Made by a program: the position numbers and the translations under genes
Shown here: positions 1-64,000 of the stretch, piece after piece
Numbering within the stretch: the first letter of the stretch is position 1
How the letters are laid out: each line of letters starts with the position of its first letter
NCBI GenBank assembly: GCA_018335195.1
Contig: JAGXKN010000010.1
Coordinates: 1 to 64,000, forward strand
Direction: 5' to 3'
Length of the DNA: 64,000 nucleotides
From: Desulfobacterales bacterium
Lineage (GTDB): Bacteria; Desulfobacterota; Desulfobacteria; Desulfobacterales; Desulfosalsimonadaceae
Notes under the pieces: model-generated
What the model was told of the DNA's origin: nothing
The model's input: the letters and a program-made list of their open reading frames with translations, nothing else
The model's database searches: none

Positions 1-152
1 ATGGATCTGCCGGTTTTTTAATGGCAGTTATGTACAGCCAGGTCACATTTAATAAATATGCGGGATTGTGGGCGTTAAAAAGAGAAGAAAAGGCCAGGGC
101 CAAAAGGGATGCACAAAAAACGCCGGAGCAGACCAAACCGGGACGGCAATGA
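1..152 (+). CDS. Family 2 glycosyltransferase, C-terminal end (partial)
   Basis: An open frame enters from the left edge (codons begin at base 3) and stops with TGA at 150-152. It gives about 49 residues: a hydrophobic stretch with an F-NKYAGLWALKREEK pattern and then a polar Lys/Arg/Gln-rich tail. A 'F-KY--LW-L' ending is typical of WaaE/KdtX-like family 2 glycosyltransferases that decorate lipopolysaccharide core sugars, so I read this as the tail of such an enzyme. It lies 15 bases ahead of the next gene in the same direction, which suggests one envelope-glycan operon. The catalytic domain is outside the window, so the family call rests on the tail only. Confidence 0.5.
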   Translation, partial: GSAGFLMAVMYSQVTFNKYAGLWALKREEKARAKRDAQKTPEQTKPGRQ

Positions 153-167
153 TATAAGGGGTGATTG

Positions 168-1217
168 GTGCATCGTTATTTGATGTATGTCTCTCAGTTG
201 TACAGTCTTGGCATCCTGCGTCCCCTGCAGAAAGTGGTCGCAGAAAGGGGCGATCAGGCTGCTTGGTTTTTTGATCCGGGAATCGACGGCAGACGATGGC
301 TTTCACATGACGAAGTTTTGCTTCCGACTGTCGACGCCGTAAAAGACTACAACCCCGATGCCGTTTTTGTGCCGGGCAATGTTGTACCGGATTTTTTCCC
401 CGGCCTTCAAGTACAGGTGTTTCACGGGCTGGCAGATGATTCGGTAGGGAAAAAAGGTCATTACAGAATCCGGGGGTTTTTTGATCTTTACTGCACCCGT
501 GGAGCGGAAGAGACCCGTATTTTTCAGACAATGGCCCGGAAACACGGACATTTTGAAGTGGCCATGACCGGCTGGCCCAAGCTGGACCCGCTGTTTCAAA
601 ACCGGATAAAGGACCTTCGAAAAGAGATCAACACTGCCAAGCCGATCGTATTATACGCATCCACTTTCAGCCCTTCCATGACATCGGCCCCGTATTTGCC
701 CGAAAAGATCAGGCGCCTGTCGGAAAAAGGAACCTTTCATTGGCTGGTCACCCTGCACCCGAAGATGCCTGCCAAAATCGTGGATCAATATAGAAAGCTG
801 GCCGGTCCGAACCTGTCATTTTACGAAAGTCACGAGGAAATATGGCCGCTTTTAAAAACTGCGGATGTAATGCTTTGTGATACTTCGTCAATAATGTTGG
901 AGTTTATGCTGCTCGGTAAGCCGGTGGTTACTTATCGGACCAGTAATCCGGCCTCCTGCTTAATAGATGTACAAGATCCGGAGGAGATTGAAACGGCATT
1001 GATGCATGCACTGGAGCGTCCAAAGAAACTCATGGAGGCCATGCACGAATTTGTTCGCCGTCTTCATCCATACACCGACGGCCACAGCAGTGAACGCGTC
1101 CTTGCCGCCACAGACCGGCTGATGCTCGAAGGGGCCGCGGGTTTTAAAACCAAGCCGCTGAATTTGATCCGAAAGATCAAAATTCGAAAAAAGCTTGGTT
1201 ATTACCGGATATATTGA
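168..1217 (+). CDS. CDP-glycerol glycerophosphotransferase-like protein
   Basis: The roughly 349-residue protein resembles the TagB/TagF-type glycerophosphotransferase fold. Visible features are a VFHGLADD segment near residue 85, GWPKLDPLF near 135, a YASTFSP nucleotide-site strand near 165, LVTLHPK near 195 and a CDTSSIMLEF motif near 240, equivalent to the S-D-S-S-x-x-x-E/D-F signature of the family. The enzyme would transfer a glycerol-phosphate-like or related group onto a surface glycan on the cytoplasmic side of the membrane. GTG at 168 is preferred because an AAGGGG Shine-Dalgarno sits 7 bases upstream; TTG at 165 and ATG at 183 are alternatives. Neighbours are glycosyltransferases, which supports an LPS or capsule role. 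The exact substrate cannot be read from sequence. Confidence 0.7.
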   Translation: MHRYLMYVSQLYSLGILRPLQKVVAERGDQAAWFFDPGIDGRRWLSHDEVLLPTVDAVKDYNPDAVFVPGNVVPDFFPGLQVQVFHGLADDSVGKKGHYRIRGFFDLYCTRGAEETRIFQTMARKHGHFEVAMTGWPKLDPLFQNRIKDLRKEINTAKPIVLYASTFSPSMTSAPYLPEKIRRLSEKGTFHWLVTLHPKMPAKIVDQYRKLAGPNLSFYESHEEIWPLLKTADVMLCDTSSIMLEFMLLGKPVVTYRTSNPASCLIDVQDPEEIETALMHALERPKKLMEAMHEFVRRLHPYTDGHSSERVLAATDRLMLEGAAGFKTKPLNLIRKIKIRKKLGYYRIY

Positions 1218-1297
1218 TTTGCCCCGGCGCATTATGCGTTTTGCAGGTAAAATGCTGTTAAGAAAACAGCAGCGGGAACAATGCGGACCAGTGGCTT

Positions 1298-2398
1298 TCA
1301 GGCGGAGGTCATAAGATTTTCAAATAAGCTGCGGGTTTGTGTCACAGTTTGATCGATATGGAAATGATCCTGAATGCGCTGCCGGGCATTTGCTCCCATT
1401 CGCCTTTTTTCCTCAGGGTTCCTGTAAAGTTTCAGGATGGCCTCTGCAATCGCTCCGGCGTCTTCAGGCTTTATCACGATGCCGCTATGGCTGTTTGCAA
1501 CAAGTTCCGGCAGTCCTCCCACATTTGTTACAATCGGCGGGGTGGCATGGGCCATGGCTTCGATCACGGCACGGGACAATCCCTCTCTTTTCGTTGAAGG
1601 CATGACAAATGCGTCGCAGGCTACAAAAACGGCAGTAGTGTCCTGCCTGAATCCGGTCAGATGAATCCGGTCATGAAAAGGGCTTTGCGCGATTTTTTTT
1701 TGCAGTGATTTATCACCTGTCAGCCTGCCAAGCAAAAGAAAGTGGATTTTTGCATCACCAGGTAAATGGCGGGCTGCGTCAATAAGATAATCAAGGCCCT
1801 TGTGAGGTCTGTTTCGCCCTGCAAACCCCACCACAAATGCATCGTTCGGGATACTAAATTCATCGGCCAGATCGACCGGTGCGCTTTGGTACCAGGCAAG
1901 ATCGTGGCCCTTGTATATGGCCACCGCGCGCTCTGCAGAGATTTTCAATCCGGAAAATCGCATGTTAAGCAAGTGCTGGCGGACTGCTTTTGAAACGCAG
2001 ACGACCCGGTTGACGCGCGGATTTAAGTGTGTAGTCCATGAGGCAGGAGAAAGGAAGCTGATATTGCCGACTGTGCCCCTGTAAGTAATTATTTTATATT
2101 CTTTGTTCCCTCTTGTTGCCAGCAGGACATTTGAGGCCGCCTTGTTGTTAAAACAGTACAGGATATCATAGTGTCGCCCTTCAAGAATCCTTCGGATTCT
2201 TTTAATGGAGTTAATTGAAAACCTGCTTTTGACTGTCAATTCATGAATACAAAGGCCTGACTCCTTGAGACGATGAAAATATCGTCCTCTCGGATTGCAG
2301 GCAACTTCTATATCAACCCCGGCTTTATTTAAGCCTATAAAAAGCTCTGTTTCCGGAAGATCGCTTTGGTCTGTAAAACAAAGGACTCTGTATTGCAT
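1298..2398 (-). CDS. Glycosyltransferase family 4
   Basis: A 366-residue GT-B glycosyltransferase. The N-terminal half starts with a short beta strand (YRVLCFTDQ) and contains an FNNKAASNVLLATRG segment. The C-terminal half has the GFAGRNRPHKGLDYL strand-loop typical of GT4 around residue 195 and the E-x7-E nucleotide-sugar motif in KREGLSRAVIEAMA near 275, followed by NVGGLPELV. These enzymes transfer a sugar from a nucleotide donor onto a lipid-linked or LPS acceptor at the inner face of the cytoplasmic membrane. The gene converges on the upstream envelope gene, 80 bases apart. The acceptor and sugar are unknown. Confidence 0.85.
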   Translation of the reverse strand: MQYRVLCFTDQSDLPETELFIGLNKAGVDIEVACNPRGRYFHRLKESGLCIHELTVKSRFSINSIKRIRRILEGRHYDILYCFNNKAASNVLLATRGNKEYKIITYRGTVGNISFLSPASWTTHLNPRVNRVVCVSKAVRQHLLNMRFSGLKISAERAVAIYKGHDLAWYQSAPVDLADEFSIPNDAFVVGFAGRNRPHKGLDYLIDAARHLPGDAKIHFLLLGRLTGDKSLQKKIAQSPFHDRIHLTGFRQDTTAVFVACDAFVMPSTKREGLSRAVIEAMAHATPPIVTNVGGLPELVANSHSGIVIKPEDAGAIAEAILKLYRNPEEKRRMGANARQRIQDHFHIDQTVTQTRSLFENLMTSA

Positions 2399-2728
2399 TG
2401 TACTGTCTCTTAGTATTTTGTTGGCATGACAGAAAAATAGGCTTCCTGCTGTTTTTTTGATCCTTATCTCTTTTCAACGAGTGATCCGGTCTGAAAGCTC
2501 AGTTTTATAGCCATGCAGGATTTTTACAGGCCCGGTCGGTCTTTGGGTTTAACAGCCTATCCGAGCCGGGCATGTCTCGGAGCTTCTATTTGTAGTTTTT
2601 TGTACTGAAAAACTCAACAACTTTATTGGATATTGATAATTCTTGACAGTTGCGGCACAATCGGAGAAATTACAGGGTTATGTGAAATAAATAACCTGAG
2701 GAATAAGAAGAAAAAGGACTTTTGGCAG
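2399..2728. other. Intergenic region between divergent GT4 and aminotransferase genes
   Basis: This 330-base stretch is AT-richer than its flanks and has no convincing coding frame. A TTGACA hexamer at 2643-2648 could be the -35 element of the aminotransferase promoter, but the matching -10 is poor. A loose inverted repeat of GCCCGG/CCGGGC type lies at about 2530-2570 with no T-run. Nothing more can be supported. Confidence 0.4.
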
Positions 2729-4042
2729 ATGAATCCCATTGCTGAGCAGTTAAACGAGGTGATCTACCGGGGCAATGCCCATGTGGCGGAAATGCTCTCT
2801 GAGGTGGGCAGGAACCTGTTTTTCCCCAAGGGCATATTGTCCCAGAGTGCCGAGGCAAAGGAAAAGGCCACCCGGCTCAATGCCACCATCGGCATTGCCA
2901 GGGAAGGCGACCGGGCCATGGTGCTGCCCTCGGTGATGCAGTCCGTTGCCGGCCTGGAACCCGAGGAATCGCTGACTTATGCACCTTCATACGGGATCCC
3001 GGAACTGCGGCGAAAGTGGCAGAGCCTGCTGTATGAAAAAAATCCCTCCCTGGGGGGCAAGACGGTCAGTCTGCCCGTGGTCACCAACGGGATCACGCAT
3101 GCCATCAGCATATTTGCCGATGTCTGGACCGACCCCGGGGACGTGGTCATCCTGCCGGACATGATGTGGGGCAATTACAACATGATCTTCAATGTCCGCA
3201 AGCAGGTCCGGCTCAGCCATTACCCGATTTTTACGGAAACCGGGGGATACAACGTGGAAGGCTTGGCTGACTGTGTGAAAAAAGCGGCTGAAAAAAATCG
3301 CAAGGTTGTTGTGCTGCTCAATTTTCCGCATAATCCCACGGGCTATACCGTCACCGATTCCGAGGCCGACCGGATCGTGGAAGTGCTCACCGAGGTGGCC
3401 GAAGCCGGCACCAATGTGATCGCGGTCTGTGATGACGCATATTTCGGGCTGTTTTACGAACCGGGAATTCTGACCGAATCAGTATTTTCCCGGCTGTGCG
3501 AAAATTGTTCCCGGCTGCTGGCAGTCAAGCTCGACGGGGCCACCAAGGAAAATTACGTGTGGGGCCTGCGCGTGGGATTTATTACCTATGGGGCGTTTAT
3601 TGAGGGCGATGCTGCGCCCGTATATGATGCACTGGAGCGCAAGACCGCCGGGTGCGTGCGCGGCAATATCTCCAACAGCTCGCACCTGGGACAGTCTATC
3701 GTGTTAAAGTCCCTGCGGGATGAAAATTACCAGGAAGAAAAGCGATCCAAGTACGATCTTTTAAAGTCCCGGGCCGAAACCGTCAAGTCCGTGCTCGCAG
3801 ATCCCAGGTATGCCGATGCCTGGGATGTCTACCCGTTTAACTCCGGTTATTTCATGTGTATCCGGCTCAAGTCCGTGAAAGCGGAAAAACTCCGGGTGCA
3901 CCTGCTGGAGAAATACGGGGTGGGTCTGATCGCCCTGGGCGAGCATGATCTGCGGGTGGCCTTTTCGTGCCTGGAACAAAGCGATATCCAAACCCTGTTT
4001 GATCTCGTCTACCAAGGGGTGCAGGACCTGAGCCAGGCCTGA
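2729..4042 (+). CDS. PLP-dependent class I/II aminotransferase
   Basis: A 437-residue fold-type I aminotransferase. Visible landmarks are the substrate/cofactor segment YAPSYGIPELRRKW near residue 90, an NFPHNPTGY motif near 205 (the Asn and Pro that contact PLP), a CDDAYFG strand near 240 and the likely Schiff-base lysine in LDGATKENYVWGLR near 275, with a downstream Arg-containing C-terminal domain. It would move an amino group between an amino acid and 2-oxoglutarate or a related keto acid in the cytoplasm. ATG at 2729 is chosen over an upstream TTG at 2633 because an AAAGGA lies 10 bases before it and the homologous region begins just after. It is followed 43 bases later by the chloride transporter gene. 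Substrate not predictable. Confidence 0.85.
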   Translation: MNPIAEQLNEVIYRGNAHVAEMLSEVGRNLFFPKGILSQSAEAKEKATRLNATIGIAREGDRAMVLPSVMQSVAGLEPEESLTYAPSYGIPELRRKWQSLLYEKNPSLGGKTVSLPVVTNGITHAISIFADVWTDPGDVVILPDMMWGNYNMIFNVRKQVRLSHYPIFTETGGYNVEGLADCVKKAAEKNRKVVVLLNFPHNPTGYTVTDSEADRIVEVLTEVAEAGTNVIAVCDDAYFGLFYEPGILTESVFSRLCENCSRLLAVKLDGATKENYVWGLRVGFITYGAFIEGDAAPVYDALERKTAGCVRGNISNSSHLGQSIVLKSLRDENYQEEKRSKYDLLKSRAETVKSVLADPRYADAWDVYPFNSGYFMCIRLKSVKAEKLRVHLLEKYGVGLIALGEHDLRVAFSCLEQSDIQTLFDLVYQGVQDLSQA

Positions 4043-4085
4043 GATAACCCGGGCACATGGCCGGAAACAAGACATCGGGGCGTAC

Positions 4086-5915
4086 ATGGACCGTATCAAG
4101 CAACTGCCGGTGCTCGTAAAACAGCGCATTCGTACGGTCAACCTTGCCCGGGCGGGCAAATGGAGCTTTTTTTTCGTGCTCATCGGTGTTATCGCGGGCA
4201 CAGGTTCGGTGATTTTCCAGTATCTCTGCCAGCTCGGGGCGCACGTGTTCATGGACTGGATGGCGGGCTACCGGCCGCCCGCACCGGCGGGCGAGCACCA
4301 CATCCTCCCGCCCACGGCCACGGAGTTCAGCCGCTGGGTGCTGCTGTTTCTGCCGGCAGCCGGCGGGCTGCTCAGCGGCTGGCTGGTTTACCATTTTGCC
4401 CCGGAAGCCGAGGGTCACGGCACGGATGCCGCAATTGACGCATATCATCAAAGTGGCGGGTTTATGCGGTCCCGGGTGCCGGTTATCAAAACCCTGGCCT
4501 CGGCCATCACTCTGTCCACCGGCGGCTCCGGGGGAAGGGAAGGGCCGATTGCCCAGATCGGCGCAGGATTCGGTTCTTTTCTGGCCACCCGCCTCAAGCT
4601 CTCCGAGCGGGAACGACGGATCATGCTGGCAGCCGGCATCGGCGCAGGCGTGGGCAGTATATTCCGCGCGCCGCTGGCAGGCGCACTGTTTGCCTCCGAG
4701 GTGCTCTACAGCGATCCGGATTTTGAATCCGAGGTCATTATTCCCGCCGGGATTTCCTCTGTGGTGGCCTATTGCCTTTTCAGCCTGGTCTTTGGCTGGG
4801 GCACGCTGTTTGATTCCCCGGAGTTTAAGTTCCAAAACCCGCTGGAGCTCGGGCCCTATATTGTATTGGCCCTGGTGCTGGCCGGGCTGAGCTATTTTTA
4901 TGTGAAATCCTTTTACGGCGTCGGCGACCTGTTCCGGGCCATTAAGATCCCCAATCATTTCAAGCCGGCCATCGGCGGCATGCTCACGGGAATGATCGGC
5001 TTTTACCTGCCCACCACCCTGGCTTTCGGCTATGGATATGCCCAGCAGGCCATTTTCAATGAACTGGCCATATCCGTGTTGCTGGCCCTGGCCCTGGGCA
5101 AAATTCTGACCACTTCGTTTACCATCAGTTCGGGCGGCAGCGGTGGTGTTTTCGGGCCGTCGGTGGTCATCGGCGGCGCCATGGGCGGGGTGATCGGAAA
5201 GCTGTTCCACCAGTTCATCCCCGGCATTGTCGCCAACCCTGGCGCCTTCGTTGTGGTCGGCATGGCCGGCTTTTTCACGGCCGTATCCAATGCGCCCATT
5301 TCCACGATCATTTTTGTCAGCGAGATGACCAATTCATACGAGCTGCTGCTGCCCAGCCTGTTTGTTTGTTCCATCTGCTATGTGACTTCCCGCCGCTGGG
5401 GGATTTACCGGAGGCAGGTCAAAAACCGGGTGGCCTCCCCGGCCCATGCCGGGGAGTTCATGGTGGACGTGCTGCAGATGATGAAGGTTCAGGACCTGAT
5501 GCACCTGGTGCACAAGGTGGAGTCCATCCCCGAGCACATGCCTTTCCGGGAGTTCAAGCTGTTTTTCTCCCGGACCAAGCAGCACTATTTTCCGGTCATG
5601 GATGAAGACGGCCGCATGGTGGGGATTTTTTCCAGCACCGACGTGCGGGGGGTCCTTTTTGCCCCGGATATTGAGCAGCTGGTGGTGATGCGCGACATTG
5701 CCACCACAGAGGTGGTTTCCACCACGGCATCCGAGGATTTGAATGTCGTGCTCCAGAAAATGACCACCAAGAATATTGACAGCCTGCCTGTGGTATCTGA
5801 AGATGACGAGCGGGTACTGCTGGGCATGCTCGACCGCCGGGACCTGATTGCATTTTACAACCGCCAGATCCAGCGCCTCCGGGCAGGCGAATTGGCCTCG
5901 CAGGCCGCGGCCTAA
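4086..5915 (+). CDS. ClC family chloride transporter with C-terminal CBS pair
   Basis: A 609-residue integral membrane protein of the ClC family. The three anion-pathway signatures are present: a GSGGREGP motif near residue 145, whose Glu is the gating/proton-coupling residue, a GSGGVFGPS motif near 350, and a late hydrophobic helix region. About ten hydrophobic helices fill residues 20-440. Two CBS domains follow at about 470-595 (starting at KVQDLMHL and IATTEVVS), a nucleotide-sensing module common in bacterial ClCs. It would exchange Cl- for protons, or act as a channel, in the cytoplasmic membrane. It lies 43 bases downstream of the aminotransferase and converges on truA 7 bases away. 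Confidence 0.93.
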   Translation: MDRIKQLPVLVKQRIRTVNLARAGKWSFFFVLIGVIAGTGSVIFQYLCQLGAHVFMDWMAGYRPPAPAGEHHILPPTATEFSRWVLLFLPAAGGLLSGWLVYHFAPEAEGHGTDAAIDAYHQSGGFMRSRVPVIKTLASAITLSTGGSGGREGPIAQIGAGFGSFLATRLKLSERERRIMLAAGIGAGVGSIFRAPLAGALFASEVLYSDPDFESEVIIPAGISSVVAYCLFSLVFGWGTLFDSPEFKFQNPLELGPYIVLALVLAGLSYFYVKSFYGVGDLFRAIKIPNHFKPAIGGMLTGMIGFYLPTTLAFGYGYAQQAIFNELAISVLLALALGKILTTSFTISSGGSGGVFGPSVVIGGAMGGVIGKLFHQFIPGIVANPGAFVVVGMAGFFTAVSNAPISTIIFVSEMTNSYELLLPSLFVCSICYVTSRRWGIYRRQVKNRVASPAHAGEFMVDVLQMMKVQDLMHLVHKVESIPEHMPFREFKLFFSRTKQHYFPVMDEDGRMVGIFSSTDVRGVLFAPDIEQLVVMRDIATTEVVSTTASEDLNVVLQKMTTKNIDSLPVVSEDDERVLLGMLDRRDLIAFYNRQIQRLRAGELASQAAA

Positions 5916-5922
5916 ACGGCTC

Positions 5923-6663
5923 TCAGTAGGTCACGGATACCAGGAACAACCCGTGGGGCGGAGCGGTGGCAGCAGCCTGGCTCCGGTCCAGCGAATCCCG
6001 TATGGTGGCAAAATCGGCCGGAGTGATTTTGCAGCGGCCAACTGCGACCAGTGTGCCCACGATGTTTCGCACCATGTAGCGCAGAAATCCGTTGGCAGTG
6101 ATTTCAAAGGTCAGATGCGGGCCGTGTTCATCGGACATAATGCGGGCCGCGGATACCGTGCGGATGGAATCGGACCGGGGGCTTCCGGTGTTTTCAAACG
6201 CGGAAAAGTCGTGGGTGCCCACAAGAGCCTCTGCCGCCTGCTGCATGGCGCCGACATACAGCCTGTTTTTGATATGCCAGGCATACTGCCGCCCGATGGC
6301 CGCGGGCAGATCCCGGTTTAGGATGTAATAGCAATAGGTCTTTTCCCGGGCGTCGTATCTGGCATGGAAGGACTCGTCTGCCGGCTGACAGGAATGGATG
6401 ACGATGTCTGCGGGCAGCAGGCTGTTTAACCCGGAGAAAAAATCATCTGTCGTAAGGCGGGTTTTGCAGCGGAAATGGGCGGTCTGCCCCAGGGCGTGCA
6501 CACCGGCATCGGTGCGGCCCGAGGCGGTGACCCGGATGTTTTGCCGGGTCATTTGAAATACGGCCGCCTCGAGGGCCCCCTGGATCGTGCGGCCGGATTT
6601 CTGGATCTGCCAGCCGTTGAAATCCGTGCCGTCGTATTCGATAATGAGTTTGAAGTTTTTCAT
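5923..6663 (-). CDS. truA: tRNA pseudouridine(38-40) synthase TruA
   Basis: A 246-residue protein of normal length for TruA, which isomerises uridines 38, 39 and 40 in the tRNA anticodon stem-loop. The start MKNFKLIIEYDGTDFNGWQ is canonical. The catalytic Asp lies in the GRTDAGVHALGQ motif near residue 50, and the C-terminal segment FLRYMVRNIVGTLVAVG is the conserved RNA-binding/dimer helix of the family. I chose ATG at 6663 because the conserved family start begins there; a longer frame to 6699 adds an unconserved leader. Divergent from argJ. Confidence 0.95.
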   Translation of the reverse strand: MKNFKLIIEYDGTDFNGWQIQKSGRTIQGALEAAVFQMTRQNIRVTASGRTDAGVHALGQTAHFRCKTRLTTDDFFSGLNSLLPADIVIHSCQPADESFHARYDAREKTYCYYILNRDLPAAIGRQYAWHIKNRLYVGAMQQAAEALVGTHDFSAFENTGSPRSDSIRTVSAARIMSDEHGPHLTFEITANGFLRYMVRNIVGTLVAVGRCKITPADFATIRDSLDRSQAAATAPPHGLFLVSVTY

Positions 6664-6723
6664 GGTTTGTTGTGTAATGTGTATGAATGCCAATTGCAAT
6701 AGCTATACAGGAGAAACTTGAAC

Positions 6724-7896
6724 ATGGCCAAGGGATTTCAGGCCGCGGCGGTTTCAGCCGGGATCAAGAAAAACGGGAAAAAGGACCTGGCATTGATCGT
6801 ATCAGATGCGCCCGCCGCGGTTGCCGGCGTGTTTACCAGGAACCGGGTTCAGGCCGCACCTGTGGTCCTCGACAGACAGCGCCTGGCCGGAGGTACATGC
6901 AGGGCAATCATTGCCAACAGCGGCAATGCCAACTGCGCCACAAAGCAGCAAGGCATAGCAGATGCCGTTGCCATGACCCGCTCGGTTTCAGATGCTCTGG
7001 AGGCGGATCCGCAGCACGTGATGGCGGCTTCCACCGGGGTCATCGGCGTGCCGCTGCCCGTGGATAAAATTCTCTCCGCAGTGCCGGACCTGGTGGCGGC
7101 ACTGGACCCGGACGGATTTGCGGATGCGGCAGAAGGCATCATGACCACGGACACAAAAGCCAAGCTGGTCCGCAGACAGGAGAAAATTGACGGCCAAAGC
7201 TTTCAGATCACCGCCATGGCCAAGGGCGCCGGCATGATCCGCCCGGACATGGCCACCATGCTCTGTTTTGTGTGCACCGACATTGACATGGATGCCCCGT
7301 CCTTGCAGCAGGCCCTGGCTTATGCCAATGAACGCTCGTTTAACCGCATTACCATTGACGGGGATACCAGCACCAATGACACGGTACTGGTCATGGCAAA
7401 CGGCCGTTCCGGGGCCGCGGCTCGAACCCCGGAGCAGAAGGATGTATTCTCGGGCCTGCTTGCAGGGGGTCTTGAAGAACTGGCCAGAAAGATTGTGGCT
7501 GACGGGGAGGGGGCCACCAAGTGCGTGGAAATCGCGGTTATCAATGCGCATAATGAAAAAGCCGCCCGGCAGGCGGCTGATACCGTGGCCAATTCGAACC
7601 TGGTCAAGACCGCCTTTTACGGCGAGGATGCCAACTGGGGGCGCATTCTGGCGGCACTGGGCCGGGCCGGGGTGGAATTTGACCCGGAGCGGGTGGACAT
7701 CTGGTTCGGAGATGTGCGCATGGTGGAAAACGGGGCCGGCTGCGGCGACCAGACCGAGGCCGCGGCCACGCAAGTGCTGCGGAACGAGGAATTTTCCGTT
7801 TTTATTGACCTGAAGTCCGGGACCGCACGGGCATCGGTGCTGACCTGCGATTTTTCCGTCGACTACGTGAAGATCAACGCCGACTACCGGAGTTGA
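6724..7896 (+). CDS. argJ: Bifunctional ornithine acetyltransferase/N-acetylglutamate synthase ArgJ
   Basis: A 390-residue ArgJ. The family transfers the acetyl group from N-acetylornithine to glutamate in the arginine cycle; bifunctional members can also use acetyl-CoA. The precursor is autocatalytically cleaved before a conserved Thr, seen here in MAASTGVIGVPLP near residue 100; the downstream KGAGMIRPDMATML and EDANWGRILAALGRAG segments are also family-typical. ATG at 6724 is preferred: AGGAG lies 10 bases upstream, while the TTG at 6718 is only 4 bases from it. It is a dispersed arginine gene, with no other arg genes in the window. The stop is 2 bases ahead of the next gene's ATG, so the two are co-transcribed. 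Confidence 0.95.
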   Translation: MAKGFQAAAVSAGIKKNGKKDLALIVSDAPAAVAGVFTRNRVQAAPVVLDRQRLAGGTCRAIIANSGNANCATKQQGIADAVAMTRSVSDALEADPQHVMAASTGVIGVPLPVDKILSAVPDLVAALDPDGFADAAEGIMTTDTKAKLVRRQEKIDGQSFQITAMAKGAGMIRPDMATMLCFVCTDIDMDAPSLQQALAYANERSFNRITIDGDTSTNDTVLVMANGRSGAAARTPEQKDVFSGLLAGGLEELARKIVADGEGATKCVEIAVINAHNEKAARQAADTVANSNLVKTAFYGEDANWGRILAALGRAGVEFDPERVDIWFGDVRMVENGAGCGDQTEAAATQVLRNEEFSVFIDLKSGTARASVLTCDFSVDYVKINADYRS

Positions 7897-7898
7897 TC

Positions 7899-8621
7899 AT
7901 GGCGGAGTCCGGCAACAGGCAAATACGTTTGCAGAAGTTTCTGGCAGAAGCGGGCGTATGCTCCCGCCGTAAGGGGGAGGATTACATCCGGCAGGGGCTG
8001 GTCCGGGTAAACGGGGAAACGGTCACCAGGCTCGGCACCACGGTGGACCCGGAAACAGACCGGGTGGAGGTTTCCGGCAGGCCGGTTTACCCGCCCCGGA
8101 AGGAAGTCTATATCATGCTTCACAAGCCGGCTGGCTATCTTTCCACCTGCAGCCAGCCGGGCAGAAAAATCGTGCTGGACCTGGTGGACACCGACCAGCG
8201 GGTTTTCCCGGTGGGCCGTCTGGACAAGGATTCCACAGGGCTGCTGCTGCTGACCTCCGACGGCCGGATCCATCACCGCCTGGCCCATCCTTCGTTTGAC
8301 CATGAAAAGCAATATATCGTCACCGTGGGCCGGTCCATTGCCGATGCAGACCTGGAAAAGCTGGAAAGCGGGGTGGCGCTTTCAGACGGCATGACCCGTC
8401 CGGCAACCATTTTGCGCCGGTCCAAAACCGCCTTTTCCATTATCCTGCAGGAGGGCCGCAACCGCCAGATCCGGCGGATGGCCGAGGCCCTGGGATACGC
8501 GGTAAAATCCCTGCACCGGGTCCGCATGGGCCCGCTGTACCTAAAGGACCTGCCGGCCGGCAGGTGGCGTCATCTCACGGCTGCAGAGCAGCGGGAACTG
8601 CTAAGGTCCTGCGGACTGTAG
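7899..8621 (+). CDS. rRNA pseudouridine synthase, RsuA/RluB family
   Basis: A 240-residue protein with an N-terminal S4 RNA-binding domain (QIRLQKFLAEAGVCSRRKGE, residues about 8-65) and a pseudouridine synthase domain. The catalytic Asp is in the VGRLDKDSTGLLLLT motif near residue 107, and the EGRNRQIRRMAEALG signature near 190 is diagnostic for the RsuA/RluB/RluE/RluF branch. It modifies a uridine in 16S or 23S rRNA; RluB-like activity on 23S is the more usual annotation for this length and architecture. ATG at 7899 lies directly after the argJ stop, an in-line operon arrangement. Confidence 0.9.
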   Translation: MAESGNRQIRLQKFLAEAGVCSRRKGEDYIRQGLVRVNGETVTRLGTTVDPETDRVEVSGRPVYPPRKEVYIMLHKPAGYLSTCSQPGRKIVLDLVDTDQRVFPVGRLDKDSTGLLLLTSDGRIHHRLAHPSFDHEKQYIVTVGRSIADADLEKLESGVALSDGMTRPATILRRSKTAFSIILQEGRNRQIRRMAEALGYAVKSLHRVRMGPLYLKDLPAGRWRHLTAAEQRELLRSCGL

Positions 8622-8643
8622 TCAGTGGTCAGTTATCGGTGGA

Positions 8644-8685
8644 CCGACCACCGACCACCGACCACCGACTACCGACTACTGCCTA
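8644..8685. repeat. Degenerate 7-bp tandem repeat
   Basis: Three exact CCGACCA units (8644-8664) are followed by two CCGACTA units (8665-8678) and a decayed CTGCCTA (8679-8685). The last unit overlaps the stop codon of phoU on the minus strand. The array lies between the convergent 3' ends of the pseudouridine synthase gene and phoU. Confidence 0.8.
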
Positions 8686-9390
8686 CTGAGAACTTTCCGG
8701 ATCCTCTTCCCGCAGTTTCTGGTGCTTGATATTGATCCCCTCCACGATAAAGGCCACGTGTTCGCCGATGTTGGTGGAAAGGTCCCCGACTCTCTCTAAA
8801 CACCGGGAGATGATAATGGTCTGGATGGAGCGCCGGGTTTTCAGGCGGCGGCTGTCAATTGCCGGGGCGTCTGCCACCATGTGTTCGATCAGGCTTTTTA
8901 ACACCTGCAGGGTGGCCTCGTCTGCCTGGTCGTCCATATTGCGGACATCCTTGGCGGTCCGGGCGTCCATGTCCCGCATGGAGGATACGGCCTTTTTGAG
9001 CATCTGCCGGCTGATATCAATGAGACGGTCCATGGCGCCGATTTCCCCGAGCGGCGGATACTGGCACAAAAATATGGTCCGCTCGGAGATGTTGACCGCC
9101 TGGTCGGCAATGCGTTCAAGCTCGTTACTGATCTTCATGTTTCCCATGATCATCCGCAGGTCCCGGGCCATCGGCTGTTCCAGGGCCAGCAGGCGCAGGG
9201 ACTGCTTGTCGACCTCCAGCTCGATCTGGTTGATCTTTTTGTCTCCGTCGATGATTTTCTGGGCCAGATCCACGTCCCGATGCGCGTAAGCCCTGATGGC
9301 GTTTTCAAAGGCCTGCTGGGTAAGGGCGGCCATGTTTAATACAGTGAGTTTGAGTTGTTCGAGCTCTTCATGAAAATGGAGTCGTTCCAT
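8683..9390 (-). CDS. phoU: Phosphate signalling and transport regulator PhoU
   Basis: A 235-residue all-helical PhoU with the two tandem PhoU repeats: the first has VDLAQKIIDGDKKINQIE and SNELERIADQAVNIS, the second DARTAKDVRNMDDQADEA and RCLERVGDLSTNIGEH. The E-x-ER-x-x-D metal-binding motifs are intact in both. PhoU links the Pst transporter to the PhoR kinase so that PhoB signalling is shut down when phosphate is plentiful. It is the last gene of the minus-strand run phoB-phoR-pstB-phoU, 9 bases after pstB. Confidence 0.96.
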   Translation of the reverse strand: MERLHFHEELEQLKLTVLNMAALTQQAFENAIRAYAHRDVDLAQKIIDGDKKINQIELEVDKQSLRLLALEQPMARDLRMIMGNMKISNELERIADQAVNISERTIFLCQYPPLGEIGAMDRLIDISRQMLKKAVSSMRDMDARTAKDVRNMDDQADEATLQVLKSLIEHMVADAPAIDSRRLKTRRSIQTIIISRCLERVGDLSTNIGEHVAFIVEGINIKHQKLREEDPESSQ

Positions 9391-9399
9391 CAGGCCTCC

Positions 9400-10161
9400 T
9401 TAGCCGAACCGTCCGGTGATGTAGTCTTCGGTTTGTTTGAGCTCCGGCCGGGTAAACAGGGTTTCGGTTGCGCCGACCTCGATGAGCCGGCCCATGTAGA
9501 AAAACGCCGTAATGTCTGAAACCCGCGCCGCCTGCTGCATGTTATGAGTGACAATGATGATCGTAAAGCTTTTTTTCAGGTCATGAATCAGGTCTTCGAT
9601 TTTCTGTGTGGCAATGGGATCCAGGGCGGAGGCCGGCTCGTCCATGAGCAGGACTTCAGGTTCCACGGCCAGGGCCCGGGCAATGCAGAGCCGCTGTTGC
9701 TGGCCGCCGGAAAGCCCGAGTGCGGACTGGTGCAGCCTGTCCTTGATCTCGTCCCACAGGGCGGCCTGCTTGAGACTCCATTCCACTTTTTCCCGCAGAA
9801 CCCCCTTGTTTTTCACCCCGTTTACGCGCAGGCCGTAGGCCACGTTGTCAAAAATGGTCTTGGGAAACGGGTTGGGCTTTTGAAAGACCATGCCCACGCG
9901 CCGGCGCAGGCTGACCACGTCTACGCTCGGCGCGTAGATGTTTTCCCGGTCCAGCAGGATTTCTCCTTCCACGCGGCTTGCCGGGATCAGGTCGTTCATG
10001 CGGTTTAAGCACCGCAGGAATGTGCTTTTGCCGCATCCCGAGGGGCCGATCAATGCGGATACCTGCTGCTGGTGCAAATCCAGGTTGATATCGGCAAGCG
10101 CGTTATAGTCGCCGTAATAAAAGTTGAGACTTTTTATGGTGAATTTCGCTGGGTCCGTCAT
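9400..10161 (-). CDS. pstB: Phosphate ABC transporter ATP-binding protein PstB
   Basis: A 253-residue ABC ATPase. The Walker A motif is [19 protein letters not shown] near residue 40, the ABC signature [15 protein letters not shown] near 150 and Walker [15 protein letters not shown] near 170, followed by the switch His in [11 protein letters not shown]. It energises phosphate import with PstSCA. ATG at 10161 is preferred because AAAGGA stands 9 bases before it; a longer reading to 10284 would run back into the kinase gene. It sits 14 bases downstream of the phoR stop. It is separated from pstSCA and instead placed with phoBR and phoU on the opposite strand. Confidence 0.96.
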
Positions 10162-10175
10162 ATATGCAAATCCTT

Positions 10176-11978
10176 TCATTCCGGATCGGTTGGCGCGGTG
10201 ATCGCTTCGGATGCTTCTGCCCGGGACAGTGAAAAACAAAACACGCTTCCACGGGTTTGCCCCGGGGGCGGGCTTTTCACCCATATGCGGCCGGCCATGG
10301 CTGCCACGGCGTGCTTGCAGATGGAAAGGCCCAGGCCGGTGCCGCCGGAGGCCCGGCTGCGTTCCTTGTCAATCCGGTAAAACCGCTCAAAGATCCTGTC
10401 CTGATGCGCCGGGGCAATCCCGGGCCCCTCATCCTGAATGGCAAAAATGATTTCCACGTTTCCGGCCTCGGAAGAAGCCGTGATGGTTCCGCCTTGCGGA
10501 GAGTATTGCACCGCGTTGTCAATCAGGTTCCGAAAAACCCGGCTCAATGTTGATTCATGGGCGTATACCCACAAGGGAGATGTCAGCCGGTTGTCCAGGC
10601 GGATTTGTTTTTCATCTGCAATGGGCTGGAAAGTTTCCCACGTGGAGTCAAACATCCGGGCCGCCTCTACCGGCTGCAGGCTCAAGTGCGGGGGTTTTTC
10701 CTCCAGGCGGGTGAGTTCGAGCAGGTCATTGACGATGTTGGTCATCTGCGCGGCATTTTTCTGGATTGTAGACAAAAATGCCAGTCCTTGCGCGTTGATC
10801 GAAAAATCACCTGCAATCAGGGTGTCCACATACCCCTTGATGGAGGTCAGGGGCGTTTTAAGCTCGTGGGAGACGTTGGCCACGAAATCCCGGCGGATTT
10901 TTTCCAGCCGCTTGCGCTCGCTGATGTCGTAGAAAACCATCAATGCCCCGCCATCTGGAATTTTTGCCGCATACATTTCATAGTAGCGCTCTTGTTCCAT
11001 GGAAATGGTAAGGCTGTACTCGGATCTCCCCTGCAGGATTTTGTTGCAGGCGGCCTGCACCTCGCTGTTTAAAAAAGCCTCCAGGGGGCGTTTGCCGATG
11101 CAGGAAAGATGACACTCGGCAATGCCGGCCATGGAGCGGTTCAGTGCCTTGATGCGCCCGGTCCGGTCGATGAGCATCACCCCTTCGCGCATGTTCTCGA
11201 GAATGGTTTCCATCTCCCGGTTCTGCTCGGAGATCACCTCCATTTGTTCGCGGATCCGGTCTGCGGTCTCGTTGAGCGTCATGGACAGATCGTAGAATTC
11301 CCTGCCGGAATCCAGGATATATTGATGGGAGAAATCGCCGCCGGCAATTGCCTTGAGCCGGTTTATCACCTGGTGCACCGGCGCTTCGAATTTGCGGGCC
11401 AGATATACGCTGAAAAGAAATGTGAGTGCGAAAATCAGTGCCAGGCCGGCCAGGAAATTTTCCGTGTAGTTGCTCAGCCGGTTTTCCACCGAGGAAACCG
11501 GATACGCGGTGCGCAGGTAGAGATCATCACTGCCGGTGGGAGAATTGATTTTTCTGGCTGCATAAATGAGTTCCTGCTTCAGCGTGGAGCTGTAGCGGAT
11601 GCTCACAGCCGGATCCCGGGCCTTGGCCGAGCGGATTTCCTCGCGGTCGGCATGGTTTTCCATGTACCGGATTTCCTTGTAGGGCACTGAGGAATCGGCA
11701 ATGACCGCGCCGCCCGGGGTAATCAGGGTGATACGGGAGCCGAGTTTCTCCCCCGCTGAGGTGGCCCATCGGTCCAGGGCAGCATTGCTTTCAAACGGGG
11801 CCTCCCCGGCGAGCATCCACTCGATGAAATCCAGATGGCGCAGGGCTTTTTCCCTGGATTCTTTGAGGAGTTCGGACTCCAGGGTGTTGTACACGTAAAA
11901 CCCGGGCAGAAGGATTGCCAGGAGCAGCACCGCGCAGAAGGAGACAAACAGCCGGGTTCTGAATTTCAGATTTTTCAT
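10176..11978 (-). CDS. phoR: PhoR-type membrane sensor histidine kinase
   Basis: A 600-residue kinase. Order of parts: TM1 about residues 8-28, an extracytoplasmic domain of about 140 residues, TM2 about 173-193, HAMP to about 245, PAS about 255-360, HisKA with the phospho-acceptor His in [15 protein letters not shown] near residue 370, and HATPase_c with [19 protein letters not shown] and [12 protein letters not shown]. The large periplasmic domain makes it longer than E. coli PhoR, which has almost none, but matches PhoR-like kinases of many other phyla. Its ATG directly abuts the phoB stop codon, so the two are translationally coupled. It would phosphorylate PhoB when phosphate is scarce. 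Confidence 0.88.
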
Positions 11979-12665
11979 TTACGTTTCCTTGAATCGATAG
12001 CCAACGCCGCGTACGGTTTCAATGTCTTCGGCATAGGGCGCGATTTTCTGGCGCAGCCGCCGGATGTGGGTATCCACGGTCCGGGCGTAGCCTTCGAACT
12101 GATATCCCCACACCCGGTCGAGCAGTTGATCCCGGGAGCGGACCCGCCCCTTGTTCTGCAGCAGATCCAGCAGGAGGTTGAACTCGGTTACCGTCAGCCG
12201 GATCGGTTCCCGGCCGATATGGACTTTGTAGTTTTCCGGCTCCACGGTCATCTCCCTGTGGCGCAGTACGCCCGGGCGCTGTTGGGCGGGTGGTTCATGC
12301 CGCCGGAGAACCGCCCGGATACGCAGCAGCAGTTCCCTGGGGGAAAAGGGCTTGACCAGGTAATCGTCTGCGCCGAGTTCGAACCCCACGATCCGGTCGA
12401 CTTCCTCGCCCTTGGCCGTGAGCATGATGACCGGGATATCTGCGGTGGCCTGGTTGCGTTTCATGGTTTTGCAGACCTCGAGTCCGTCCATGCCCGGCAG
12501 CATCAGGTCTAGAACCAGCAAATCGGGTTTTTCATGGATCGCCGTTTCCAGGCATTTTCTGCCGTCCTTGCTTTTCAGCGTTCGGTAGCCTTCGGATTCC
12601 AGGTGCCAGATGACCAGGTTGAGAATGTCCGGGTCGTCTTCGACGACCAGAATGGTTCTATCCAT
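11979..12665 (-). CDS. phoB: OmpR-family response regulator PhoB
   Basis: A 228-residue two-domain regulator. The receiver (residues 1-120) has the acidic pair in VVEDDPDIL, the phospho-acceptor Asp in LLVLDLMLPGMDG, the Thr in VIMLTAKG and the Lys in YLVKPFSPRELL. The C-terminal winged-helix domain carries the TVTEFNLLLDLLQNKG recognition-helix region and ends with the usual VRGVGYRFKE. ATG at 12665 is preferred, with GAGGT about 10 bases upstream. First gene of the phoB-phoR-pstB-phoU run and divergent from pstS across a 336-base control region. Confidence 0.94.
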   Translation of the reverse strand: MDRTILVVEDDPDILNLVIWHLESEGYRTLKSKDGRKCLETAIHEKPDLLVLDLMLPGMDGLEVCKTMKRNQATADIPVIMLTAKGEEVDRIVGFELGADDYLVKPFSPRELLLRIRAVLRRHEPPAQQRPGVLRHREMTVEPENYKVHIGREPIRLTVTEFNLLLDLLQNKGRVRSRDQLLDRVWGYQFEGYARTVDTHIRRLRQKIAPYAEDIETVRGVGYRFKET

Positions 12666-12816
12666 TTTTTTTACCTCGCGCCGGTTCTGCATGGCGCGGT
12701 TGTATTGGGTAACCTATTGGCAAAAACGGCGCCGGCGGAATTTGTTGCGTTTGTATGAAACCGGCTTAATTTTTGATTATCCCGTCCGTTTTCAGTTGGT
12801 TGGACAATAACCCGGA

Positions 12817-12917
12817 TTTGTGACAACCCGTCGAAGACTTTGTGAAGATTTGGTGACAAAATTGACACGCAATCTTTATTTGCATGTCACAGAATCGTCA
12901 TAATCGCACGCTAGGTT
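12817..12917 (+). promoter_or_regulatory. PhoB-like half-site array and candidate pstS promoter
   Basis: In the phoB-pstS divergent region the tetramers GTGA (12820, 12842, 12853), GACA (12864) and GTCA (12886, 12897) fall on one 11-bp phase. The sharpest match to the known Pho box (two CTGTCAT-like repeats 11 bp apart) is ATGTCACAGAATCGTCAT at 12884-12901. A TAGGTT at 12912-12917, ten bases after that box, could be the -10 of an activator-dependent promoter, the usual layout when PhoB replaces the -35 contact. pstS starts 84 bases further on. The 12666-12816 part shows no clear motif. The spacing is seen; PhoB binding is inferred. Confidence 0.65.
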
Positions 12918-13001
12918 ACGGGCTAACAGATCGCAGGGGCATCGAAAAAACATACGCTCCGCATCCTTATAAAAATACCAGAAAAATGGAGGGTTTCAAC
13001 A

Positions 13002-13820
13002 ATGAAAATGAAAAAGCTTTTGATCACACTGATTTTTGGGCTCATCTGCACCGGGCTGACCCTGGGCACGGCATGGGCCGAAAGCCTGGTCATGAAGGGC
13101 TCGACCACGGTATTGCCCATTGCCCAGCAGGCGGCTGAAACCTTTATGAATGAATACCCGGACGTGCAGATATCGGTGTCCGGCGGCGGATCCGGAAACG
13201 GGATCAAGGCGCTGGTCGACGGAACCACCGATATTGCCAACGCCTCCCGTTTTATCAAGCAAAAGGAGGTCGCCCGCGCAGTGGAAAACGGTCATTATCC
13301 GGTGCCGTTTGGTATCGCTTTTGACTGCATCGTGCCGGTGGTCCACAATTCCAATCCGGTGGACGATTTGAGCGTCGATGAGCTGAAAAAGATTTATCAG
13401 GGCAAGATCAAGAACTGGTCCGAGGTCGGCGGCAAGGACATGCAGATCGTGGTGGTATCCCGGGATACCTCCTCGGGCACCTATGAGGTCTGGGAGGAAA
13501 AAGTGCTCGAAGGCGGGCGCGTTTTCCCCGGAGCCCTTCTGCAGGCCTCAAACGGCGCCGTGTCCCAGGCGGTGTCCAAGAACAAGTATGCCATCGGGTA
13601 TATCGGACTGTCCTACCTGAACAAGGAGGTCAAGGACCTGAAGGTAAAGGGTGTCCGGGCCAGCAAGGATACGGCCGCGGCTTATCCCGTCAGCCGGACC
13701 CTGTACATGTTCACCGACGGATGGCCCGAGGGGGTGACCCTCCAGTTCATGAACTGGATCATGCATCCGGAAAAGGGACAGAAAGTCGTTGAAAACGTGG
13801 GGTATGTGCCTTTATATTAA
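13002..13820 (+). CDS. pstS: Periplasmic phosphate-binding protein PstS
   Basis: A 272-residue PstS-like binding protein. A signal peptide (Lys-rich start, hydrophobic ITLIFGLICTGLTLGTAWA) is followed by the family start SLVMKGSTTVLPIAQQAAE, SVSGGGSGNGIKALVDG, the SRDTSSGTYEVWEE phosphate-binding loop near residue 155 and AIGYIGLSY. No lipobox Cys is evident, so it is probably soluble in the periplasm. It captures phosphate for the PstCAB channel. First gene of pstS-pstC-pstA; a strong hairpin separates it from pstC. Confidence 0.95.
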   Translation: MKMKKLLITLIFGLICTGLTLGTAWAESLVMKGSTTVLPIAQQAAETFMNEYPDVQISVSGGGSGNGIKALVDGTTDIANASRFIKQKEVARAVENGHYPVPFGIAFDCIVPVVHNSNPVDDLSVDELKKIYQGKIKNWSEVGGKDMQIVVVSRDTSSGTYEVWEEKVLEGGRVFPGALLQASNGAVSQAVSKNKYAIGYIGLSYLNKEVKDLKVKGVRASKDTAAAYPVSRTLYMFTDGWPEGVTLQFMNWIMHPEKGQKVVENVGYVPLY

Positions 13821-13839
13821 GTGGATAATTTCCTGAACC

Positions 13840-13884
13840 CGGATGCCGGCAAATGCCTGAAAATCCCGCATTTGCCGGCATCCG
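13840..13884 (+). terminator. Strong 17-bp hairpin between pstS and pstC
   Basis: The sequence 13840-13856 is perfectly complementary to 13868-13884, giving a 17-bp GC-rich stem with an 11-base loop. There is no T-run, so it is more likely an mRNA-stabilising or attenuating element than a full Rho-independent terminator. Such an element would let pstS be made in excess over pstC and pstA, which is known in other pst operons. Confidence 0.75.
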
Positions 13885-13936
13885 CTGTGTTTTGTATCAG
13901 AACAAATCGACCCGAAAGCCCGAGAGGAGTCCAGGG

Positions 13937-14824
13937 ATGAAACGCCAGAGAAAAGAAGGGATGATCCGGAACCTCTTTTTTGCCATCGCCTTTGTGTCCA
14001 TTGCCATCTTGCTCTTGATCCTGTTTTTTCTTGTCAAGGCGGGAGTGCCCATATTTGAAAAGGTGTCGGTCACGGAATTTATCTTTGGCAAATACTGGTA
14101 TCCCACGGCCAGCCCGCCGGATTTCGGCATCTTGCCGCTGGTTTTGGCCTCCCTGTTTGTAACCCTTTTTTCTGCGGCCATTGCCGTGCCGCTCGGCGTG
14201 ATGACTGCGATTTATATTGCCGAAATCGCTTCAGCGAGGCTAAAGGAGATTGTCAAGCCGGCCGTGGAGCTGCTGGCCTCGCTGCCTTCGGTGGTGATCG
14301 GGTTTTTCGGGATGGTGGTGGTGGCGCCTTTTCTGCAACAAACCTTTGACCTGCCCACGGGCCTGAACCTGTTTAACGCCTCTTTAATGCTGGCCTTCAT
14401 GTCCGTGCCCATTATCTGCACTATATCCGAGGATGCCATCAGCAGCGTGCCGCCGGAATTAAAAGAAGCCTCCCTAGCCCTGGGCGCCAACCGGATCGAA
14501 AGCATTTTCCGGGTAATTATCCCGGCATCCCTTTCCGGCATCAGCACCGGGATCATCCTGGGCATGGCCCGGGCGATCGGGGAAACCATGGTGGTGCTGA
14601 TGGTTGCCGGTGGCGCGGCCATGATTCCCGGATCCCTGTTTGACCCGGTGCGGCCCATGCCGGCCAGCATCGCCGCAGAAATGGCCGAAGCCCCGTTTCA
14701 GAGCGATCACTATCACGCCCTGTTTGCCATCGGGATCATTTTGTTCGTGTTCAACCTGGTGTTTAATTCCGTGGCAGACTATATTTCCCATAAACACCGG
14801 CAGGTCGGGGCAGCGACCCTGTAA
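13937..14824 (+). CDS. pstC: Phosphate ABC transporter permease PstC
   Basis: A 295-residue inner-membrane permease with about six hydrophobic helices. The ABC-permease loop (EAA-like) is visible as PPELKEASLALGANRIESIFRV with the G-x3-I region near residue 185. It forms the transmembrane channel with PstA. ATG at 13937 is chosen because GAGGAG lies 7 bases upstream and the hydrophobic N-terminus begins soon after; the frame can be read back to 13853 but that would run through the intercistronic hairpin. Confidence 0.94.
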   Translation: MKRQRKEGMIRNLFFAIAFVSIAILLLILFFLVKAGVPIFEKVSVTEFIFGKYWYPTASPPDFGILPLVLASLFVTLFSAAIAVPLGVMTAIYIAEIASARLKEIVKPAVELLASLPSVVIGFFGMVVVAPFLQQTFDLPTGLNLFNASLMLAFMSVPIICTISEDAISSVPPELKEASLALGANRIESIFRVIIPASLSGISTGIILGMARAIGETMVVLMVAGGAAMIPGSLFDPVRPMPASIAAEMAEAPFQSDHYHALFAIGIILFVFNLVFNSVADYISHKHRQVGAATL

Positions 14825-14856
14825 TCCCGGGAAAAATGGAACAGGAGAGATCTCTG

Positions 14857-15747
14857 ATGAACGAAATGCAGCATAACGAATTGGTTTTCACGAAATCGGT
14901 TCTGGGGCGCAACATCAAGCAGCAGGTTTTTTTCAGCCTGTTCCGGGGGGCTGCCGGAATTAACGCCCTGGCCCTGCTGATTGTCGTTTACTTCCTGGTC
15001 AAAAACGGATGGACCGCCATCAGCTGGGATTTTTTAACCGAGGCCCCGCGGGATTCCATGACAAAAGGCGGCATTCTGCCGTGCATTGTCGGCACCGCCT
15101 ACCTGAGCATCGGCGCGCTGGCCATCTCCATGCCCCTGGGTATCGGCTCGGCCGTTTATTTAAACGAGTATGCCCGGCAGGGATTGATTGTCCGGCTGAT
15201 CCGGTTTGCCATCAACAACCTGGCAGGCGTGCCCTCGGTGGTCTTCGGCCTGTTCGGGCTGGCATTTTTCGTGACCTGGATGAATCTGGAGGTCAGCATT
15301 CTTTCCGGGGCTCTGACCCTGGGCTTTTTAAGCCTGCCCGTGGTGATCGGCGCATCCGAGGAGGCCCTGCGCGCGGTGCCCGATACATACCGGGAAGCCT
15401 CCCTGGGCCTGGGGTCCACCAAGTGGCAGACCATCTCCCGGGTGGTGCTGCCAGCGGCATTTCCTTCCATGATTACCGGCGGGATCCTGTCTTTGAGCCG
15501 GGCGGCCGGGGAGACCGCGGCCATCATGTTCACCGCGGCCGTGTATTTCAACAAGCAGCTTCCGGATTCCATTTTCGATCCGGTCATGGCCCTGCCGTAT
15601 CATATTTACGTGCTGGCCACGGCGGGCACAAACATCGAGCAGACCCGGCATCTGCAGTACGGCACCGCCCTGGTGCTGATTGCCCTGGTGCTGGGCATGA
15701 ACCTGCTTGCCATTGTTTACCGGGCAAGGCTGCGCAGAAAGGTTTAG
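14857..15747 (+). CDS. pstA: Phosphate ABC transporter permease PstA
   Basis: A 296-residue inner-membrane permease, partner of PstC. The EAA loop is visible as PDTYREASLGLGSTKWQTISRV near residue 180, and GGILSLSRAAGETAAIMFTA is the strongly conserved PstA segment after it. Its start is taken as ATG 14857, with AGGAGAG 7 bases upstream; ATG 14836 is an alternative. It begins 32 bases after pstC and ends the plus-strand pst operon, which lacks pstB (found across the divergent promoter). Confidence 0.94.
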   Translation: MNEMQHNELVFTKSVLGRNIKQQVFFSLFRGAAGINALALLIVVYFLVKNGWTAISWDFLTEAPRDSMTKGGILPCIVGTAYLSIGALAISMPLGIGSAVYLNEYARQGLIVRLIRFAINNLAGVPSVVFGLFGLAFFVTWMNLEVSILSGALTLGFLSLPVVIGASEEALRAVPDTYREASLGLGSTKWQTISRVVLPAAFPSMITGGILSLSRAAGETAAIMFTAAVYFNKQLPDSIFDPVMALPYHIYVLATAGTNIEQTRHLQYGTALVLIALVLGMNLLAIVYRARLRRKV

Positions 15748-15819
15748 CCGTTCTTTCAATGACTCCAGGACTTTGCGCGACTGAATAAGTCGCTTCTGCA
15801 GTCATTTTTTCACAGACCG

Positions 15820-15840
15820 GTGCGCCTCAAGGCGCACTTT
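15820..15840 (+). terminator. Putative terminator after pstA
   Basis: A 7-bp GC stem, GTGCGCC / GGCGCAC, closes a TCAA tetraloop and is followed by TTT and then a broken T-rich stretch. It lies 72 bases after the pstA stop and would end the pstSCA transcript. Confidence 0.55.
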
Positions 15841-16143
15841 GCTCTTTCGCTCCCCTCGATCCCGCCCTTTTATCGTCGTTTATCCAAGCCGCTAAAGTAA
15901 GTGCCAGATTTTTGCCCGGTTGTAATGGACCCCGGCGCAAAAATTTCCCGCCGATTGCCCGTATTGTTTCAATATGTCGGCATTGTTACAGATTTTTTTG
16001 GCACCGCACAGGCGCAGCAAATTTTTTTAATTGTCTCCAATTCTTTACCGGATTGCAACAGGGTCGTAACAACACTGCGATAGATCCGGGGGCACAAGAT
16101 CAATTCAACTTCAACAAACAAGCATACTTACAAGGAGGTTTCA
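15841..16143. other. Intergenic leader of the OprP-like porin
   Basis: About 300 bases without a credible gene. The 3' part is AT-rich with two runs of seven or more T. AAGGAGG at 16131-16137 is a near-perfect Shine-Dalgarno 6 bases before the porin ATG. I looked for 11-bp-spaced GTCA-type Pho boxes and found no convincing pair, although a phosphate-regulated porin would be expected to have one. Confidence 0.5.
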
Positions 16144-17337
16144 ATGAAGCGGGAATTATTTTATGCCCTGAATTTGATGCTGTGCACGGCCCTGGCCCTC
16201 TGTCTTGTCTCGGTAAATGCCCGGGAGGTACGCGCAGGGGGGGTGAAGTACACAGAAGGCGACAAATGGCTGGAGATCGGCGGCCGGATCCAGGTCCAGT
16301 ATCACAAGGTGGATCCGGACAGCGGCGATTCAACCGATGAGATGTTTTTCCGCCGCCTGCGGCCCTATATCGAGGGGAGCACCCATCCGGACTGGATGGG
16401 CAAGTTCCAGTTCGACTACGGCAAGGCTGAAGACGGCAATGAGGTGGCGGTCAAGGACGCTTATCTGGCCTACAGGGGGATGGCGAATATGACCGTCAAG
16501 GTCGGCAACGCCCTGACGCCTTTCTCCCGGGAAACCCTGACCTCATCCAAACGTCAGCAGCTCGTGGAGCGAACCTTTGTGGGTGACCACAACTACGGCA
16601 GCCCGGACCGCAACCTGGGCGCGCACTTTTCCGGAAACGCCATGAAGAAGAAGTTCGGCTGGGCCGCCACCGTTGCCCAGGCCAGCATTGATCCGGACAC
16701 TGACAAGCTCGATTTTGACACCCCGGTCAATCGGAATTCGGATTTCAATGACGGCTGGATATTCGGCGGCCGGGCGGACTTCCATCCTTTCGGCTACCTG
16801 AAGATGGCCCAGGGGGATTTCAAGAAGGATCTCAAGGCCACCTTCAGCCTGGCGGCCTTTACTTGGTCAAACGATAGTGACAACAATACATACATCGATG
16901 AAACTACCGGCCTGACAAATAATCCCGGGGATGACCAGCAGGACGTTGACAGCGTCACCGGATTTGAAATCAGCGGCGCTTTCAGGTACATGGGCATTTC
17001 GGTGGACGCCCAGTACAATATGTTTGACGCTGAACTGGTGGATGAAACCCTGACATCCGGCATCTACGAAAACGGCGAGACAGACCTGGAAAACTGGGCT
17101 GTTGAAGGCGGATACATGCTGCCCAACAACATGGTCGAATTCGTGGCCGGCTATCAGGTACAGGATGCCGACGGATATGCAGAAAAATGGACCCGTACCT
17201 CTGTCGGTGCCAATTATTTCTTTACCCGCAATCACGACATCAAGCTGCAGGCCACCTACCGGATGGGCGAAAACAAAGACGGTATTGACGGCGAAGATGA
17301 GGATGAGGTGTTTGTGCAGATGCAGTATGTCTTCTAA
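16144..17337 (+). CDS. Outer-membrane porin, phosphate-selective OprO/OprP type
   Basis: A 397-residue exported beta-barrel. Signal peptide at about residues 1-31 (ending VNAREVRAGG), then the family opening WLEIGGRIQVQYHKVD, RRLRPYIEGSTHPDWMGKFQFDY and KVGNALTPFSRETLTSSK, all typical of the phosphate-selective porin O/P family. It ends in Phe (QMQYVF), the usual BAM-recognition residue. Alternating hydrophobic strands continue to the end. Position just after pstSCA fits a role in phosphate uptake across the outer membrane. Selectivity is inferred from family and context. Confidence 0.85.
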   Translation: MKRELFYALNLMLCTALALCLVSVNAREVRAGGVKYTEGDKWLEIGGRIQVQYHKVDPDSGDSTDEMFFRRLRPYIEGSTHPDWMGKFQFDYGKAEDGNEVAVKDAYLAYRGMANMTVKVGNALTPFSRETLTSSKRQQLVERTFVGDHNYGSPDRNLGAHFSGNAMKKKFGWAATVAQASIDPDTDKLDFDTPVNRNSDFNDGWIFGGRADFHPFGYLKMAQGDFKKDLKATFSLAAFTWSNDSDNNTYIDETTGLTNNPGDDQQDVDSVTGFEISGAFRYMGISVDAQYNMFDAELVDETLTSGIYENGETDLENWAVEGGYMLPNNMVEFVAGYQVQDADGYAEKWTRTSVGANYFFTRNHDIKLQATYRMGENKDGIDGEDEDEVFVQMQYVF

Positions 17338-17369
17338 GTAGATACTGTTTCTGTCGTCCTCCTGGACGG

Positions 17370-17398
17370 GCCGGCTCCTGCGGGAGCCGGCTTTTTTT
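17370..17398 (+). terminator. Rho-independent terminator of the OprP-like porin
   Basis: A 9-bp stem, GCCGGCTCC paired with GGAGCCGGC, has a 4-base loop and is followed by seven T. It lies 32 bases after the porin stop. The remainder to 17569 has no gene; AAGGAGGAAG precedes the next ATG. Confidence 0.93.
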
Positions 17399-17569
17399 GT
17401 CGCGGCGTTTCCTGCAAAACGACGTTGTCAGAGCCTTTCAGTTTGTGGTATGAAAACGGCAACCGGCATTTGGCGGCCGCTTCAAAAATGAATGGATAAT
17501 ATACGAATCCAAGTACTTGGAAAAGTTCTGGTGTTCATCAGGGAAAATCAATAAGGAGGAAGGGAGAAG

Positions 17570-18829
17570 ATGAAAAAAGGGGTTTTGGCGGGAATTTTAA
17601 CAGGAATTTTATTCTTTTTTATGGCGCTGCCAGCAGGTGCGGTGACCGTGGATTTTCACGGAAAGGCCCTGACCGGCGTACTGGGCAGTTCCAACGACTA
17701 TCTGCTGGGCGGCGAATATGGCGACAGCACCATAATGGGGGTGGGCAAGGTCCGCCTTCGGGCCGAAGTGGGCACGGACGACGGCCGGGCCAAAATGGTC
17801 TACGGGTTTGAGACCGGGGCCAACAATTTCGGCGAAAGCGATACATGGGAGTATTCGGGCGACAGCAAGGATTTCGAAAACCGGTTTGCCTATATCCAGT
17901 CGACACTGCCGGGCATGACAGACAATATCTTTGCCAGGGCCGGCTTGCAGAAGACCGGGATCAACCAATGGGTGTGGACGGAAACCGCTGCCGGCCTCAC
18001 CGCATATGGCAAGGGCAATGTGAACTGGATGACCGGTTGGTTCCGGGGGCTTGAAGAAGATTATAACAGCGGAGTGCACGATACCGATCTTTTTGTCGCA
18101 AAAGGCGATTTCAGCCCAGCATCCGGGGTGACCATCGGCGGCTTCGGCGTCTATGCCACGGATTTCGGGGGCAAGGGCGTCTACGAGCAGGAAGCCGACC
18201 AGTTCTGGGTGGGCACCACCGGCGATCTCAGCGGCAAGGTGTTTGCTTCCGGCGACTTGGTCTACCAGGGAGGCGATGCCGGCCCGGGCGGGAACCAGGA
18301 TGTTTCGGCCTACCTGGCCAATGTCACCGTGGGCACGCACATCAACGACACCAGCAAGGTTTCCTTTAACGCGTTGTATGTCAGCGGCGATTGCGACGCC
18401 AGCGACAGCGACCAAGAGGCCTTCCAGTCCATTGATGCGGACGTGAAGGTGGGCCAGATTTTTTTCAAGGACTCCATAGCAGCATCCATGGACCGGTTTG
18501 TGGATGATATGTTTGGTGAAAGGCAGACCTTCGACGGAATGAGAAACAACGGCCTGATCAACTTTGCCGTGGAAGGCGAGATGCAGCTGGATGCCAAAAA
18601 CAACCTGCGCGGCGCAGTACGCTACCTGGCCACTGCAGAGGAATACGCCGGCGAAGATGACCTGGGTTATGAGTTCGACCTATGGTATTCTTACAAGATG
18701 AACCAGAACCTGACGCTAAAGCTCGAGGGGGCGTATCTGATCTCCGGCGATCTGGCCGAGCACCCTGATGTGCTCAATGATGACGACAATGTCTACCAGG
18801 TCGGCGCGGGCGCGGTGTTTGCGTTCTAA
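17570..18829 (+). CDS. Outer-membrane porin-like beta-barrel protein
   Basis: A 419-residue protein with a clear signal peptide (MKKGVLAGILTGILFFF then ALPAGA) and a mature sequence rich in Gly, Asp, aromatic residues and alternating strands. It ends in Phe (GAVFAF). The segment LRAEVGTDDGRAKMVYGFETG and the long acidic loops are like general porins of Desulfobacterota, but I do not recognise a specific family. It is followed by its own strong terminator and preceded by one, so it is monocistronic. A general diffusion or anion porin is likely; a link to the Pho regulon is only positional. Confidence 0.7.
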   Translation: MKKGVLAGILTGILFFFMALPAGAVTVDFHGKALTGVLGSSNDYLLGGEYGDSTIMGVGKVRLRAEVGTDDGRAKMVYGFETGANNFGESDTWEYSGDSKDFENRFAYIQSTLPGMTDNIFARAGLQKTGINQWVWTETAAGLTAYGKGNVNWMTGWFRGLEEDYNSGVHDTDLFVAKGDFSPASGVTIGGFGVYATDFGGKGVYEQEADQFWVGTTGDLSGKVFASGDLVYQGGDAGPGGNQDVSAYLANVTVGTHINDTSKVSFNALYVSGDCDASDSDQEAFQSIDADVKVGQIFFKDSIAASMDRFVDDMFGERQTFDGMRNNGLINFAVEGEMQLDAKNNLRGAVRYLATAEEYAGEDDLGYEFDLWYSYKMNQNLTLKLEGAYLISGDLAEHPDVLNDDDNVYQVGAGAVFAF

Positions 18830-18847
18830 TTGATCATAAACCGCAGG

Positions 18848-18886
18848 CCGGGCCGGGCGGGACCTCCCGCCCGGCCCGGATTTTTT
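18848..18886 (+). terminator. Rho-independent terminator of the second porin
   Basis: A perfect 15-bp GC-rich stem (18848-18862 with 18865-18879) is followed by A and six T. It lies 18 bases after the porin stop codon. Confidence 0.93.
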
Positions 18887-18990
18887 GAAGGATCTTTTCT
18901 TCGTGCACTTTGTGGTTATTTTTGTAATGCTAAACACATAGGGCATTAGGAAGTGCCCGGGTGAGAGCCGGCCGGAAACCTGAAAACCAA

Positions 18991-20718
18991 ATGAAGATAT
19001 TTGCGTGGATACCGAAAGTGTTTTTTGTCTGCGCTGCCATGATCATGGCGGCGTTTTGCACGGCCCGGGCCGCGGGGTTTGACACGGGGGGGATTGAAAA
19101 AGCGCTGGCCCCCCGGGAAGCCCGCGTAATCCAGGGGCCTGAAGACCGGATGCTGGTAAACAAGGGCAGCCAGGATCAAGTGGAAAAGGGCGATATTTTC
19201 TGCATTTACGCAAGCGGGCAGGCGGTGACCGATCCGGAAACCGGCCAGAACCTGGGTTCCTATGCCGAACCCGAAGCTTTCGGCCGGGTCGTGCGCACCA
19301 GCGAAAAATTTGCCGAAATCCGGGTCTGGTGCCTGGAACTGGACTGCAGCATTGAGCCGGGACAGGCGGCGGTCCGTTTCAAGGAGGTTCCGGCCTGGTT
19401 CTTGGATGTTGACGGCACGCATTTTTCCGATTATACGGCCATCCGGGCCGAACTTTCGTACTTGGACTGGCAGGGCTACACCAGGAATGCGGATCCCGGG
19501 GATGCACAGGAGGCTGCTGAATTTGCCGTTGTTTTTGCGGCTCAAGCCGACCGCCTGACCCTGTGGAGCGGCGGGGAGGTCAAGGCGGTTTATACCGGGG
19601 CGGATTCGGTCCGGGAATCCCCCGGGGCAGCGGCTTCCTTAAAGGACCGGCCGCGAGCCGGAGCCGCCCGAGGCGATACGGGGACACGCGGCAAGTCTGC
19701 CGTGCCGGGCCTGGCGCTGCCGTCAATGGCTGATGCCGTAAAAGCCGAAGATTTCCGGGCGGTGGCCAGCCGAAAAGAAGTGACCCGAAATATCGGCGTG
19801 GTACAGACAGTCAAAACCCAGAAACCTTACCTGCTGTGCCTTGGCAGCCGGAAAATCGAGGCCCGTGCCCTGGAGGGCGGAAAGCGATTTGATTACACTT
19901 ACGAGGGCTTCGGCGAGGTGGTGAGCATGTCGGTTTCCGGCCGCAGCCTGGCGGCTGTCAATGTTTATGTGCCGGAGGCGGGTATGCGTTCCGTGGTGCT
20001 GAAACTCACTGGCAGCGGCTTTCGCGTGGCGGCGGAAAATCTTCCGTATGTGCTCTCATTTATGCATTCGCCCGGCGACAGCAGCGAGCCGGAACTGTGG
20101 GGGCAGCGCTTTACCCCGGCGGATCTGCTTTTGCCCGCGGTATACCGGTTGCACATAAAGGGCGGTTCCGTGAACCGGGGGGAGAAGATTTCCGTACCGT
20201 TTGGATATAGTCTGTTTGGGGCCTTTTTTGCGGATTTCAACGGTAACGGCACCCGCGCGCACGGATTTTTCAACCCCGGCGGCAGGCTGGTTTTATACGA
20301 ATCCGGACAAGCGGTGTGGCAGTCCAATGATCGTTTTGCAGCAGGCGGCACGGATCTTCAGGTCCGGGACCCGGCCAACAGCGACGCCGCCCCGGACCGG
20401 GTGGAGATCTGGAGCCAGCCGGCACTTTTCCGGCAGGACGGTGCGGTCCTGGCTGCAGCGGAGCTGAACCGGTCCGGGCTGTCCGATTTTTTCGGGGGCG
20501 GGGCCAGTCAGGGCGCGGTGGGAATTCTAAAGTTTACCGGTTCCGGGTATCAGTTGCGGCCGTTGGCGGATCATTTTCAGGGCGCAATCCGGGACGTGCA
20601 TGTCTGGCAGGGGGATCTGCTGATTTGCGTGTCCGAAGGCGCGCTGCTTTCGCAAAAGGGGCAGTCCCACATACTTGCCCTGCCGCTGGCGGTCCTGGAG
20701 CGGGCGGTAGATTTCTAG
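18991..20718 (+). CDS. Exported protein, FlgT-like N-terminal part and propeller-like C-terminal part
   Basis: A 575-residue exported protein. ATG at 18991 gives a good signal peptide (hydrophobic VFFVCAAMIMAAF, then ARAA). Residues about 40-110 (LVNKGSQDQVEKGDIF, TDPETGQNLGS, GRVVRTSEKFAEI) resemble the C-terminal domain of FlgT-like outer-membrane lipoproteins, which have the same 'G-D-V-x-x-G' and 'DP-TG--LG' pattern. Residues about 300-575 carry repeated short beta segments with a DFNGNG calcium-loop-like motif, like FG-GAP/VCBS proteins. No lipobox. No motility genes are nearby. Function unknown; I would treat it as a periplasmic or surface scaffold protein. A GTG at 18961 would add ten residues. 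Confidence 0.6.
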   Translation: MKIFAWIPKVFFVCAAMIMAAFCTARAAGFDTGGIEKALAPREARVIQGPEDRMLVNKGSQDQVEKGDIFCIYASGQAVTDPETGQNLGSYAEPEAFGRVVRTSEKFAEIRVWCLELDCSIEPGQAAVRFKEVPAWFLDVDGTHFSDYTAIRAELSYLDWQGYTRNADPGDAQEAAEFAVVFAAQADRLTLWSGGEVKAVYTGADSVRESPGAAASLKDRPRAGAARGDTGTRGKSAVPGLALPSMADAVKAEDFRAVASRKEVTRNIGVVQTVKTQKPYLLCLGSRKIEARALEGGKRFDYTYEGFGEVVSMSVSGRSLAAVNVYVPEAGMRSVVLKLTGSGFRVAAENLPYVLSFMHSPGDSSEPELWGQRFTPADLLLPAVYRLHIKGGSVNRGEKISVPFGYSLFGAFFADFNGNGTRAHGFFNPGGRLVLYESGQAVWQSNDRFAAGGTDLQVRDPANSDAAPDRVEIWSQPALFRQDGAVLAAAELNRSGLSDFFGGGASQGAVGILKFTGSGYQLRPLADHFQGAIRDVHVWQGDLLICVSEGALLSQKGQSHILALPLAVLERAVDF

Positions 20719-20771
20719 TCCGGGTTATGGTACCGGGCGTAAATGTTGCGCACACACGATCTGGAGGCATT

Positions 20772-21068
20772 ATGAACGACCATCATCACGACCACGAAAA
20801 TCATCATCACGATCACCATAACAGCGGCCACGGTTCCGGGCAAAGCGAGATGCCCATGTCCGAAAAACTTAGCAGAATGGTTCAGCACTGGCTCAAGCAC
20901 AATGCCGATCATGCCGCCACCTACCGGCAGTGGGCAGAGCGCGCCCGCCAGGCGGGCATGGCGGATGTGGCCGAAATCCTGGAGTCCGTGGCAGAAGACA
21001 GCCAGGCCATCAACGGCGATCTGGAGCGCGCCGGACAAGTACTGGCGGAAAAGTATGTCACAAAATAA
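20772..21068 (+). CDS. Small His-rich protein beside the hydrogenase maturation genes
   Basis: A 98-residue protein. Residues 1-25 hold about eleven His with interspersed Asp, Glu and Asn (starting MNDHHHDHENHHHDHH), an obvious divalent-metal tail. Residues 28-98 form an amphipathic helical domain with HWLKHNADHAATYRQWAERA. ATG at 20772 is chosen because GGAGG lies just upstream, although with a short 4-base gap. It lies 743 bases before hypC. The HypB of this window lacks the His-rich nickel-storage tail that many HypB proteins have, so this protein could hold nickel (or zinc) for hydrogenase assembly. That role is inference; the helical domain is seen in other short His-rich bacterial proteins of unknown function. 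Confidence 0.75.
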   Translation: MNDHHHDHENHHHDHHNSGHGSGQSEMPMSEKLSRMVQHWLKHNADHAATYRQWAERARQAGMADVAEILESVAEDSQAINGDLERAGQVLAEKYVTK

Positions 21069-21187
21069 GGATGATGTTTGGGCGGCAGCGCGTTTGACAG
21101 ATTGACAACCACGAAGCGCAAAGCCCGCAAACGCGATTTTAAGCGATAATTCCGTCTTGGCGGGCTTTGCGGCTTTCGCGCGGTTTC

Positions 21188-21280
21188 GGTTTTTTCCACG
21201 CTGCCGGATTCTACAATCAGTTTGCATTTGCCGCAGGCGCCCTTGCCGTTGTAGGCAGTATTAATATATGCATCCGCCTT
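21188..21280 (-). pseudogene. Remnant of a [2Fe-2S] ferredoxin domain (RACo-like)
   Basis: On the minus strand the frame reads KADAYINTAYNGKGACGKCK followed by LIVESGSVEKT. This matches the cluster-binding loop of the N-terminal [2Fe-2S] domain of RACo/DUF4445-type corrinoid reactivation proteins (A-C-x-G-KG-x-CGKCK). The first ligand Cys has become Tyr and no conserved sequence continues on either side, so this is a short relic rather than a gene. Confidence 0.6.
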
Positions 21281-21420
21281 CCGTTTTTGTGCCATTGTAT
21301 GATAAAGTATACATGTGGCTTTTGGCACCGGAAATCTGCCGCCGTATCCGGGCCTGGATGTCCGGGTCTGTATCGGGCTTTCAAAAGGGTGCGTGGGCAA
21401 ATCTGTTATCCGGGTAACGG

Positions 21421-21450
21421 TGGTAGCGTTATGTAGCGTTATGTAGCGTT
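21421..21450. repeat. Three copies of a 10-bp unit
   Basis: ATGTAGCGTT is repeated exactly at 21431-21440 and 21441-21450, with a near copy TGGTAGCGTT at 21421-21430. Confidence 0.8.
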
Positions 21451-21811
21451 TGTGCTGTGGCGCGCTGCCGGGGAGTAAGCTTTCCGTTTCGGACAAAAAA
21501 GACCGTCAGATGACCGGGCTGCCAAGTACCCGGTGCATCTGCCGATTTCAGGGAGGTTGACAATTCAGGAGGACTACTGTGCAACCCGCTATTACATTTA
21601 GCAATTTGCGTGCCAAGTGCAGGCAAGGGAGAAGAGCCGGCCGCGTTCCATGATCTGGCTTCCCCCTTTCGGGAAATGCAGCAGTGGTAAATTTTTTTCT
21701 TGGAAAAAATGATTTAATATATTAATGTCGCCTATACGTGCGCATACTAGAAAATGCGTCGGCCTTTGATTGATTTATTCATTTACTGCAAACCCCGGTT
21801 GAGAGTCGCCT

Positions 21812-22048
21812 ATGTGTCTTGCCATTCCTTCCAGAATTACTGATATCGAATCGGGAGTTGCCACCATTGACGTGGAAGGCGTGCAGCGAAAAGCCAGTCT
21901 GATGCTTGTGGAAGATGCCAGGGTCGGCGATTATGTGATCGTGCACGCCGGATTTGCCATTCAGGTCCTGGACGAAGAGACCGCGCTGTCGTCCTTGAAT
22001 TTTATGCGCGATGTTTTTTTGTCTGACAATCCACCCGAAAACATGTAA
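21812..22048 (+). CDS. hypC: Hydrogenase maturation chaperone HypC
   Basis: A 78-residue HypC. The protein begins MCLAIPSRI; Cys2 is the essential residue that carries the Fe(CN)2CO unit together with HypD and delivers it to the large-subunit precursor. GDYVIVHAGFAIQVLDEE is the conserved OB-fold part. First gene of hypC-hypF-hypD-hypE. Confidence 0.95.
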   Translation: MCLAIPSRITDIESGVATIDVEGVQRKASLMLVEDARVGDYVIVHAGFAIQVLDEETALSSLNFMRDVFLSDNPPENM

Positions 22049-22147
22049 CCCGGACAGCCCGGAGTAAACCGCAATACACAGACGCAGCGGTGTTTGAGCG
22101 CTTTTAAATAAAATAAACAAAGTTGTCAACTCGGGACGGTTGAATAA

Positions 22148-24490
22148 ATGCTGAATGGCAGGTTGCACACCGGTACCGCAAAAGTTCTGAAAATTCAGGG
22201 CATTGTTCAGGGTGTGGGATTCCGGCCGTTTATCTATCAGCTTGCCCGGCATTACGGTTTGACAGGCATGGTGGCCAACACCGCAACCGGGGTGCAGATT
22301 CATGTGGAAGGCGAGGGCTGTGACGTGGACGGCTTTATCGCAGATATGCGCTCCCATGCCCCGCCCTTGTCCCACATCACCGAGGTTTTCGAGGCGCAGG
22401 CTGCCTTTGAAGGATTCGGCGAGTTTTCCATATCTCCCAGCCGCTCCGGGGAGTTGCGCACCACCCTGATTTCTTCGGATGTTTCCATCTGCCAGGACTG
22501 CTATAAAGAGCTCTTTGATCCGCACGACCGGCGCTATGGCTATCCGTTTATCAACTGCACCAATTGCGGCCCCAGATACACCATCGTTGATGACATTCCC
22601 TATGACCGCGCCAACACTTCCATGAAGCATTTTCCCATGTGCCCCGAATGCCGGGCGGAATACGAGGATCCCCAAAGCCGCCGGTTTCATGCCCAGCCCA
22701 ACGCCTGCCCGGCGTGCGGGCCGCACCTGGCCCTGCTCGATTCCACGGGCGGACATGTTCCGTGTGCAGAACCGATCCAGGCCGCCGCCCGGTTTTTACA
22801 GCAGGGATATATCCTGGCAGTCAAGGGCCTGGGCGGATTCCACCTGGCCGTGGATGCGCAGAACGCACAAGCCGTGGATCGGTTGCGAATGCGCAAGCAC
22901 CGGGCTAAAAAGCCTTTTGCGCTCATGGCCGCAGATATCGCGGCCGTTGAAAGTTTTGCCCATGTCACGCCCGAGGAAAACGCCCTTTTGCAATCCCCGC
23001 GGCGGCCCATCGTGCTGCTGAAAAAGCGTTTCCCCAACCGCATTGCCGGCAACGTATCCCCGCAAAACAGGTATTTCGGGACCATGCTGCCGTATACGCC
23101 CCTGCACTGCCTGCTCATGGCCCGGGGTTTTTCATCTCTTGTCATGACCAGCGGCAACCTGAGCGAAGAGCCCATCGCCATTGCCAACCAGGAGGCCGTG
23201 GACCGCCTGTCCGGCATTGCAGATGTTTTTCTTGTACACAACCGGGACATCTATATCCGAAGTGACGATTCCATCGTCTGCCGCGCGGCCGGCGATACCC
23301 GGGTGCTGCGGCGATCCCGGGGATACGTGCCCGCCCCGGTTTTCCTGGATGAAGATCTGCCGCAGATTCTTGCGTGCGGGGCGGAACTGAAAAATACGGT
23401 CTGCCTGACAAAAGATTCCCACGCATTTGTCAGCCAGCACATCGGGGACCTGGAAAATATCCAGGCGCTGGATTTTTTCCGGCATACCATTGCTCACATG
23501 CAGGGCATCCTGGATATCGAACCGGCATACATCGCACATGATATGCATCCGGACTATCTGAGCACCGGATACGCGCAGGAGCGCGACCCGGATGCCTGTA
23601 TTGCCGTACAGCATCACCATGCCCACATTGTTTCCTGCATGGCGGAAAACCACCTTCAGGGCGATGTGATCGGCCTGGCGCTCGACGGAACCGGGTACGG
23701 AACAGACGGCGCCGTGTGGGGCGGCGAGGCCATGATCGCCTGCAGGGCGGCTTTTCAAAGAGCCGCCCACCTGGCCTATGTCCCCATGCCGGGCGCGGCT
23801 GCGGCCGTCCGGGAACCCTGGCGCATGGGAATCAGCTACCTGATTGAGGCTTACGGCGGGGATTTGAAAGATTTGGATCTGCCGTTTCTCGACGGGTTGA
23901 ATCCGGAGCACGTGCGGCTGATTGTTGAAATGGCGGAAAAACGGGTCAATTCGCCGCTGACCTCGAGCCTGGGACGCCTGTTTGACGGGGTGGCAGCGAT
24001 TGCCGGAATCCGCAACCGGGTCAATTTTGAGGCCCAGGCCGCCATGGAGCTGGAAATGCAGGCAGCCGGCGACCTGTTTCCCCTGGATCCGCAACAGGCC
24101 TATGATTATGAGATCCTCCAGGGCGACGGAGAAGTATTTCCGGTTTCGCCGGCAAAGATGATTCGTGCCATCGTTGAAGATTTGAAAAGCGGTGCATCCG
24201 TCCGGCAGGTCAGCGCCCGATTCCATGCGACAGTGATATTTATGTTTGCCGATGTCTGCGACCGCATCCGGCATGCCACCGGGCTGCAGCGCGTGGTGCT
24301 TTCCGGCGGCGTGTTCCAGAATGTCTGCATCCTCGAAGGGATCTGCGAGGTGCTGCAGGCCAGGGGATTTTCCGTGTTTACAAATCATTTCCTGCCGGCA
24401 AATGACGGCGGGGTCTGCCTGGGGCAGGCAGTTGTGGCTGCCGCGAAAATCCGGGAAGACCGTGCTGCTGCCGGGAACCGGGAAGAATAA
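22148..24490 (+). CDS. hypF: Carbamoyltransferase HypF
   Basis: A 780-residue HypF. Domains in order: acylphosphatase-like (GIVQGVGFRPFIYQLAR, residues about 10-95), two zinc-finger-like blocks (CQDCYKE..CTNCGPR and CPECRAEY..CPACGPH, about 110-195), YrdC-like (residues about 205-390) and a Kae1-like carbamoyltransferase with the HHHAH metal motif near 490 and LSGGVFQN near 720. It makes the thiocarbamate on the C-terminal Cys of HypE from carbamoyl phosphate, the source of the hydrogenase cyanide ligands. It lies 99 bases after hypC and 6 bases before hypD. Confidence 0.97.
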   Translation: MLNGRLHTGTAKVLKIQGIVQGVGFRPFIYQLARHYGLTGMVANTATGVQIHVEGEGCDVDGFIADMRSHAPPLSHITEVFEAQAAFEGFGEFSISPSRSGELRTTLISSDVSICQDCYKELFDPHDRRYGYPFINCTNCGPRYTIVDDIPYDRANTSMKHFPMCPECRAEYEDPQSRRFHAQPNACPACGPHLALLDSTGGHVPCAEPIQAAARFLQQGYILAVKGLGGFHLAVDAQNAQAVDRLRMRKHRAKKPFALMAADIAAVESFAHVTPEENALLQSPRRPIVLLKKRFPNRIAGNVSPQNRYFGTMLPYTPLHCLLMARGFSSLVMTSGNLSEEPIAIANQEAVDRLSGIADVFLVHNRDIYIRSDDSIVCRAAGDTRVLRRSRGYVPAPVFLDEDLPQILACGAELKNTVCLTKDSHAFVSQHIGDLENIQALDFFRHTIAHMQGILDIEPAYIAHDMHPDYLSTGYAQERDPDACIAVQHHHAHIVSCMAENHLQGDVIGLALDGTGYGTDGAVWGGEAMIACRAAFQRAAHLAYVPMPGAAAAVREPWRMGISYLIEAYGGDLKDLDLPFLDGLNPEHVRLIVEMAEKRVNSPLTSSLGRLFDGVAAIAGIRNRVNFEAQAAMELEMQAAGDLFPLDPQQAYDYEILQGDGEVFPVSPAKMIRAIVEDLKSGASVRQVSARFHATVIFMFADVCDRIRHATGLQRVVLSGGVFQNVCILEGICEVLQARGFSVFTNHFLPANDGGVCLGQAVVAAAKIREDRAAAGNREE

Positions 24491-24496
24491 ACAGGT

Positions 24497-25585
24497 ATGC
24501 TGCATATATCCGAATATCGTGACAGCCGGCTTTGCCACAGCATTGCTTCGCGCATTGCCGCCCGCAGCAGCAGGCCGGTGCGGATCATGGAGGTTTGCGG
24601 TACCCACACGGTTTCGATTTTCAGAAACGGGATCCGCTGGCTTCTGCCGGAAGGCGTTGACCTGATCTCCGGGCCGGGATGCCCGGTGTGCGTAACCGCC
24701 CAGGGCGAAATTGATGCGGCCATCAGCCTGGCCAGGCAGACAGATACCATTGTGGCCACCTTCGGGGATCTGATCCGTGTGCCGGGCAGCAATTCGTCGC
24801 TGCAGCAGGAGAAAGCCGCCGGAAACGATGTCCGGATCGTTTATTCCGCGTCTGATGCCGTTGAAATCGCCCGGCAAAACCCGGTGAAACACGTGGTTTT
24901 CCTGGGGGTGGGCTTTGAGACCACCGCCCCGACCATTGCCGCATCTGTTCTGGCTGCCCGGCAGGCCGGCATTGAAAATTATTCCGTGTTTGCCATGCAT
25001 AAAATCGTGCCCCCGGCACTTGAGGCCCTGATGGAGATGGAAGGCGTTGAAATTGATGCATTTCTGCTGCCCGGCCACGTATCGGTGATTATCGGCATGC
25101 AGGGGTATTCGCAGTTTTTTGAAAACTACCGCGTGCCGTGTGCAGTGGCCGGATTCGAACCCGTGGACATTCTCCGGGCCTTGCTGCGCCTGACGGAAAT
25201 GCTCGATACGGGCGATTCGCAGCTGGAAAACTGCTATCCCCGGGCTGTGGCCGAGCAGGGCAACCCGGCGGCCCGACAGATCATGGATACGGTTTTTGAA
25301 GTCTGTGATGCCGACTGGCGGGGGCTTGGATGGATTCCCGCCAGCGGTATGCAATTCCGGGATGCATTTGCGGACCACGATGCCAGAAAGAAGTTCAATG
25401 TTCACCCCCCGGATGTGGCCCCGCCGGCAGGGTGCGCGTGCGGCGATATTTTGACGGGCGCAAAGACGCCGCCTGAATGCCCCTTGTATAAAACCCGGTG
25501 TACGCCCATCAATCCCGTGGGTCCGTGCATGGTTTCAACAGAGGGAACGTGTGCGGCATACTTTAAATACCACGAGGTGCAGTAG
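24497..25585 (+). CDS. hypD: Hydrogenase maturation iron-sulfur protein HypD
   Basis: A 362-residue HypD. Conserved segments: MEVCGTHTVSIFRNG near residue 35, GPGCPVCVTAQGEI near 60, GVGFETTAPT near 140, LLPGHVSVIIG near 190, and the C-terminal [4Fe-4S] Cys cluster (GCACGDIL, ECPLYKTRC and the late Cys of STEGTC). With HypC it assembles the Fe(CN)2CO unit in the cytoplasm. Six bases after hypF and eight bases before hypE. Confidence 0.97.
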   Translation: MLHISEYRDSRLCHSIASRIAARSSRPVRIMEVCGTHTVSIFRNGIRWLLPEGVDLISGPGCPVCVTAQGEIDAAISLARQTDTIVATFGDLIRVPGSNSSLQQEKAAGNDVRIVYSASDAVEIARQNPVKHVVFLGVGFETTAPTIAASVLAARQAGIENYSVFAMHKIVPPALEALMEMEGVEIDAFLLPGHVSVIIGMQGYSQFFENYRVPCAVAGFEPVDILRALLRLTEMLDTGDSQLENCYPRAVAEQGNPAARQIMDTVFEVCDADWRGLGWIPASGMQFRDAFADHDARKKFNVHPPDVAPPAGCACGDILTGAKTPPECPLYKTRCTPINPVGPCMVSTEGTCAAYFKYHEVQ

Positions 25586-25593
25586 AAGATCTG

Positions 25594-26640
25594 ATGGCGT
25601 CTTTTAATCCTGACCCGGACCAACGGCTGATGAGCAACCATCGGATCCTGCTGGATCACGGCAGCGGCGGGCGGCAGTCAAGCAACCTGATTGCGGAAAT
25701 GATGCTGCCGGCCTTTGACAACCCTATACTCGCGGGAATGGAGGACGGGGCCGTCTTTGAAATGGGTGGCAGCCGGTTTGCGTTTTCCACGGATACCTAC
25801 GTGGTGGATCCGATTTTTTTCCCGGGCGGCAGCATCGGGGATCTGGCGGTTAACGGCACGGTCAACGATATCGCCATGTGCGGGGCTGAGCCGCAATATA
25901 TCAGCGCCGGACTGATTATCGAGGAAGGCTTTGCCATGGCGGATCTGAGGGCGGTTCTGGCGGACATGGGCCGGGCGGCCAAAAACGCCGGCGTCCAGGT
26001 GGTAACCGGGGATACCAAGGTGGTTTCCCGGGGAGCGGCGGACAAGATTTTTATCAACACCTCGGGCATCGGCCTGATCGGCCCGGGCATCCATATTTCC
26101 GCGGCCAATGCCCGCCCGGGAGATCAGATTCTGCTCAGCGGAAGTATCGCCGATCACGGGGTGACAATTCTGTCAAAAAGATCCGGATTTTCCTTTGATG
26201 CGCCCATATCCAGCGACAGCGCCCCGTTAAACCGCATGGTGGCACAAATGCTGCGTGCCTGCCCGGATGTTCACGTGCTTCGCGATCCCACCCGGGGCGG
26301 GGTGGGCACGACGCTAAACGAGATTGCATCCAGTTCCGGCACCGGCATACGGATATATGAGGATCGTATTCCGGTGAAACAATCGGTTTCCGGATTATGC
26401 GAACTTCTGGGGCTTGATCCCCTGTATGTCGCAAATGAAGGAAAACTTCTGGCTTTTGTCGACAGCCGGCATGCCGGGGCCGTGCTTTCGGCCATGCGGG
26501 CCGATCCGTACGGCACGGATGCCGTGATTATCGGGGAGGTGGTGGCGGACCATCCCGGCAGGGTGGTAATGGAAACCGGAATCGGCGGCCGCCGCATCGT
26601 GGATATGCTCAGCGGGGAACAACTGCCGCGGATTTGCTGA
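25594..26640 (+). CDS. hypE: Hydrogenase maturation protein HypE
   Basis: A 348-residue HypE of the PurM-like ATPase family. LDHGSGGRQSSNLI near residue 20 and VTGDTKVVSRG near 130 are ATP-site motifs, DPTRGGVGTTLNEIA is the late conserved loop. The protein ends PRIC: the C-terminal Cys receives the carbamoyl group from HypF and is dehydrated to thiocyanate, so the active residue is intact. The first 12 residues may be unconserved, with ATG at 25630 as an alternative start. A 186-base gap follows, probably with a separate promoter for the structural genes. Confidence 0.96.
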   Translation: MASFNPDPDQRLMSNHRILLDHGSGGRQSSNLIAEMMLPAFDNPILAGMEDGAVFEMGGSRFAFSTDTYVVDPIFFPGGSIGDLAVNGTVNDIAMCGAEPQYISAGLIIEEGFAMADLRAVLADMGRAAKNAGVQVVTGDTKVVSRGAADKIFINTSGIGLIGPGIHISAANARPGDQILLSGSIADHGVTILSKRSGFSFDAPISSDSAPLNRMVAQMLRACPDVHVLRDPTRGGVGTTLNEIASSSGTGIRIYEDRIPVKQSVSGLCELLGLDPLYVANEGKLLAFVDSRHAGAVLSAMRADPYGTDAVIIGEVVADHPGRVVMETGIGGRRIVDMLSGEQLPRIC

Positions 26641-26826
26641 TGCCCGCGGCACGTTTGCAAGTCAGCTCTTTTTTGCACGTAAGGCGAATGCCTTGTTTTG
26701 ATATAAGGCCGGCAGTCGGAAATAAAGAAAAGCCGTGGCGGATTCGGATCCGCGGCCTGGTTTGGGCAAAAGGCGCTTTTCCGGCTGCAAAAAGATGATT
26801 TGCCCGAAAACATGAGGAGACGCTTG

Positions 26827-27777
26827 ATGGATGATGAAAAGAAAAAAGCGGAGTTTTACGAACGGTTGGCAAAAAGTGGTGTCAGCCGGCGGGACTTTAT
26901 GAAGTACTGTACCTTTTTGACAGCGACCATGGGGCTTTCCGCCGCGCATGTCACCCGGGTCGCAGATGTGTTTGCCGCGCCCAAGCAGCGTCCCCCGGTC
27001 ATCTGGCTGCATTTTGCCGAATGCACCGGGTGCACCGAAGGGGTGATGCGGCATACCCATCCGTACCTTGACGAACTTGTACTCGACATTCTCAGCATCG
27101 AATACCATGAGACCATTATGGCGGCGGCCGGTCACCAGGCGGAGGAAAATCTGAAAAACGCGGTGGAAAAGTACAAGGGAAAATTCATCTGTGTTTGCGA
27201 AGGCGCCATCAGCACCAAGGACAACGGGGTTTACGGAAAAATCGGCGGTAGGACCTTCCTGGAAGTGGGAAAAGCGGTGACCTCAAAAGCTGCGGGCGTG
27301 ATTGCCATCGGAAACTGCGCCAGCTTTGGCGGCGTCCAGGCGGCTGCCCCCAATCCCGGGGGATATAAGGGGGTGGGCGAAGCCCTGGGCATCAAAACCA
27401 TCAATGTTCCGGGATGCCCGTCCAATTCGGTCAATTTCGTGGGGGCGGTGATCAACTATCTGCTGCTGGGCAAAATGCCGGCCCTGGATAACTCCGGCCG
27501 CCCGCTGTTTGCCTACGGCAAAACTGTTCACGACCAGTGCCCGCGGCGGGCCCATTTTGAAATGGGGGAAATGGCAACAGAATTCGGCTCCGAGGAAATC
27601 GAAAAGGGTTGGTGCCTGTATGCGTTGGGTTGCCGGGGTCCCATGACGTATAACAACTGCCCGGTGGCCAAATACAACGATGGCACCAGCTGGCCGGTCC
27701 AATCCGGGCATCCCTGCATCGGATGCAGCGAGCCGCAGTTCTGGGACGCCATGTCTCCGTTTTATATGCCCAAGTAG
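26827..27777 (+). CDS. Periplasmic [NiFe] hydrogenase small subunit
   Basis: A 316-residue small subunit with a Tat signal (SGVSRRDFMKYCTF, cleavage probably after VFAAP, residue about 48). Ligands for the proximal cluster are in FAECTGCTEGV, CVCEGAI-type, GNCASFGG and PGCPSNS positions; distal ligands are VHDQCP (His and Cys), WCLYALGC; medial ligands CPVAKYN and HPCIGC, with a Pro where [NiFeSe] enzymes have a fourth Cys, so a [3Fe-4S] medial cluster is likely. There is no C-terminal membrane anchor, so the enzyme is probably soluble in the periplasm and passes electrons to c-type cytochromes. ATG at 26827 has GAGGAGA 6 bases upstream. Confidence 0.95.
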   Translation: MDDEKKKAEFYERLAKSGVSRRDFMKYCTFLTATMGLSAAHVTRVADVFAAPKQRPPVIWLHFAECTGCTEGVMRHTHPYLDELVLDILSIEYHETIMAAAGHQAEENLKNAVEKYKGKFICVCEGAISTKDNGVYGKIGGRTFLEVGKAVTSKAAGVIAIGNCASFGGVQAAAPNPGGYKGVGEALGIKTINVPGCPSNSVNFVGAVINYLLLGKMPALDNSGRPLFAYGKTVHDQCPRRAHFEMGEMATEFGSEEIEKGWCLYALGCRGPMTYNNCPVAKYNDGTSWPVQSGHPCIGCSEPQFWDAMSPFYMPK

Positions 27778-27830
27778 GCCTTGAAATAACTTGAAAATCC
27801 CCCTTATCCAAAAAGAAAAGAGGAGTTCAT

Positions 27831-29477
27831 ATGAGCCAGCGAATAACCATTGATCCAATGACCCGTTTAGAGGGGCACTTGCGCATCGAAGTCGAGGTTG
27901 CTGACGGCAAGGTGGTCAACGCCTGGAGTTCGGGACAGATGTTCCGCGGCATTGAAATGATTCTGCAGGGCAGAAATCCCGAGGATGCGCATCATTTTGT
28001 CCAGCGTTCCTGCGGGGTGTGCACGTATGTGCATTCCCTGTCCTCGGTGCGGGCGGTAGAAGATGCCCTCGGCCTCGAGGTGCCGGAAAATGCGCGGCTG
28101 ATCCGCAACATGCTTCACGGTGCCCAATACATGCATGATCATATCGTGCATTTTTATCACCTGCACGCCCTGGACTGGGTGGACATTGTGTCCGCGCTCA
28201 AGGCCGATCCCCAAAAAACCGCCAGGATTGCCGAAGATCTCACCGATGCCCAGTGGGGCGGCACGCCCTATTACAAGAGCGTGCAGCAGCGGCTGCAGAC
28301 ATTTGTGGACAGCGGACAGCTCGGCATCTTTGAAAACGCCTACTGGGGGCATCCGGCTTACAAAATGCCGCCCGAATCCAACCTGATTGCCGCATCCCAT
28401 TATATCGAGGCCCTGCGCCTGCAGGCCAAGGCCGCGCGCATGCACGCGGTTTTCGGCGGCAAAAATCCCCATCCCCAGTCCCTGGTGGTCGGCGGGGTGA
28501 CTTCCAGCAAGGATCTGTCAGCTGACCGGATCGCCGAGTTCCTGTATATCTGGAAGGAAACCCAGAAGTTCGTAAAAGATGTCTATATTCCCGACATCGT
28601 GGCAGCGGCCAAGTACTACAAGGACTGGGGCGGCATCGGCGGCACCACCAACTTCCTGTGCTGGGGCGATTTTCCGCAGGGTAACGGCAAGGATGAAAAC
28701 CTGTTCATGCCGCGCGGGCTTGTACAGGAACGCGACATCAAGAATCTCCGGGAAGCCGACCAGGAAAAGGTGGCCGAATACGTTACCCGCGGCTGGTATG
28801 AACAAGACCGTGCCCGGCACCCCTTTGAAGGTGTGACCAAGCCGGATCCGGGCGAATACGAGCCGGATGACGGCCAGTACTCCTGGATCAAGGCCCCGCG
28901 CTATGACAATCTGTCCTGCGAGGTCGGCCCCCTGTCCCGGGTGCTGGTGGCCTATGCCAACGGACATGAAGGAATCAGCAAGAATGTGGATTATGTCTTA
29001 AAAACGCTTGATGTACCGGCCGGTGCCCTGTTTTCCACCCTGGGCCGCACCGCTGCCCGGGCCATTGAAACGCTGGTTATCGGCGAGGCAGTGGAAGGAT
29101 GGGTCAATGAGCTGGTGGCCAATGTGAAAAAAGGCGACAACAAGGTGTATCAGAGCTGGAAAATGCCCACCAAGGAGATGATGGGTTATGGCTTAAACGA
29201 TGTGCCGCGCGGCGCCCTGGGGCACTGGATCAAAATCAAGGATAAAAAGATTGATAACTACCAGTACGTGGTGCCCTCCACGTGGAATTTCGGCCCGCGC
29301 GATGAGGCGGGCAAGCTCGGCCCGGTCGAGGAAGCGCTGATCGGAACCCCGGTGGCTGATGCATCGCGTCCGCTGGAAATTCTTCGCACGGTGCATTCGT
29401 TTGATCCCTGTATTGCCTGCGGTGTGCACGTGATCGATCCGGACTCCAACCAGGTCTACAAAGTCCGGGCCACCTAG
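27831..29477 (+). CDS. Periplasmic [NiFe] hydrogenase large subunit
   Basis: A 548-residue catalytic subunit. The N-terminal nickel motif is RSCGVCTYVHS near residue 62 and the C-terminal one DPCIACGVH near 525. Standard Cys is used at all four ligand positions, so this is not a [NiFeSe] enzyme. Processing after the His of GVH would remove the last 15 residues (VIDPDSNQVYKVRAT). It has no signal peptide and is exported with the Tat-bearing small subunit. Oxidises or forms H2. It starts 53 bases after the small subunit and is followed 1 base later by the maturation protease gene. Confidence 0.97.
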   Translation: MSQRITIDPMTRLEGHLRIEVEVADGKVVNAWSSGQMFRGIEMILQGRNPEDAHHFVQRSCGVCTYVHSLSSVRAVEDALGLEVPENARLIRNMLHGAQYMHDHIVHFYHLHALDWVDIVSALKADPQKTARIAEDLTDAQWGGTPYYKSVQQRLQTFVDSGQLGIFENAYWGHPAYKMPPESNLIAASHYIEALRLQAKAARMHAVFGGKNPHPQSLVVGGVTSSKDLSADRIAEFLYIWKETQKFVKDVYIPDIVAAAKYYKDWGGIGGTTNFLCWGDFPQGNGKDENLFMPRGLVQERDIKNLREADQEKVAEYVTRGWYEQDRARHPFEGVTKPDPGEYEPDDGQYSWIKAPRYDNLSCEVGPLSRVLVAYANGHEGISKNVDYVLKTLDVPAGALFSTLGRTAARAIETLVIGEAVEGWVNELVANVKKGDNKVYQSWKMPTKEMMGYGLNDVPRGALGHWIKIKDKKIDNYQYVVPSTWNFGPRDEAGKLGPVEEALIGTPVADASRPLEILRTVHSFDPCIACGVHVIDPDSNQVYKVRAT

Positions 29478-29478
29478 T

Positions 29479-29994
29479 ATGGAACAGTCGCAGATTACGA
29501 TTCTGGGTGTGGGCAGTATATTAATGACAGACGAGGGCTTCGGCGTCCGCGTGATTCAGGCGCTTGACAGGCGCTTTGATTTCCCGGAAAATGTATCTGT
29601 GGTGGACGGCGGCGTACTTGGGTTGAATCTGCTGAGCGTGATGGCCGAAGCCGATCACCTGATCGTTATCGACGCCATACGCAACCATGGCGCGCCCGGG
29701 GATCTGTTCCGGCTGAGCGGCGATGCCGTGCCGGAACGGATCCGGGCCAAAAACTCCCTGCACCAGGTGGATTTTCTCGAGACGTTCACGCTCTGCCAGG
29801 TTATGGAGAAGGTGCCGGAAACCGTGATACTGGGGGTGCAGCCCATGGATATTGACACGCTCAGCGTGGACTTGACAGACGTGGTCCGCGGGCAGATTGA
29901 CCCGGTCATTGACATGGTGCTGGCAGAACTCGATCGCCTGGGAATTGCTTACGCGAAAAAACCCGCAGCAGACGATTCAGGGGAAATTGATTAA
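29479..29994 (+). CDS. Hydrogenase maturation endopeptidase (HyaD/HynC type)
   Basis: A 171-residue member of the HycI/HyaD peptidase family. Family landmarks: ILGVGSILMTDEGFGVRV with the nickel-sensing Glu in DEG near residue 18, VVDGGVLGLNLL with the Asp near 40, and ILGVQP near 115. It checks nickel insertion and cleaves the C-terminal tail of the large subunit, whose gene ends just one base earlier. Pairing of protease with its own hydrogenase is the normal arrangement. Confidence 0.93.
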   Translation: MEQSQITILGVGSILMTDEGFGVRVIQALDRRFDFPENVSVVDGGVLGLNLLSVMAEADHLIVIDAIRNHGAPGDLFRLSGDAVPERIRAKNSLHQVDFLETFTLCQVMEKVPETVILGVQPMDIDTLSVDLTDVVRGQIDPVIDMVLAELDRLGIAYAKKPAADDSGEID

Positions 29995-29997
29995 ATC

Positions 29998-30372
29998 ATG
30001 CATGAAATGGGGATCGCACTGCAGGTCATTGATATCGCCACTGCTGCCATCCCCCCGGAAATGCGGGGCTGCCGGGTGGAGAGGGTCAATCTGAGAATCG
30101 GAAAGCTCTCGGCGGTAGTGGTTGACAGCCTGAATTTCTGCCTGGAGATTGCCACACGCGACACCCCGCTGGCCGAAGCCGTCTTTTCCATCGAGGAGAT
30201 TCCGGTGGTGGCGCAATGCCGAGAGTGCGGGCATGAGTGGCAGGTTGCCCGTGCTGTTTTTAAGTGTCCGGAATGCGGGTCCGGAAATCTGGAAATGATT
30301 TCCGGACGTGAACTGGACGTGGTGTCCATTGATATCGAAGAGCAGTTCGGAAGCCAGGCGCAAAACCAATAG
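29998..30372 (+). CDS. hypA: Hydrogenase nickel incorporation protein HypA
   Basis: A 124-residue HypA. The N-terminal MHEMGIA supplies the nickel ligands (His2 and neighbours) and the C-terminal half has a zinc ribbon, CRECGHEW and CPECGSGN. It docks on HypB and delivers nickel to the hydrogenase precursor. Starts three bases after the protease stop. Confidence 0.96.
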   Translation: MHEMGIALQVIDIATAAIPPEMRGCRVERVNLRIGKLSAVVVDSLNFCLEIATRDTPLAEAVFSIEEIPVVAQCRECGHEWQVARAVFKCPECGSGNLEMISGRELDVVSIDIEEQFGSQAQNQ

Positions 30373-30393
30373 AACGGATCTGACGGGGGGCTG

Positions 30394-31074
30394 ATGGAAG
30401 TAAAAGTGGTTCGCAATGTGCTGGATGTCAATGCGAAAATGGCCGCGGAGAACCGTCGGTTTTTTGCGGAAAACGGGATTTTTGTCTTAAATGTGATGAG
30501 TTCGCCGGGCTCCGGCAAGACCACGATCCTGGAAAAAACCCTGACCCGCATCATGCCGGAGATTCAAAGTGCTGTAATAGTCGGGGATATCTGCACCACC
30601 AATGATGCGGACCGGCTGAGTATTTCCGGGGCACCGGTGGTGCAGATCAATACGGATGAATTCGGCGGCGACTGTCACTTGGCCGCACACGTAATCGAGA
30701 ACGCAGCCCGCCAGATCGATCTGGCGGGGCTTGATCTGCTCATCGTGGAAAACGTGGGCAACCTGGTATGCCCGGCGGAATTCGACATCGGCGAAGACGC
30801 CCGGGTGGTGGTGCTAAGCGTTGCCGAGGGAGAGGACAAGTCGGTGAAATACCCGTTGATGTTCCGGGAGTGTCAGGCCTGCCTGCTCAACAAAACCGAT
30901 CTGCTGCCTTATCTGGACTATGACCTGGAAAAGGCCCGGCAATACATCGATCAGGTCCACCCCGGCATGTCGGTCTTTGAGACCTCTGCAAAAACCGGGG
31001 AGGGCCTGGATTCCTGGATTTCGTGGATCCGGGAGCGGGTTGCCGAGAAAGCCGGGCTGCAGCAACAGGCCTGA
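30394..31074 (+). CDS. hypB: Hydrogenase nickel GTPase HypB
   Basis: A 226-residue HypB GTPase. Walker A VMSSPGSGKTTILEKTL near residue 35, a nickel/zinc site formed by CTTNDADRL-type and GGDCHLAAH segments near 70-95, and the NKTD specificity motif in LLNKTDLLPY near 165. The N-terminus goes directly into MEVKVVRNVLDVN: there is no His-rich nickel-storage tail and no CxxCGC start. Twenty-one bases after hypA; last gene of the hydrogenase block. Confidence 0.96.
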   Translation: MEVKVVRNVLDVNAKMAAENRRFFAENGIFVLNVMSSPGSGKTTILEKTLTRIMPEIQSAVIVGDICTTNDADRLSISGAPVVQINTDEFGGDCHLAAHVIENAARQIDLAGLDLLIVENVGNLVCPAEFDIGEDARVVVLSVAEGEDKSVKYPLMFRECQACLLNKTDLLPYLDYDLEKARQYIDQVHPGMSVFETSAKTGEGLDSWISWIRERVAEKAGLQQQA

Positions 31075-31083
31075 ACCTGAAAC

Positions 31084-31464
31084 TTAGGTCTTTATCAGGT
31101 TGCATGTGATGTCCGTGGCTTTTTCCATGGACAGCTTGCTCATGTTGAGCACGAGGTGATAGAGATCCGGTTCGTCATAGCTTTCCTTGCCGAATTTACG
31201 GTACAGGTTGCGCCGGCGTTTTCCGTGCACACGGATGGTTTTTTCTGCCCGTTCCTCGGTGAGATTGTAGTGCTCCATCATGAATTTGACCCGGTCCTCG
31301 TGTTCTGCAACCAGCAGGACATGAAAGGCACTTGCATGGTCGCGCAGGATATACTGTCCGCCGCGGCCCACAATAACGCAGTTGCCTTCCTCGGCCAGAT
31401 CACCGATAATTTCATACAGCGTGTTGATATAGATTTGCTCGTCAATGTAGCCTCTTGAATCGTT
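31084..31464 (-). pseudogene. Cytidylate-kinase-like protein, 3' fragment fused to a transposase fragment
   Basis: The last 125 or so residues of a minus-strand frame (from about IDEQIYINTLYEII) match the C-terminal half of the cytidylate-kinase-like AAA family: GNCVIVGRGGQYILRD, HVLLVAEHEDRVKFMMEH and YHLVLNMSKLSMEKA. The usual N-terminal half with its ISREFG-type P-loop is missing; the frame instead runs in phase into transposase sequence from about 31465. The chimera is therefore most likely non-functional. It converges on hypB, 9 bases apart. Confidence 0.75.
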
Positions 31465-32216
31465 GAATAAGAATTTGTGATTGCCGGGCTTGGCAACCAG
31501 AACAAATGGCATCCGATTGGATTTCAATTCGTCAATAAGGGGTTGGTTGGAATACAAACCATCACCGGCGATGATGATATTGAGTTTCGGATGTGTTTTT
31601 CGAATTTTTTGTATCAGGCGCTTACCGGCATTGCGCTCACAATCCTGTTTGGAGCTGCCATCTGTATTCTGAATCGGCTCCGGAGCCAAAGGAATGACTT
31701 GTCGTTGGTCCGGATGAACAATGGAGGCGCCAAGAAACTGATGGGAATAAGTGGTTTGCCCGGTTTTTGGGAGGTTTTCTTCAGGCACCCGGGGCAAGAA
31801 ATGTTCTCGGAAGTAAAGTACTGGGTGCCATCGATTGAGATCAGGTACTGGTTATTGAAAATCTGGAACTTTTCAAGCAGTTTTGCGCGTTGCAACAAGC
31901 TGAAGAAATCGGAAAATATCGGGTCAAACGATGATGAAGGAATCAGGTCGATAACATCGCGCAACTGGGTGGACTTCGGAATCGACCCAACACCAAAGAT
32001 CGTTTGCAGATTGTTTTTATTGCCGTGATCCTGTATGCGTTTTTGAAAAGCAAGCATCGATGGGTCCTGAAAAAACATCATGGCAAAACCGCTGAGGCAG
32101 CAGTCATGAATTTCATGACTGACACTGCCTTCCCGGCGCGTATCTTAAATTTGAAGAACGCGTTCTGAGAAGATTTTTCTCAGGCTGCCGAAGCTGAGAT
32201 GTTTTTTCGGTTGCAC
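31465..32216 (-). pseudogene. Decayed insertion-sequence transposase
   Basis: Minus-strand remnant of a DDE transposase of a family often labelled ISNCY or IS4-like. The N-terminal part can be read from GTG at about 32216 (QPKKHLSFGSLRKIFSE), hits an in-frame TAA before DTRREGSVSHEIHD, continues through SGFAMMFFQDPSMLAFQ, GIDGT-like ISIDGTQYF and CPGCLKK, then needs a frame change near 31755-31775 to reach TTYSHQFLGASIVHPD, EPIQNTDG, DCERNAGKRL and the second Asp region. It ends abruptly at FVLVAKPGNHKFLF. One stop, one frameshift and a missing C-terminus mark it as dead. Terminal inverted repeats were not found. Confidence 0.75.
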
Positions 32217-32418
32217 TATGGTATCCTCTACATGTCGATGTGGCTGAAAGAAAGGCTACTATATGTAGAAACTATGGTCTATATTTTTTATTTATAGTTA
32301 TATTAGCATTTTATATTGTTTTTTTGTGGAGTAGGCTAATTTTCTTTTAGAATAAAAAATAGGCACAAATATGGCAGAAGGTAAAAATCATTCCCCTTGA
32401 TTACGGGGGTCTTAGTGT
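32217..32418. other. AT-rich intergenic scar
   Basis: About 200 bases, strongly AT-rich between about 32260 and 32370, unlike the rest of the window. No frame, no clear terminal repeat. It probably belongs to the insertion-sequence flank or imported DNA. Confidence 0.5.
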
Positions 32419-32955
32419 TCACCGTGAATTGCTGCCGGGCAGCGTCTCGGCGGATTTTCCATTAATGGCGTGAACCGTATACTTGCCGAGTACCGATACA
32501 TGCACGGTCACTGTGCCAGGGGTCAGCGTGATGGAGTTGGCGAATATGAGCAGGGCCATATTGCCCTTGACTCTGCTTTGAAAGGTAATGATCTGCGGAT
32601 CGATGCGTTAGCGCATTCGGGGATGAAAGGAGAGGTGCAGGACGTTGAGGTTCGCCTGAAAAATTTTGTATAACAGCCAGGGAAGGTAAAGAATGAAGCG
32701 GGCAAACATTTTCGGGAGATGTCGGAATTCGTGTACGGGGAATAAAATGTCTGCCGAGATGGTTGACACAATGCAGCTGGCAATGACTCCCAGGGCCAGG
32801 TGGAACAGGTCAAAGCGTCCCGAGAGCACGATCCAGGTGGCAAAACAGACCAGGAAGGTAAGCACCCGGGCCCCGGGCAGGCGGGCCCGATGCTTTGAGG
32901 CCTTTTCGTTTGCACCGGATTTTTTGTCTGAAAAGGCATTCACCGGGGGCGCCAT
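32419..32955 (-). pseudogene. MrpE/MnhE-type Na+/H+ antiporter subunit with an ochre interruption
   Basis: The N-terminal 115 residues match the MnhE family: ATWIVLSGRFDLFHLALG, hydrophobic helices, ILYLPWLLYKIFQANLNV and LHLSFHPRMR. A TAA at 32608-32610 then stops the frame, but the same frame continues with RIDPQIITFQSRVKGNMALL and FANSITLTPGTVTV, which is the conserved end of MrpE, to a true stop at 32419-32421. One base change thus interrupts a gene that is otherwise full length (about 177 codons). TAA is not a recoding codon, so this is most likely a pseudogene. No other mrp subunit is present. Confidence 0.8.
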
Positions 32956-33071
32956 TGCTTTATAAACGATCCTGTTGTCTGTTGCCGGAAAGGGAAACGG
33001 ATAAGATCACTTGTTCCCAATCTATCGGATACTCATGTCCGGGTCAACAGTTTTTGGCTTTTTCGGGGCCC

Positions 33072-34352
33072 CTACAGGCGCTGGATGAGGTAGATATATG
33101 CCGGAAGGCGGCAAAGCGTTTTCAATTCGTTAAATTTCGTGAGCAACCGGTTTTTATCGCCGATGTTTTCCAGGGGAGACAGGTAAGCCGCCCCCTTTGG
33201 GCAGAAGCGGTCCAGCCGGTTGCGGGTCAGTTCGATAATCGAGGACAGATGGGTTTCGGGGAGGCCGGCACCGATGACAAAATTGGCGGTGATTTCAATA
33301 TTCGGATATCGCCGGTTGACCTCCAGCATCCGGGCAAAGGCTTCTTCCACTTTTGCCGGACTCAGGGGTTTGCGCAGCATCGACAGCGTCGAACCGTCGC
33401 CGGATTCCAGTCCCAGGTTGATGTAGGTGTTAAAGGGAAGGCTGTTTAACGCGTCAAAAAGCGCCTCATCCGCGCGCAGTACGGAGTCCGCACTGCCGAA
33501 GAGAAACATCCCGCCCCCCTTCATGATGGACTTTTTGATTTCCAGGATCTCCCAGGCCTTTTCCGCGGCAAACGAGAGCATTTCCCGGCCCGCGTTAAGG
33601 GCATCATGCTGGCCCAGAAAGACCGCGTTGTAGTTGATCAGATCCCGGTCGTAGAAATTTTTCAGTGCCAGGAGCTGATCGGTCACGGACTGCCGGGAGC
33701 GGACCGAAAAACCCCGCCCGGTTTTCACCCGGCAGAATCCGCAATTGTAGAGGCATCCGTCTGCCACTGTCACGGGAATGATATCGTATTCCACGTGCCG
33801 GGCGTCCGGGGGCAATACGCTGACCGTGCCGCCGATGATTTCATGAAGCCGAAGGCCCCGGGCTTCCAGGGTTTCCGGTGTCATTTGCCGGATGCGCCGG
33901 ATAAAATCGGCCTGAGCCCTGTCAAGCCCGGTAAGGTCAAGTGCCTCGATTTGCCGGTAGAGTCGGTGCAATGCGGCAAAGGCGTCCCTGACCTCGGGTC
34001 TTTGGAATGCATCCCCGCCGAAAAGCGTGTTGGTCTGGTAGGGCAGGCAGGGGATATAGTATTCCCCGGTGTAGTTGTACGCCCCGGAATATCCTCCCGC
34101 GGAAAAATACTGCCAGTCGTTTCCGGCGGTTCGCTTCAGCCATTCCGAGGAGGTCAGCCAGTCGCCGTTGCGGCCCTGGACCGTCTTGATCTCCGCGTTG
34201 CGGTTGAACTGGAAAATATAGTCCCGGGTGCGGATCTGCCCGTAGCAGCCGTAACGCAAGGGGTAGCTGATCTTGGTATATTCCGTGGCCCCCTGCTTTT
34301 CGGCGATGATCTCCGGGGCGAGGTCGTTGATATGGGGACGGTTTTTTGTCAT
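33072..34352 (-). CDS. Radical SAM protein of unknown function
   Basis: A 426-residue protein. The radical SAM [4Fe-4S] motif is DGCLYNCGFCRVK near residue 205, placed unusually far into the protein after a roughly 190-residue N-terminal domain (YPLRYGCYGQIRTRDYIFQF, WLTSSEWLKRT). GLESGDGSTLSMLRKPL near 320 and an ANFVIGAGLPETH segment are typical of the radical SAM barrel. No extra Cys cluster is visible at the end. It is followed (34 bases upstream in sequence, i.e. same strand) by an Mth938-domain gene, suggesting a small operon. Substrate unknown. Confidence 0.8.
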   Translation of the reverse strand: MTKNRPHINDLAPEIIAEKQGATEYTKISYPLRYGCYGQIRTRDYIFQFNRNAEIKTVQGRNGDWLTSSEWLKRTAGNDWQYFSAGGYSGAYNYTGEYYIPCLPYQTNTLFGGDAFQRPEVRDAFAALHRLYRQIEALDLTGLDRAQADFIRRIRQMTPETLEARGLRLHEIIGGTVSVLPPDARHVEYDIIPVTVADGCLYNCGFCRVKTGRGFSVRSRQSVTDQLLALKNFYDRDLINYNAVFLGQHDALNAGREMLSFAAEKAWEILEIKKSIMKGGGMFLFGSADSVLRADEALFDALNSLPFNTYINLGLESGDGSTLSMLRKPLSPAKVEEAFARMLEVNRRYPNIEITANFVIGAGLPETHLSSIIELTRNRLDRFCPKGAAYLSPLENIGDKNRLLTKFNELKTLCRLPAYIYLIQRL

Positions 34353-34386
34353 TGGAAACGCTCTTGGATTAGCGGGTCGGCAGATC

Positions 34387-34731
34387 CTAACAGGTCAGGT
34401 GGAATCCGGCCGCCACATGCCGGTTTTCCCCATGCAGTCGGTTGAATTCGGCCACAGCTTCGGCCGTGGGCCTGGCAATCAAGCGGATGCCTTCTTTTTC
34501 GAGATCTTCGGCCAATCCGGTCTCCGGGACCATTTGGCCGGGACTGCCCTTGCCGAGCACGATGATTTCCGGTCCGGTTTCCAGAAGATCGGATAAATCC
34601 TCCCGGCGTACCAGGTGACCGGTTTTTCGCCACCACTCGGGTTTTACCGCGTCGTTGACGATTTTGACATCATTGCGGTATGTCCGGCCGTTAATGCGGA
34701 TGCTGCCGAAGCGGTAGTCCTCGATGCGCAT
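34387..34731 (-). CDS. Mth938-like (DUF498) domain protein
   Basis: A 114-residue protein. It begins MRIEDYRFGSIRINGRTYRNDV, goes through VKPEWWRKTGHLV and ends in a Rossmann-like half with EIIVLGKGSPGQM and RPTAEAVAEFNRL. This is the Mth938/NDUFAF3-like fold (PF04430). Bacterial members are uncharacterised. It ends 34 bases before the radical SAM gene on the same strand, so joint transcription is likely. Confidence 0.85.
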   Translation of the reverse strand: MRIEDYRFGSIRINGRTYRNDVKIVNDAVKPEWWRKTGHLVRREDLSDLLETGPEIIVLGKGSPGQMVPETGLAEDLEKEGIRLIARPTAEAVAEFNRLHGENRHVAAGFHLTC

Positions 34732-34778
34732 ATGTCCGCCTCCATTGTTTGCCAGCGGCAGTGTTTCTTGTTGCCGGC

Positions 34779-35378
34779 TTAAGAGGGCTCGCTGGTGTCA
34801 ATGCCTGCAAATCGGACGGTCAGGTTGACGTTGATGTTCAGTCCGCCCTGGTATGAAACCTCCTCAATCAGTCTGGCAATGAGTGCCTGCAGTGCCTGAT
34901 CCGAAGGGCCGTTTTCTGCTGCATTTCCGGAAATCCGGGTTTGGCGGGCTTCAGATGCTGAAGCGGCGGCCGGCTTCCGGGCGCGTTTGCTGGACTGTTT
35001 GACGGTCCTGTTTTTCATCCGCGAGGATTTGACATACCTTTTTAGCTCCGGATGCTCAGCAATGATATGCTCCAGCGTATAGCGATTCTTGCCGGTTTTC
35101 CGGGTCAGGTCGTAGAGCGCCTCTGCCGGCAGGTTAACTGCATCCGGCACCAGGCTGTAAGTATACCCCTTGTGCGTTTTTTGCTTCTGGATGAAAAATC
35201 CCAGGTCGCATTTCTCGCTGTTGCTCAATTTGGCCAGAATGCTGGCAATATCCTGGATTTTGATGTTTTTGCCGGAGTCCTCGGCAACTTTCCGGGTAAT
35301 TTCCGGGGAGCGCAGTTCCCGGCCGGTGTGCAGAGCGTCAATGATGAATTCGCTGTTGGTTTTTTTTTCCCGTTCCAT
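34779..35378 (-). CDS. Hypothetical protein, winged-helix-like N-terminal half
   Basis: A 199-residue protein I do not recognise. The first 75 residues (FIIDALHTGRELRSPEITRK, IASILAKLSNSEKCDLGFFI) look like a helix-turn-helix/wing arrangement. The middle is highly basic (SSRMKNRTVKQSSKRARKP), and residues 155-199 form an amphipathic helix plus a beta segment (LNINVNLTVRF). It could be a small DNA-binding regulator. ATG at 35378 is chosen because an AAAGGA stands about 8 bases upstream; the frame can be read to 35483. It diverges from the dehydratase operon across a region with operator-like palindromes. Confidence 0.6.
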   Translation of the reverse strand: MEREKKTNSEFIIDALHTGRELRSPEITRKVAEDSGKNIKIQDIASILAKLSNSEKCDLGFFIQKQKTHKGYTYSLVPDAVNLPAEALYDLTRKTGKNRYTLEHIIAEHPELKRYVKSSRMKNRTVKQSSKRARKPAAASASEARQTRISGNAAENGPSDQALQALIARLIEEVSYQGGLNINVNLTVRFAGIDTSEPS

Positions 35379-35452
35379 GGGTGTATCCTTTGTATTTAAA
35401 TGGGTTGCAACGGTGCCTGCCTTGTTCCTTGTTAATAAAAAAAACGAAAAAG

Positions 35453-35672
35453 CGAACGTCGTTCGTTTATCATACTTATACATTCTACTCTATAGATAAT
35501 ACAACAAATGAAATTGTCAAGCAGTTCTGTTTTTATTTACAATCGCTTACCGTTGTCTCCGGTAGATTTGTTATACGATTTTTTTTTCGAGTCTCCCGAC
35601 TTTTTTAACGAGTCGTAAAAGCGAACAATCGCTCGTTTTCTTCTTGACACGCCTTTGGCCGCCGGAGTATGA
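35453..35672 (+). promoter_or_regulatory. Dehydratase operon promoter with operator-like palindromes
   Basis: TTGACA at 35644-35649 and GTATGA at 35667-35672, 17 bases apart, make a good vegetative promoter pointing at the dehydratase genes. Eleven bases before it lies AGCGAACAATCGCT (35620-35633, 5-bp arms). A second inverted repeat CGAACGTCGTTCG (6-bp arms, 35453-35465) sits near the start of the divergent 34779-35378 gene. Both carry GCGAAC, so one repressor could bind both. The region 35379-35744 has no gene. Confidence 0.5.
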
Positions 35673-35744
35673 ACGGGACAAGCATTCGTGTGAAAATGGG
35701 ATTCTTAAAAATGATACAATTGCGTCCCCTGCGAGGAATTGCCC

Positions 35745-36872
35745 ATGAATCCACTAGACCGGTTTAAGTCCGTCTGGAACGATCCGAATGATTACGCAAG
35801 AAAACGCAAGCAGCAGACCGGCCGGAAAATCCTCGGCTACTTCTGTTCGTATGCACCCGAGGAATTGATCCATGCCGCAGGCCTCTGGCCGTTTCGCCTG
35901 CTGGGCACAAAGGGTGAAATCCGGATGGCGGATACACACCTTCAGTCCTATTGCTGCTCACTGGTCCGAGGCGGGCTGGAAGCGGCCTTGAACGGCAGCC
36001 TGGATTTCCTGGACGGCGCGGTCTTCCCCCACACCTGCGATTCCATACAACGGCTTTCAGACATCTGGCGATTGAATGCCGGGTTTGCCCATCATTTTGA
36101 CGCGGTGCTGCCGGTCCGGCTCGATACCCCGAGTGCCCGGCAGTACATGATCGACGTGTTAAACGAATTCCGTCAGGAGCTGGCCGACGCCTTTGGCACG
36201 GAAATATCCGATGACGCGGTTTGGCAGGCCATCGGCGACTATAACCGGATCCGGGAGAAGCTCAGCACCCTTTATGAGCTGCGCAGCCGCGCCCCCGGAC
36301 TGTTTGATCCGTCCACGGTCCACCGGATCATGACCGCGGCCATGGTCATGGAACGCCGGGAATTTTCTGAGCAGATCACCGCGTTTCTCGAGGGCGTGGA
36401 GCCTGATGCCGCCGGCCGTTCGGATACCGGACGCAAGCGGGTGGTGCTCTCCGGGGGCATCTGCACCCATCCGGATATATATGAGCTGCTGGCAAGGGCC
36501 GGGGCGGACGTGGTCTGGGATGATTTGTGTACCGGGGCCCGGTATTTCGAGGGGCGCATTGCCGAAGACGGCACCGATCCCTTGGCGGCGCTGGCCGACC
36601 GGTACATGGAGCGCACGGTCTGTCCGGCCAAGCATCAGGATATCACGGTCCGGGGGCGGGCGCTGGTGGATATGGTTCGGCATCAGCAGGCCGGGGGCGT
36701 GATTTTTCTTTTGCTCAAGTTCTGTGATCCGCACGCTTTTGATTATCCGTACCTTAAGAAATTTCTGGATGAGGCAGGGATCCCGAGCCTGCTGCTGGAA
36801 ATCGAGGAGCAGCCGCCGCCCGAAGGTCAGTTGATGACCCGTTTTGAGACTTTCGTGGATATGCTGGCGTAG
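35745..36872 (+). CDS. 2-hydroxyacyl-CoA dehydratase/benzoyl-CoA reductase-type subunit
   Basis: A 375-residue protein of the HgdB/BcrC family. Family landmarks are GYFCSYAPEELIHAAGLWPFR near residue 30, HLQSYCCSLVRGGLE near 65, FPHTCDSIQRLSDIW near 95 (Cys ligand region), LSGGICTHPD near 235 and WDDLCTGARYFEG near 255, and CPAKHQ near 290. These subunits bind a [4Fe-4S] cluster and with a partner subunit carry out radical dehydration of 2-hydroxyacyl-CoA or reduction of an aromatic acyl-CoA. ATG at 35745 follows GAGGA by 7 bases. It is followed by the second subunit and an ATPase activator. The true substrate cannot be determined here. Confidence 0.87.
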   Translation: MNPLDRFKSVWNDPNDYARKRKQQTGRKILGYFCSYAPEELIHAAGLWPFRLLGTKGEIRMADTHLQSYCCSLVRGGLEAALNGSLDFLDGAVFPHTCDSIQRLSDIWRLNAGFAHHFDAVLPVRLDTPSARQYMIDVLNEFRQELADAFGTEISDDAVWQAIGDYNRIREKLSTLYELRSRAPGLFDPSTVHRIMTAAMVMERREFSEQITAFLEGVEPDAAGRSDTGRKRVVLSGGICTHPDIYELLARAGADVVWDDLCTGARYFEGRIAEDGTDPLAALADRYMERTVCPAKHQDITVRGRALVDMVRHQQAGGVIFLLLKFCDPHAFDYPYLKKFLDEAGIPSLLLEIEEQPPPEGQLMTRFETFVDMLA

Positions 36873-36936
36873 TAAAAAGTCTGTCTGCCGTACTTCAGAC
36901 AAAAACCTGAGCGTGTGAGAAACCGGAGGCCGAGTC

Positions 36937-38175
36937 ATGGCGGAAAATGAAAAAAAACATGATCCCGAAAAGGAAAAGCGCAAGATCCAGGCGGTTTCCC
37001 GAATGAAGGAGATCATGACCGACTATTACATCGAGGCCAAGGGCGCCCGGGAAAAGGGGCGGAAAGTGGCCTGGATCACCAGCGGCGGACCGGTGGAGCC
37101 CCTGATTGCCATGGATGTGATTCCGGTGTACCCGGAAAATCATGGCGCCATGATCGGGGCATCCAAAATGGGGGCACAGCTCTGCGAACAGGCCGAGGAG
37201 ATGGGGTATTCCCGGGACCTGTGTTCATACGCCCGGGCCGATATCGGCGATGCAGTTGCCAAAACCGGCCCCATTGGGGGCCTTCCGGAGCCCGACATGC
37301 TGGTTTGCTGCAACAACATCTGCGGCACCGTGCTCAAGTGGTACGAGACCGCCGCCCGGTTTTTCAACGTCCCCCTGTTTATCCTGGACACCCCGTTTAT
37401 TCACCGGGAATTTACGGATTCGGCGCGAAAATATGTGCTTGCCCAGATTTACGAATACATTTCGTTTCTGGAAACCCACTGCGGCAGGAAAATGGATTAC
37501 GAGCGCATGGAGGAAGTGGGCCGGCTTTCGGTGGAAGCCACGCAGCTCTGGCAGTCCGTGCTCGATACCTGCGCGCACAAGCCGGCGCCCATGACCGCAT
37601 TTGACGCCTTTTTTCACTTGGCCCTGATCGTCACCCTGCGGGGCACTCAGGTGACCGTGGACTACTACCGGCAGTTGCTCGACGAATTAAACGACCGCAT
37701 CGACCGCGGCATTGCCATGGTTCCCAATGAAAAATACCGGTTGCTGTGGGATAACCTGCCGGTCTGGTACCGCACCCGGTGGCTTTCGGATAAGTTTGCC
37801 GGCCATGATGCCGCACTGGTGGCGGATACCTATACTTCGGCCTGGAGCGGGATGCTGCCGGAAATGAACGGGCAGAGCTTTCTAGAGGCCATGAGCGAAA
37901 CCTACACCAAGGTTTATATCAATATTTCCATTGACCGGATGTTTGACATCGTGGCCGGCATGATTCAAAAATATGACGTGGACGGCATGGTGATGCATTC
38001 CAACCGGAGCTGCAAGCCCTATTCGCTGGGGCAGTACGATCTTCGGCAGATGATCATGGACAGGCTCGGCGTGCCCACCCTGATCATTGAGGCCGACATG
38101 GTCGATGAGCGCAATTTTTCGGAAAGCCAGATTGACACCCGGATCGATGCGTTCATGGAGACGCTCAAATCCTGA
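36937..38175 (+). CDS. 2-hydroxyacyl-CoA dehydratase/benzoyl-CoA reductase-type subunit
   Basis: A 412-residue partner subunit. It starts with a charged KHDPEKEKRKIQAVSRMKEI helix, then VAWITSGGPVEPLIAMDVIP near residue 45, ENHGAMIGASKMGA near 68, CSYARADIGDA near 91, LVCCNNICGTVLKWYE near 127 with paired Cys, and a C-terminal HSNRSCKPYSLGQYD motif near 350, all typical of the HgdA/BcrB-type D-component. It would share the catalytic [4Fe-4S] site with the 35745 gene product. CGGAGG stands 8 bases before ATG. 64 bases lie between the two genes. Confidence 0.87.
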   Translation: MAENEKKHDPEKEKRKIQAVSRMKEIMTDYYIEAKGAREKGRKVAWITSGGPVEPLIAMDVIPVYPENHGAMIGASKMGAQLCEQAEEMGYSRDLCSYARADIGDAVAKTGPIGGLPEPDMLVCCNNICGTVLKWYETAARFFNVPLFILDTPFIHREFTDSARKYVLAQIYEYISFLETHCGRKMDYERMEEVGRLSVEATQLWQSVLDTCAHKPAPMTAFDAFFHLALIVTLRGTQVTVDYYRQLLDELNDRIDRGIAMVPNEKYRLLWDNLPVWYRTRWLSDKFAGHDAALVADTYTSAWSGMLPEMNGQSFLEAMSETYTKVYINISIDRMFDIVAGMIQKYDVDGMVMHSNRSCKPYSLGQYDLRQMIMDRLGVPTLIIEADMVDERNFSESQIDTRIDAFMETLKS

Positions 38176-38206
38176 AATGCACGGGTATATCAACCACGAA
38201 GATCCG

Positions 38207-38235
38207 AAGGGGCGAACCTTTGTGTTCGCCCTTTT
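38207..38235 (+). terminator. Hairpin with short T-run between dehydratase subunit and activator
   Basis: GGGCGAAC (38210-38217) pairs with GTTCGCCC (38224-38231) across a 6-base loop, followed by TTTT. It lies about 40 bases after the second subunit. It could reduce transcription into the activator gene. The same GCGAACCTTTGTGTTCGC type of hairpin is common between bacterial genes, so it could also be a dispersed intergenic repeat. Confidence 0.6.
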
Positions 38236-38324
38236 ACCGGGTAAACACACAGGTTCACCCCCACGCGGTTTAAACCCGACAGGTTCAATCCCATTTTTTG
38301 TTATGTGTAGAATGTGAGTTTTGT

Positions 38325-39104
38325 ATGATTACCGCAGGCATCGACATCGGATCCATTACCGCCAAGGCGGCGTTAATTGAGGACAATCGGCTTTTGGGCA
38401 CCCGGCTGCAGTTTACCGGCTACAATGCGCAGAAGGCCGGCAAATCTGTGCTCGAAGAGCTGATCGCACAATCCGGCGTGCAGCGGGAACAGATCGCCCT
38501 GGTCGTGTCCACGGGATACGGCAGAAACAGCGTGGACTTCGCGGACAAGGCGATTACGGAAATCACCTGTCACGGCGCCGGCGCCCATTTCATTGATCCG
38601 GAGACGCGTTTTGTCATTGACGTGGGCGGGCAGGACAGCAAGGTGATCAAGATCGACGCGGCCGGAAAGGTGCTCGATTTTGCCATGAATGACAAGTGCG
38701 CCGCCGGGACGGGCCGTTTTCTGGAGGTCATGGCCCGGGCCATGGAAGCCGATCTCGACGATTTCGGTGAAATTTCCGCAAGGGCGGATAATCCCGCCAG
38801 CATCAGCAGCATCTGCACGGTGTTTGCCGAATCCGAGGTGATTTCACTGATTTCCAAGGGAGAGACCCGCGAGAACATGATCGCGGGAATCCACGAATCG
38901 GTGGCCTCCCGGATTTCTGCCATGGCCCGGCGGGTGGGCGTTACCGATCCCGTTATGATGACAGGCGGCGTGGCCAGAAATCCGGGCGTGGTCCGGGCGC
39001 TGGAAAAAAAACTGGGCGTTGAAATCCGGGTGTCTGCTCACGCCCAGTTAAACGGCGCCATCGGCGCGGCCCTGCTTGCCGCGCGCATGCAGCAGGCGGT
39101 CTGA
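38325..39104 (+). CDS. (R)-2-hydroxyacyl-CoA dehydratase activator ATPase
   Basis: A 259-residue ASKHA-fold ATPase of the HgdC/BcrA/BadF family. It opens MITAGIDIGSITAKAALIED (phosphate 1 motif), has VVSTGYGR near residue 62, VIDVGGQDSKVI near 98, and MMTGGVARNPGV near 210. The two Cys that bridge a [4Fe-4S] cluster across the homodimer are present: EITCHG near 83 and NDKCAAGTGRF near 122. It uses ATP to push one electron onto the dehydratase subunits. ATG at 38325 is the family start. There is one activator only, as in dehydratase systems; class I benzoyl-CoA reductases normally have two different ATPase subunits. Confidence 0.93.
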   Translation: MITAGIDIGSITAKAALIEDNRLLGTRLQFTGYNAQKAGKSVLEELIAQSGVQREQIALVVSTGYGRNSVDFADKAITEITCHGAGAHFIDPETRFVIDVGGQDSKVIKIDAAGKVLDFAMNDKCAAGTGRFLEVMARAMEADLDDFGEISARADNPASISSICTVFAESEVISLISKGETRENMIAGIHESVASRISAMARRVGVTDPVMMTGGVARNPGVVRALEKKLGVEIRVSAHAQLNGAIGAALLAARMQQAV

Positions 39105-39315
39105 GCGTTGTCCCTCTGATCTCTCCCTCGATTTTATGTAAAACACCAGCATGTTGGAAACGGTTTTTCCCTGGGAGCGATACTCCGGGGGTGGCTGCGT
39201 TTTTCGCTTGACATTTCATACGAAATTGGTAGGAATTTTAGAACTTCCGGCTTCAACGATGACAGTCCCCCGGAAAGGCGGCCGGAGCATTGAGCCGACA
39301 AAAAAGGTTGAGAAT
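39105..39315 (+). promoter_or_regulatory. Upstream region of the hmc operon
   Basis: This 211-base gap separates the activator from hmcA. TTGACA at 39208-39213 with TAGGAA at 39230-39235 (16-base spacer) could be the promoter. The spacer holds a weak dyad, ATACGAAATTGGTAG, where an Rrf2-type repressor might bind, since in Desulfovibrio Rrf2 is known to regulate its own hmc operon. The site itself is inference. Confidence 0.4.
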
Positions 39316-40974
39316 ATGCCAGATCACGTATTCTGGCGGCTGGGCAAAGCCGGTTTGCTGGCCGCCTTTTTTTTGATGTTTGTGTGGGTCCTGTTTGCTA
39401 ACGGGTCCGGAGGCAAGGCAGCCAAAGGAAATCCGGATTCCCCGGGAAACCGTGTAGATGCCCTGGAAATCCGGATTTTTGAGAAGGGCGAAACCCACCA
39501 GATGCCGCCTGCGATTTTTATGCATGACCGGCACACCAGTACGCTAAAAGACCGGGATTGCAGTGCCTGCCACGAAGAAACCGATGAAGGGGCCGAGGCG
39601 GCCCTGGCCTTTGAATTCAAGGGCACGGCAGAGCTTTCCTCCGAGGCGGCAAAAAAACGCTATCATGCCGATTGTATCGGCTGCCACAAGGATCGGGCCG
39701 GCCAATTTGAAAAAACCGGTCCGCTGGTGGAAAACTGCCGGGGATGCCATCAGCCTCCATCCGATGTGCGGCCGCAGCGAAAGCAGATTTCATTTGACCG
39801 GTCCCTGCATTTCAAGCATGAAAGCGCCGAGCCCATCACCTACCAGCCGGAAAAAAGCGATGAAAACTGCGGCGCCTGCCATCACGTCTATGACGAGCAG
39901 GCCGAAAAGCTGATCTACAAGGAAGGCGAGGAGGGTTCCTGCCGCTACTGCCACAAGCCGCAGCGCATCGATGACACGCGTTCCTTCAAAAACGCCGCGC
40001 ATGATGACTGTGTTAACTGTCATCGGCGATTCAAGGAAGATGATATCAAGGCCGGCCCGGTGGAATGCCGGGGATGCCACAGTGTCGAAGGACTTGCCGA
40101 AATTGAAAGAATCCGGGACGTGCCGCGCCTTGATCGCGGACAGCCGGATGCACGGATCATGGCGGACTGGCTTGCAGCCGCCGGGGAATCCGGCGAAATG
40201 CCCGCCCAGTATATGAAGGCAGCGGCCTTTGATCATCTGCAGCATGAAAATGCGGCTGCGGATACCTGCCGCAAATGCCACCACGAATCCCTGGAAGCGT
40301 GCCGCGCGTGTCACAAAAGTAAGGGGGCCGAGGAGGGCGGCTTTGTCTCCCTGGAGCGGGCCATGCACGACATGGACTCGGAGAGAAGTTGCACGGGTTG
40401 CCACAAGGATCAGAATACGGCCGGCCAGTGCGCGGGATGCCACGCGCAGATGCCGGAAACCCGTTTTGCCGGCCTGGACTGTGAAGCCTGCCATGCACTC
40501 GGCGCCGAGCGGTTAAAGCCTCTGCCGCTGGGAGACGAAAAGAAAAACGCCATTGCCGGATCGGCCGTGAAGGCTCGACCGGATCGGATCCGCACCGTGG
40601 CCGAAGACAGGATTCCGGAAGAGTTGGAAATCGATGTCATGGTGGATGAATACCAGGCGGCTCAAATGCCCCACCGCAAGATCGTCAACACCCTGGTTGA
40701 TAAGATCGGTGACAATTCGCTGGCTGCCGTGTTTCACAAAGAGGCGCAAACCCTGTGTTCGGGTTGCCATCACAACAGTCCGCCGGGCCTGAACCCGCCG
40801 AAGTGCACAAGCTGCCATACCGCAGCCGCCAAGGCTCCCCCTGGATCGGACCGGCCCGGACTGAAGGCGGCTTATCACGGCCAGTGCATCGAATGCCACA
40901 AGCAGATGGGCCTGGAAGAGCCGGCGGCCACCGATTGCAAGGCGTGCCATGAAGAACGCAACGAAAATGGATAG
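39316..40974 (+). CDS. hmcA: High-molecular-weight 16-heme cytochrome c HmcA
   Basis: A 552-residue multiheme cytochrome with exactly sixteen CxxCH motifs, the number that defines HmcA. An N-terminal hydrophobic segment (LLAAFFLMFVWVLFANG, residues about 13-30) exports it and may stay as an anchor. The sixteen sites run from CSACH near residue 75 to CKACH near 544, grouped in the familiar cytochrome-c3-like modules. It is the periplasmic electron entry of the Hmc complex, taking electrons from hydrogenases via small cytochromes. ATG at 39316 precedes the signal segment directly; upstream in-frame starts add a poorly conserved leader. Confidence 0.93.
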   Translation: MPDHVFWRLGKAGLLAAFFLMFVWVLFANGSGGKAAKGNPDSPGNRVDALEIRIFEKGETHQMPPAIFMHDRHTSTLKDRDCSACHEETDEGAEAALAFEFKGTAELSSEAAKKRYHADCIGCHKDRAGQFEKTGPLVENCRGCHQPPSDVRPQRKQISFDRSLHFKHESAEPITYQPEKSDENCGACHHVYDEQAEKLIYKEGEEGSCRYCHKPQRIDDTRSFKNAAHDDCVNCHRRFKEDDIKAGPVECRGCHSVEGLAEIERIRDVPRLDRGQPDARIMADWLAAAGESGEMPAQYMKAAAFDHLQHENAAADTCRKCHHESLEACRACHKSKGAEEGGFVSLERAMHDMDSERSCTGCHKDQNTAGQCAGCHAQMPETRFAGLDCEACHALGAERLKPLPLGDEKKNAIAGSAVKARPDRIRTVAEDRIPEELEIDVMVDEYQAAQMPHRKIVNTLVDKIGDNSLAAVFHKEAQTLCSGCHHNSPPGLNPPKCTSCHTAAAKAPPGSDRPGLKAAYHGQCIECHKQMGLEEPAATDCKACHEERNENG

Positions 40975-41022
40975 CCGATTCCCCGGCAACGGGGTATCAA
41001 CGCAATAGACAAAGAGGAGACT

Positions 41023-42105
41023 ATGGGGATCACCCGGAGGCAATTGTTCGGATGGATGGCTGCAGCAGGCGCCGGTGCGCTGGCTCCGGGCGTTGCAAAG
41101 GCGGCCGCCGGTAAACATTTTTCCGGATACCCGGAAAGTTTCGGCGTGCTCCACGATATCACCCACTGCATCGGTTGCCGCAAGTGCGAGGCGGCCTGCA
41201 ACGAGGTCAACGATCTGCCGGACCCGGATACGCCTTTTGATGATTTGAAAGTGCTGCAGGACAAGCGCCCATTAAGTGCAACCGCATACACGGTGGTCAA
41301 CCGGTATCAGTTTGAAAGCGCCTCCGAACCGGTTTACGTGAAAACCCAGTGCAATCATTGCCTGGAGCCGGCATGCGCATCGGCCTGCTTTGTCAAGGCG
41401 CTGCGCAAGGATGAAACCGGGGCGGTTGTCTATGATGCCTCCTTGTGCGTGGGCTGCCGGTACTGCATGATTGCGTGTCCGTTCCAGGTACCGGCCTATG
41501 AATATGACAAGGCGTTTACCCCCAGGGTCATGAAGTGTACCCTCTGTTATTCGAGAATCCGGGAAGGCAAGCTTCCGGGCTGCGTGGCCGCCTGTCCCAA
41601 GGAGGCCCTCACATTCGGCCGGCGCGACGATCTGATCAAAGAGGCGCAAAGGCGCATCAACCGAAATCCGGGGCAATACGTGGACCATATCTACGGCCGC
41701 TTCGAAATGGGCGGCACCAGTTGGCTCTACCTGTCGCCCCGGTCCTTTTCCAGCCTGGGCATGCGCGAGGATCTGGGCGTCAAGGCGGCACCTGAGTACA
41801 CTTCGGGTGCATTGGCTGTGGTGCCCATGGCGGTTACCGCCGGGGTGGTCCTGCTGACCGGCATATATGCCATTGCCCGGCGCAGGGAGCAGATCGCCGA
41901 AGACGAGCGGCAGGCGGCAGTAGCGCAAACCCGTGCACGTGCCGAGGAAGAGATGAAACAGAAGCTGACCGAGCAGAAAAAGGCGGCTGACAAGGAAAGG
42001 GAAGCCATTGTGAATCGGGAAGTGGAAAAAGCGCTCAAGGAGGCCGAACAGGAGAGGGCTGCGGATAAACCGGCTGCAGATGATGACAGCGGCAAGGAGA
42101 CATAA
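41023..42105 (+). CDS. hmcB: Hmc complex iron-sulfur protein HmcB
   Basis: A 360-residue ferredoxin-like subunit. A Tat-type leader (MGITRRQLFGWMAAAGAGAL) suggests export; four [4Fe-4S] Cys groups follow (CIGCRKCEAAC, CNHCLEPAC, CVGCRYCMIAC, CTLCYSRI with CVAAC). A single TM helix near residue 265-285 (ALAVVPMAVTAGVVLLTGIY) and an Ala/Glu/Lys-rich coiled-coil tail of about 65 residues end the protein. It would wire HmcA to the membrane subunits. It is followed 3 bases later by hmcC. Confidence 0.9.
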   Translation: MGITRRQLFGWMAAAGAGALAPGVAKAAAGKHFSGYPESFGVLHDITHCIGCRKCEAACNEVNDLPDPDTPFDDLKVLQDKRPLSATAYTVVNRYQFESASEPVYVKTQCNHCLEPACASACFVKALRKDETGAVVYDASLCVGCRYCMIACPFQVPAYEYDKAFTPRVMKCTLCYSRIREGKLPGCVAACPKEALTFGRRDDLIKEAQRRINRNPGQYVDHIYGRFEMGGTSWLYLSPRSFSSLGMREDLGVKAAPEYTSGALAVVPMAVTAGVVLLTGIYAIARRREQIAEDERQAAVAQTRARAEEEMKQKLTEQKKAADKEREAIVNREVEKALKEAEQERAADKPAADDDSGKET

Positions 42106-42108
42106 GAA

Positions 42109-43299
42109 ATGCAACAGATATCCGCCTCTTTGAAAAACGCGGCAAAGACGTCAGTCTGGACCCCGTTTAACATCGTGGCCGGCATCATCATCGCCGTGGG
42201 GCTCGTGCTCACGGTGATCCGTTTTACCGGCGGGCTGGGCGCGGTCACCAACCTGGATCATCACACGCCCTGGGGCCTGTGGATCGGGTTTGACCTGTTG
42301 TGCGGCGTCGCCCTGGCAGCCGGCGGATACATGACATCTGCGGCCTGTTACATTTTCGGCCTGAAGCGTTTTCATGCCGCCGTGCGCCCGGCCATCCTGA
42401 CCGCATTTCTGGGATATGCCCTGGTGGTCCTGGCGCTGCACTATGACGTGGGCCGGCCCTGGCGGCTGCCGTATCCGATTTTTTATTCCCAGGGGACCTC
42501 TTCGCTGCTGTTTGAGGTGGCACTGTGCGTGTTTTTGTATCTCACGGTATTGTTCGTCGAGTTCACCCCGGCCGCGCTCGAGTGGCTGGGCCTGAAGCGG
42601 GCCAGAAACTTGGTGGTGCGCCTGGTGCTGGTGCTGACCATCTTCGGGGTGATTCTCTCGACCCTGCACCAGTCGTCTCTGGGGGCACTTTACCTGATTG
42701 CGCCGTCAAAGCTGCATCCGCTCTGGTACTCATCCTACCTGGCCTTGTTTTTCTTTGTATCCAGCATGTTTGCCGGGCTGTCCATGGTTATATTTGAAAG
42801 TACGCTTTCCCATCGGTTTCTGCACCACAAGATGGACGAACATCACCTGGAGCAGAGCCACGGCGTGGCCATAAGCTTTGCCAGGGCCGCATCCTTTATC
42901 ATGATGGGGTATCTGTTCATGCAGATGATCGGGCTGGCCGCGGACAACGACTGGCATCATCTGACCACCGGCTGGGGGGCCTGGTACCTGCTGGAAATGA
43001 TCGGGTTTGTGGCCCTGCCGGCGTTTTTCTTTGCCTTGGGTTCGCGCGAGCGTAACCTGCGCCTGATTCGCTGGACAGCCCTGTGGGCGGTGCTGGGAAT
43101 TGTATTTAACCGGCTCAACGTTTCCCTGGTGGCATTTAACTGGCAATTGCCGGCGGATCAGCGTTATTTCCCGAGCTGGATGGAAGTGGGTATCACGCTG
43201 TTTATCGTCACGCTCGGGGTGGTGGCCTACCGGTTTATTGCCACCCGAATGCCGATTCTTTATGAACATCCGGATTACAGGGAGCAACAGGAAGAGTGA
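42109..43299 (+). CDS. hmcC: Hmc complex NrfD-like membrane subunit HmcC
   Basis: A 396-residue NrfD/PsrC-family membrane protein with about ten TM helices. Typical segments: HHTPWGLWIGFDLLCGVALA near residue 45, ALHYDVGRPWRLPYP near 105, and conserved HQSSLGALY near 185. It is the quinone- or charge-handling integral membrane part of Hmc. Directly followed by hmcD. Confidence 0.92.
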   Translation: MQQISASLKNAAKTSVWTPFNIVAGIIIAVGLVLTVIRFTGGLGAVTNLDHHTPWGLWIGFDLLCGVALAAGGYMTSAACYIFGLKRFHAAVRPAILTAFLGYALVVLALHYDVGRPWRLPYPIFYSQGTSSLLFEVALCVFLYLTVLFVEFTPAALEWLGLKRARNLVVRLVLVLTIFGVILSTLHQSSLGALYLIAPSKLHPLWYSSYLALFFFVSSMFAGLSMVIFESTLSHRFLHHKMDEHHLEQSHGVAISFARAASFIMMGYLFMQMIGLAADNDWHHLTTGWGAWYLLEMIGFVALPAFFFALGSRERNLRLIRWTALWAVLGIVFNRLNVSLVAFNWQLPADQRYFPSWMEVGITLFIVTLGVVAYRFIATRMPILYEHPDYREQQEE

Positions 43300-43300
43300 C

Positions 43301-43444
43301 ATGGAACAGGCATTTTTTACACTCCAGGAGTTTATGACCCATACCAAGTCGGTGGTGTATTTGCTGATGGCCGCCGCATTGATCGGTCTGCCCCTTTTCT
43401 GGCTGTTTTTGACCGGACGGGATGAAAAAAAACGCACGTTTTAG
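43301..43444 (+). CDS. hmcD: Hmc complex small membrane protein HmcD
   Basis: A 47-residue single-TM protein (MEQAFFTLQEFMTHTK, then VVYLLMAAALIGLPLFWLFL, then a basic tail). HmcD of Desulfovibrio is of the same size and position. The ATG is 1 base after the hmcC stop. Conservation of position in the operon is the main argument; the sequence itself carries little information. Confidence 0.8.
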   Translation: MEQAFFTLQEFMTHTKSVVYLLMAAALIGLPLFWLFLTGRDEKKRTF

Positions 43445-43513
43445 AAATATGCGGCAGGCAAATTCAACACGCGGTAAGGTTGACCGGAAACCCGGGGCAA
43501 GGAGGAACACCCG

Positions 43514-44191
43514 ATGCATGCATTTTTGACCGGCCCGATGTTTTACATCTCCATTGCGGTCCTTGTTATCGGACTGCTGGTACGGGTGGTGCGCTATGTC
43601 CGGGGGCTGGACTGGAAGCTGGACCGGGTGGCATACCGGGCGCACCGCAAAGCGGGCATAAAAGGGGCCGCCAGGTCGATTTTCAAGTGGCTGGTGCCGT
43701 TTGGCACGCGAAGCTGGCGGGTTCAGCCGGTGATGACCGTGGTGTTTTTCGTCTTCCATATCGGCGTGTTGGCAGTGCCGCTTTTTCTGCTGGCCCATAA
43801 CATGTTTCTGGAGGAAAAGCTGGGTTTCTCGTTTTTCACCCTGCCGGCCCCGGCTGCCGAAATACTGAGCTGGGCTGTTCTGGCTGCAGCCCTGGTACTG
43901 GTGCTGCGCCGGATTGCGCTGCCCGAAGTGCGCATTCTGACAACGTTTCATGACTATTTTATCCTTGCACTGACTGCGGCTCCCTTTGTTACGGGTCTGA
44001 TCTGCCGGTATGATCCGGCAAACTACGATTTCTGGCTGCTGGTCCATATTGCCGCAGGTGAGCTTCTGCTGATCCTGATTCCGTTTACCAAGCTTTCGCA
44101 CGTGGTCACGTTTTTTCTCTCCCGGGCACAGATCGGCATGGACTTCGGCATCAAGCGCGGCGGCATGAAGGGCAAGGGAATGGCTTGGTAG
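43514..44191 (+). CDS. hmcE: Hmc complex membrane subunit HmcE
   Basis: A 225-residue integral membrane protein with about five TM helices, related to NarI/DsrM-like cytochrome-b-type subunits. Segments such as [39 protein letters not shown] and [24 protein letters not shown] show paired His in membrane helices, possible heme b ligands. It works with HmcF at the cytoplasmic side. GGAGGA lies upstream of ATG. Confidence 0.88.
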
Positions 44192-44217
44192 ACAGCGTAG
44201 GGGTTTTGAAAATTTTA

Positions 44218-44247
44218 TATTCGAATTTGTTTCGGATTTCGAATTTA
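44218..44247. repeat. Dispersed intergenic repeat, copy 1
   Basis: The stretch ATTCGAATTTGTTTCGGAT continued by TTCGAATTT, in the gap before hmcF, reads in reverse as an AAATTCGAAATCCGAA motif. Related stretches occur at 50762-50792 and 51922-51953. Such AT-rich TCCGAA/TTCGAA strings between genes look like a dispersed short repeat family. Confidence 0.5.
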
Positions 44248-44265
44248 TTTGGGGGGATTCCATTC

Positions 44266-45654
44266 ATGCCGGAAGGAGCACTCTGCAATAAGCAGCCCGT
44301 CGATACCGAGGAGCAGCTCAAAGCGCTGCTTGCCGACAAGGGCGGCCAGACCTATTACGAGGAGATGAAGCATCTGGACGTGGATGTCGAGATGCTCCGG
44401 CAGACGCTGGGCAAAAGCCTGAAGTCCCGGCTCCGGACCTGGCTGTCCATGTGTGCCAGGTGCGGCATGTGTGCAGACAGTTGTTTTTTCTACCGGATCA
44501 ACGACCGGGATCCCAAGCAGGTGCCGGCCTATAAAATTCAGTCCACCCTGGGGGAAATCGTCCGGAAAAACGGGAAGGTGGACAATGCGTTCATGCACAT
44601 GGCCATGGAAACCGCCTGGGCCAAATGTACATGCTGTAACCGATGTGCCATGTACTGTCCCCACGGCATTGACGTGGGCGTGATGATCAGCTACCTGCGC
44701 GGCCTGCTTTACCAGCAGGGCTTCGTGCCGTGGGAAATGAAGGTGGGTGCGGGCATGCACCGGGTTTACCGGGCGCAGATGGATGTTACCCCGGAGGATT
44801 TTGTCGATACCTTTGAATGGATGGTCGAGGAGTATGAAGAGGATTATCCCGGCCTGAACGTCCCTGTGGACAAGGATGACGCCGATATCCTCTACACGGT
44901 CAATGCCCGGGAGGTCAAGCATTACCCCGAGGATCTCGCAGAGGCCGCCATTTTGTTCAACATCGCCGGGGAGAACTGGACCGTGCCCAGCAAGGGCTGG
45001 GAGCTGACCAGCCTGGCCATGTTTGCCGGCGACTGGGAGGCCTGTCGCCTTCAGGTGGAAAGCGTTTATGACGCCATGGAACGGCTGAAGCCCAAGCGGA
45101 TGGTGGGCACTGAATGCGGGCACGCGCATCGCGCCACCGTGGTGGAGGGCCCTTACTGGGCGGGACGGTCCGACGGCCTGCCGCCGGTGAAGTCCATCCA
45201 TTACGTGGAATGGGTGGCAGAAGCCCTGCGCACCGGGAATCTCAAAATTGACCCGGAGAAACGGATCAAGGAGCCGGTGACCATCCAGGATTCGTGCAAT
45301 TATATCCGCAATCACGGTTTGCGGGATGTGACCCGGGAGATCATGAGCTATATCGCCGAACCGGGTTATTTCATCGACATGACGCCCAACGGGGAGCACA
45401 ACTACTGCTGCGGCGGCGGCGGCGGATTCAACGGCATCGGGTTGTACCGGCCCCAGCGAAACAAGGCCCTGATTACCAAGAGGGACCAGATCATGCAAAC
45501 CGGTGCCAGTCTGGTGATCGCCCCGTGCCACAACTGCTGGGATGCGATCCGGGACCTGGAGGAGGAATATCAGATCGGGATCCGGTGGTCATTTTTAAAA
45601 CCCCTGCTGATCGACATGGTGATCGTGCCCGAGCACATGAAGCCCAAGGAATAA
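44266..45654 (+). CDS. hmcF: Hmc complex cytoplasmic iron-sulfur protein HmcF
   Basis: A 462-residue HdrD/GlpC-like protein. Two [4Fe-4S] motifs lie near residues 63-140 ([11 protein letters not shown] and [11 protein letters not shown]), followed by two CCG-type motifs in the C-terminal half ([10 protein letters not shown] and CHNCWD), the active-site signature of heterodisulfide-reductase-like subunits. It is the cytoplasmic electron exit of Hmc, and may feed a heterodisulfide or sulfate-reduction enzyme. ATG at 44266 has GGGGGG about 8 bases upstream; the frame extends to 44185 but would overlap hmcE. Confidence 0.92.
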
Positions 45655-45705
45655 CGGGCCGATCGCCCCTGTCGGGATCGGCGGACAAAAAGCGAGGTGC
45701 CCCTC

Positions 45706-46620
45706 ATGTTTGACAGGATACTCTTGGCCACGTCGGCAACCGAAGCCTGCGACCATGCCGCAAGGGTGGCTTTTAACATGGCCGAGCGGTACAAGTCGTA
45801 TCTCAATATTTTTCACGTGCTCGGCCTGCCCACCCGTGCCTACAGCCAGGATGTCATTGACGTGAAAACCCGGGAGCGGGTGACCGCGGATGAGGAATAC
45901 ATCGCATGGGTCAAGGAGGAAATCCGGGGATATTACGAGCGGCTGCTTGAGAAAACCGGGGAGAATTATGGCATTGAGGTGGCGGTGGGCGCCCCGCATC
46001 GGGAAATTCTGCGGGCAGCCCGGAACAACGATCCGGATCTGATCGTCATGGGCGGCAGCACCGGTCACATGGAGGATTCGGCCTATAAGAAGACCACCGC
46101 CGGTTCCACTTTCCAGCGCGTGGCCAGGGCCGCGCACTGCCCTGTACTGGTTGTGACCCGTCCGGCAGCCTCGTTTTGGGGCGGATTTTCCCGAATCGTG
46201 CTGGGCACCGATTTTTCCGAAGCCTCGGACGTGGCCTTTGAATATGCCCTGCAGCTTGCGCGTGCGCTGGACTGCGAACTGTTTTTGTTCCATGCCGTGG
46301 ATATAAGCGCCATGGCCATGGGCAAGGTCATGGCCCAGGATGATATCGAAGAAAATCTCCGGGTGGCCCGGCGCCGGATGCGGAGCCGGTATGTTCCGAA
46401 AATGCCGGATTTTGAAAGCTATACCATGGATGCATGGGAGGGTCTGCCGTATGTGGAAATTACCAAGTATGCCAGGGAAAAACAGGCGGACTTGATTGTC
46501 ATGGCCCACCATGCCAGGCGCGATGTATCCGAGAAGGTTCCCATGGGCAGCACCATGGAGCAGGTCATTGTCCGGGCCGCGTGCCCGGTGCTGAGCATCA
46601 ACCGGGGTGTGAAAAAGTAA
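45706..46620 (+). CDS. Tandem universal stress protein
   Basis: A 304-residue protein of two UspA domains. The first begins DRILLATSATEACDHAAR and has the ATP-binding VMGGSTGHMEDSAYKKTTAGST block near residue 115-135; the second begins SRIVLGTDFSEASDVAFEYA near residue 165 and ends GSTMEQVIVRAACPVLS. The first domain keeps the G-x2-G-x9-G(S/T) nucleotide motif; in the second it is less complete. It lies inside the hmc run, 51 bases after hmcF and 65 before the regulator, which suggests it is made with the complex and serves stress signalling. ATG at 45706 follows GAGGTG by 6 bases. Confidence 0.87.
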   Translation: MFDRILLATSATEACDHAARVAFNMAERYKSYLNIFHVLGLPTRAYSQDVIDVKTRERVTADEEYIAWVKEEIRGYYERLLEKTGENYGIEVAVGAPHREILRAARNNDPDLIVMGGSTGHMEDSAYKKTTAGSTFQRVARAAHCPVLVVTRPAASFWGGFSRIVLGTDFSEASDVAFEYALQLARALDCELFLFHAVDISAMAMGKVMAQDDIEENLRVARRRMRSRYVPKMPDFESYTMDAWEGLPYVEITKYAREKQADLIVMAHHARRDVSEKVPMGSTMEQVIVRAACPVLSINRGVKK

Positions 46621-46685
46621 TGCAGGGTAATGCCCGGGTGTCCTTGCCGCCGGGCAAATATCATATCAAGGAGAAGGAACGGGTT

Positions 46686-47039
46686 ATGAGCAAAAAAATT
46701 ATGGTCATTGACGATGATCCTGCAGTGGTGGAATATCTGACGACCCTTTTTGAGGACAACGGCTATGAAACCTGCTCAGCCAAGGATGCACTCGAGGGCA
46801 TCGATATTGCCAAGCAGGAAAAGCCGGACCTGATCACCCTGGACCTGGAAATGCCCGGAGAATGGGGACCCCGATTTTACCGGAAGCTGACCGAGGACCC
46901 GGCGCTCAAAAATATCCCGGTGGTGGTCATCAGCGGCCTGTCCGGTCATCAGTATGCCATTAACAAGGCCGTGGCCTCCATTTCAAAGCCTTTTGACCGC
47001 GATGAACTCCTGCGGGTCGTCAAAGAGAATATTCTTTAA
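46686..47039 (+). CDS. rrf1: Single-domain response regulator, Rrf1-like
   Basis: A 117-residue receiver with no output domain. The acidic pair (VIDDDPAVVE), the phospho-acceptor Asp in LITLDLEMPGEWG, the Ser in VVVISGLSG and the Lys in SISKPFDRDEL are all intact. In Desulfovibrio the hmc operon ends with rrf1, a response regulator, and rrf2; size, position and context match. It would be phosphorylated by the kinase encoded next. Confidence 0.82.
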   Translation: MSKKIMVIDDDPAVVEYLTTLFEDNGYETCSAKDALEGIDIAKQEKPDLITLDLEMPGEWGPRFYRKLTEDPALKNIPVVVISGLSGHQYAINKAVASISKPFDRDELLRVVKENIL

Positions 47040-47054
47040 CGGAATTTGCCTTCC

Positions 47055-48584
47055 ATGGCAGAAGATCTGCTTTTTATCGAGCCGGATGAAAATCTGAGCG
47101 CCGCGCTTTCCGTATATATCCGGCGCCAGCAGTTTGACGTACGGACCGCGGGCACCGCAGATGCGGCCCACGAGCACCTGAAAAACCACATCCCGGATGT
47201 TGTCCTTGCCAACCCCGGCCTGCCGGATGATGAAGGCACGCGGTTTTTGCTGGATTTCAAGAGCAAGCATGCGGAAATCCCCCTGATTCTGCTCACAGAC
47301 CCCGGAAACCTGGAGTCTGCAATGGAGGTGTTCGGGGCAAAAATCGATGATTACCTGCAAAAGCCTGTCAAAAGTATTGCCCTGGATATCTCCCTGCAGC
47401 ATGCCCGGCAGAACCTGCGCCTGGCCCGCAAGTTTTCCCGCTACGCCCGACAGCTTGAAGACCTTCACGAGGCGCACAACCTGTATCATCAATTGTTTGA
47501 CGAAGTGCCCTGCTATATTTCAGTCCAGGACCGCCAGTTTCGGCTGACCGCCACCAACCGCCTTTTCAAGCGGGATTTCGGAAACGAGGTCGGCGATTTC
47601 TGCTACAAGATTTACAAGCACCGCGATGCTCCCTGCCCGGAGTGTCCGGTGGCAAAGACTTTTGAAGACGGCAGGCGGCACCAGGCCGAGGAGGTGGTAA
47701 CCTCCCGCCATGGGAGGCAGTATAACGTGATGACCTGGACCGCCCCGATCATAAATGAGCACGGGGAAATCAGCCAGGTCATGGAAATGGCCACTAATAT
47801 TACCCAGGTGCGCCGCCTGCAGGATCATCTCACATCCCTGGGCCTGATGCTGGGATCCATGTCCCACGGGGTCAAGGGGATGATGACCGCCCTGGACGGC
47901 GGGGTCTATCAACTGGAAACCGGCATTCGAAACGGGGATGCCGAGCGCATTCAACATTCGTATGAGCGCATCGCCGATACCAGCAGCCGGATCCGGAAAA
48001 TGGTTCTGGATATCCTGTATTATGCCAAATCCCGGGGGATGCAGTATCAAACCACGGATGCCGCCCGGCTGGCAAAATCCCTGGCAGATGCGGCAGGCGA
48101 AATGGCCGGAAAGCAGGGTGTGGGTTTTCACACTGACATCGCCGCGGATGCGGGCGAGTTTGAAGTGGATCCGGACTGGTTTTACCAGGCGGTGTTAAAT
48201 TTTCTGGAAAACGCAGTGGATGCCTGCTTGATGGATCCCGACAAGCCCCAACACCGGATTGATTTCACCGTGGTATCCCAGGATGCGGATACCGTGCGCC
48301 TGGAGATCGCAGACAACGGCATTGGCATGGACGAAGAAGCCCGGCGCAAAATGTTTACCCTGTTTTTTTCCTCAAAAGGCTCCAAGGGCACGGGGCTGGG
48401 CATGTATATTGCCAATCACATCATCGCACAGCACGGCGGCGGCATTGAGGTGGACTCCGTGTATGGGCGGGGAACAAGGGTTAAAATCCGGGTTCCCAGA
48501 CACCGCACCGAGGCCGCCCGCGCCATTGATTCCCTTCTTGATTCCAATACCGGCGCAGAAAATGGCAAAAAAGGTTTTCATTGA
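47055..48584 (+). CDS. Sensor kinase with degenerate receiver and Cys-rich PAS domain
   Basis: A 509-residue soluble kinase. Residues 1-120 form a receiver in which the phospho-acceptor Asp is replaced by Asn53 (VVLANPGLPD) and one of the acidic pair by Pro (FIEPDENL), so it can hardly be phosphorylated, while the Thr and Lys sites (LILLTD, LQKPV) remain. A PAS domain follows (about 150-265) containing DAPCPECPVAK, a Cys-rich loop that may hold a metal or redox site. HisKA has H in SMSHGVKGMM near 275 and HATPase_c has NFLENAVDAC, DNGIGMD and GTGLGMYIANHI. It is 15 bases after rrf1, the likely partner. ATG 47055 chosen over TTG 47046. Confidence 0.88.
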   Translation: MAEDLLFIEPDENLSAALSVYIRRQQFDVRTAGTADAAHEHLKNHIPDVVLANPGLPDDEGTRFLLDFKSKHAEIPLILLTDPGNLESAMEVFGAKIDDYLQKPVKSIALDISLQHARQNLRLARKFSRYARQLEDLHEAHNLYHQLFDEVPCYISVQDRQFRLTATNRLFKRDFGNEVGDFCYKIYKHRDAPCPECPVAKTFEDGRRHQAEEVVTSRHGRQYNVMTWTAPIINEHGEISQVMEMATNITQVRRLQDHLTSLGLMLGSMSHGVKGMMTALDGGVYQLETGIRNGDAERIQHSYERIADTSSRIRKMVLDILYYAKSRGMQYQTTDAARLAKSLADAAGEMAGKQGVGFHTDIAADAGEFEVDPDWFYQAVLNFLENAVDACLMDPDKPQHRIDFTVVSQDADTVRLEIADNGIGMDEEARRKMFTLFFSSKGSKGTGLGMYIANHIIAQHGGGIEVDSVYGRGTRVKIRVPRHRTEAARAIDSLLDSNTGAENGKKGFH

Positions 48585-48654
48585 TCAGCCGATGCTTTAC
48601 AATCAATATTATTATGACGGATCCGCTGAAATCATACCAACCCGGGGAAATGCC

Positions 48655-49128
48655 ATGCGCCTGACAACCAAGAGCCGGTACGGCCTTCGAATGATACTGG
48701 ATCTGGCCCTTTATGCGGAAAAAGGGCCGGTGCCCCTGAGCGATATCGCACGCCGGCAGAATATTTCCATGAAGTACCTGGAAAAACTGATACGGCAGCT
48801 CAGGCGCGGCGGTCTTGTTTCCAGCCATCGGGGCGCGGCCGGTGGCTACGAGGTGACGCGCCCGCTGGCGCAGATCACGGTGGGCGATATCGTCCGGATT
48901 CTGGAAAACTGTACAGCAATCACCGACTGTGCGGAAAGCGATGAAAAAAACTGCGGTACCTGCAACCGCGCCGGCGACTGCCTGTCGCAATGGGTCTGGG
49001 TGGAGGCCAGCCGGGCCCTGTTTGAACGCCTGGACAGGATTACTATTGCCATGCTCACCAGAAACCGCCAGCAGCTCATCCGGGAAGTGCACGCCCAGCA
49101 CCCGCTGCAAAGCGCAGGGGGCGGATAG
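48655..49128 (+). CDS. rrf2: Rrf2 family transcriptional regulator
   Basis: A 157-residue Rrf2-type regulator. The winged helix covers residues 1-85 (MRLTTKSRYGLRMILDLALY, SMKYLEKLIRQLRRGGLV, GAAGGYEVTRP). Three or four Cys follow near residues 88-110 (NCTAITDCAESDEKNCGTCNRAGDC in outline: Cys at 89, 95, 103, 106, 112), the place where IscR/NsrR/Rrf2 relatives bind an Fe-S cluster. In Desulfovibrio rrf2 is the last gene of the hmc operon and represses it. The reading frame continues upstream into the kinase gene; ATG at 48655 gives the conserved start. Confidence 0.9.
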   Translation: MRLTTKSRYGLRMILDLALYAEKGPVPLSDIARRQNISMKYLEKLIRQLRRGGLVSSHRGAAGGYEVTRPLAQITVGDIVRILENCTAITDCAESDEKNCGTCNRAGDCLSQWVWVEASRALFERLDRITIAMLTRNRQQLIREVHAQHPLQSAGGG

Positions 49129-49152
49129 CCACTCCCAGAAGCCGTATTAAAC

Positions 49153-50673
49153 CTACCGGTTTTCCGTTTTTTGCCTGAGTTCCAGCAGTTCCATCATTTC
49201 CCGGGTATTCCGGGTCAAATGCCAGCGGCCGTTTTCAAACACCCCGTAATCCGCACCGCCCATGGCAGAGGCAAACCGGGTGGAATTTGCGTAAAAAAGC
49301 CAGCTTTCCACCCACATGCGTTCCAGGGTCTCGTCAAACGGTCTGCCGCCTGCGGCCGGCCCGGATTCAAGTCCGGCATCCCACGCTTTTTGCAGAATTT
49401 CCGTGGCGGTACGGGTCTGGGCGTTTGTGCTGTCAATGGTGTGTTCCATGCGCCGGAAATGGCCGGAAACCCAACTGCTGCTGTGGCATCCCAGGCATAC
49501 CTGCTGCATGGTCCGGGTTCGTTCTACCCGGGTTTTTTCGGATATGAGAAATTTTTCCGCCGGCGTGCCGTCAAGGGCCGTGGGCAGGGGAAGGCCGTTT
49601 TTGTTTCGGATGATACTTGTATCCGCGGATTCGGGATGGGCATGGGCGTAAGGCAGCCCGAATATCCGCCAGCCCAGCCTGTCGTTCATCCGGTGGGTTC
49701 TTTCAGCCAGCACCCGGCCGCCGGGGGAATCCAGCAGGCTTACGTGGCAGGCCGCACAGGTGGGCGCTTCCATGTCCCGGCCCACGGTCCAGGGAACTGC
49801 TGAAAAATCCCACTCTTCCGAGTCTTTCATGGCGCTGTAAATGTTGCCGTGCTTGCTGACCTTGTAGACCTTGTAGGCGGGCACGTCCGGACCCTTGTGG
49901 CACTGGGAGCAGGTGTCGGGTTTTCTGGCGGTTTTAATGGAAAACCGGTGCCGGGTGTGGCAGGCCGCGCAGCTTCCCTTGCTGCCGTCCGGATTGATCC
50001 GGCCCACGCCCTGGTTGGGCCATCCGGAAATTTCCGGCATTTCCATGGGACCCATTGCGGTATCCCGTTCTTCAATCTTTTCCACTTTAAGTTTTGTGCC
50101 GTGGCAAAACAGGCAGGCATCCGCGTTGGTTTCCGCATCCGGTGCCTTCTGGGTCAGCTTCGTGCCGGTGAATTTCATGGGACCGCTTGCAGCCGTGATC
50201 AATGCCTCATACAGGGAGTTGTCCATGAGATTGCCGTATGCCTCGGCCATCAGGTTTTGGGAAAACTGCTGTCTTTCGACAGGATGGCAGGTCGCGCAGT
50301 CTTCAGGGGTTACCACCGTGTGCACGTCCGTCCCGCCGTGGGAGAATGTGTCGTCGTGCGTATCGGGGTGCAGGTTGTGGCACTCGGCGCATCCCACGAC
50401 CGTGCCCCCCAGGTTTTCCGGAACGCTGTCAAAGGACACCCGCCGTTGGCGTGCGGGTTTTTCGGATGCCGCGGCAGGCGTGATTTTCGCCATGCGGCTG
50501 TTTTTCCAGTCCGAGACAATGCCGGGGGTAACGGTTTGGTGACATCCCAGGCAGCCCCGGGTCTGCGCGCTGATATTTTCAGAATCCTGCGCCCCGGCCC
50601 ACGATGGCAACAGAATCCAAATTATCACCCAGATTCCGGCAAGCACATACACCGCCCGCCTGCTTCCGCCCAT
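49153..50673 (-). CDS. Octaheme c-type cytochrome, hydroxylamine-oxidoreductase-like
   Basis: A 506-residue exported cytochrome with eight CxxCH motifs (CLGCH, CAECH, CATCH, CLFCH, CAACH, CSQCH, CAACH, CLGCH). A signal segment runs about residues 8-30 (VLAGIWVIIWILLPSWAGA). The spacing and the C-terminal WLFYANSTRFASAMGGADYGVF region are like epsilon-proteobacterial HAO proteins, which reduce nitrite or hydroxylamine rather than oxidise. It would act in the periplasm, perhaps for nitrosative-stress defence or nitrite reduction. ATG at 50673 has AAGGAGG 6 bases upstream. The gene converges on rrf2 (24 bases). Confidence 0.85.
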   Translation of the reverse strand: MGGSRRAVYVLAGIWVIIWILLPSWAGAQDSENISAQTRGCLGCHQTVTPGIVSDWKNSRMAKITPAAASEKPARQRRVSFDSVPENLGGTVVGCAECHNLHPDTHDDTFSHGGTDVHTVVTPEDCATCHPVERQQFSQNLMAEAYGNLMDNSLYEALITAASGPMKFTGTKLTQKAPDAETNADACLFCHGTKLKVEKIEERDTAMGPMEMPEISGWPNQGVGRINPDGSKGSCAACHTRHRFSIKTARKPDTCSQCHKGPDVPAYKVYKVSKHGNIYSAMKDSEEWDFSAVPWTVGRDMEAPTCAACHVSLLDSPGGRVLAERTHRMNDRLGWRIFGLPYAHAHPESADTSIIRNKNGLPLPTALDGTPAEKFLISEKTRVERTRTMQQVCLGCHSSSWVSGHFRRMEHTIDSTNAQTRTATEILQKAWDAGLESGPAAGGRPFDETLERMWVESWLFYANSTRFASAMGGADYGVFENGRWHLTRNTREMMELLELRQKTENR

Positions 50674-51345
50674 GGGGAACCTCCTTTTGGCAAGGTTATT
50701 GGAAAATAATATTTTAAGTGATGTTGCGAAATTTATCAAGGCCGAGAATGCATTCCGCCATAAATCCGAAGCACGAAATCCGAAATTCGAAAGACAGGTG
50801 GTAAGGCCTCACCTCCCAAACCGGGCAGGTTAAAAAAACCGATCAGGACAGCGACAACGAATTGTCGGTTGATTATCGGTATTTTCATATCCGTTGTGCC
50901 CTGCAAAAAAGTACCGGGCTTCAAGGTTTTCCGCAGGGCCGGGCCGGCGGGGAAGTTTGCGCATATGCCGTCCGCTGCCGCGCCCGATGCATCTGCGCAA
51001 ACCACCCCGCCGTCCCGCCCTGTCCAACCGCCTCGAGAGTTTCCCCCGGCTATCCCTGAAAAGCTTCCCGAATGGTTGCATATTTCAAATCTGTTTACTT
51101 AATGCGACGGATTCTTCAGCATCCAAATCGGGAGCGGGATCGAACTCGACTGAAAAAAACAGGACATCCTCCCTTGTTTGAGACGCCGGGTTTTCGGAAA
51201 TTTGTCTGTTTATCTGTGCGGAACTTTGTAAGGATTTCGGTACTGGGGTTTCGCGGTTGTCACTGAAAAGGCCATGCCGCTGCCGGAAACCGCGGTGGCG
51301 GCGCCGACGGCGGCATGGCGGAAGGTTTTGCGGTTTCTAACAGAT
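50674..51345. other. Intergenic region between the octaheme cytochrome and superoxide reductase
   Basis: A 672-base stretch with no credible gene; open frames here are short and unconserved. It contains copy 2 of the TCCGAA repeat (50762-50792) and an inverted repeat with 10-bp arms GCCATGCCGC (51271-51280) and GCGGCATGGC (51310-51319), which on the minus strand is followed by CTTTT and could terminate the superoxide reductase transcript. Confidence 0.5.
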
Positions 51346-51738
51346 TCAGGAAACCTTGACCTCTGCGGTGTTTTCCCACAGGCCGTGAATGTTGCAGTAA
51401 ATTGAGGCGACCACGGTGCCGGGCTTGTTGACTTTCATCCGGGCGGTGACCTTGGGGTCGGTATAGACCGGGCCCTGGTTGGCGCCCTGGACGCTTTCGC
51501 CGTGGGCGTTGAACTCGTAGCTGCCTACATCATAGGCAAACTTGTCGTCCTCGGGTTTGAAATAGACCCGGATCCAGCGAATGTGGTGTTCAGTGGTGTT
51601 GGGATGCCCGATTTCCTTGCCGATGGAAACGGTGATGTCAAAGGATTCATCCGCTTTTACCGTGTCCGGGCAGTCAATGGCGGGTACGTGCTTTTCGTTT
51701 TTCCAGTCTCCGGACTGAAAGAGCTCGCCCATTTTCAT
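51346..51738 (-). CDS. Superoxide reductase (neelaredoxin type)
   Basis: A 130-residue SOR domain with the Fe(His)4Cys centre: EKHVPAI near residue 15, GHPNTTEHHIRWI near 44-55, and CNIHGLWEN near 113-120. The small N-terminal rubredoxin-like FeCys4 domain of class I desulfoferrodoxin is absent, so it is a class II (neelaredoxin) enzyme. It reduces superoxide to H2O2 in the cytoplasm. Strong AAGGAGG 8 bases before ATG. Confidence 0.92.
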   Translation of the reverse strand: MKMGELFQSGDWKNEKHVPAIDCPDTVKADESFDITVSIGKEIGHPNTTEHHIRWIRVYFKPEDDKFAYDVGSYEFNAHGESVQGANQGPVYTDPKVTARMKVNKPGTVVASIYCNIHGLWENTAEVKVS

Positions 51739-52051
51739 GATGTTTTCCTCCTTGTCATTTGGTTGCGGTGATCAAAAGAAATTGTCCGGCCTTATTCGGG
51801 AAAATTCACACGATAAAATAAGGATTGAACTTTCGGGCTTCAATTCCGGGTCCCCCGTATTTTTCTGCGCACAATCCTGTAGCCGGATCTACAGTACCTG
51901 ATTAAAAATTGCCGTTCGGACAAAATCCGAAGTTCGAAATCCGAATCGTTTCGCATTCCGAGCTTCAGTTTTCGGGTTTGCGGACCGCAAATCTGAGTCT
52001 CCGGGCAAGCCCGACGTAACCCGGGAGTTTTTAAGGCCCGCCTGCTGAGGC
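51739..52051. other. Intergenic region with third TCCGAA repeat
   Basis: About 310 bases without a gene between superoxide reductase and the flavoprotein. The repeat AAAATCCGAAGTTCGAAATC followed by CGAATCGTTTCG (51922-51953) is the third copy of the dispersed TCCGAA motif. No clear terminator. Confidence 0.45.
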
Positions 52052-53461
52052 CTACCCCAGTCGGGAAAAAGTTTTCATGACCAGTTCGCTTAAGGCCGGG
52101 TGAATGTGCATGCCGCCAACCAGCAGGCCGGGATCGCCGCCTGCGGCCATGGCGTTGATCACTTCCTGGATCAAAACGGGTGCATGCGGACCGATAATAT
52201 GAAAACCCAGCAGGTTAAGGCTCTGCCGGTCCAGGATCACCTTGGCAAACCCCCGGTCCTGGCGCAGGGCCATGCCTTTTGCACAATCATCGTAATTGGC
52301 GGTTCCCACAAGGACCTCGTGGGTCTTGCGGGCTTCGGCCTCGTTCATACCCACGGATGCCACGGCCGGGTGGGTGAATACGGCCCGCGGCACAGCATGA
52401 TAATCAAACGGCTTGTTTTCTTTGTCAATGGCATTGCGCCATGCGGCTGCGGCTTCGGCATTGGCCACGTGGGTGAACATGTATTGGCCGTTTGCGTCCC
52501 CGAATGCCCAGATGTCTTTGCAGGTGGTCTGCAGGTAAGAATCCACCCGGATAAAGCCGTTTTCATCGGTTTGCACGCCCGTATTGGCCACTGCCAGCCG
52601 GTCGGCATTGGACTGGCGGCCGGCGGCCACCAGCACCCGCTCGGCTTGTATTTGCTTCTGGCTGCCGGAATCCTTGCGGGTATATGTCACGGTAACCCCG
52701 TCGTTGTTGCCGGCAACATGATTGATTTCGGCGTTGAGCTCGACATGAAGACGCTTTTGCAGTTCTTCTGCCAGCAAATCGCAAACTTCGGGTTCCTCTG
52801 TGGGTACCAGGCGCTGCTGGTTTTGAAAAACGGTTACGTCGGCGCCCATGGCGGAAAAGAAATGGCCGTATTCCGCGGCGATATATCCACCGCCGATAAT
52901 GGCCAGGCTTTCGGGGCAGGCTTCAAGATCCAGCACGGTATCGCTGGTCAGGTAGTCCATGCTTTCCAGGCCCTTGATGTCCGGGATCTTGGGACGGGCC
53001 CCCGAGGCGATGAAAATGGTTTCCCCCCGGATGGGCTGTCCGTTGATCTCCAGGGTGCGATCATCTGTAAAGTGTCCCAGTCCCTCATAGTAGTCAAACC
53101 TGCCATCGCTTTGCAGCGCCTGGTGAATCTGCCGGTGGTCCGGAACCACAGCCTCCTTCATGTCCTGCATGATTTTTTTGAAATCAATGCCCGTGATTTC
53201 CGCGGAGATGCTGAAGCGCGAGGCTTCCCGAATTTCCATGACCCGGTCGGCCGCGGCAATCATCATTTTGGAGGGAATACATCCCAGGTTCAGGCAGGTT
53301 CCGCCGGCCGGGCCGTTGTCCACCAGTGCAACGCTCATGTTCGCCTCGATGGCATTTTCCACGGCCTGCATGCCGGAACCCGAGCCAATAACCACCAAGT
53401 CGTAGGATTTGGCAGTCGCGGAGCGCCTTGTCTTTTTGTCTGAAGCGTTTTCGGGTTTCAA
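52052..53461 (-). CDS. FAD-dependent disulfide oxidoreductase (dihydrolipoyl dehydrogenase-like)
   Basis: A 469-residue flavoprotein disulfide reductase. The FAD motif is VVIGSGSGMQAVENA near residue 25, the redox pair CLNLGCIPSK near 56, the NAD(P) motif IIGGGYIAAEYGHFF near 190, the second FAD motif DIWAFGDANG near 318 and the C-terminal catalytic HIHPALSEL near 450. The closest resemblance is to dihydrolipoyl dehydrogenase and mycothione-reductase-like enzymes; no lipoyl-complex genes are near. The start is TTG at 53461: AAAGGAG stands 6 bases upstream and no in-frame ATG has a comparable site. It diverges from rpoH. Confidence 0.85.
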   Translation of the reverse strand: MKPENASDKKTRRSATAKSYDLVVIGSGSGMQAVENAIEANMSVALVDNGPAGGTCLNLGCIPSKMMIAAADRVMEIREASRFSISAEITGIDFKKIMQDMKEAVVPDHRQIHQALQSDGRFDYYEGLGHFTDDRTLEINGQPIRGETIFIASGARPKIPDIKGLESMDYLTSDTVLDLEACPESLAIIGGGYIAAEYGHFFSAMGADVTVFQNQQRLVPTEEPEVCDLLAEELQKRLHVELNAEINHVAGNNDGVTVTYTRKDSGSQKQIQAERVLVAAGRQSNADRLAVANTGVQTDENGFIRVDSYLQTTCKDIWAFGDANGQYMFTHVANAEAAAAWRNAIDKENKPFDYHAVPRAVFTHPAVASVGMNEAEARKTHEVLVGTANYDDCAKGMALRQDRGFAKVILDRQSLNLLGFHIIGPHAPVLIQEVINAMAAGGDPGLLVGGMHIHPALSELVMKTFSRLG

Positions 53462-53698
53462 ATCCGGCTCCTTTGACTGAAAAACGAGTTTTTACGGTGA
53501 GGCCATTTGCGCAGGTATCGTCACATCCCCGCGGCGCAGGCGATGTATCCGGTCCTGCATAAAAGCCTGATGGAAAACAGTAGAAAGGTCCGGGGCGTTC
53601 TACCCGGTTTTTCATTTCAAAATACTGTCTATCCCTTATGTATCTCGGATTTGGAATACCATATACATGGAAGAAAAATAACCGCATCGGTTTTTTTT

Positions 53699-53749
53699 GC
53701 AACACATCGGTCTGCAGTCCCGCGCGGAAAAGTTCGCGTCATGTGTTGC
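53699..53749 (+). promoter_or_regulatory. Long nested hairpin in the rpoH leader
   Basis: GCAACACAT (53699-53707) is the reverse complement of ATGTGTTGC (53741-53749), and inside the 33-base gap CGCG (53721-53724) can pair with CGCG (53735-53738). The structure ends 31 bases before the Shine-Dalgarno AGGGAGG of rpoH. It lies in the 333-base gap 53462-53794, which has no other gene. Translation control by temperature is known for E. coli rpoH mRNA; a similar role here is inference. Confidence 0.45.
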
Positions 53750-53794
53750 CCATTTTTCTTTCAACGCTTTGCCATTAACCAGGGAGGTTATAAC

Positions 53795-54790
53795 ATGTTT
53801 AACGATCCGAGGCACATTTCCGGCGACAGTACCCAGAATGCCCCCGCAGAGCCCACTTATGCGGATATCGAAAAAACAGTGCGAAAGAAAAAAGCGACAG
53901 AAGAGAAGTTCAAAAGCGGCAGGAAATCCTATGATCCGGTCCAGCAATACATGGCGGAAATCCGCAATCACGGGCTGATCACCCGGGAAGAGGAGCGGGA
54001 ACTGGCCAGGCTCGTGCAGGAACAGGATGACGATGCGGCCTCATATAAACTGGTGGTCTCCAACCTGCGACTGGTGGTCAAGATTGCGCTCAAATTCCAG
54101 CGTTTCTGGAACCGCAACCTGCTGGATCTGATCCAGGAAGGCAACGTGGGGCTCATGCAGGCCGTGCGCAAGTACGACCCGGAGCGCAACGTCAAGTTTT
54201 CCTATTATGCCTCTTTCTGGATCAAGGCCTATATCCTGAAATACATGCAGGACAACTGGCGGATGGTTAAAGTCGTGACCACCGAGGGACAGCGTAAGTT
54301 GTTTTACAAGCTCAAGCAGGAACGCAGAAAGCTGACTGCCATGGGCATTGATCCGGACAACAAGCGGCTTTCCGAGCGCTGCGGGGTGGAGGAAAAAGAT
54401 ATCGTGGATATGGATCAGCGGCTGCAGAACCGGGATATTTCCCTGGATGCCCCGTTAAATGAAGATTCGGATACGGATTGGGTCGATTTTCTCCGGGTGG
54501 ATGATGACAAATCGGTTGAAGATGCGGTTTCCGACCGGGAGGTCGACGGCCTGGTCAACAACAAGGTCCTGGAGTTCCGGAAAAAAATACCCTTCCGAGA
54601 GCGCGAGATCCTGGATCTGCGGATTTATTCGGATTCCCCCATGACCCTGCAGTCGCTGGGCGATCGGCTGAGCCTGTCCCGGGAGCGGGTCCGTCAGTTG
54701 GAAAAACAGATCGTGGAGGACCTCAAAGGTTACCTGTCCACGGAAATCCACGATTTTGACGAATTCGCCCAATACGCATATTCGGCATAA
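53795..54790 (+). CDS. rpoH: RNA polymerase sigma factor, RpoH (sigma-32) type
   Basis: A 331-residue sigma-70 family factor. Region 2 is NLRLVVKIALKFQRFWNRNLLDL plus the helices that follow (LIQEGNVGLMQAVRKYD, SYYASFWIKAYI) and is followed by the RpoH-box-like EGQRKLFYKLKQE near residue 170, a marker of heat-shock sigma factors. Region 4 has SLSRERVRQLEKQIVEDL. The N-terminal 45 residues are polar and lack region 1.1. ATG at 53795 has AGGGAGG 7 bases upstream. It would direct heat-shock or stress transcription. Ends in its own strong terminator. Quoted segments are in outline only. Confidence 0.88.
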   Translation: MFNDPRHISGDSTQNAPAEPTYADIEKTVRKKKATEEKFKSGRKSYDPVQQYMAEIRNHGLITREEERELARLVQEQDDDAASYKLVVSNLRLVVKIALKFQRFWNRNLLDLIQEGNVGLMQAVRKYDPERNVKFSYYASFWIKAYILKYMQDNWRMVKVVTTEGQRKLFYKLKQERRKLTAMGIDPDNKRLSERCGVEEKDIVDMDQRLQNRDISLDAPLNEDSDTDWVDFLRVDDDKSVEDAVSDREVDGLVNNKVLEFRKKIPFREREILDLRIYSDSPMTLQSLGDRLSLSRERVRQLEKQIVEDLKGYLSTEIHDFDEFAQYAYSA

Positions 54791-54820
54791 TATTTCGATT
54801 TTCACAGGAATACTATTGAA

Positions 54821-54860
54821 CCGCCGCATGTTGTTTATATTGACATGCGGCGGTTTTTTT
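54821..54860 (+). terminator. Rho-independent terminator of rpoH
   Basis: An 11-bp stem, CCGCCGCATGT (54821-54831) with ACATGCGGCGG (54843-54853), is followed by seven T. It lies 31 bases after the rpoH stop and 16 bases before the next ATG, so the following gene has its own promoter or relies on read-through. Confidence 0.94.
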
Positions 54861-54876
54861 TATAATCATTTTAAGT

Positions 54877-55536
54877 ATGGAAGCCAAGAAGATCGTGATT
54901 GTCGAAGATCACCAATTGTTTCGCGAAGGCTTAAAGGCCATGCTCGACAGCCGCAGCGACCTGGAGGTGGTCGCAGAGGCTGAAGACGGGCTGGAAGCAC
55001 TGGATATCATCCGCGAAAATCCGCCGGACCTGGTGCTGCTGGATCTGTCTATGCCGCGGCTCGGGGGCATCAGCGTGGTCAAGGAGGTCAAGCGGATGTA
55101 TCCGGACACGGTCATCCTTGCGCTGACCATCCATGAATCCGATCAGTATGTCCTGGAAGCCTTTAATGCGGGGATCAATGGGTACTGTATCAAGGATGCC
55201 AGCAGGGACGAACTACTGGTGGCGATCTCCAGCGTGCTCAAGGGAAGGACCTATATCAGCCCGGGCATTGCAGACAATGTCATGGAAGGCTATATTGAAG
55301 GCCGCAAGCGGCTCAAAACCCGATCGGTCTGGGAAAGCATCACTCAGCGGGAGCGCGAGGTGCTCAAGCTGCTCGGCGAAGGATATCTAAACAAGGAAAT
55401 CGCCGAGATGCTCAGTATCAGCGTCAAGACCGTGGAAAAACACCGGGCCAACATCATGGGCAAGCTCGATCTTCACAGTGCCGCGGCGCTTACCTCGTTT
55501 GCCATTGAACAGGGGCTGGTGCAGAATCACAATTAG
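54877..55536 (+). CDS. NarL/FixJ-family response regulator
   Basis: A 219-residue regulator. Receiver: acidic residues in IVEDHQLFREGL, phospho-acceptor Asp in LVLLDLSMPRLGG, Thr in ILALTIHE, Lys in GYCIKDASRDEL. C-terminal LuxR-type helix-turn-helix: SITQREREVLKLLGEGYLNK then IAEMLSISVKTVEKHR. It would be phosphorylated by the kinase encoded tail to tail (55683-58151), which has the matching HisKA_3 type dimerisation domain. Target genes unknown. Confidence 0.92.
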   Translation: MEAKKIVIVEDHQLFREGLKAMLDSRSDLEVVAEAEDGLEALDIIRENPPDLVLLDLSMPRLGGISVVKEVKRMYPDTVILALTIHESDQYVLEAFNAGINGYCIKDASRDELLVAISSVLKGRTYISPGIADNVMEGYIEGRKRLKTRSVWESITQREREVLKLLGEGYLNKEIAEMLSISVKTVEKHRANIMGKLDLHSAAALTSFAIEQGLVQNHN

Positions 55537-55682
55537 CGTCGAAAACCGTCCTTCCCGCCAAGATCTGCATCAGGTTCAAATTCCGGTCTGCAAAATACCG
55601 CAGGTATCCGTGCAGTTGTAATCTTCGCCTTCCTTGATTTTGAAAATTCCGGTTTTTGTCTGATACAAAGCCGTGTGCGCTA

Positions 55683-58151
55683 TCAGGCGGGGGCGGCCGG
55701 TTGCGGAAAACTGACCCGGACCCGCGTGCCCGCGTCCGGGCGGGAGTCAATCTCAAACTCCCCGCCGCATAAATTGGCCCGCTCCCGCATGCCCTGGATT
55801 CCGTGTCCGCTCATGGGATCCAGGGCATTGAGCCGGCTCTCCGGATCAAAGCCCCCGCCGTTATCCGAAATCAACAATTCAATCCGGTCTTCGGCTTTTT
55901 TCAGCGACAGCCGGATCGTATTGGGCTGGCCGTGCTTGGCCGCGTTGTTCATGGCCTCCTGGAGAATGCGGAAGATCACGATTTTGAGCGGCTCTGCGAT
56001 TTCCGGTTCCTCGATTTCGATTTCCTGATCGATCCGGATGTAACGGTAAAACGCGTTAAACTCCCGGCAGAACCAGGTAATGGTGGCCAGCAGGCCCAGG
56101 TCATCGAGGATGGTCGGCCGCAGGTTTGCCGAGATGCGCTTGGTCTCCTTGATGACGCCGGTAAGGTAGGAGACGATGTTTTCAATCGACATCATGTTAT
56201 CCGGCGGGTTGGCCGGCATGCTGGCCAGTTTTTCTTCCAGGCTGAACTTGATGGCCGCAAGGCTGGCCCCGAGGCTGTCATGGAGTTCCTTGGCGATTTT
56301 CTGCCGGTCGGATTCCAGGGTGTGGAGCATGCGGTGTGACAGTTGACGGAGTTTTTCCTGGGACTCCTGCAGTTTGGCTTCTGCCTGCTTGCGTTCTTCA
56401 ATTTCGTTTTGCAGGTTTTCCACAGTGCGGCGCAGCTCGGCGGTGCGTTCGGCCACGCGCTTTTCCAGGTCTGTGCGCGCCTGCTGCAGTTCAAGCCGTT
56501 CCTTTTTGCGCTGGGTGATATCGTGGAACAACCCGACCGCCCCGGTGATCTCGCCGTTCGGGTTGCGGATCGGGGCGGTGTTGACCAGTATGTGACGGCA
56601 GTCGCTGTTGTGGGTGTAAACGGTGAGTTCGTGGTCCACGATCATTTCCCCGTGGAACACGGAGCGGGACAGGGGCAGGTCCACCGGGTCATAGGGCGCC
56701 GAATCATCGGCAAGCACGGACGCCATGTCTTCGGGACAGTCTGTGAGCGATTGCTGGTATAGCTGCTTGGCTGCCGGGTTGGTCATGACAATCCGGCATT
56801 CCTCGTCTGCCACGATAATGGCTTCCGGTGCGTTATTGATGATTGCCTGCAGGGCGGTGCGTTCGGTTTCCAGTTGATTTAACAGCCGGGTGCGCTCGGT
56901 TTCATCCCGGGCCACGGTCACCGCGCCCACGATTTCCCCGTTTCGCAGCAGGGGTACGGCATTAAATTCGTAAACCCGCTTTGTTCCGCGTACGTCGGTG
57001 CGGAGGTATTTTTTCGACCGGACCGGGCTGCCGGCAAGCGCCCTGTTGCAGGGAAGTTGTTCAGACGGCACGGGCCAGCCGTTTGAGTAGAGCAAGCCCT
57101 TTTTCCGGATAAAGGTTTTCCAGGGCATGCCCTCGGGATCGAAACCCATCATTTGAATGGCGGCCGGATTGGCCATGATGGGTGTCCCGGAGGTGTCATA
57201 TACGATAACCGGCTGGGCAAGCGCTGAGAAGACCTGCGACATTTCCACCGTCATGTGCTCTGATATCCGCCGCGCCCGGAAACGCTGCAGGGCAAGGGAG
57301 GTAAAAGAGGCCAGCTGAACAAGAAGCGCTTCCTCGGTTTCGCCGATTTTGCCCGGATCCCGTACCAGCAGCAGGCCCCGGGTCTCGTTTTGTTCGTTAA
57401 AAATCCGGGCGCAGATCATGCCGTACAGGGGAGACGGATCGGCTGCCGGGGTCTCTGTTAAGCCGGGGACCGGCGTTTCTGACAGCCGTACCGTCTGCTG
57501 GTGTTCCATGAGATTTTGAAATGCACTGTACTGGAGTGGGCTTAAAATCTGTTGGATCTCGTTTTGCGAAACCGGATCCGGCACGGATGTATAATACTGC
57601 TGGACCCGGAGGCCGTCATCTGTGTCCGGAGCGAATTCACAAAATGCGGAAAAGCGGCAGCCGGTAATCCCGGCGGCTGCCTGAAGCGCCCTTTGAACAA
57701 CTGCTTCTTCGTCTGTTGCAGAAACAATGGAATTTGACGCCCGGTTCCATTTTTCCAGTTTTTCCCTGTCGGGTGCAGAGTCCGGGCTTTTCCCCTTTGT
57801 GCCGGTTAAAACATTTGAATAATAGGAAAAACCGGCGATGCCGCCGTCTGGCTCCCGAAGGGCAAGAACCTTGCAGAATAGGGGGTGTGGATCTTCTTTC
57901 AGGCTGCCGGTTGCCGGGATTTCTTGAAAACCGCCGGTGTCTGCATCCGTGGAATCGATGCTCCGGCCTGTTCCCCAATGGTTGTCTCCCGGCAGAATCC
58001 GCTGGATATCCAGACCGGTCACGTCCGTGTCATGGTCGAGGCCAAGCATTATTCGGGCAGCACGGCTGAGATAGAGCAGTTTGCCCGATGACTCGGTTAT
58101 GGCTGCAAGGTCGTCTGCATCTTCAACAAGTGTGGCAATCAGGTCATGCAT
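55683..58151 (-). CDS. Soluble PAS/GAF sensor histidine kinase, NarL-partner type
   Basis: An 822-residue kinase without TM helices. Order: PAS about 1-100 (DLIATLVEDADDLAAITESS), GAF-like about 130-310, then PAS domains about 320-430 and 450-560 (HMTVEMSQVFSALAQPVIVY; AIINNAPEAIIVADEECRI), a coiled coil near 565-605, HisKA_3 with the acceptor His in KIAKELHDSLGASLAAIK near 630, and HATPase_c with EAMNNAAKHG, DNGGGFDP and GHGIQGMRERA. Its partner is almost certainly the convergent NarL-type regulator. ATG 58151 chosen; a TTG at 58172 is possible. The signal is probably intracellular. Confidence 0.88.
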   Translation of the reverse strand: MHDLIATLVEDADDLAAITESSGKLLYLSRAARIMLGLDHDTDVTGLDIQRILPGDNHWGTGRSIDSTDADTGGFQEIPATGSLKEDPHPLFCKVLALREPDGGIAGFSYYSNVLTGTKGKSPDSAPDREKLEKWNRASNSIVSATDEEAVVQRALQAAAGITGCRFSAFCEFAPDTDDGLRVQQYYTSVPDPVSQNEIQQILSPLQYSAFQNLMEHQQTVRLSETPVPGLTETPAADPSPLYGMICARIFNEQNETRGLLLVRDPGKIGETEEALLVQLASFTSLALQRFRARRISEHMTVEMSQVFSALAQPVIVYDTSGTPIMANPAAIQMMGFDPEGMPWKTFIRKKGLLYSNGWPVPSEQLPCNRALAGSPVRSKKYLRTDVRGTKRVYEFNAVPLLRNGEIVGAVTVARDETERTRLLNQLETERTALQAIINNAPEAIIVADEECRIVMTNPAAKQLYQQSLTDCPEDMASVLADDSAPYDPVDLPLSRSVFHGEMIVDHELTVYTHNSDCRHILVNTAPIRNPNGEITGAVGLFHDITQRKKERLELQQARTDLEKRVAERTAELRRTVENLQNEIEERKQAEAKLQESQEKLRQLSHRMLHTLESDRQKIAKELHDSLGASLAAIKFSLEEKLASMPANPPDNMMSIENIVSYLTGVIKETKRISANLRPTILDDLGLLATITWFCREFNAFYRYIRIDQEIEIEEPEIAEPLKIVIFRILQEAMNNAAKHGQPNTIRLSLKKAEDRIELLISDNGGGFDPESRLNALDPMSGHGIQGMRERANLCGGEFEIDSRPDAGTRVRVSFPQPAAPA

Positions 58152-58247
58152 TTTCCCGACCGGTATGCGCAATAAATTTGATTTTTTTAAATCCGGCGCC
58201 GGATGCTGATTTGCGCCTCCGGCTTGCCGCAGCAGCCTTTCGGCAGC

Positions 58248-58670
58248 TTATTTGAAAATATAATTCTTTTTCCAGGGATCGCGAATATTTCTTCGCAAGT
58301 CTGCCAGTGCCCGGTATAAGGCGCCGCAGGCCAGTTCGGCGCAGTGATGTGATTCTGCCGGCAGGGTTTCGAGATACTGGATAATATCCTGCGGGGTGAT
58401 GCCCCAGGCTTCGGTTATGGTTTTGCCCTCGATCATCCGGGCCATGGTGTTGGCACATGCCCGAGTGTTAATGCAACCCTCAATGCGAAAAGAGAGATCC
58501 GATATCCGTTCGTTGGCCGTGCATAAAAACACTTCCACGGTATCGCCGCAATCGCCCGTATTTTTACCGTGTCCGTCCGGGTTGTGCAGGGTTTCCATAT
58601 AATCCGCGCAAAACGCCATTTCCAGGTATTGTTCAGAGTGGTCGTTGAAAAAATCGAATTTGGTGTTCAT
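58248..58670 (-). CDS. NifU/IscU-like iron-sulfur scaffold protein
   Basis: A 140-residue protein with the NifU N-terminal fold. Cys positions CGDTVEVFLC near residue 41-50, EGCINTRACANTMARMIEGK near 64-71 and SHHCAELAC near 109-114 match the three scaffold Cys of IscU/NifU (GDC-G-D near residue 40 is the first). It would assemble or carry Fe-S clusters. It lies 172 bases downstream of tmcA on the same strand, perhaps in the tmc transcript, which would suit a complex rich in [4Fe-4S] centres. Confidence 0.85.
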   Translation of the reverse strand: MNTKFDFFNDHSEQYLEMAFCADYMETLHNPDGHGKNTGDCGDTVEVFLCTANERISDLSFRIEGCINTRACANTMARMIEGKTITEAWGITPQDIIQYLETLPAESHHCAELACGALYRALADLRRNIRDPWKKNYIFK

Positions 58671-58842
58671 TTCCTTTTCCTGTTTTCGGCTTTTTAGGTT
58701 CCGGGAACAAGCGTCTTTTTACAGGATTTTGCCCGGATTCGTCAAACAGGAATACACTGCCGGACTGTATGGCGGGTGTGGGGGGATATGCGATTGCCAC
58801 TGCGGCGGGGCGAAACGGGAGGATGTTGGTTGTTTGGTGTTT

Positions 58843-59229
58843 TTATTCTTCTTTGCGATGGCACTGGGCGCACTGGACCGGGCCGGCTTTTTGATCCAGG
58901 TGACAGCTTTTGCACTGCAGGTGGTAGACCCGTATGAGCTCCAGCCTGCCGGAGTACCCGTCAAGATGGCACGATGAGCATTCCATGCCGATGGAGGCCT
59001 GGTCCTGGAGTTTGCCGTCTTCATACATATGGTGGCAGGTGTTGCAGGATTCGATGCCTGCGGCTTCATTGTGCGCATCGTGGGCAAAAGAAACCGCGGG
59101 GCGCGTATGCTTTTCAAAGCCGCTGTCTTCTACTTTCGTGATATAGCCCTGTGCACACACGGCAGCCGCCAGAAAAAGCAGCGCGGGAATGATCAGCAGC
59201 CAGAGGTTTTTTGCGCGTGAATTGTTCAT
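58843..59229 (-). CDS. tmcA: Tetraheme cytochrome c3 TmcA
   Basis: A 128-residue exported cytochrome with four CxxCH motifs (CNTCH, CSSCH, CKSCH, CAQCH) and a signal peptide ([20 protein letters not shown]). The His sites AVSFAHDAH and VYHLQC match distal heme ligands of class III cytochrome c3. Sequence context with tmcB, tmcC and tmcD identifies it as the type II (acidic) cytochrome c3 of the Tmc complex, which accepts electrons from periplasmic hydrogenase. ATG at 59229, 8 bases after tmcB. Confidence 0.9.
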
Positions 59230-59237
59230 AAGCAGCT

Positions 59238-60581
59238 TTATTCCTTTTGGATGCATTCGTACAGGATGTCTCCAAGAAACTTGAGTTCCAGGCCGAGTTC
59301 GTAATGGCGGATAATGTCTTCAAGACCCCCGTGACAGTTGTGGCAGGGGGCGATCACGACTTCTGCGCCTTTTTTCTTTGCTGCCGCCAACTGGTCGGCC
59401 TTGACGCGGTTGCTTTGCACGCGCTTGTTTTTAAACGGCGGTCCGCAATTGATCACGCCGCCGCCGGCGCCGCAGCAATAATTGTGCTCGCGGTTGGGTT
59501 CGAGCTCGATAAACGTTGTGCATACCTGGTTGATCACGTATCTGGCGGTCTCATGCAGCCCGCGGCCGCGCACGATGTTGCAGGGGTCATGGAAGGTAAC
59601 AGGCCGGTCGAATTTTTCAGCGATTTTAAGCCGGCCCTGCTCTATTATTTCACTGTAGAAGGAAATGGCGTGGATCATCTGCAGCGGCGGCATTTTCCAC
59701 CCCAGCAGCCGGTTGCCCACGTCATAGACCGAGCGGAAGGCATGCCCGCATTCCCCCATGACGATCCGCTTGGTTTTCAGCCGGAGCGCGGCTTCGAAGT
59801 GGATCTTTTTCAGGCGTGCTGTCATTTCCGAGTCCCCGGTGTACATGCACATGTCGCTGTTGTCCCAGCCCTGGGAGGCCGGCATGGTCCAGTCCACACC
59901 GGCTGCATGCATGATCACGGCCATCTGGTAGATGAGCTGGGCCCGGAATTTGGGTTCCGGACCGATTACCGAGTAGAATATATCCGCACCTTCCTTTTCA
60001 ATGGGAATGCGCAGATCCGGGATTTCGTCGCGGGCTTCGTCCTCCTGCCACTGCAGGGTATCGATCCATTCATCGTCGCGCACCCACATCTGGTTGTAGG
60101 TGGCGGCATGGCTGTGGGCGGTGTCCTGAATATACTGGGGAACCACCCCCAATTGGTGACAGGCGCGCCGGACAAAAAGCATCAGGTAGGCCACGTCAAT
60201 GCCGAACGGGCAGTAAATCATGCACCTGCGACACAGGTTGCATTCCGTGAATGCGATTTCGCAGGCCCGTTTCATGAAATCGGCGTCCACCTTGCCCTTG
60301 CGGGAGACAATTTCGATGATGGTCTGTTTGACCTTGCCCGCCGGGGAGAACCTGGGATCTCGATCGTTGGACAGGTAGTGATGGCAGGCATCACTGCAAA
60401 GGCCGCAATGCACGCAAGCCTTGGTATAGGCTTCAAGCCGGGCCCCGCCCTCGGTTTGCATCAGCTCGTTGAACACGGAGCGGATTTTTTCCGGGGTTAG
60501 CTTTTTTGCCCCTTCCTCGATGCCGGCATCATATATGCGCTTTTCTTCGGCTGCGGCTTGGAAATCTTCTGATGTTTTCAT
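59238..60581 (-). CDS. tmcB: Tmc complex iron-sulfur protein TmcB
   Basis: A 447-residue HdrD-like protein. Two [4Fe-4S] motifs, [11 protein letters not shown] and [11 protein letters not shown], are followed by CCG-type motifs NYCCGAGGG and APCHNCHGG in the C-terminal half. It is the cytoplasmic Fe-S subunit of Tmc, homologous to HmcF (44266-45654) in the other complex. ATG at 60581 is chosen because an AGG lies 10 bases upstream, and upstream readings have no conserved sequence; ATG 60587 is close. It follows tmcC by 37 bases. Confidence 0.92.
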
Positions 60582-60618
60582 GGTCATGGCCTGTGTAATC
60601 TTGCGTAAGCTTTTTTCC

Positions 60619-61278
60619 CTACCAGTCCCTGGCTCTGCGCACACCGCCGGCTTCCGAGCCGGCATATCCCCGGGTAAAGGGAAACAGCGCCATGTGAAAC
60701 AGGCGGGTAAAGGGCAGGCAGATCAGCATCAGCTCTCCGCTGAGCATGTGGACAATGCCTGCGATTTCAAATCCGGACCACTGGTGGTACGTCCAGATTC
60801 CTGTAACAAAAGGGGCGGCCACCACCAGGAGCAACACAAAATCGCCGGGCGTGGACAGGTACCGGACATCCCTTTGCACAATGCGCCGGAGAAGGAAAAA
60901 CAAACAACCGAGTATGACCAGTATTGTCATAATGTCTGCAACCGCATTGGGCAGGTATGCCCACCCGATCCCCCAGGATTCGGCGATCAGGATCACGTGG
61001 GCCGCCAGGAAAATCGGGGTGATGATCAAGCAGATGTGGAAAATGAAGGCCACGAGCGTCATTGCCGGCCGGGCCCGCATGCTCATGCTGCCAAAAGGGA
61101 TGATCCAGTGCAGAATCGAGCGCAGGGCGTAGTAAAAACTGAAATACTGGTATATCACCGCATCTTTTTTGCGGGCCGTAATTGCCATGCGAATCAGCCG
61201 CCCTGCCGTGCCACCGACAAATACGATCAGGGCGACCCATACCAGAATCCCGCTGGCAAGCTGGTAAATTTCATGCAT
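60619..61278 (-). CDS. tmcC: Tmc complex membrane subunit TmcC
   Basis: A 219-residue integral membrane protein with about five TM helices, related to HmcE and NarI/DsrM-like proteins. Paired His occur in LHWIIPFGS, AFIFHICLIITP and VHMLSGELMLICLPF, the positions expected for heme b ligands. It couples periplasmic TmcA to cytoplasmic TmcB. ATG at 61278 has AAAGGAG 9 bases upstream and is 17 bases after tmcD. Confidence 0.9.
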   Translation of the reverse strand: MHEIYQLASGILVWVALIVFVGGTAGRLIRMAITARKKDAVIYQYFSFYYALRSILHWIIPFGSMSMRARPAMTLVAFIFHICLIITPIFLAAHVILIAESWGIGWAYLPNAVADIMTILVILGCLFFLLRRIVQRDVRYLSTPGDFVLLLVVAAPFVTGIWTYHQWSGFEIAGIVHMLSGELMLICLPFTRLFHMALFPFTRGYAGSEAGGVRRARDW

Positions 61279-61295
61279 AAACAGCGGCTCCTTTC

Positions 61296-62573
61296 TTATG
61301 AGGCGACACGCTCGACCTCCAGCACCTGTCGGCAGTATTTGCCGCCCTGGTCCTCCGGCAGCACGCCTTTGACCAGAATCCGGGTTCCGTCCGGGCTGAA
61401 TACCGGCTGCCAAGCGGCGGTAAATTCCTGGCCGATTGGTTTTCCGTCAATGATAATGGTGTAGCTGCCGTTTTTCTCTGCCATGGCGGCCACATGACTG
61501 CCGTCCGGGCTGAACACGGGCTGCCAGGCCATGTCAAGGGCAACGTCCCAGATCCGGTCATCTACCGCGATATACCATTTCTCGTTTGACTTGCCCAGGC
61601 ACGCAATACGGTTTCCGTCCGGGCTGTAGACCGCGTCTGTTACCACTTCGTTAAAGCGGGCCTGCCAGGCCCGGTCGTCTTCCACAATGGTCCATTTCCC
61701 GAATTCCGGCGCTGCCACTGCCGCAATATGACTGCCGTCCGGGCTGTACATGTGGTGCCAGAGCTGTTTGTATCCCCGGTTCCATATGATCTCTTCGTTT
61801 CTGGCCAGGCTCCACCCGCCGGGGATCTTTACCGGTGCTGTCACGGAATTGTCTGCGGGATGAAAACGTGGGGCCCATACGCATGGGAATCGCTTTTTCC
61901 AGGTTTTGCCGTCCACTGCAATCGTGTAGTCATAAAGGCTGGTGCGGATTTCTGCGGCCACGTGCCGGCCGTCGCCGGAAAAGTCCAGTTCCCAGGCATT
62001 TACGTATTGTTCCGGCCAGGCTTCCCCGTTTACGGCAACAGTGAAACAGCCTTCCTGGAATTTGCCGATATCGGCTTCGGGAAAGGTGGTGTTCTGCACC
62101 ACGGCGGCGGCATTCCTGCCATCCGGACTGACGATCAGGTGGTTTAGGGAAAAAAATTCATTTTGCCAGGGCGTGTCGTCGGTTACGACAAAATAACGCA
62201 GCTCCTTTTGCGCGGCAATCGTCACATGGGAGGCGGTGTTGGCAAAACGGGTGTTCCAGACGAATTCGTACCAGTTTTGCCACGAGGTGCCATCTATGGC
62301 CACCGTCCACATGGCCGTGTCCGATACCAGGGCAACCGGCCGATGGTCCGGCGTAAAGCGCAGGTACCAGACCTTGTCAAAAGTGTTTTCCCAGGGGCGG
62401 CCGTTTACGCAGACAGTGTAGGCCTCTTCTTCCGCTCTTACAATGGCGGCGATCTTTTCGCCATCTTCGCTGACATGCGGTTCTTCCATGTAGCCATACG
62501 TGGTGCGCCATGCCCCGAAATCCCCGATCTCCCTGGTACCGGCTGTCCAGTCCCAGCTTTCCCGTTGCTGCAT
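61296..62573 (-). CDS. tmcD: Tmc complex propeller-like protein TmcD
   Basis: A 425-residue cytoplasmic protein without signal peptide or TM helix. It contains repeated units of about 45 residues with the pattern W-N-F--VW---FSPDG--VAA--- (for example AWQPVFSPDGSHVAA and AWQPVFSPDGTRI), a WD40/TolB-like beta-propeller. TmcD of Desulfovibrio has this type of repeat and copurifies with TmcABC. Here it is the first gene of the minus-strand run, before tmcC, tmcB and tmcA. GGGGAG 6 bases upstream of ATG. Confidence 0.88.
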   Translation of the reverse strand: MQQRESWDWTAGTREIGDFGAWRTTYGYMEEPHVSEDGEKIAAIVRAEEEAYTVCVNGRPWENTFDKVWYLRFTPDHRPVALVSDTAMWTVAIDGTSWQNWYEFVWNTRFANTASHVTIAAQKELRYFVVTDDTPWQNEFFSLNHLIVSPDGRNAAAVVQNTTFPEADIGKFQEGCFTVAVNGEAWPEQYVNAWELDFSGDGRHVAAEIRTSLYDYTIAVDGKTWKKRFPCVWAPRFHPADNSVTAPVKIPGGWSLARNEEIIWNRGYKQLWHHMYSPDGSHIAAVAAPEFGKWTIVEDDRAWQARFNEVVTDAVYSPDGNRIACLGKSNEKWYIAVDDRIWDVALDMAWQPVFSPDGSHVAAMAEKNGSYTIIIDGKPIGQEFTAAWQPVFSPDGTRILVKGVLPEDQGGKYCRQVLEVERVAS

Positions 62574-62670
62574 GTGTTACTCCCCGGAATCTTTAAACGG
62601 TTTTGGCCTTATTGATTAACCTACACGATATATGGGGCATGATCAAGTATTGTAAGGCAAATCGCAGTAT

Positions 62671-63156
62671 CTATTTGCCGGCCATCAGCCCGGCGACCTG
62701 CGCAACACGCGCCCCCAGCCGGGCCGCATTTGCCCGGGCGTTTTCGTCCGGCTTGCCGGTGCAGGCAGTTCCGTAGTGGCCGGTGGCGGACATGGGATCG
62801 CCCACGATGGCCATGCCGTAAATGAGCAGGCACTGGATGATCGAGATCATGGTGGTTTCCTTGCCGCCGCTGGGGTCCCCGGAGGAGGCAAACGCCGCGC
62901 CGACCTTGCCTTCCATTTTTTTCCGGATGCCCACGAAGTCGTCAAATATCTTTTTGAGTCCCGCGGCCATGCCGCCGAAGTATACCGGGGAGCCGGCAAT
63001 GATGCCTGCTGCGTTTAAGAAGTCCTCCCGGCTCACCTCATGGGTGGATTTGACCAGCGCGCTTGCACCTTCCACGGATTCCACACCGCCGGCTATGGCC
63101 TCGGCCAGTTTTTTTGTGTTGCCGCCCTTGGAATAATAAAGCACAAGTATCTGCAT
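62671..63156 (-). CDS. Flavodoxin/NAD(P)H:quinone oxidoreductase-like FMN protein
   Basis: A 161-residue flavodoxin-fold protein of the WrbA/flavodoxin-like group. The phosphate-binding loop is LYYSKGGNTKKLAEAI at the start, with IIAGSPVYFGGMAAGLKKIFDDF near residue 52 and AFASSGDPSGGKETT near 88. It would use FMN to transfer electrons, either two-electron reduction of quinones or general redox carrying. It ends 98 bases upstream of tmcD on the same strand; a separate promoter cannot be excluded. Confidence 0.86.
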   Translation of the reverse strand: MQILVLYYSKGGNTKKLAEAIAGGVESVEGASALVKSTHEVSREDFLNAAGIIAGSPVYFGGMAAGLKKIFDDFVGIRKKMEGKVGAAFASSGDPSGGKETTMISIIQCLLIYGMAIVGDPMSATGHYGTACTGKPDENARANAARLGARVAQVAGLMAGK

Positions 63157-63261
63157 TGTCTGCGCCTCCCTGGTTACCCGGATTTACATGATTCTGGATT
63201 TTTTTGTATTATAATCTTTAAAAATTGGAACCTCAAGTCCGAACCGGTATCCGGCTGTTTT

Positions 63262-63948
63262 TTACGCCAGCAGAGTGGCCAGCAGCCCGGAAATTACAAT
63301 CCCGTCAAACGTGCCTGCCCCGCCGATACTGGCCGCGCCGGTGCTGATTTTTTCGATTTCTTTTAAATTCAAGAGATCCGCGCCGATCAGGGGGCCGAGC
63401 ACGCCGGCACAGAACGCGATCGGCGGTGCCATGCCCGGATGCAGCAGAATGGCGCTGGCGGCTGCAACCAGGGCCGGCACCAGGGCAGGCATGGCAATGC
63501 CCACGTTTTGAATCGGGTAGGCGATCCTGTAGCATACCGCAACGTTGATGCCAATGGCCAGCAGGCCGAGCGCAAGCACCTGGGGTCCGCTCGCCGCAAG
63601 CCTGAGGAGTTCGTAAACCGCAATGATGCACGGCACAATGCAGCCGCCCACGTTTACGGAAATTACCGTATAGGCCTGCTCCCGGATTCGCCCCGGAAAC
63701 ACCCGCTGCAGCCCGAAAAATGCATAAGGCGCAAACGCCATGGGTGCATCGCGGGCAATACGCCTGACCGGGATATTGACCAGGCTGCCCATAAAGATCC
63801 CGAGGGCGGCAAAAACGGAGGCGGTAGGACTCAGGCCCAGCCGCGCCAGGGCGGTGAGCATGACGTCTGCCAGGAATATGGGCAGAAGGATCACCAGCAT
63901 GGCAAACATTGCCAACGGCAGGCATCCGTATGGTACGTTGGGGTGCAT
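63262..63948 (-). CDS. DUF1614 family membrane protein
   Basis: A 228-residue protein with about seven hydrophobic helices. GSLVNIPVRRI near residue 65 and the end LIGADLLNLKEIEKISTGAA, IGGAGTFDGIVISGLLAT match the DUF1614 family, whose function is not known. ATG 63948 has AAGGGG 8 bases upstream; a GTG at 63987 would extend it. The remaining 52 bases to the window edge show no gene. Confidence 0.85.
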   Translation of the reverse strand: MHPNVPYGCLPLAMFAMLVILLPIFLADVMLTALARLGLSPTASVFAALGIFMGSLVNIPVRRIARDAPMAFAPYAFFGLQRVFPGRIREQAYTVISVNVGGCIVPCIIAVYELLRLAASGPQVLALGLLAIGINVAVCYRIAYPIQNVGIAMPALVPALVAAASAILLHPGMAPPIAFCAGVLGPLIGADLLNLKEIEKISTGAASIGGAGTFDGIVISGLLATLLA

Positions 63949-64000
63949 GAAAGGTGCCCCTTTTTCTTTTGCGGGTACGGATGACACCTGATGCAGAAAC

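Follow-up and report, generated by a model that had tools for sequence, protein, structure and literature searches.

The phoB-pstS intergenic region very probably carries two divergent PhoB-activated promoters of sigma70 type, which lie back to back at 12804-12917 of the window (the whole 64-kb stretch of DNA analysed here). Anatomy, phase, orientation, conservation and -10 spacing were read directly from the sequence, and from these we infer PhoB binding and activation, the transcription starts and the operon structure. The region is an ordinary phosphate-starvation switch, unusually neat and well conserved.

The ORF list gave the gene order phoB, phoR, pstB, phoU on the minus side and pstS, pstC, pstA on the plus side. 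The minus side starts with phoB (11979-12665, minus strand), encoding an OmpR-type response regulator with its likely start ATG at 12665. It is followed by the sensor kinase gene phoR (10176-11978), homologues of which lie next to phoB in relatives; by the ABC ATPase gene pstB (9400-10161), downstream in the predicted phoB operon and with a PstB homologue adjacent in L037 and L062; and by phoU (8683-9390), identified from its own sequence. The plus strand contains pstS for the phosphate-binding protein (13002-13820, GGAGG at about 12989) and the permease genes pstC (13938-14824; the ORF is listed from 13853 and ATG 13938 was picked as start) and pstA (14836-15747). Since Pst transporter genes are found on both sides of one intergenic region, the transporter appears to be split between two divergent operons. 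The predicted operators sit at pst and phoB-phoR, which are Pho regulon genes. Two outer-membrane porin-like genes were observed 3' of pstA (16144-17337 and 17570-18829), and the first was by eye similar to the phosphate-selective porins O and P.

A preliminary description had reported six tetramers on one 11-bp phase, and all six are at their claimed positions: GTGA at 12820, 12842 and 12853, GACA at 12864, and GTCA at 12886 and 12897. Thus GTGA, GTCA or GACA occupies six of eight successive 11-bp-phased positions starting at 12820, which is the sole such place in the window. In 5,000 dinucleotide shuffles of 12666-13001 the maximum was three phased positions and none reached six; for the other periods from 8 to 14, no more than three phased tetramers were found. 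Such phasing far exceeds chance, and the sites are genuine. The single run of six was a different matter: the phase holds, but two orientations had been pooled, GTGAC being GTCAC read on the opposite strand. Nor does GACA at 12864 belong to the GTGA register: it ends the half-site TGACA (12863-12867), which is plus-oriented and shares its phase with TGTCA at 12885. Two degenerate units had been missed, at about 12831 (CTTCG, minus strand) and at 12874 (CTTTA). They close the gaps of the ladder, which then consists of eight units, four minus and four plus.

Arrays on both strands of the entire window were scored by summing an E. coli-style half-site score (CTGTCAY) over four successive 11-bp units. 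The best arrays of both strands converged on the phoB-pstS intergenic region. The top minus-strand array, the predicted PhoB operator facing phoB, occupies 12820-12859 and reads TTGTCACCAAA (12859-12849), TCTTCACAAAG (12848-12838), TCTTCGACGGG (12837-12827) and TTGTCAC (12826-12820). Exactly 10 bp past its last half-site is a -10-like hexamer, TATTGT (12804-12809, minus strand), for the putative phoB promoter. The top plus-strand array, the predicted operator facing pstS, occupies 12862-12901 with TTGACACGCAA from 12862, TCTTTATTTGC from 12873, ATGTCACAGAA from 12884 and TCGTCAT at 12895-12901; again exactly 10 bp further is the -10-like hexamer TAGGTT (12912-12917, plus strand), a poor -10 that matches in three of six positions. 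There are two -10 candidates, one on either side, where the preliminary description had named a single one. Degeneracy is seen in unit 2 of the plus array and unit 3 of the minus array. A 2-bp joint (12860-12861) separates the innermost half-sites of the two operators.

When the intergenic region was shuffled, one of 2,000 shuffles reached the array score on each strand, and none of 2,000 on both. The pattern of half-site pair plus -10 had a single zero-mismatch match in the 3.29-Mb genome, located at pstS; a one-mismatch match at C2:37777 was an orphan. A scan of the intergenic region with the sigma70 consensus found no -35/-10 promoter for phoB or pstS, as would be expected for Pho promoters. 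We also ran on the window's own genome a sequence model built from arrays of other genera only, the window's genus being left out. It recovered the pstS array (E 0.0016), the phoB array (E 0.065) and a region on C9 (E 0.007). This last region (L074, 4770-4912) is likewise Pho-like and carries arrays on either strand, with possibly six units on the plus side. It lies between an arsenate-reductase-like gene (4121-4552) and a PHP/glycosyltransferase gene (4997-7483) that may act in membrane lipid remodelling.

PstS homologues were traced in 92 of 116 genomes. Conservation was followed in the 22 genomes of the window's family (eight genera sharing ancestry, the window's own genome included) in which pstS is divergent from phoB. 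Arrays were picked by half-site score alone, without -10 information; the plus arrays of L029 and L045, for which the automatic score took another register, were placed by hand. Four units were kept in both operators of all 22 genomes, two plus rows being hand-placed, and the 11-bp phase, whose conservation in relatives had been proposed as a check, was likewise kept in 22 of 22. Among the spacers from 5 to 14, only spacer 10 gave TANNNT on the plus side, in 19 of 22 genomes, and TA was present at spacer 10 in all 22 once L029 and L045 were hand-placed. The minus side showed TANNNT at spacer 10 in 8 of 22 and TA at this spacer in 22 of 22. Distances to the start codons ranged widely in the same genomes (33-361 and 70-630 bp). 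With a conserved operator and a TA-type -10 on each side in 22 of 22, the most likely reading is one suggested earlier, in which the two divergent transcripts, phoB-phoR-pstB-phoU and pstS-pstC-pstA, are both controlled from here.

The earlier suggestion of a cooperative filament fared less well. It would have six or more PhoB protomers form an unbroken filament that acts as a unit on both promoters, and all units do stand on one approximate 11-bp ladder, while the joint is kept at 2-4 bp in 16 of 22 genomes (13-17 bp in four, 159 and 504 bp in two). But a 3-bp joint gives little room for insertions or deletions, so its conservation may be neutral. Moreover, a filament calls for one orientation, and of the six named sites three lie in minus orientation; the orientation flips in the middle of the region, and head-to-tail contacts cannot run through it. 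Natural insertions separate the two halves as well. L003 carries a 149-bp insert with flanking AAATTGAC direct repeats between the operators, and L012 about 500 bp, and in both genomes both arrays are intact, which favours two separable promoters. A single filament of six sites is thus neither shown nor needed, and we regard it as unlikely. Regarding the inserts themselves, that of L012 contains a small zinc-ribbon ORF, FmdB-like by eye, and CGTAAAAAGT, similar to the L003 AAATTGAC repeat, recurs in the intergenic region of L008, which suggests a mobile repeat.

It might also be argued that only the pair at 12884-12901 on the pstS side is functional and the remaining units are decoys or decayed repeats, since information content is highest in units 3 and 4 of the plus array (9.0 and 10.0 bits). 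Conservation extends to the outer plus units (6.8 and 7.3 bits), and the minus operator is kept in 22 of 22 genomes with its own -10 at spacer 10, so we consider this very improbable. Even harder to credit is that the repeats arose by chance or bind another regulator of the OmpR family, although tandem repeats are bound by many such regulators (PMC3264566) and each genome searched encodes many of them. The motif fits the PhoB boxes of E. coli and D. vulgaris, it is located at pstS and phoB, and its second base tracks PhoB residue 201 across the order. The preliminary assignment of the half-sites to the PhoB type is supported.

The PhoB encoded in the window shares 46% full-length identity with E. 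coli PhoB, and its recognition helix is RTVDTHIRRLRQ, compared with RTVDVHIRRLRK in E. coli. The base-contacting residues of E. coli PhoB are T194, V197, R201 and R219 (PMC3264566); T194, R201 and R219 are identical in the window PhoB and V197 is replaced by Thr. A fixed TGTCA model gave poor arrays in the rest of the order, through which the half-site TCTAAC was recognised: other families have pstS arrays of unchanged layout with this half-site (e.g. L020, L021, L023 and L044). Scored against shuffles, each class alone separated the two groups poorly, because TGTCAC and TCTAAC share four of six letters. The groups did separate when base 2 was counted with a model favouring neither class: G:C was 69:0 for the window's family and 7:66 outside it. 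Counted per genome, the ratio was 24:0 versus 4:29 (Fisher p about 3e-12, with shared ancestry ignored).

The window's family has the PhoB helix RTVDTH[IV]RRLR, whereas nearly all other families sampled have Gly at 201, in the helix RSVDVQIVGLRKK or one very similar. G040, outside the family, is an independent Arg201 case and combines CGTAAC/TGTAAC half-sites with the helix RTVDVHIRRLRKKL; this pairing of Arg201 with G is what a reading of base 2 by residue 201 would predict. Judged from these sequences, residue 201 (Arg or Gly) appears to be correlated with half-site base 2 (G or C). Transfer may have replaced PhoB in the window's family, considering that identity between the groups is only about 46% for PhoB and mostly about 55-66% for PstS. 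A wider proposal joins to this a single eight-protomer PhoB assembly: a selected joint of 2-4 bp would couple the output of the phoB and pstS operons, and the PhoB half-site would have switched within the order (TGTCAC with Arg201, TCTAAC with Gly201) under a fixed layout. Taken as a whole, we find it rather doubtful.

For the two back-to-back promoters, we propose that under phosphate limitation PhoR would phosphorylate PhoB, and PhoB dimers would occupy the four units of each operator in head-to-tail order, with one half-site every 11 bp. The last unit, 10 bp from the -10, would replace the -35 element. The minus operator would drive phoB-phoR-pstB-phoU, providing autoregulation and the transporter ATPase, and the plus operator pstS-pstC-pstA; the split Pst transporter and its regulator would in this way be turned on together.

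The region offers a clean and well-conserved example of Pho operators in uncultured relatives of sulfate reducers. The comparison brought out what appears to be a naturally occurring shift in PhoB specificity inside a single order, and the pair of residue 201 and base 2 provides a testable two-letter element of the DNA-reading code of OmpR/PhoB proteins. The four-unit Pho layout itself is already known, and the back-to-back phoB-pstS pair is a further case of a known type, in which the four-unit, 10-bp-spacer layout of E. coli pstS extends to both directions of a divergent region.

By definition a Pho box consists of two 11-nt units, and multiple boxes occur at ugpB (PMC4415409). The preliminary remark that known Pho boxes have two repeats was misleading, since four units are scored at E. 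coli pstS and the operators of Streptomyces PhoP comprise four to six (PMC7866108). Under the same array scoring, the E. coli pstS control read CTGTCATAAAA CTGTCATATTC CTTACATATAA CTGTCAC, 10 bp, TATTTT. It resembles the present operators in having four 11-bp units with one inner unit degenerate, a 10-bp spacer and a TA-type -10, but works in one direction only, with glmS upstream on the same strand and phoB elsewhere. E. coli ugpB also has more than one tandem box, by array scoring and in the literature (PMC4415409). E. coli phoB is autoregulated, as proposed here, and has an additional weak antisense repression site over its -10 (PMC6194859).

In Streptomyces, complex (type III) PhoP operators contain four to six 11-nt direct repeat units that are filled as the regulator concentration rises, and pitH2 has four core and two ancillary units (PMC7866108). 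The multiple 11-nt direct repeats are shared with the present region, whereas the half-site is GTTCACC (PMC4415409) and there are no two opposed operators. For D. vulgaris, the box of PhoB (DVU1083) is an experimentally verified (c/t)GT(n)AC direct repeat (PMC3333781). This box lies upstream of pstS-C-A in a sulfate reducer and belongs to the same half-site class as ours; it is described as a 6-bp repeat with a 4-bp spacer, and a divergent four-unit phoB-pstS pair is not described in the part of the account drawn on here (PMC3333781).
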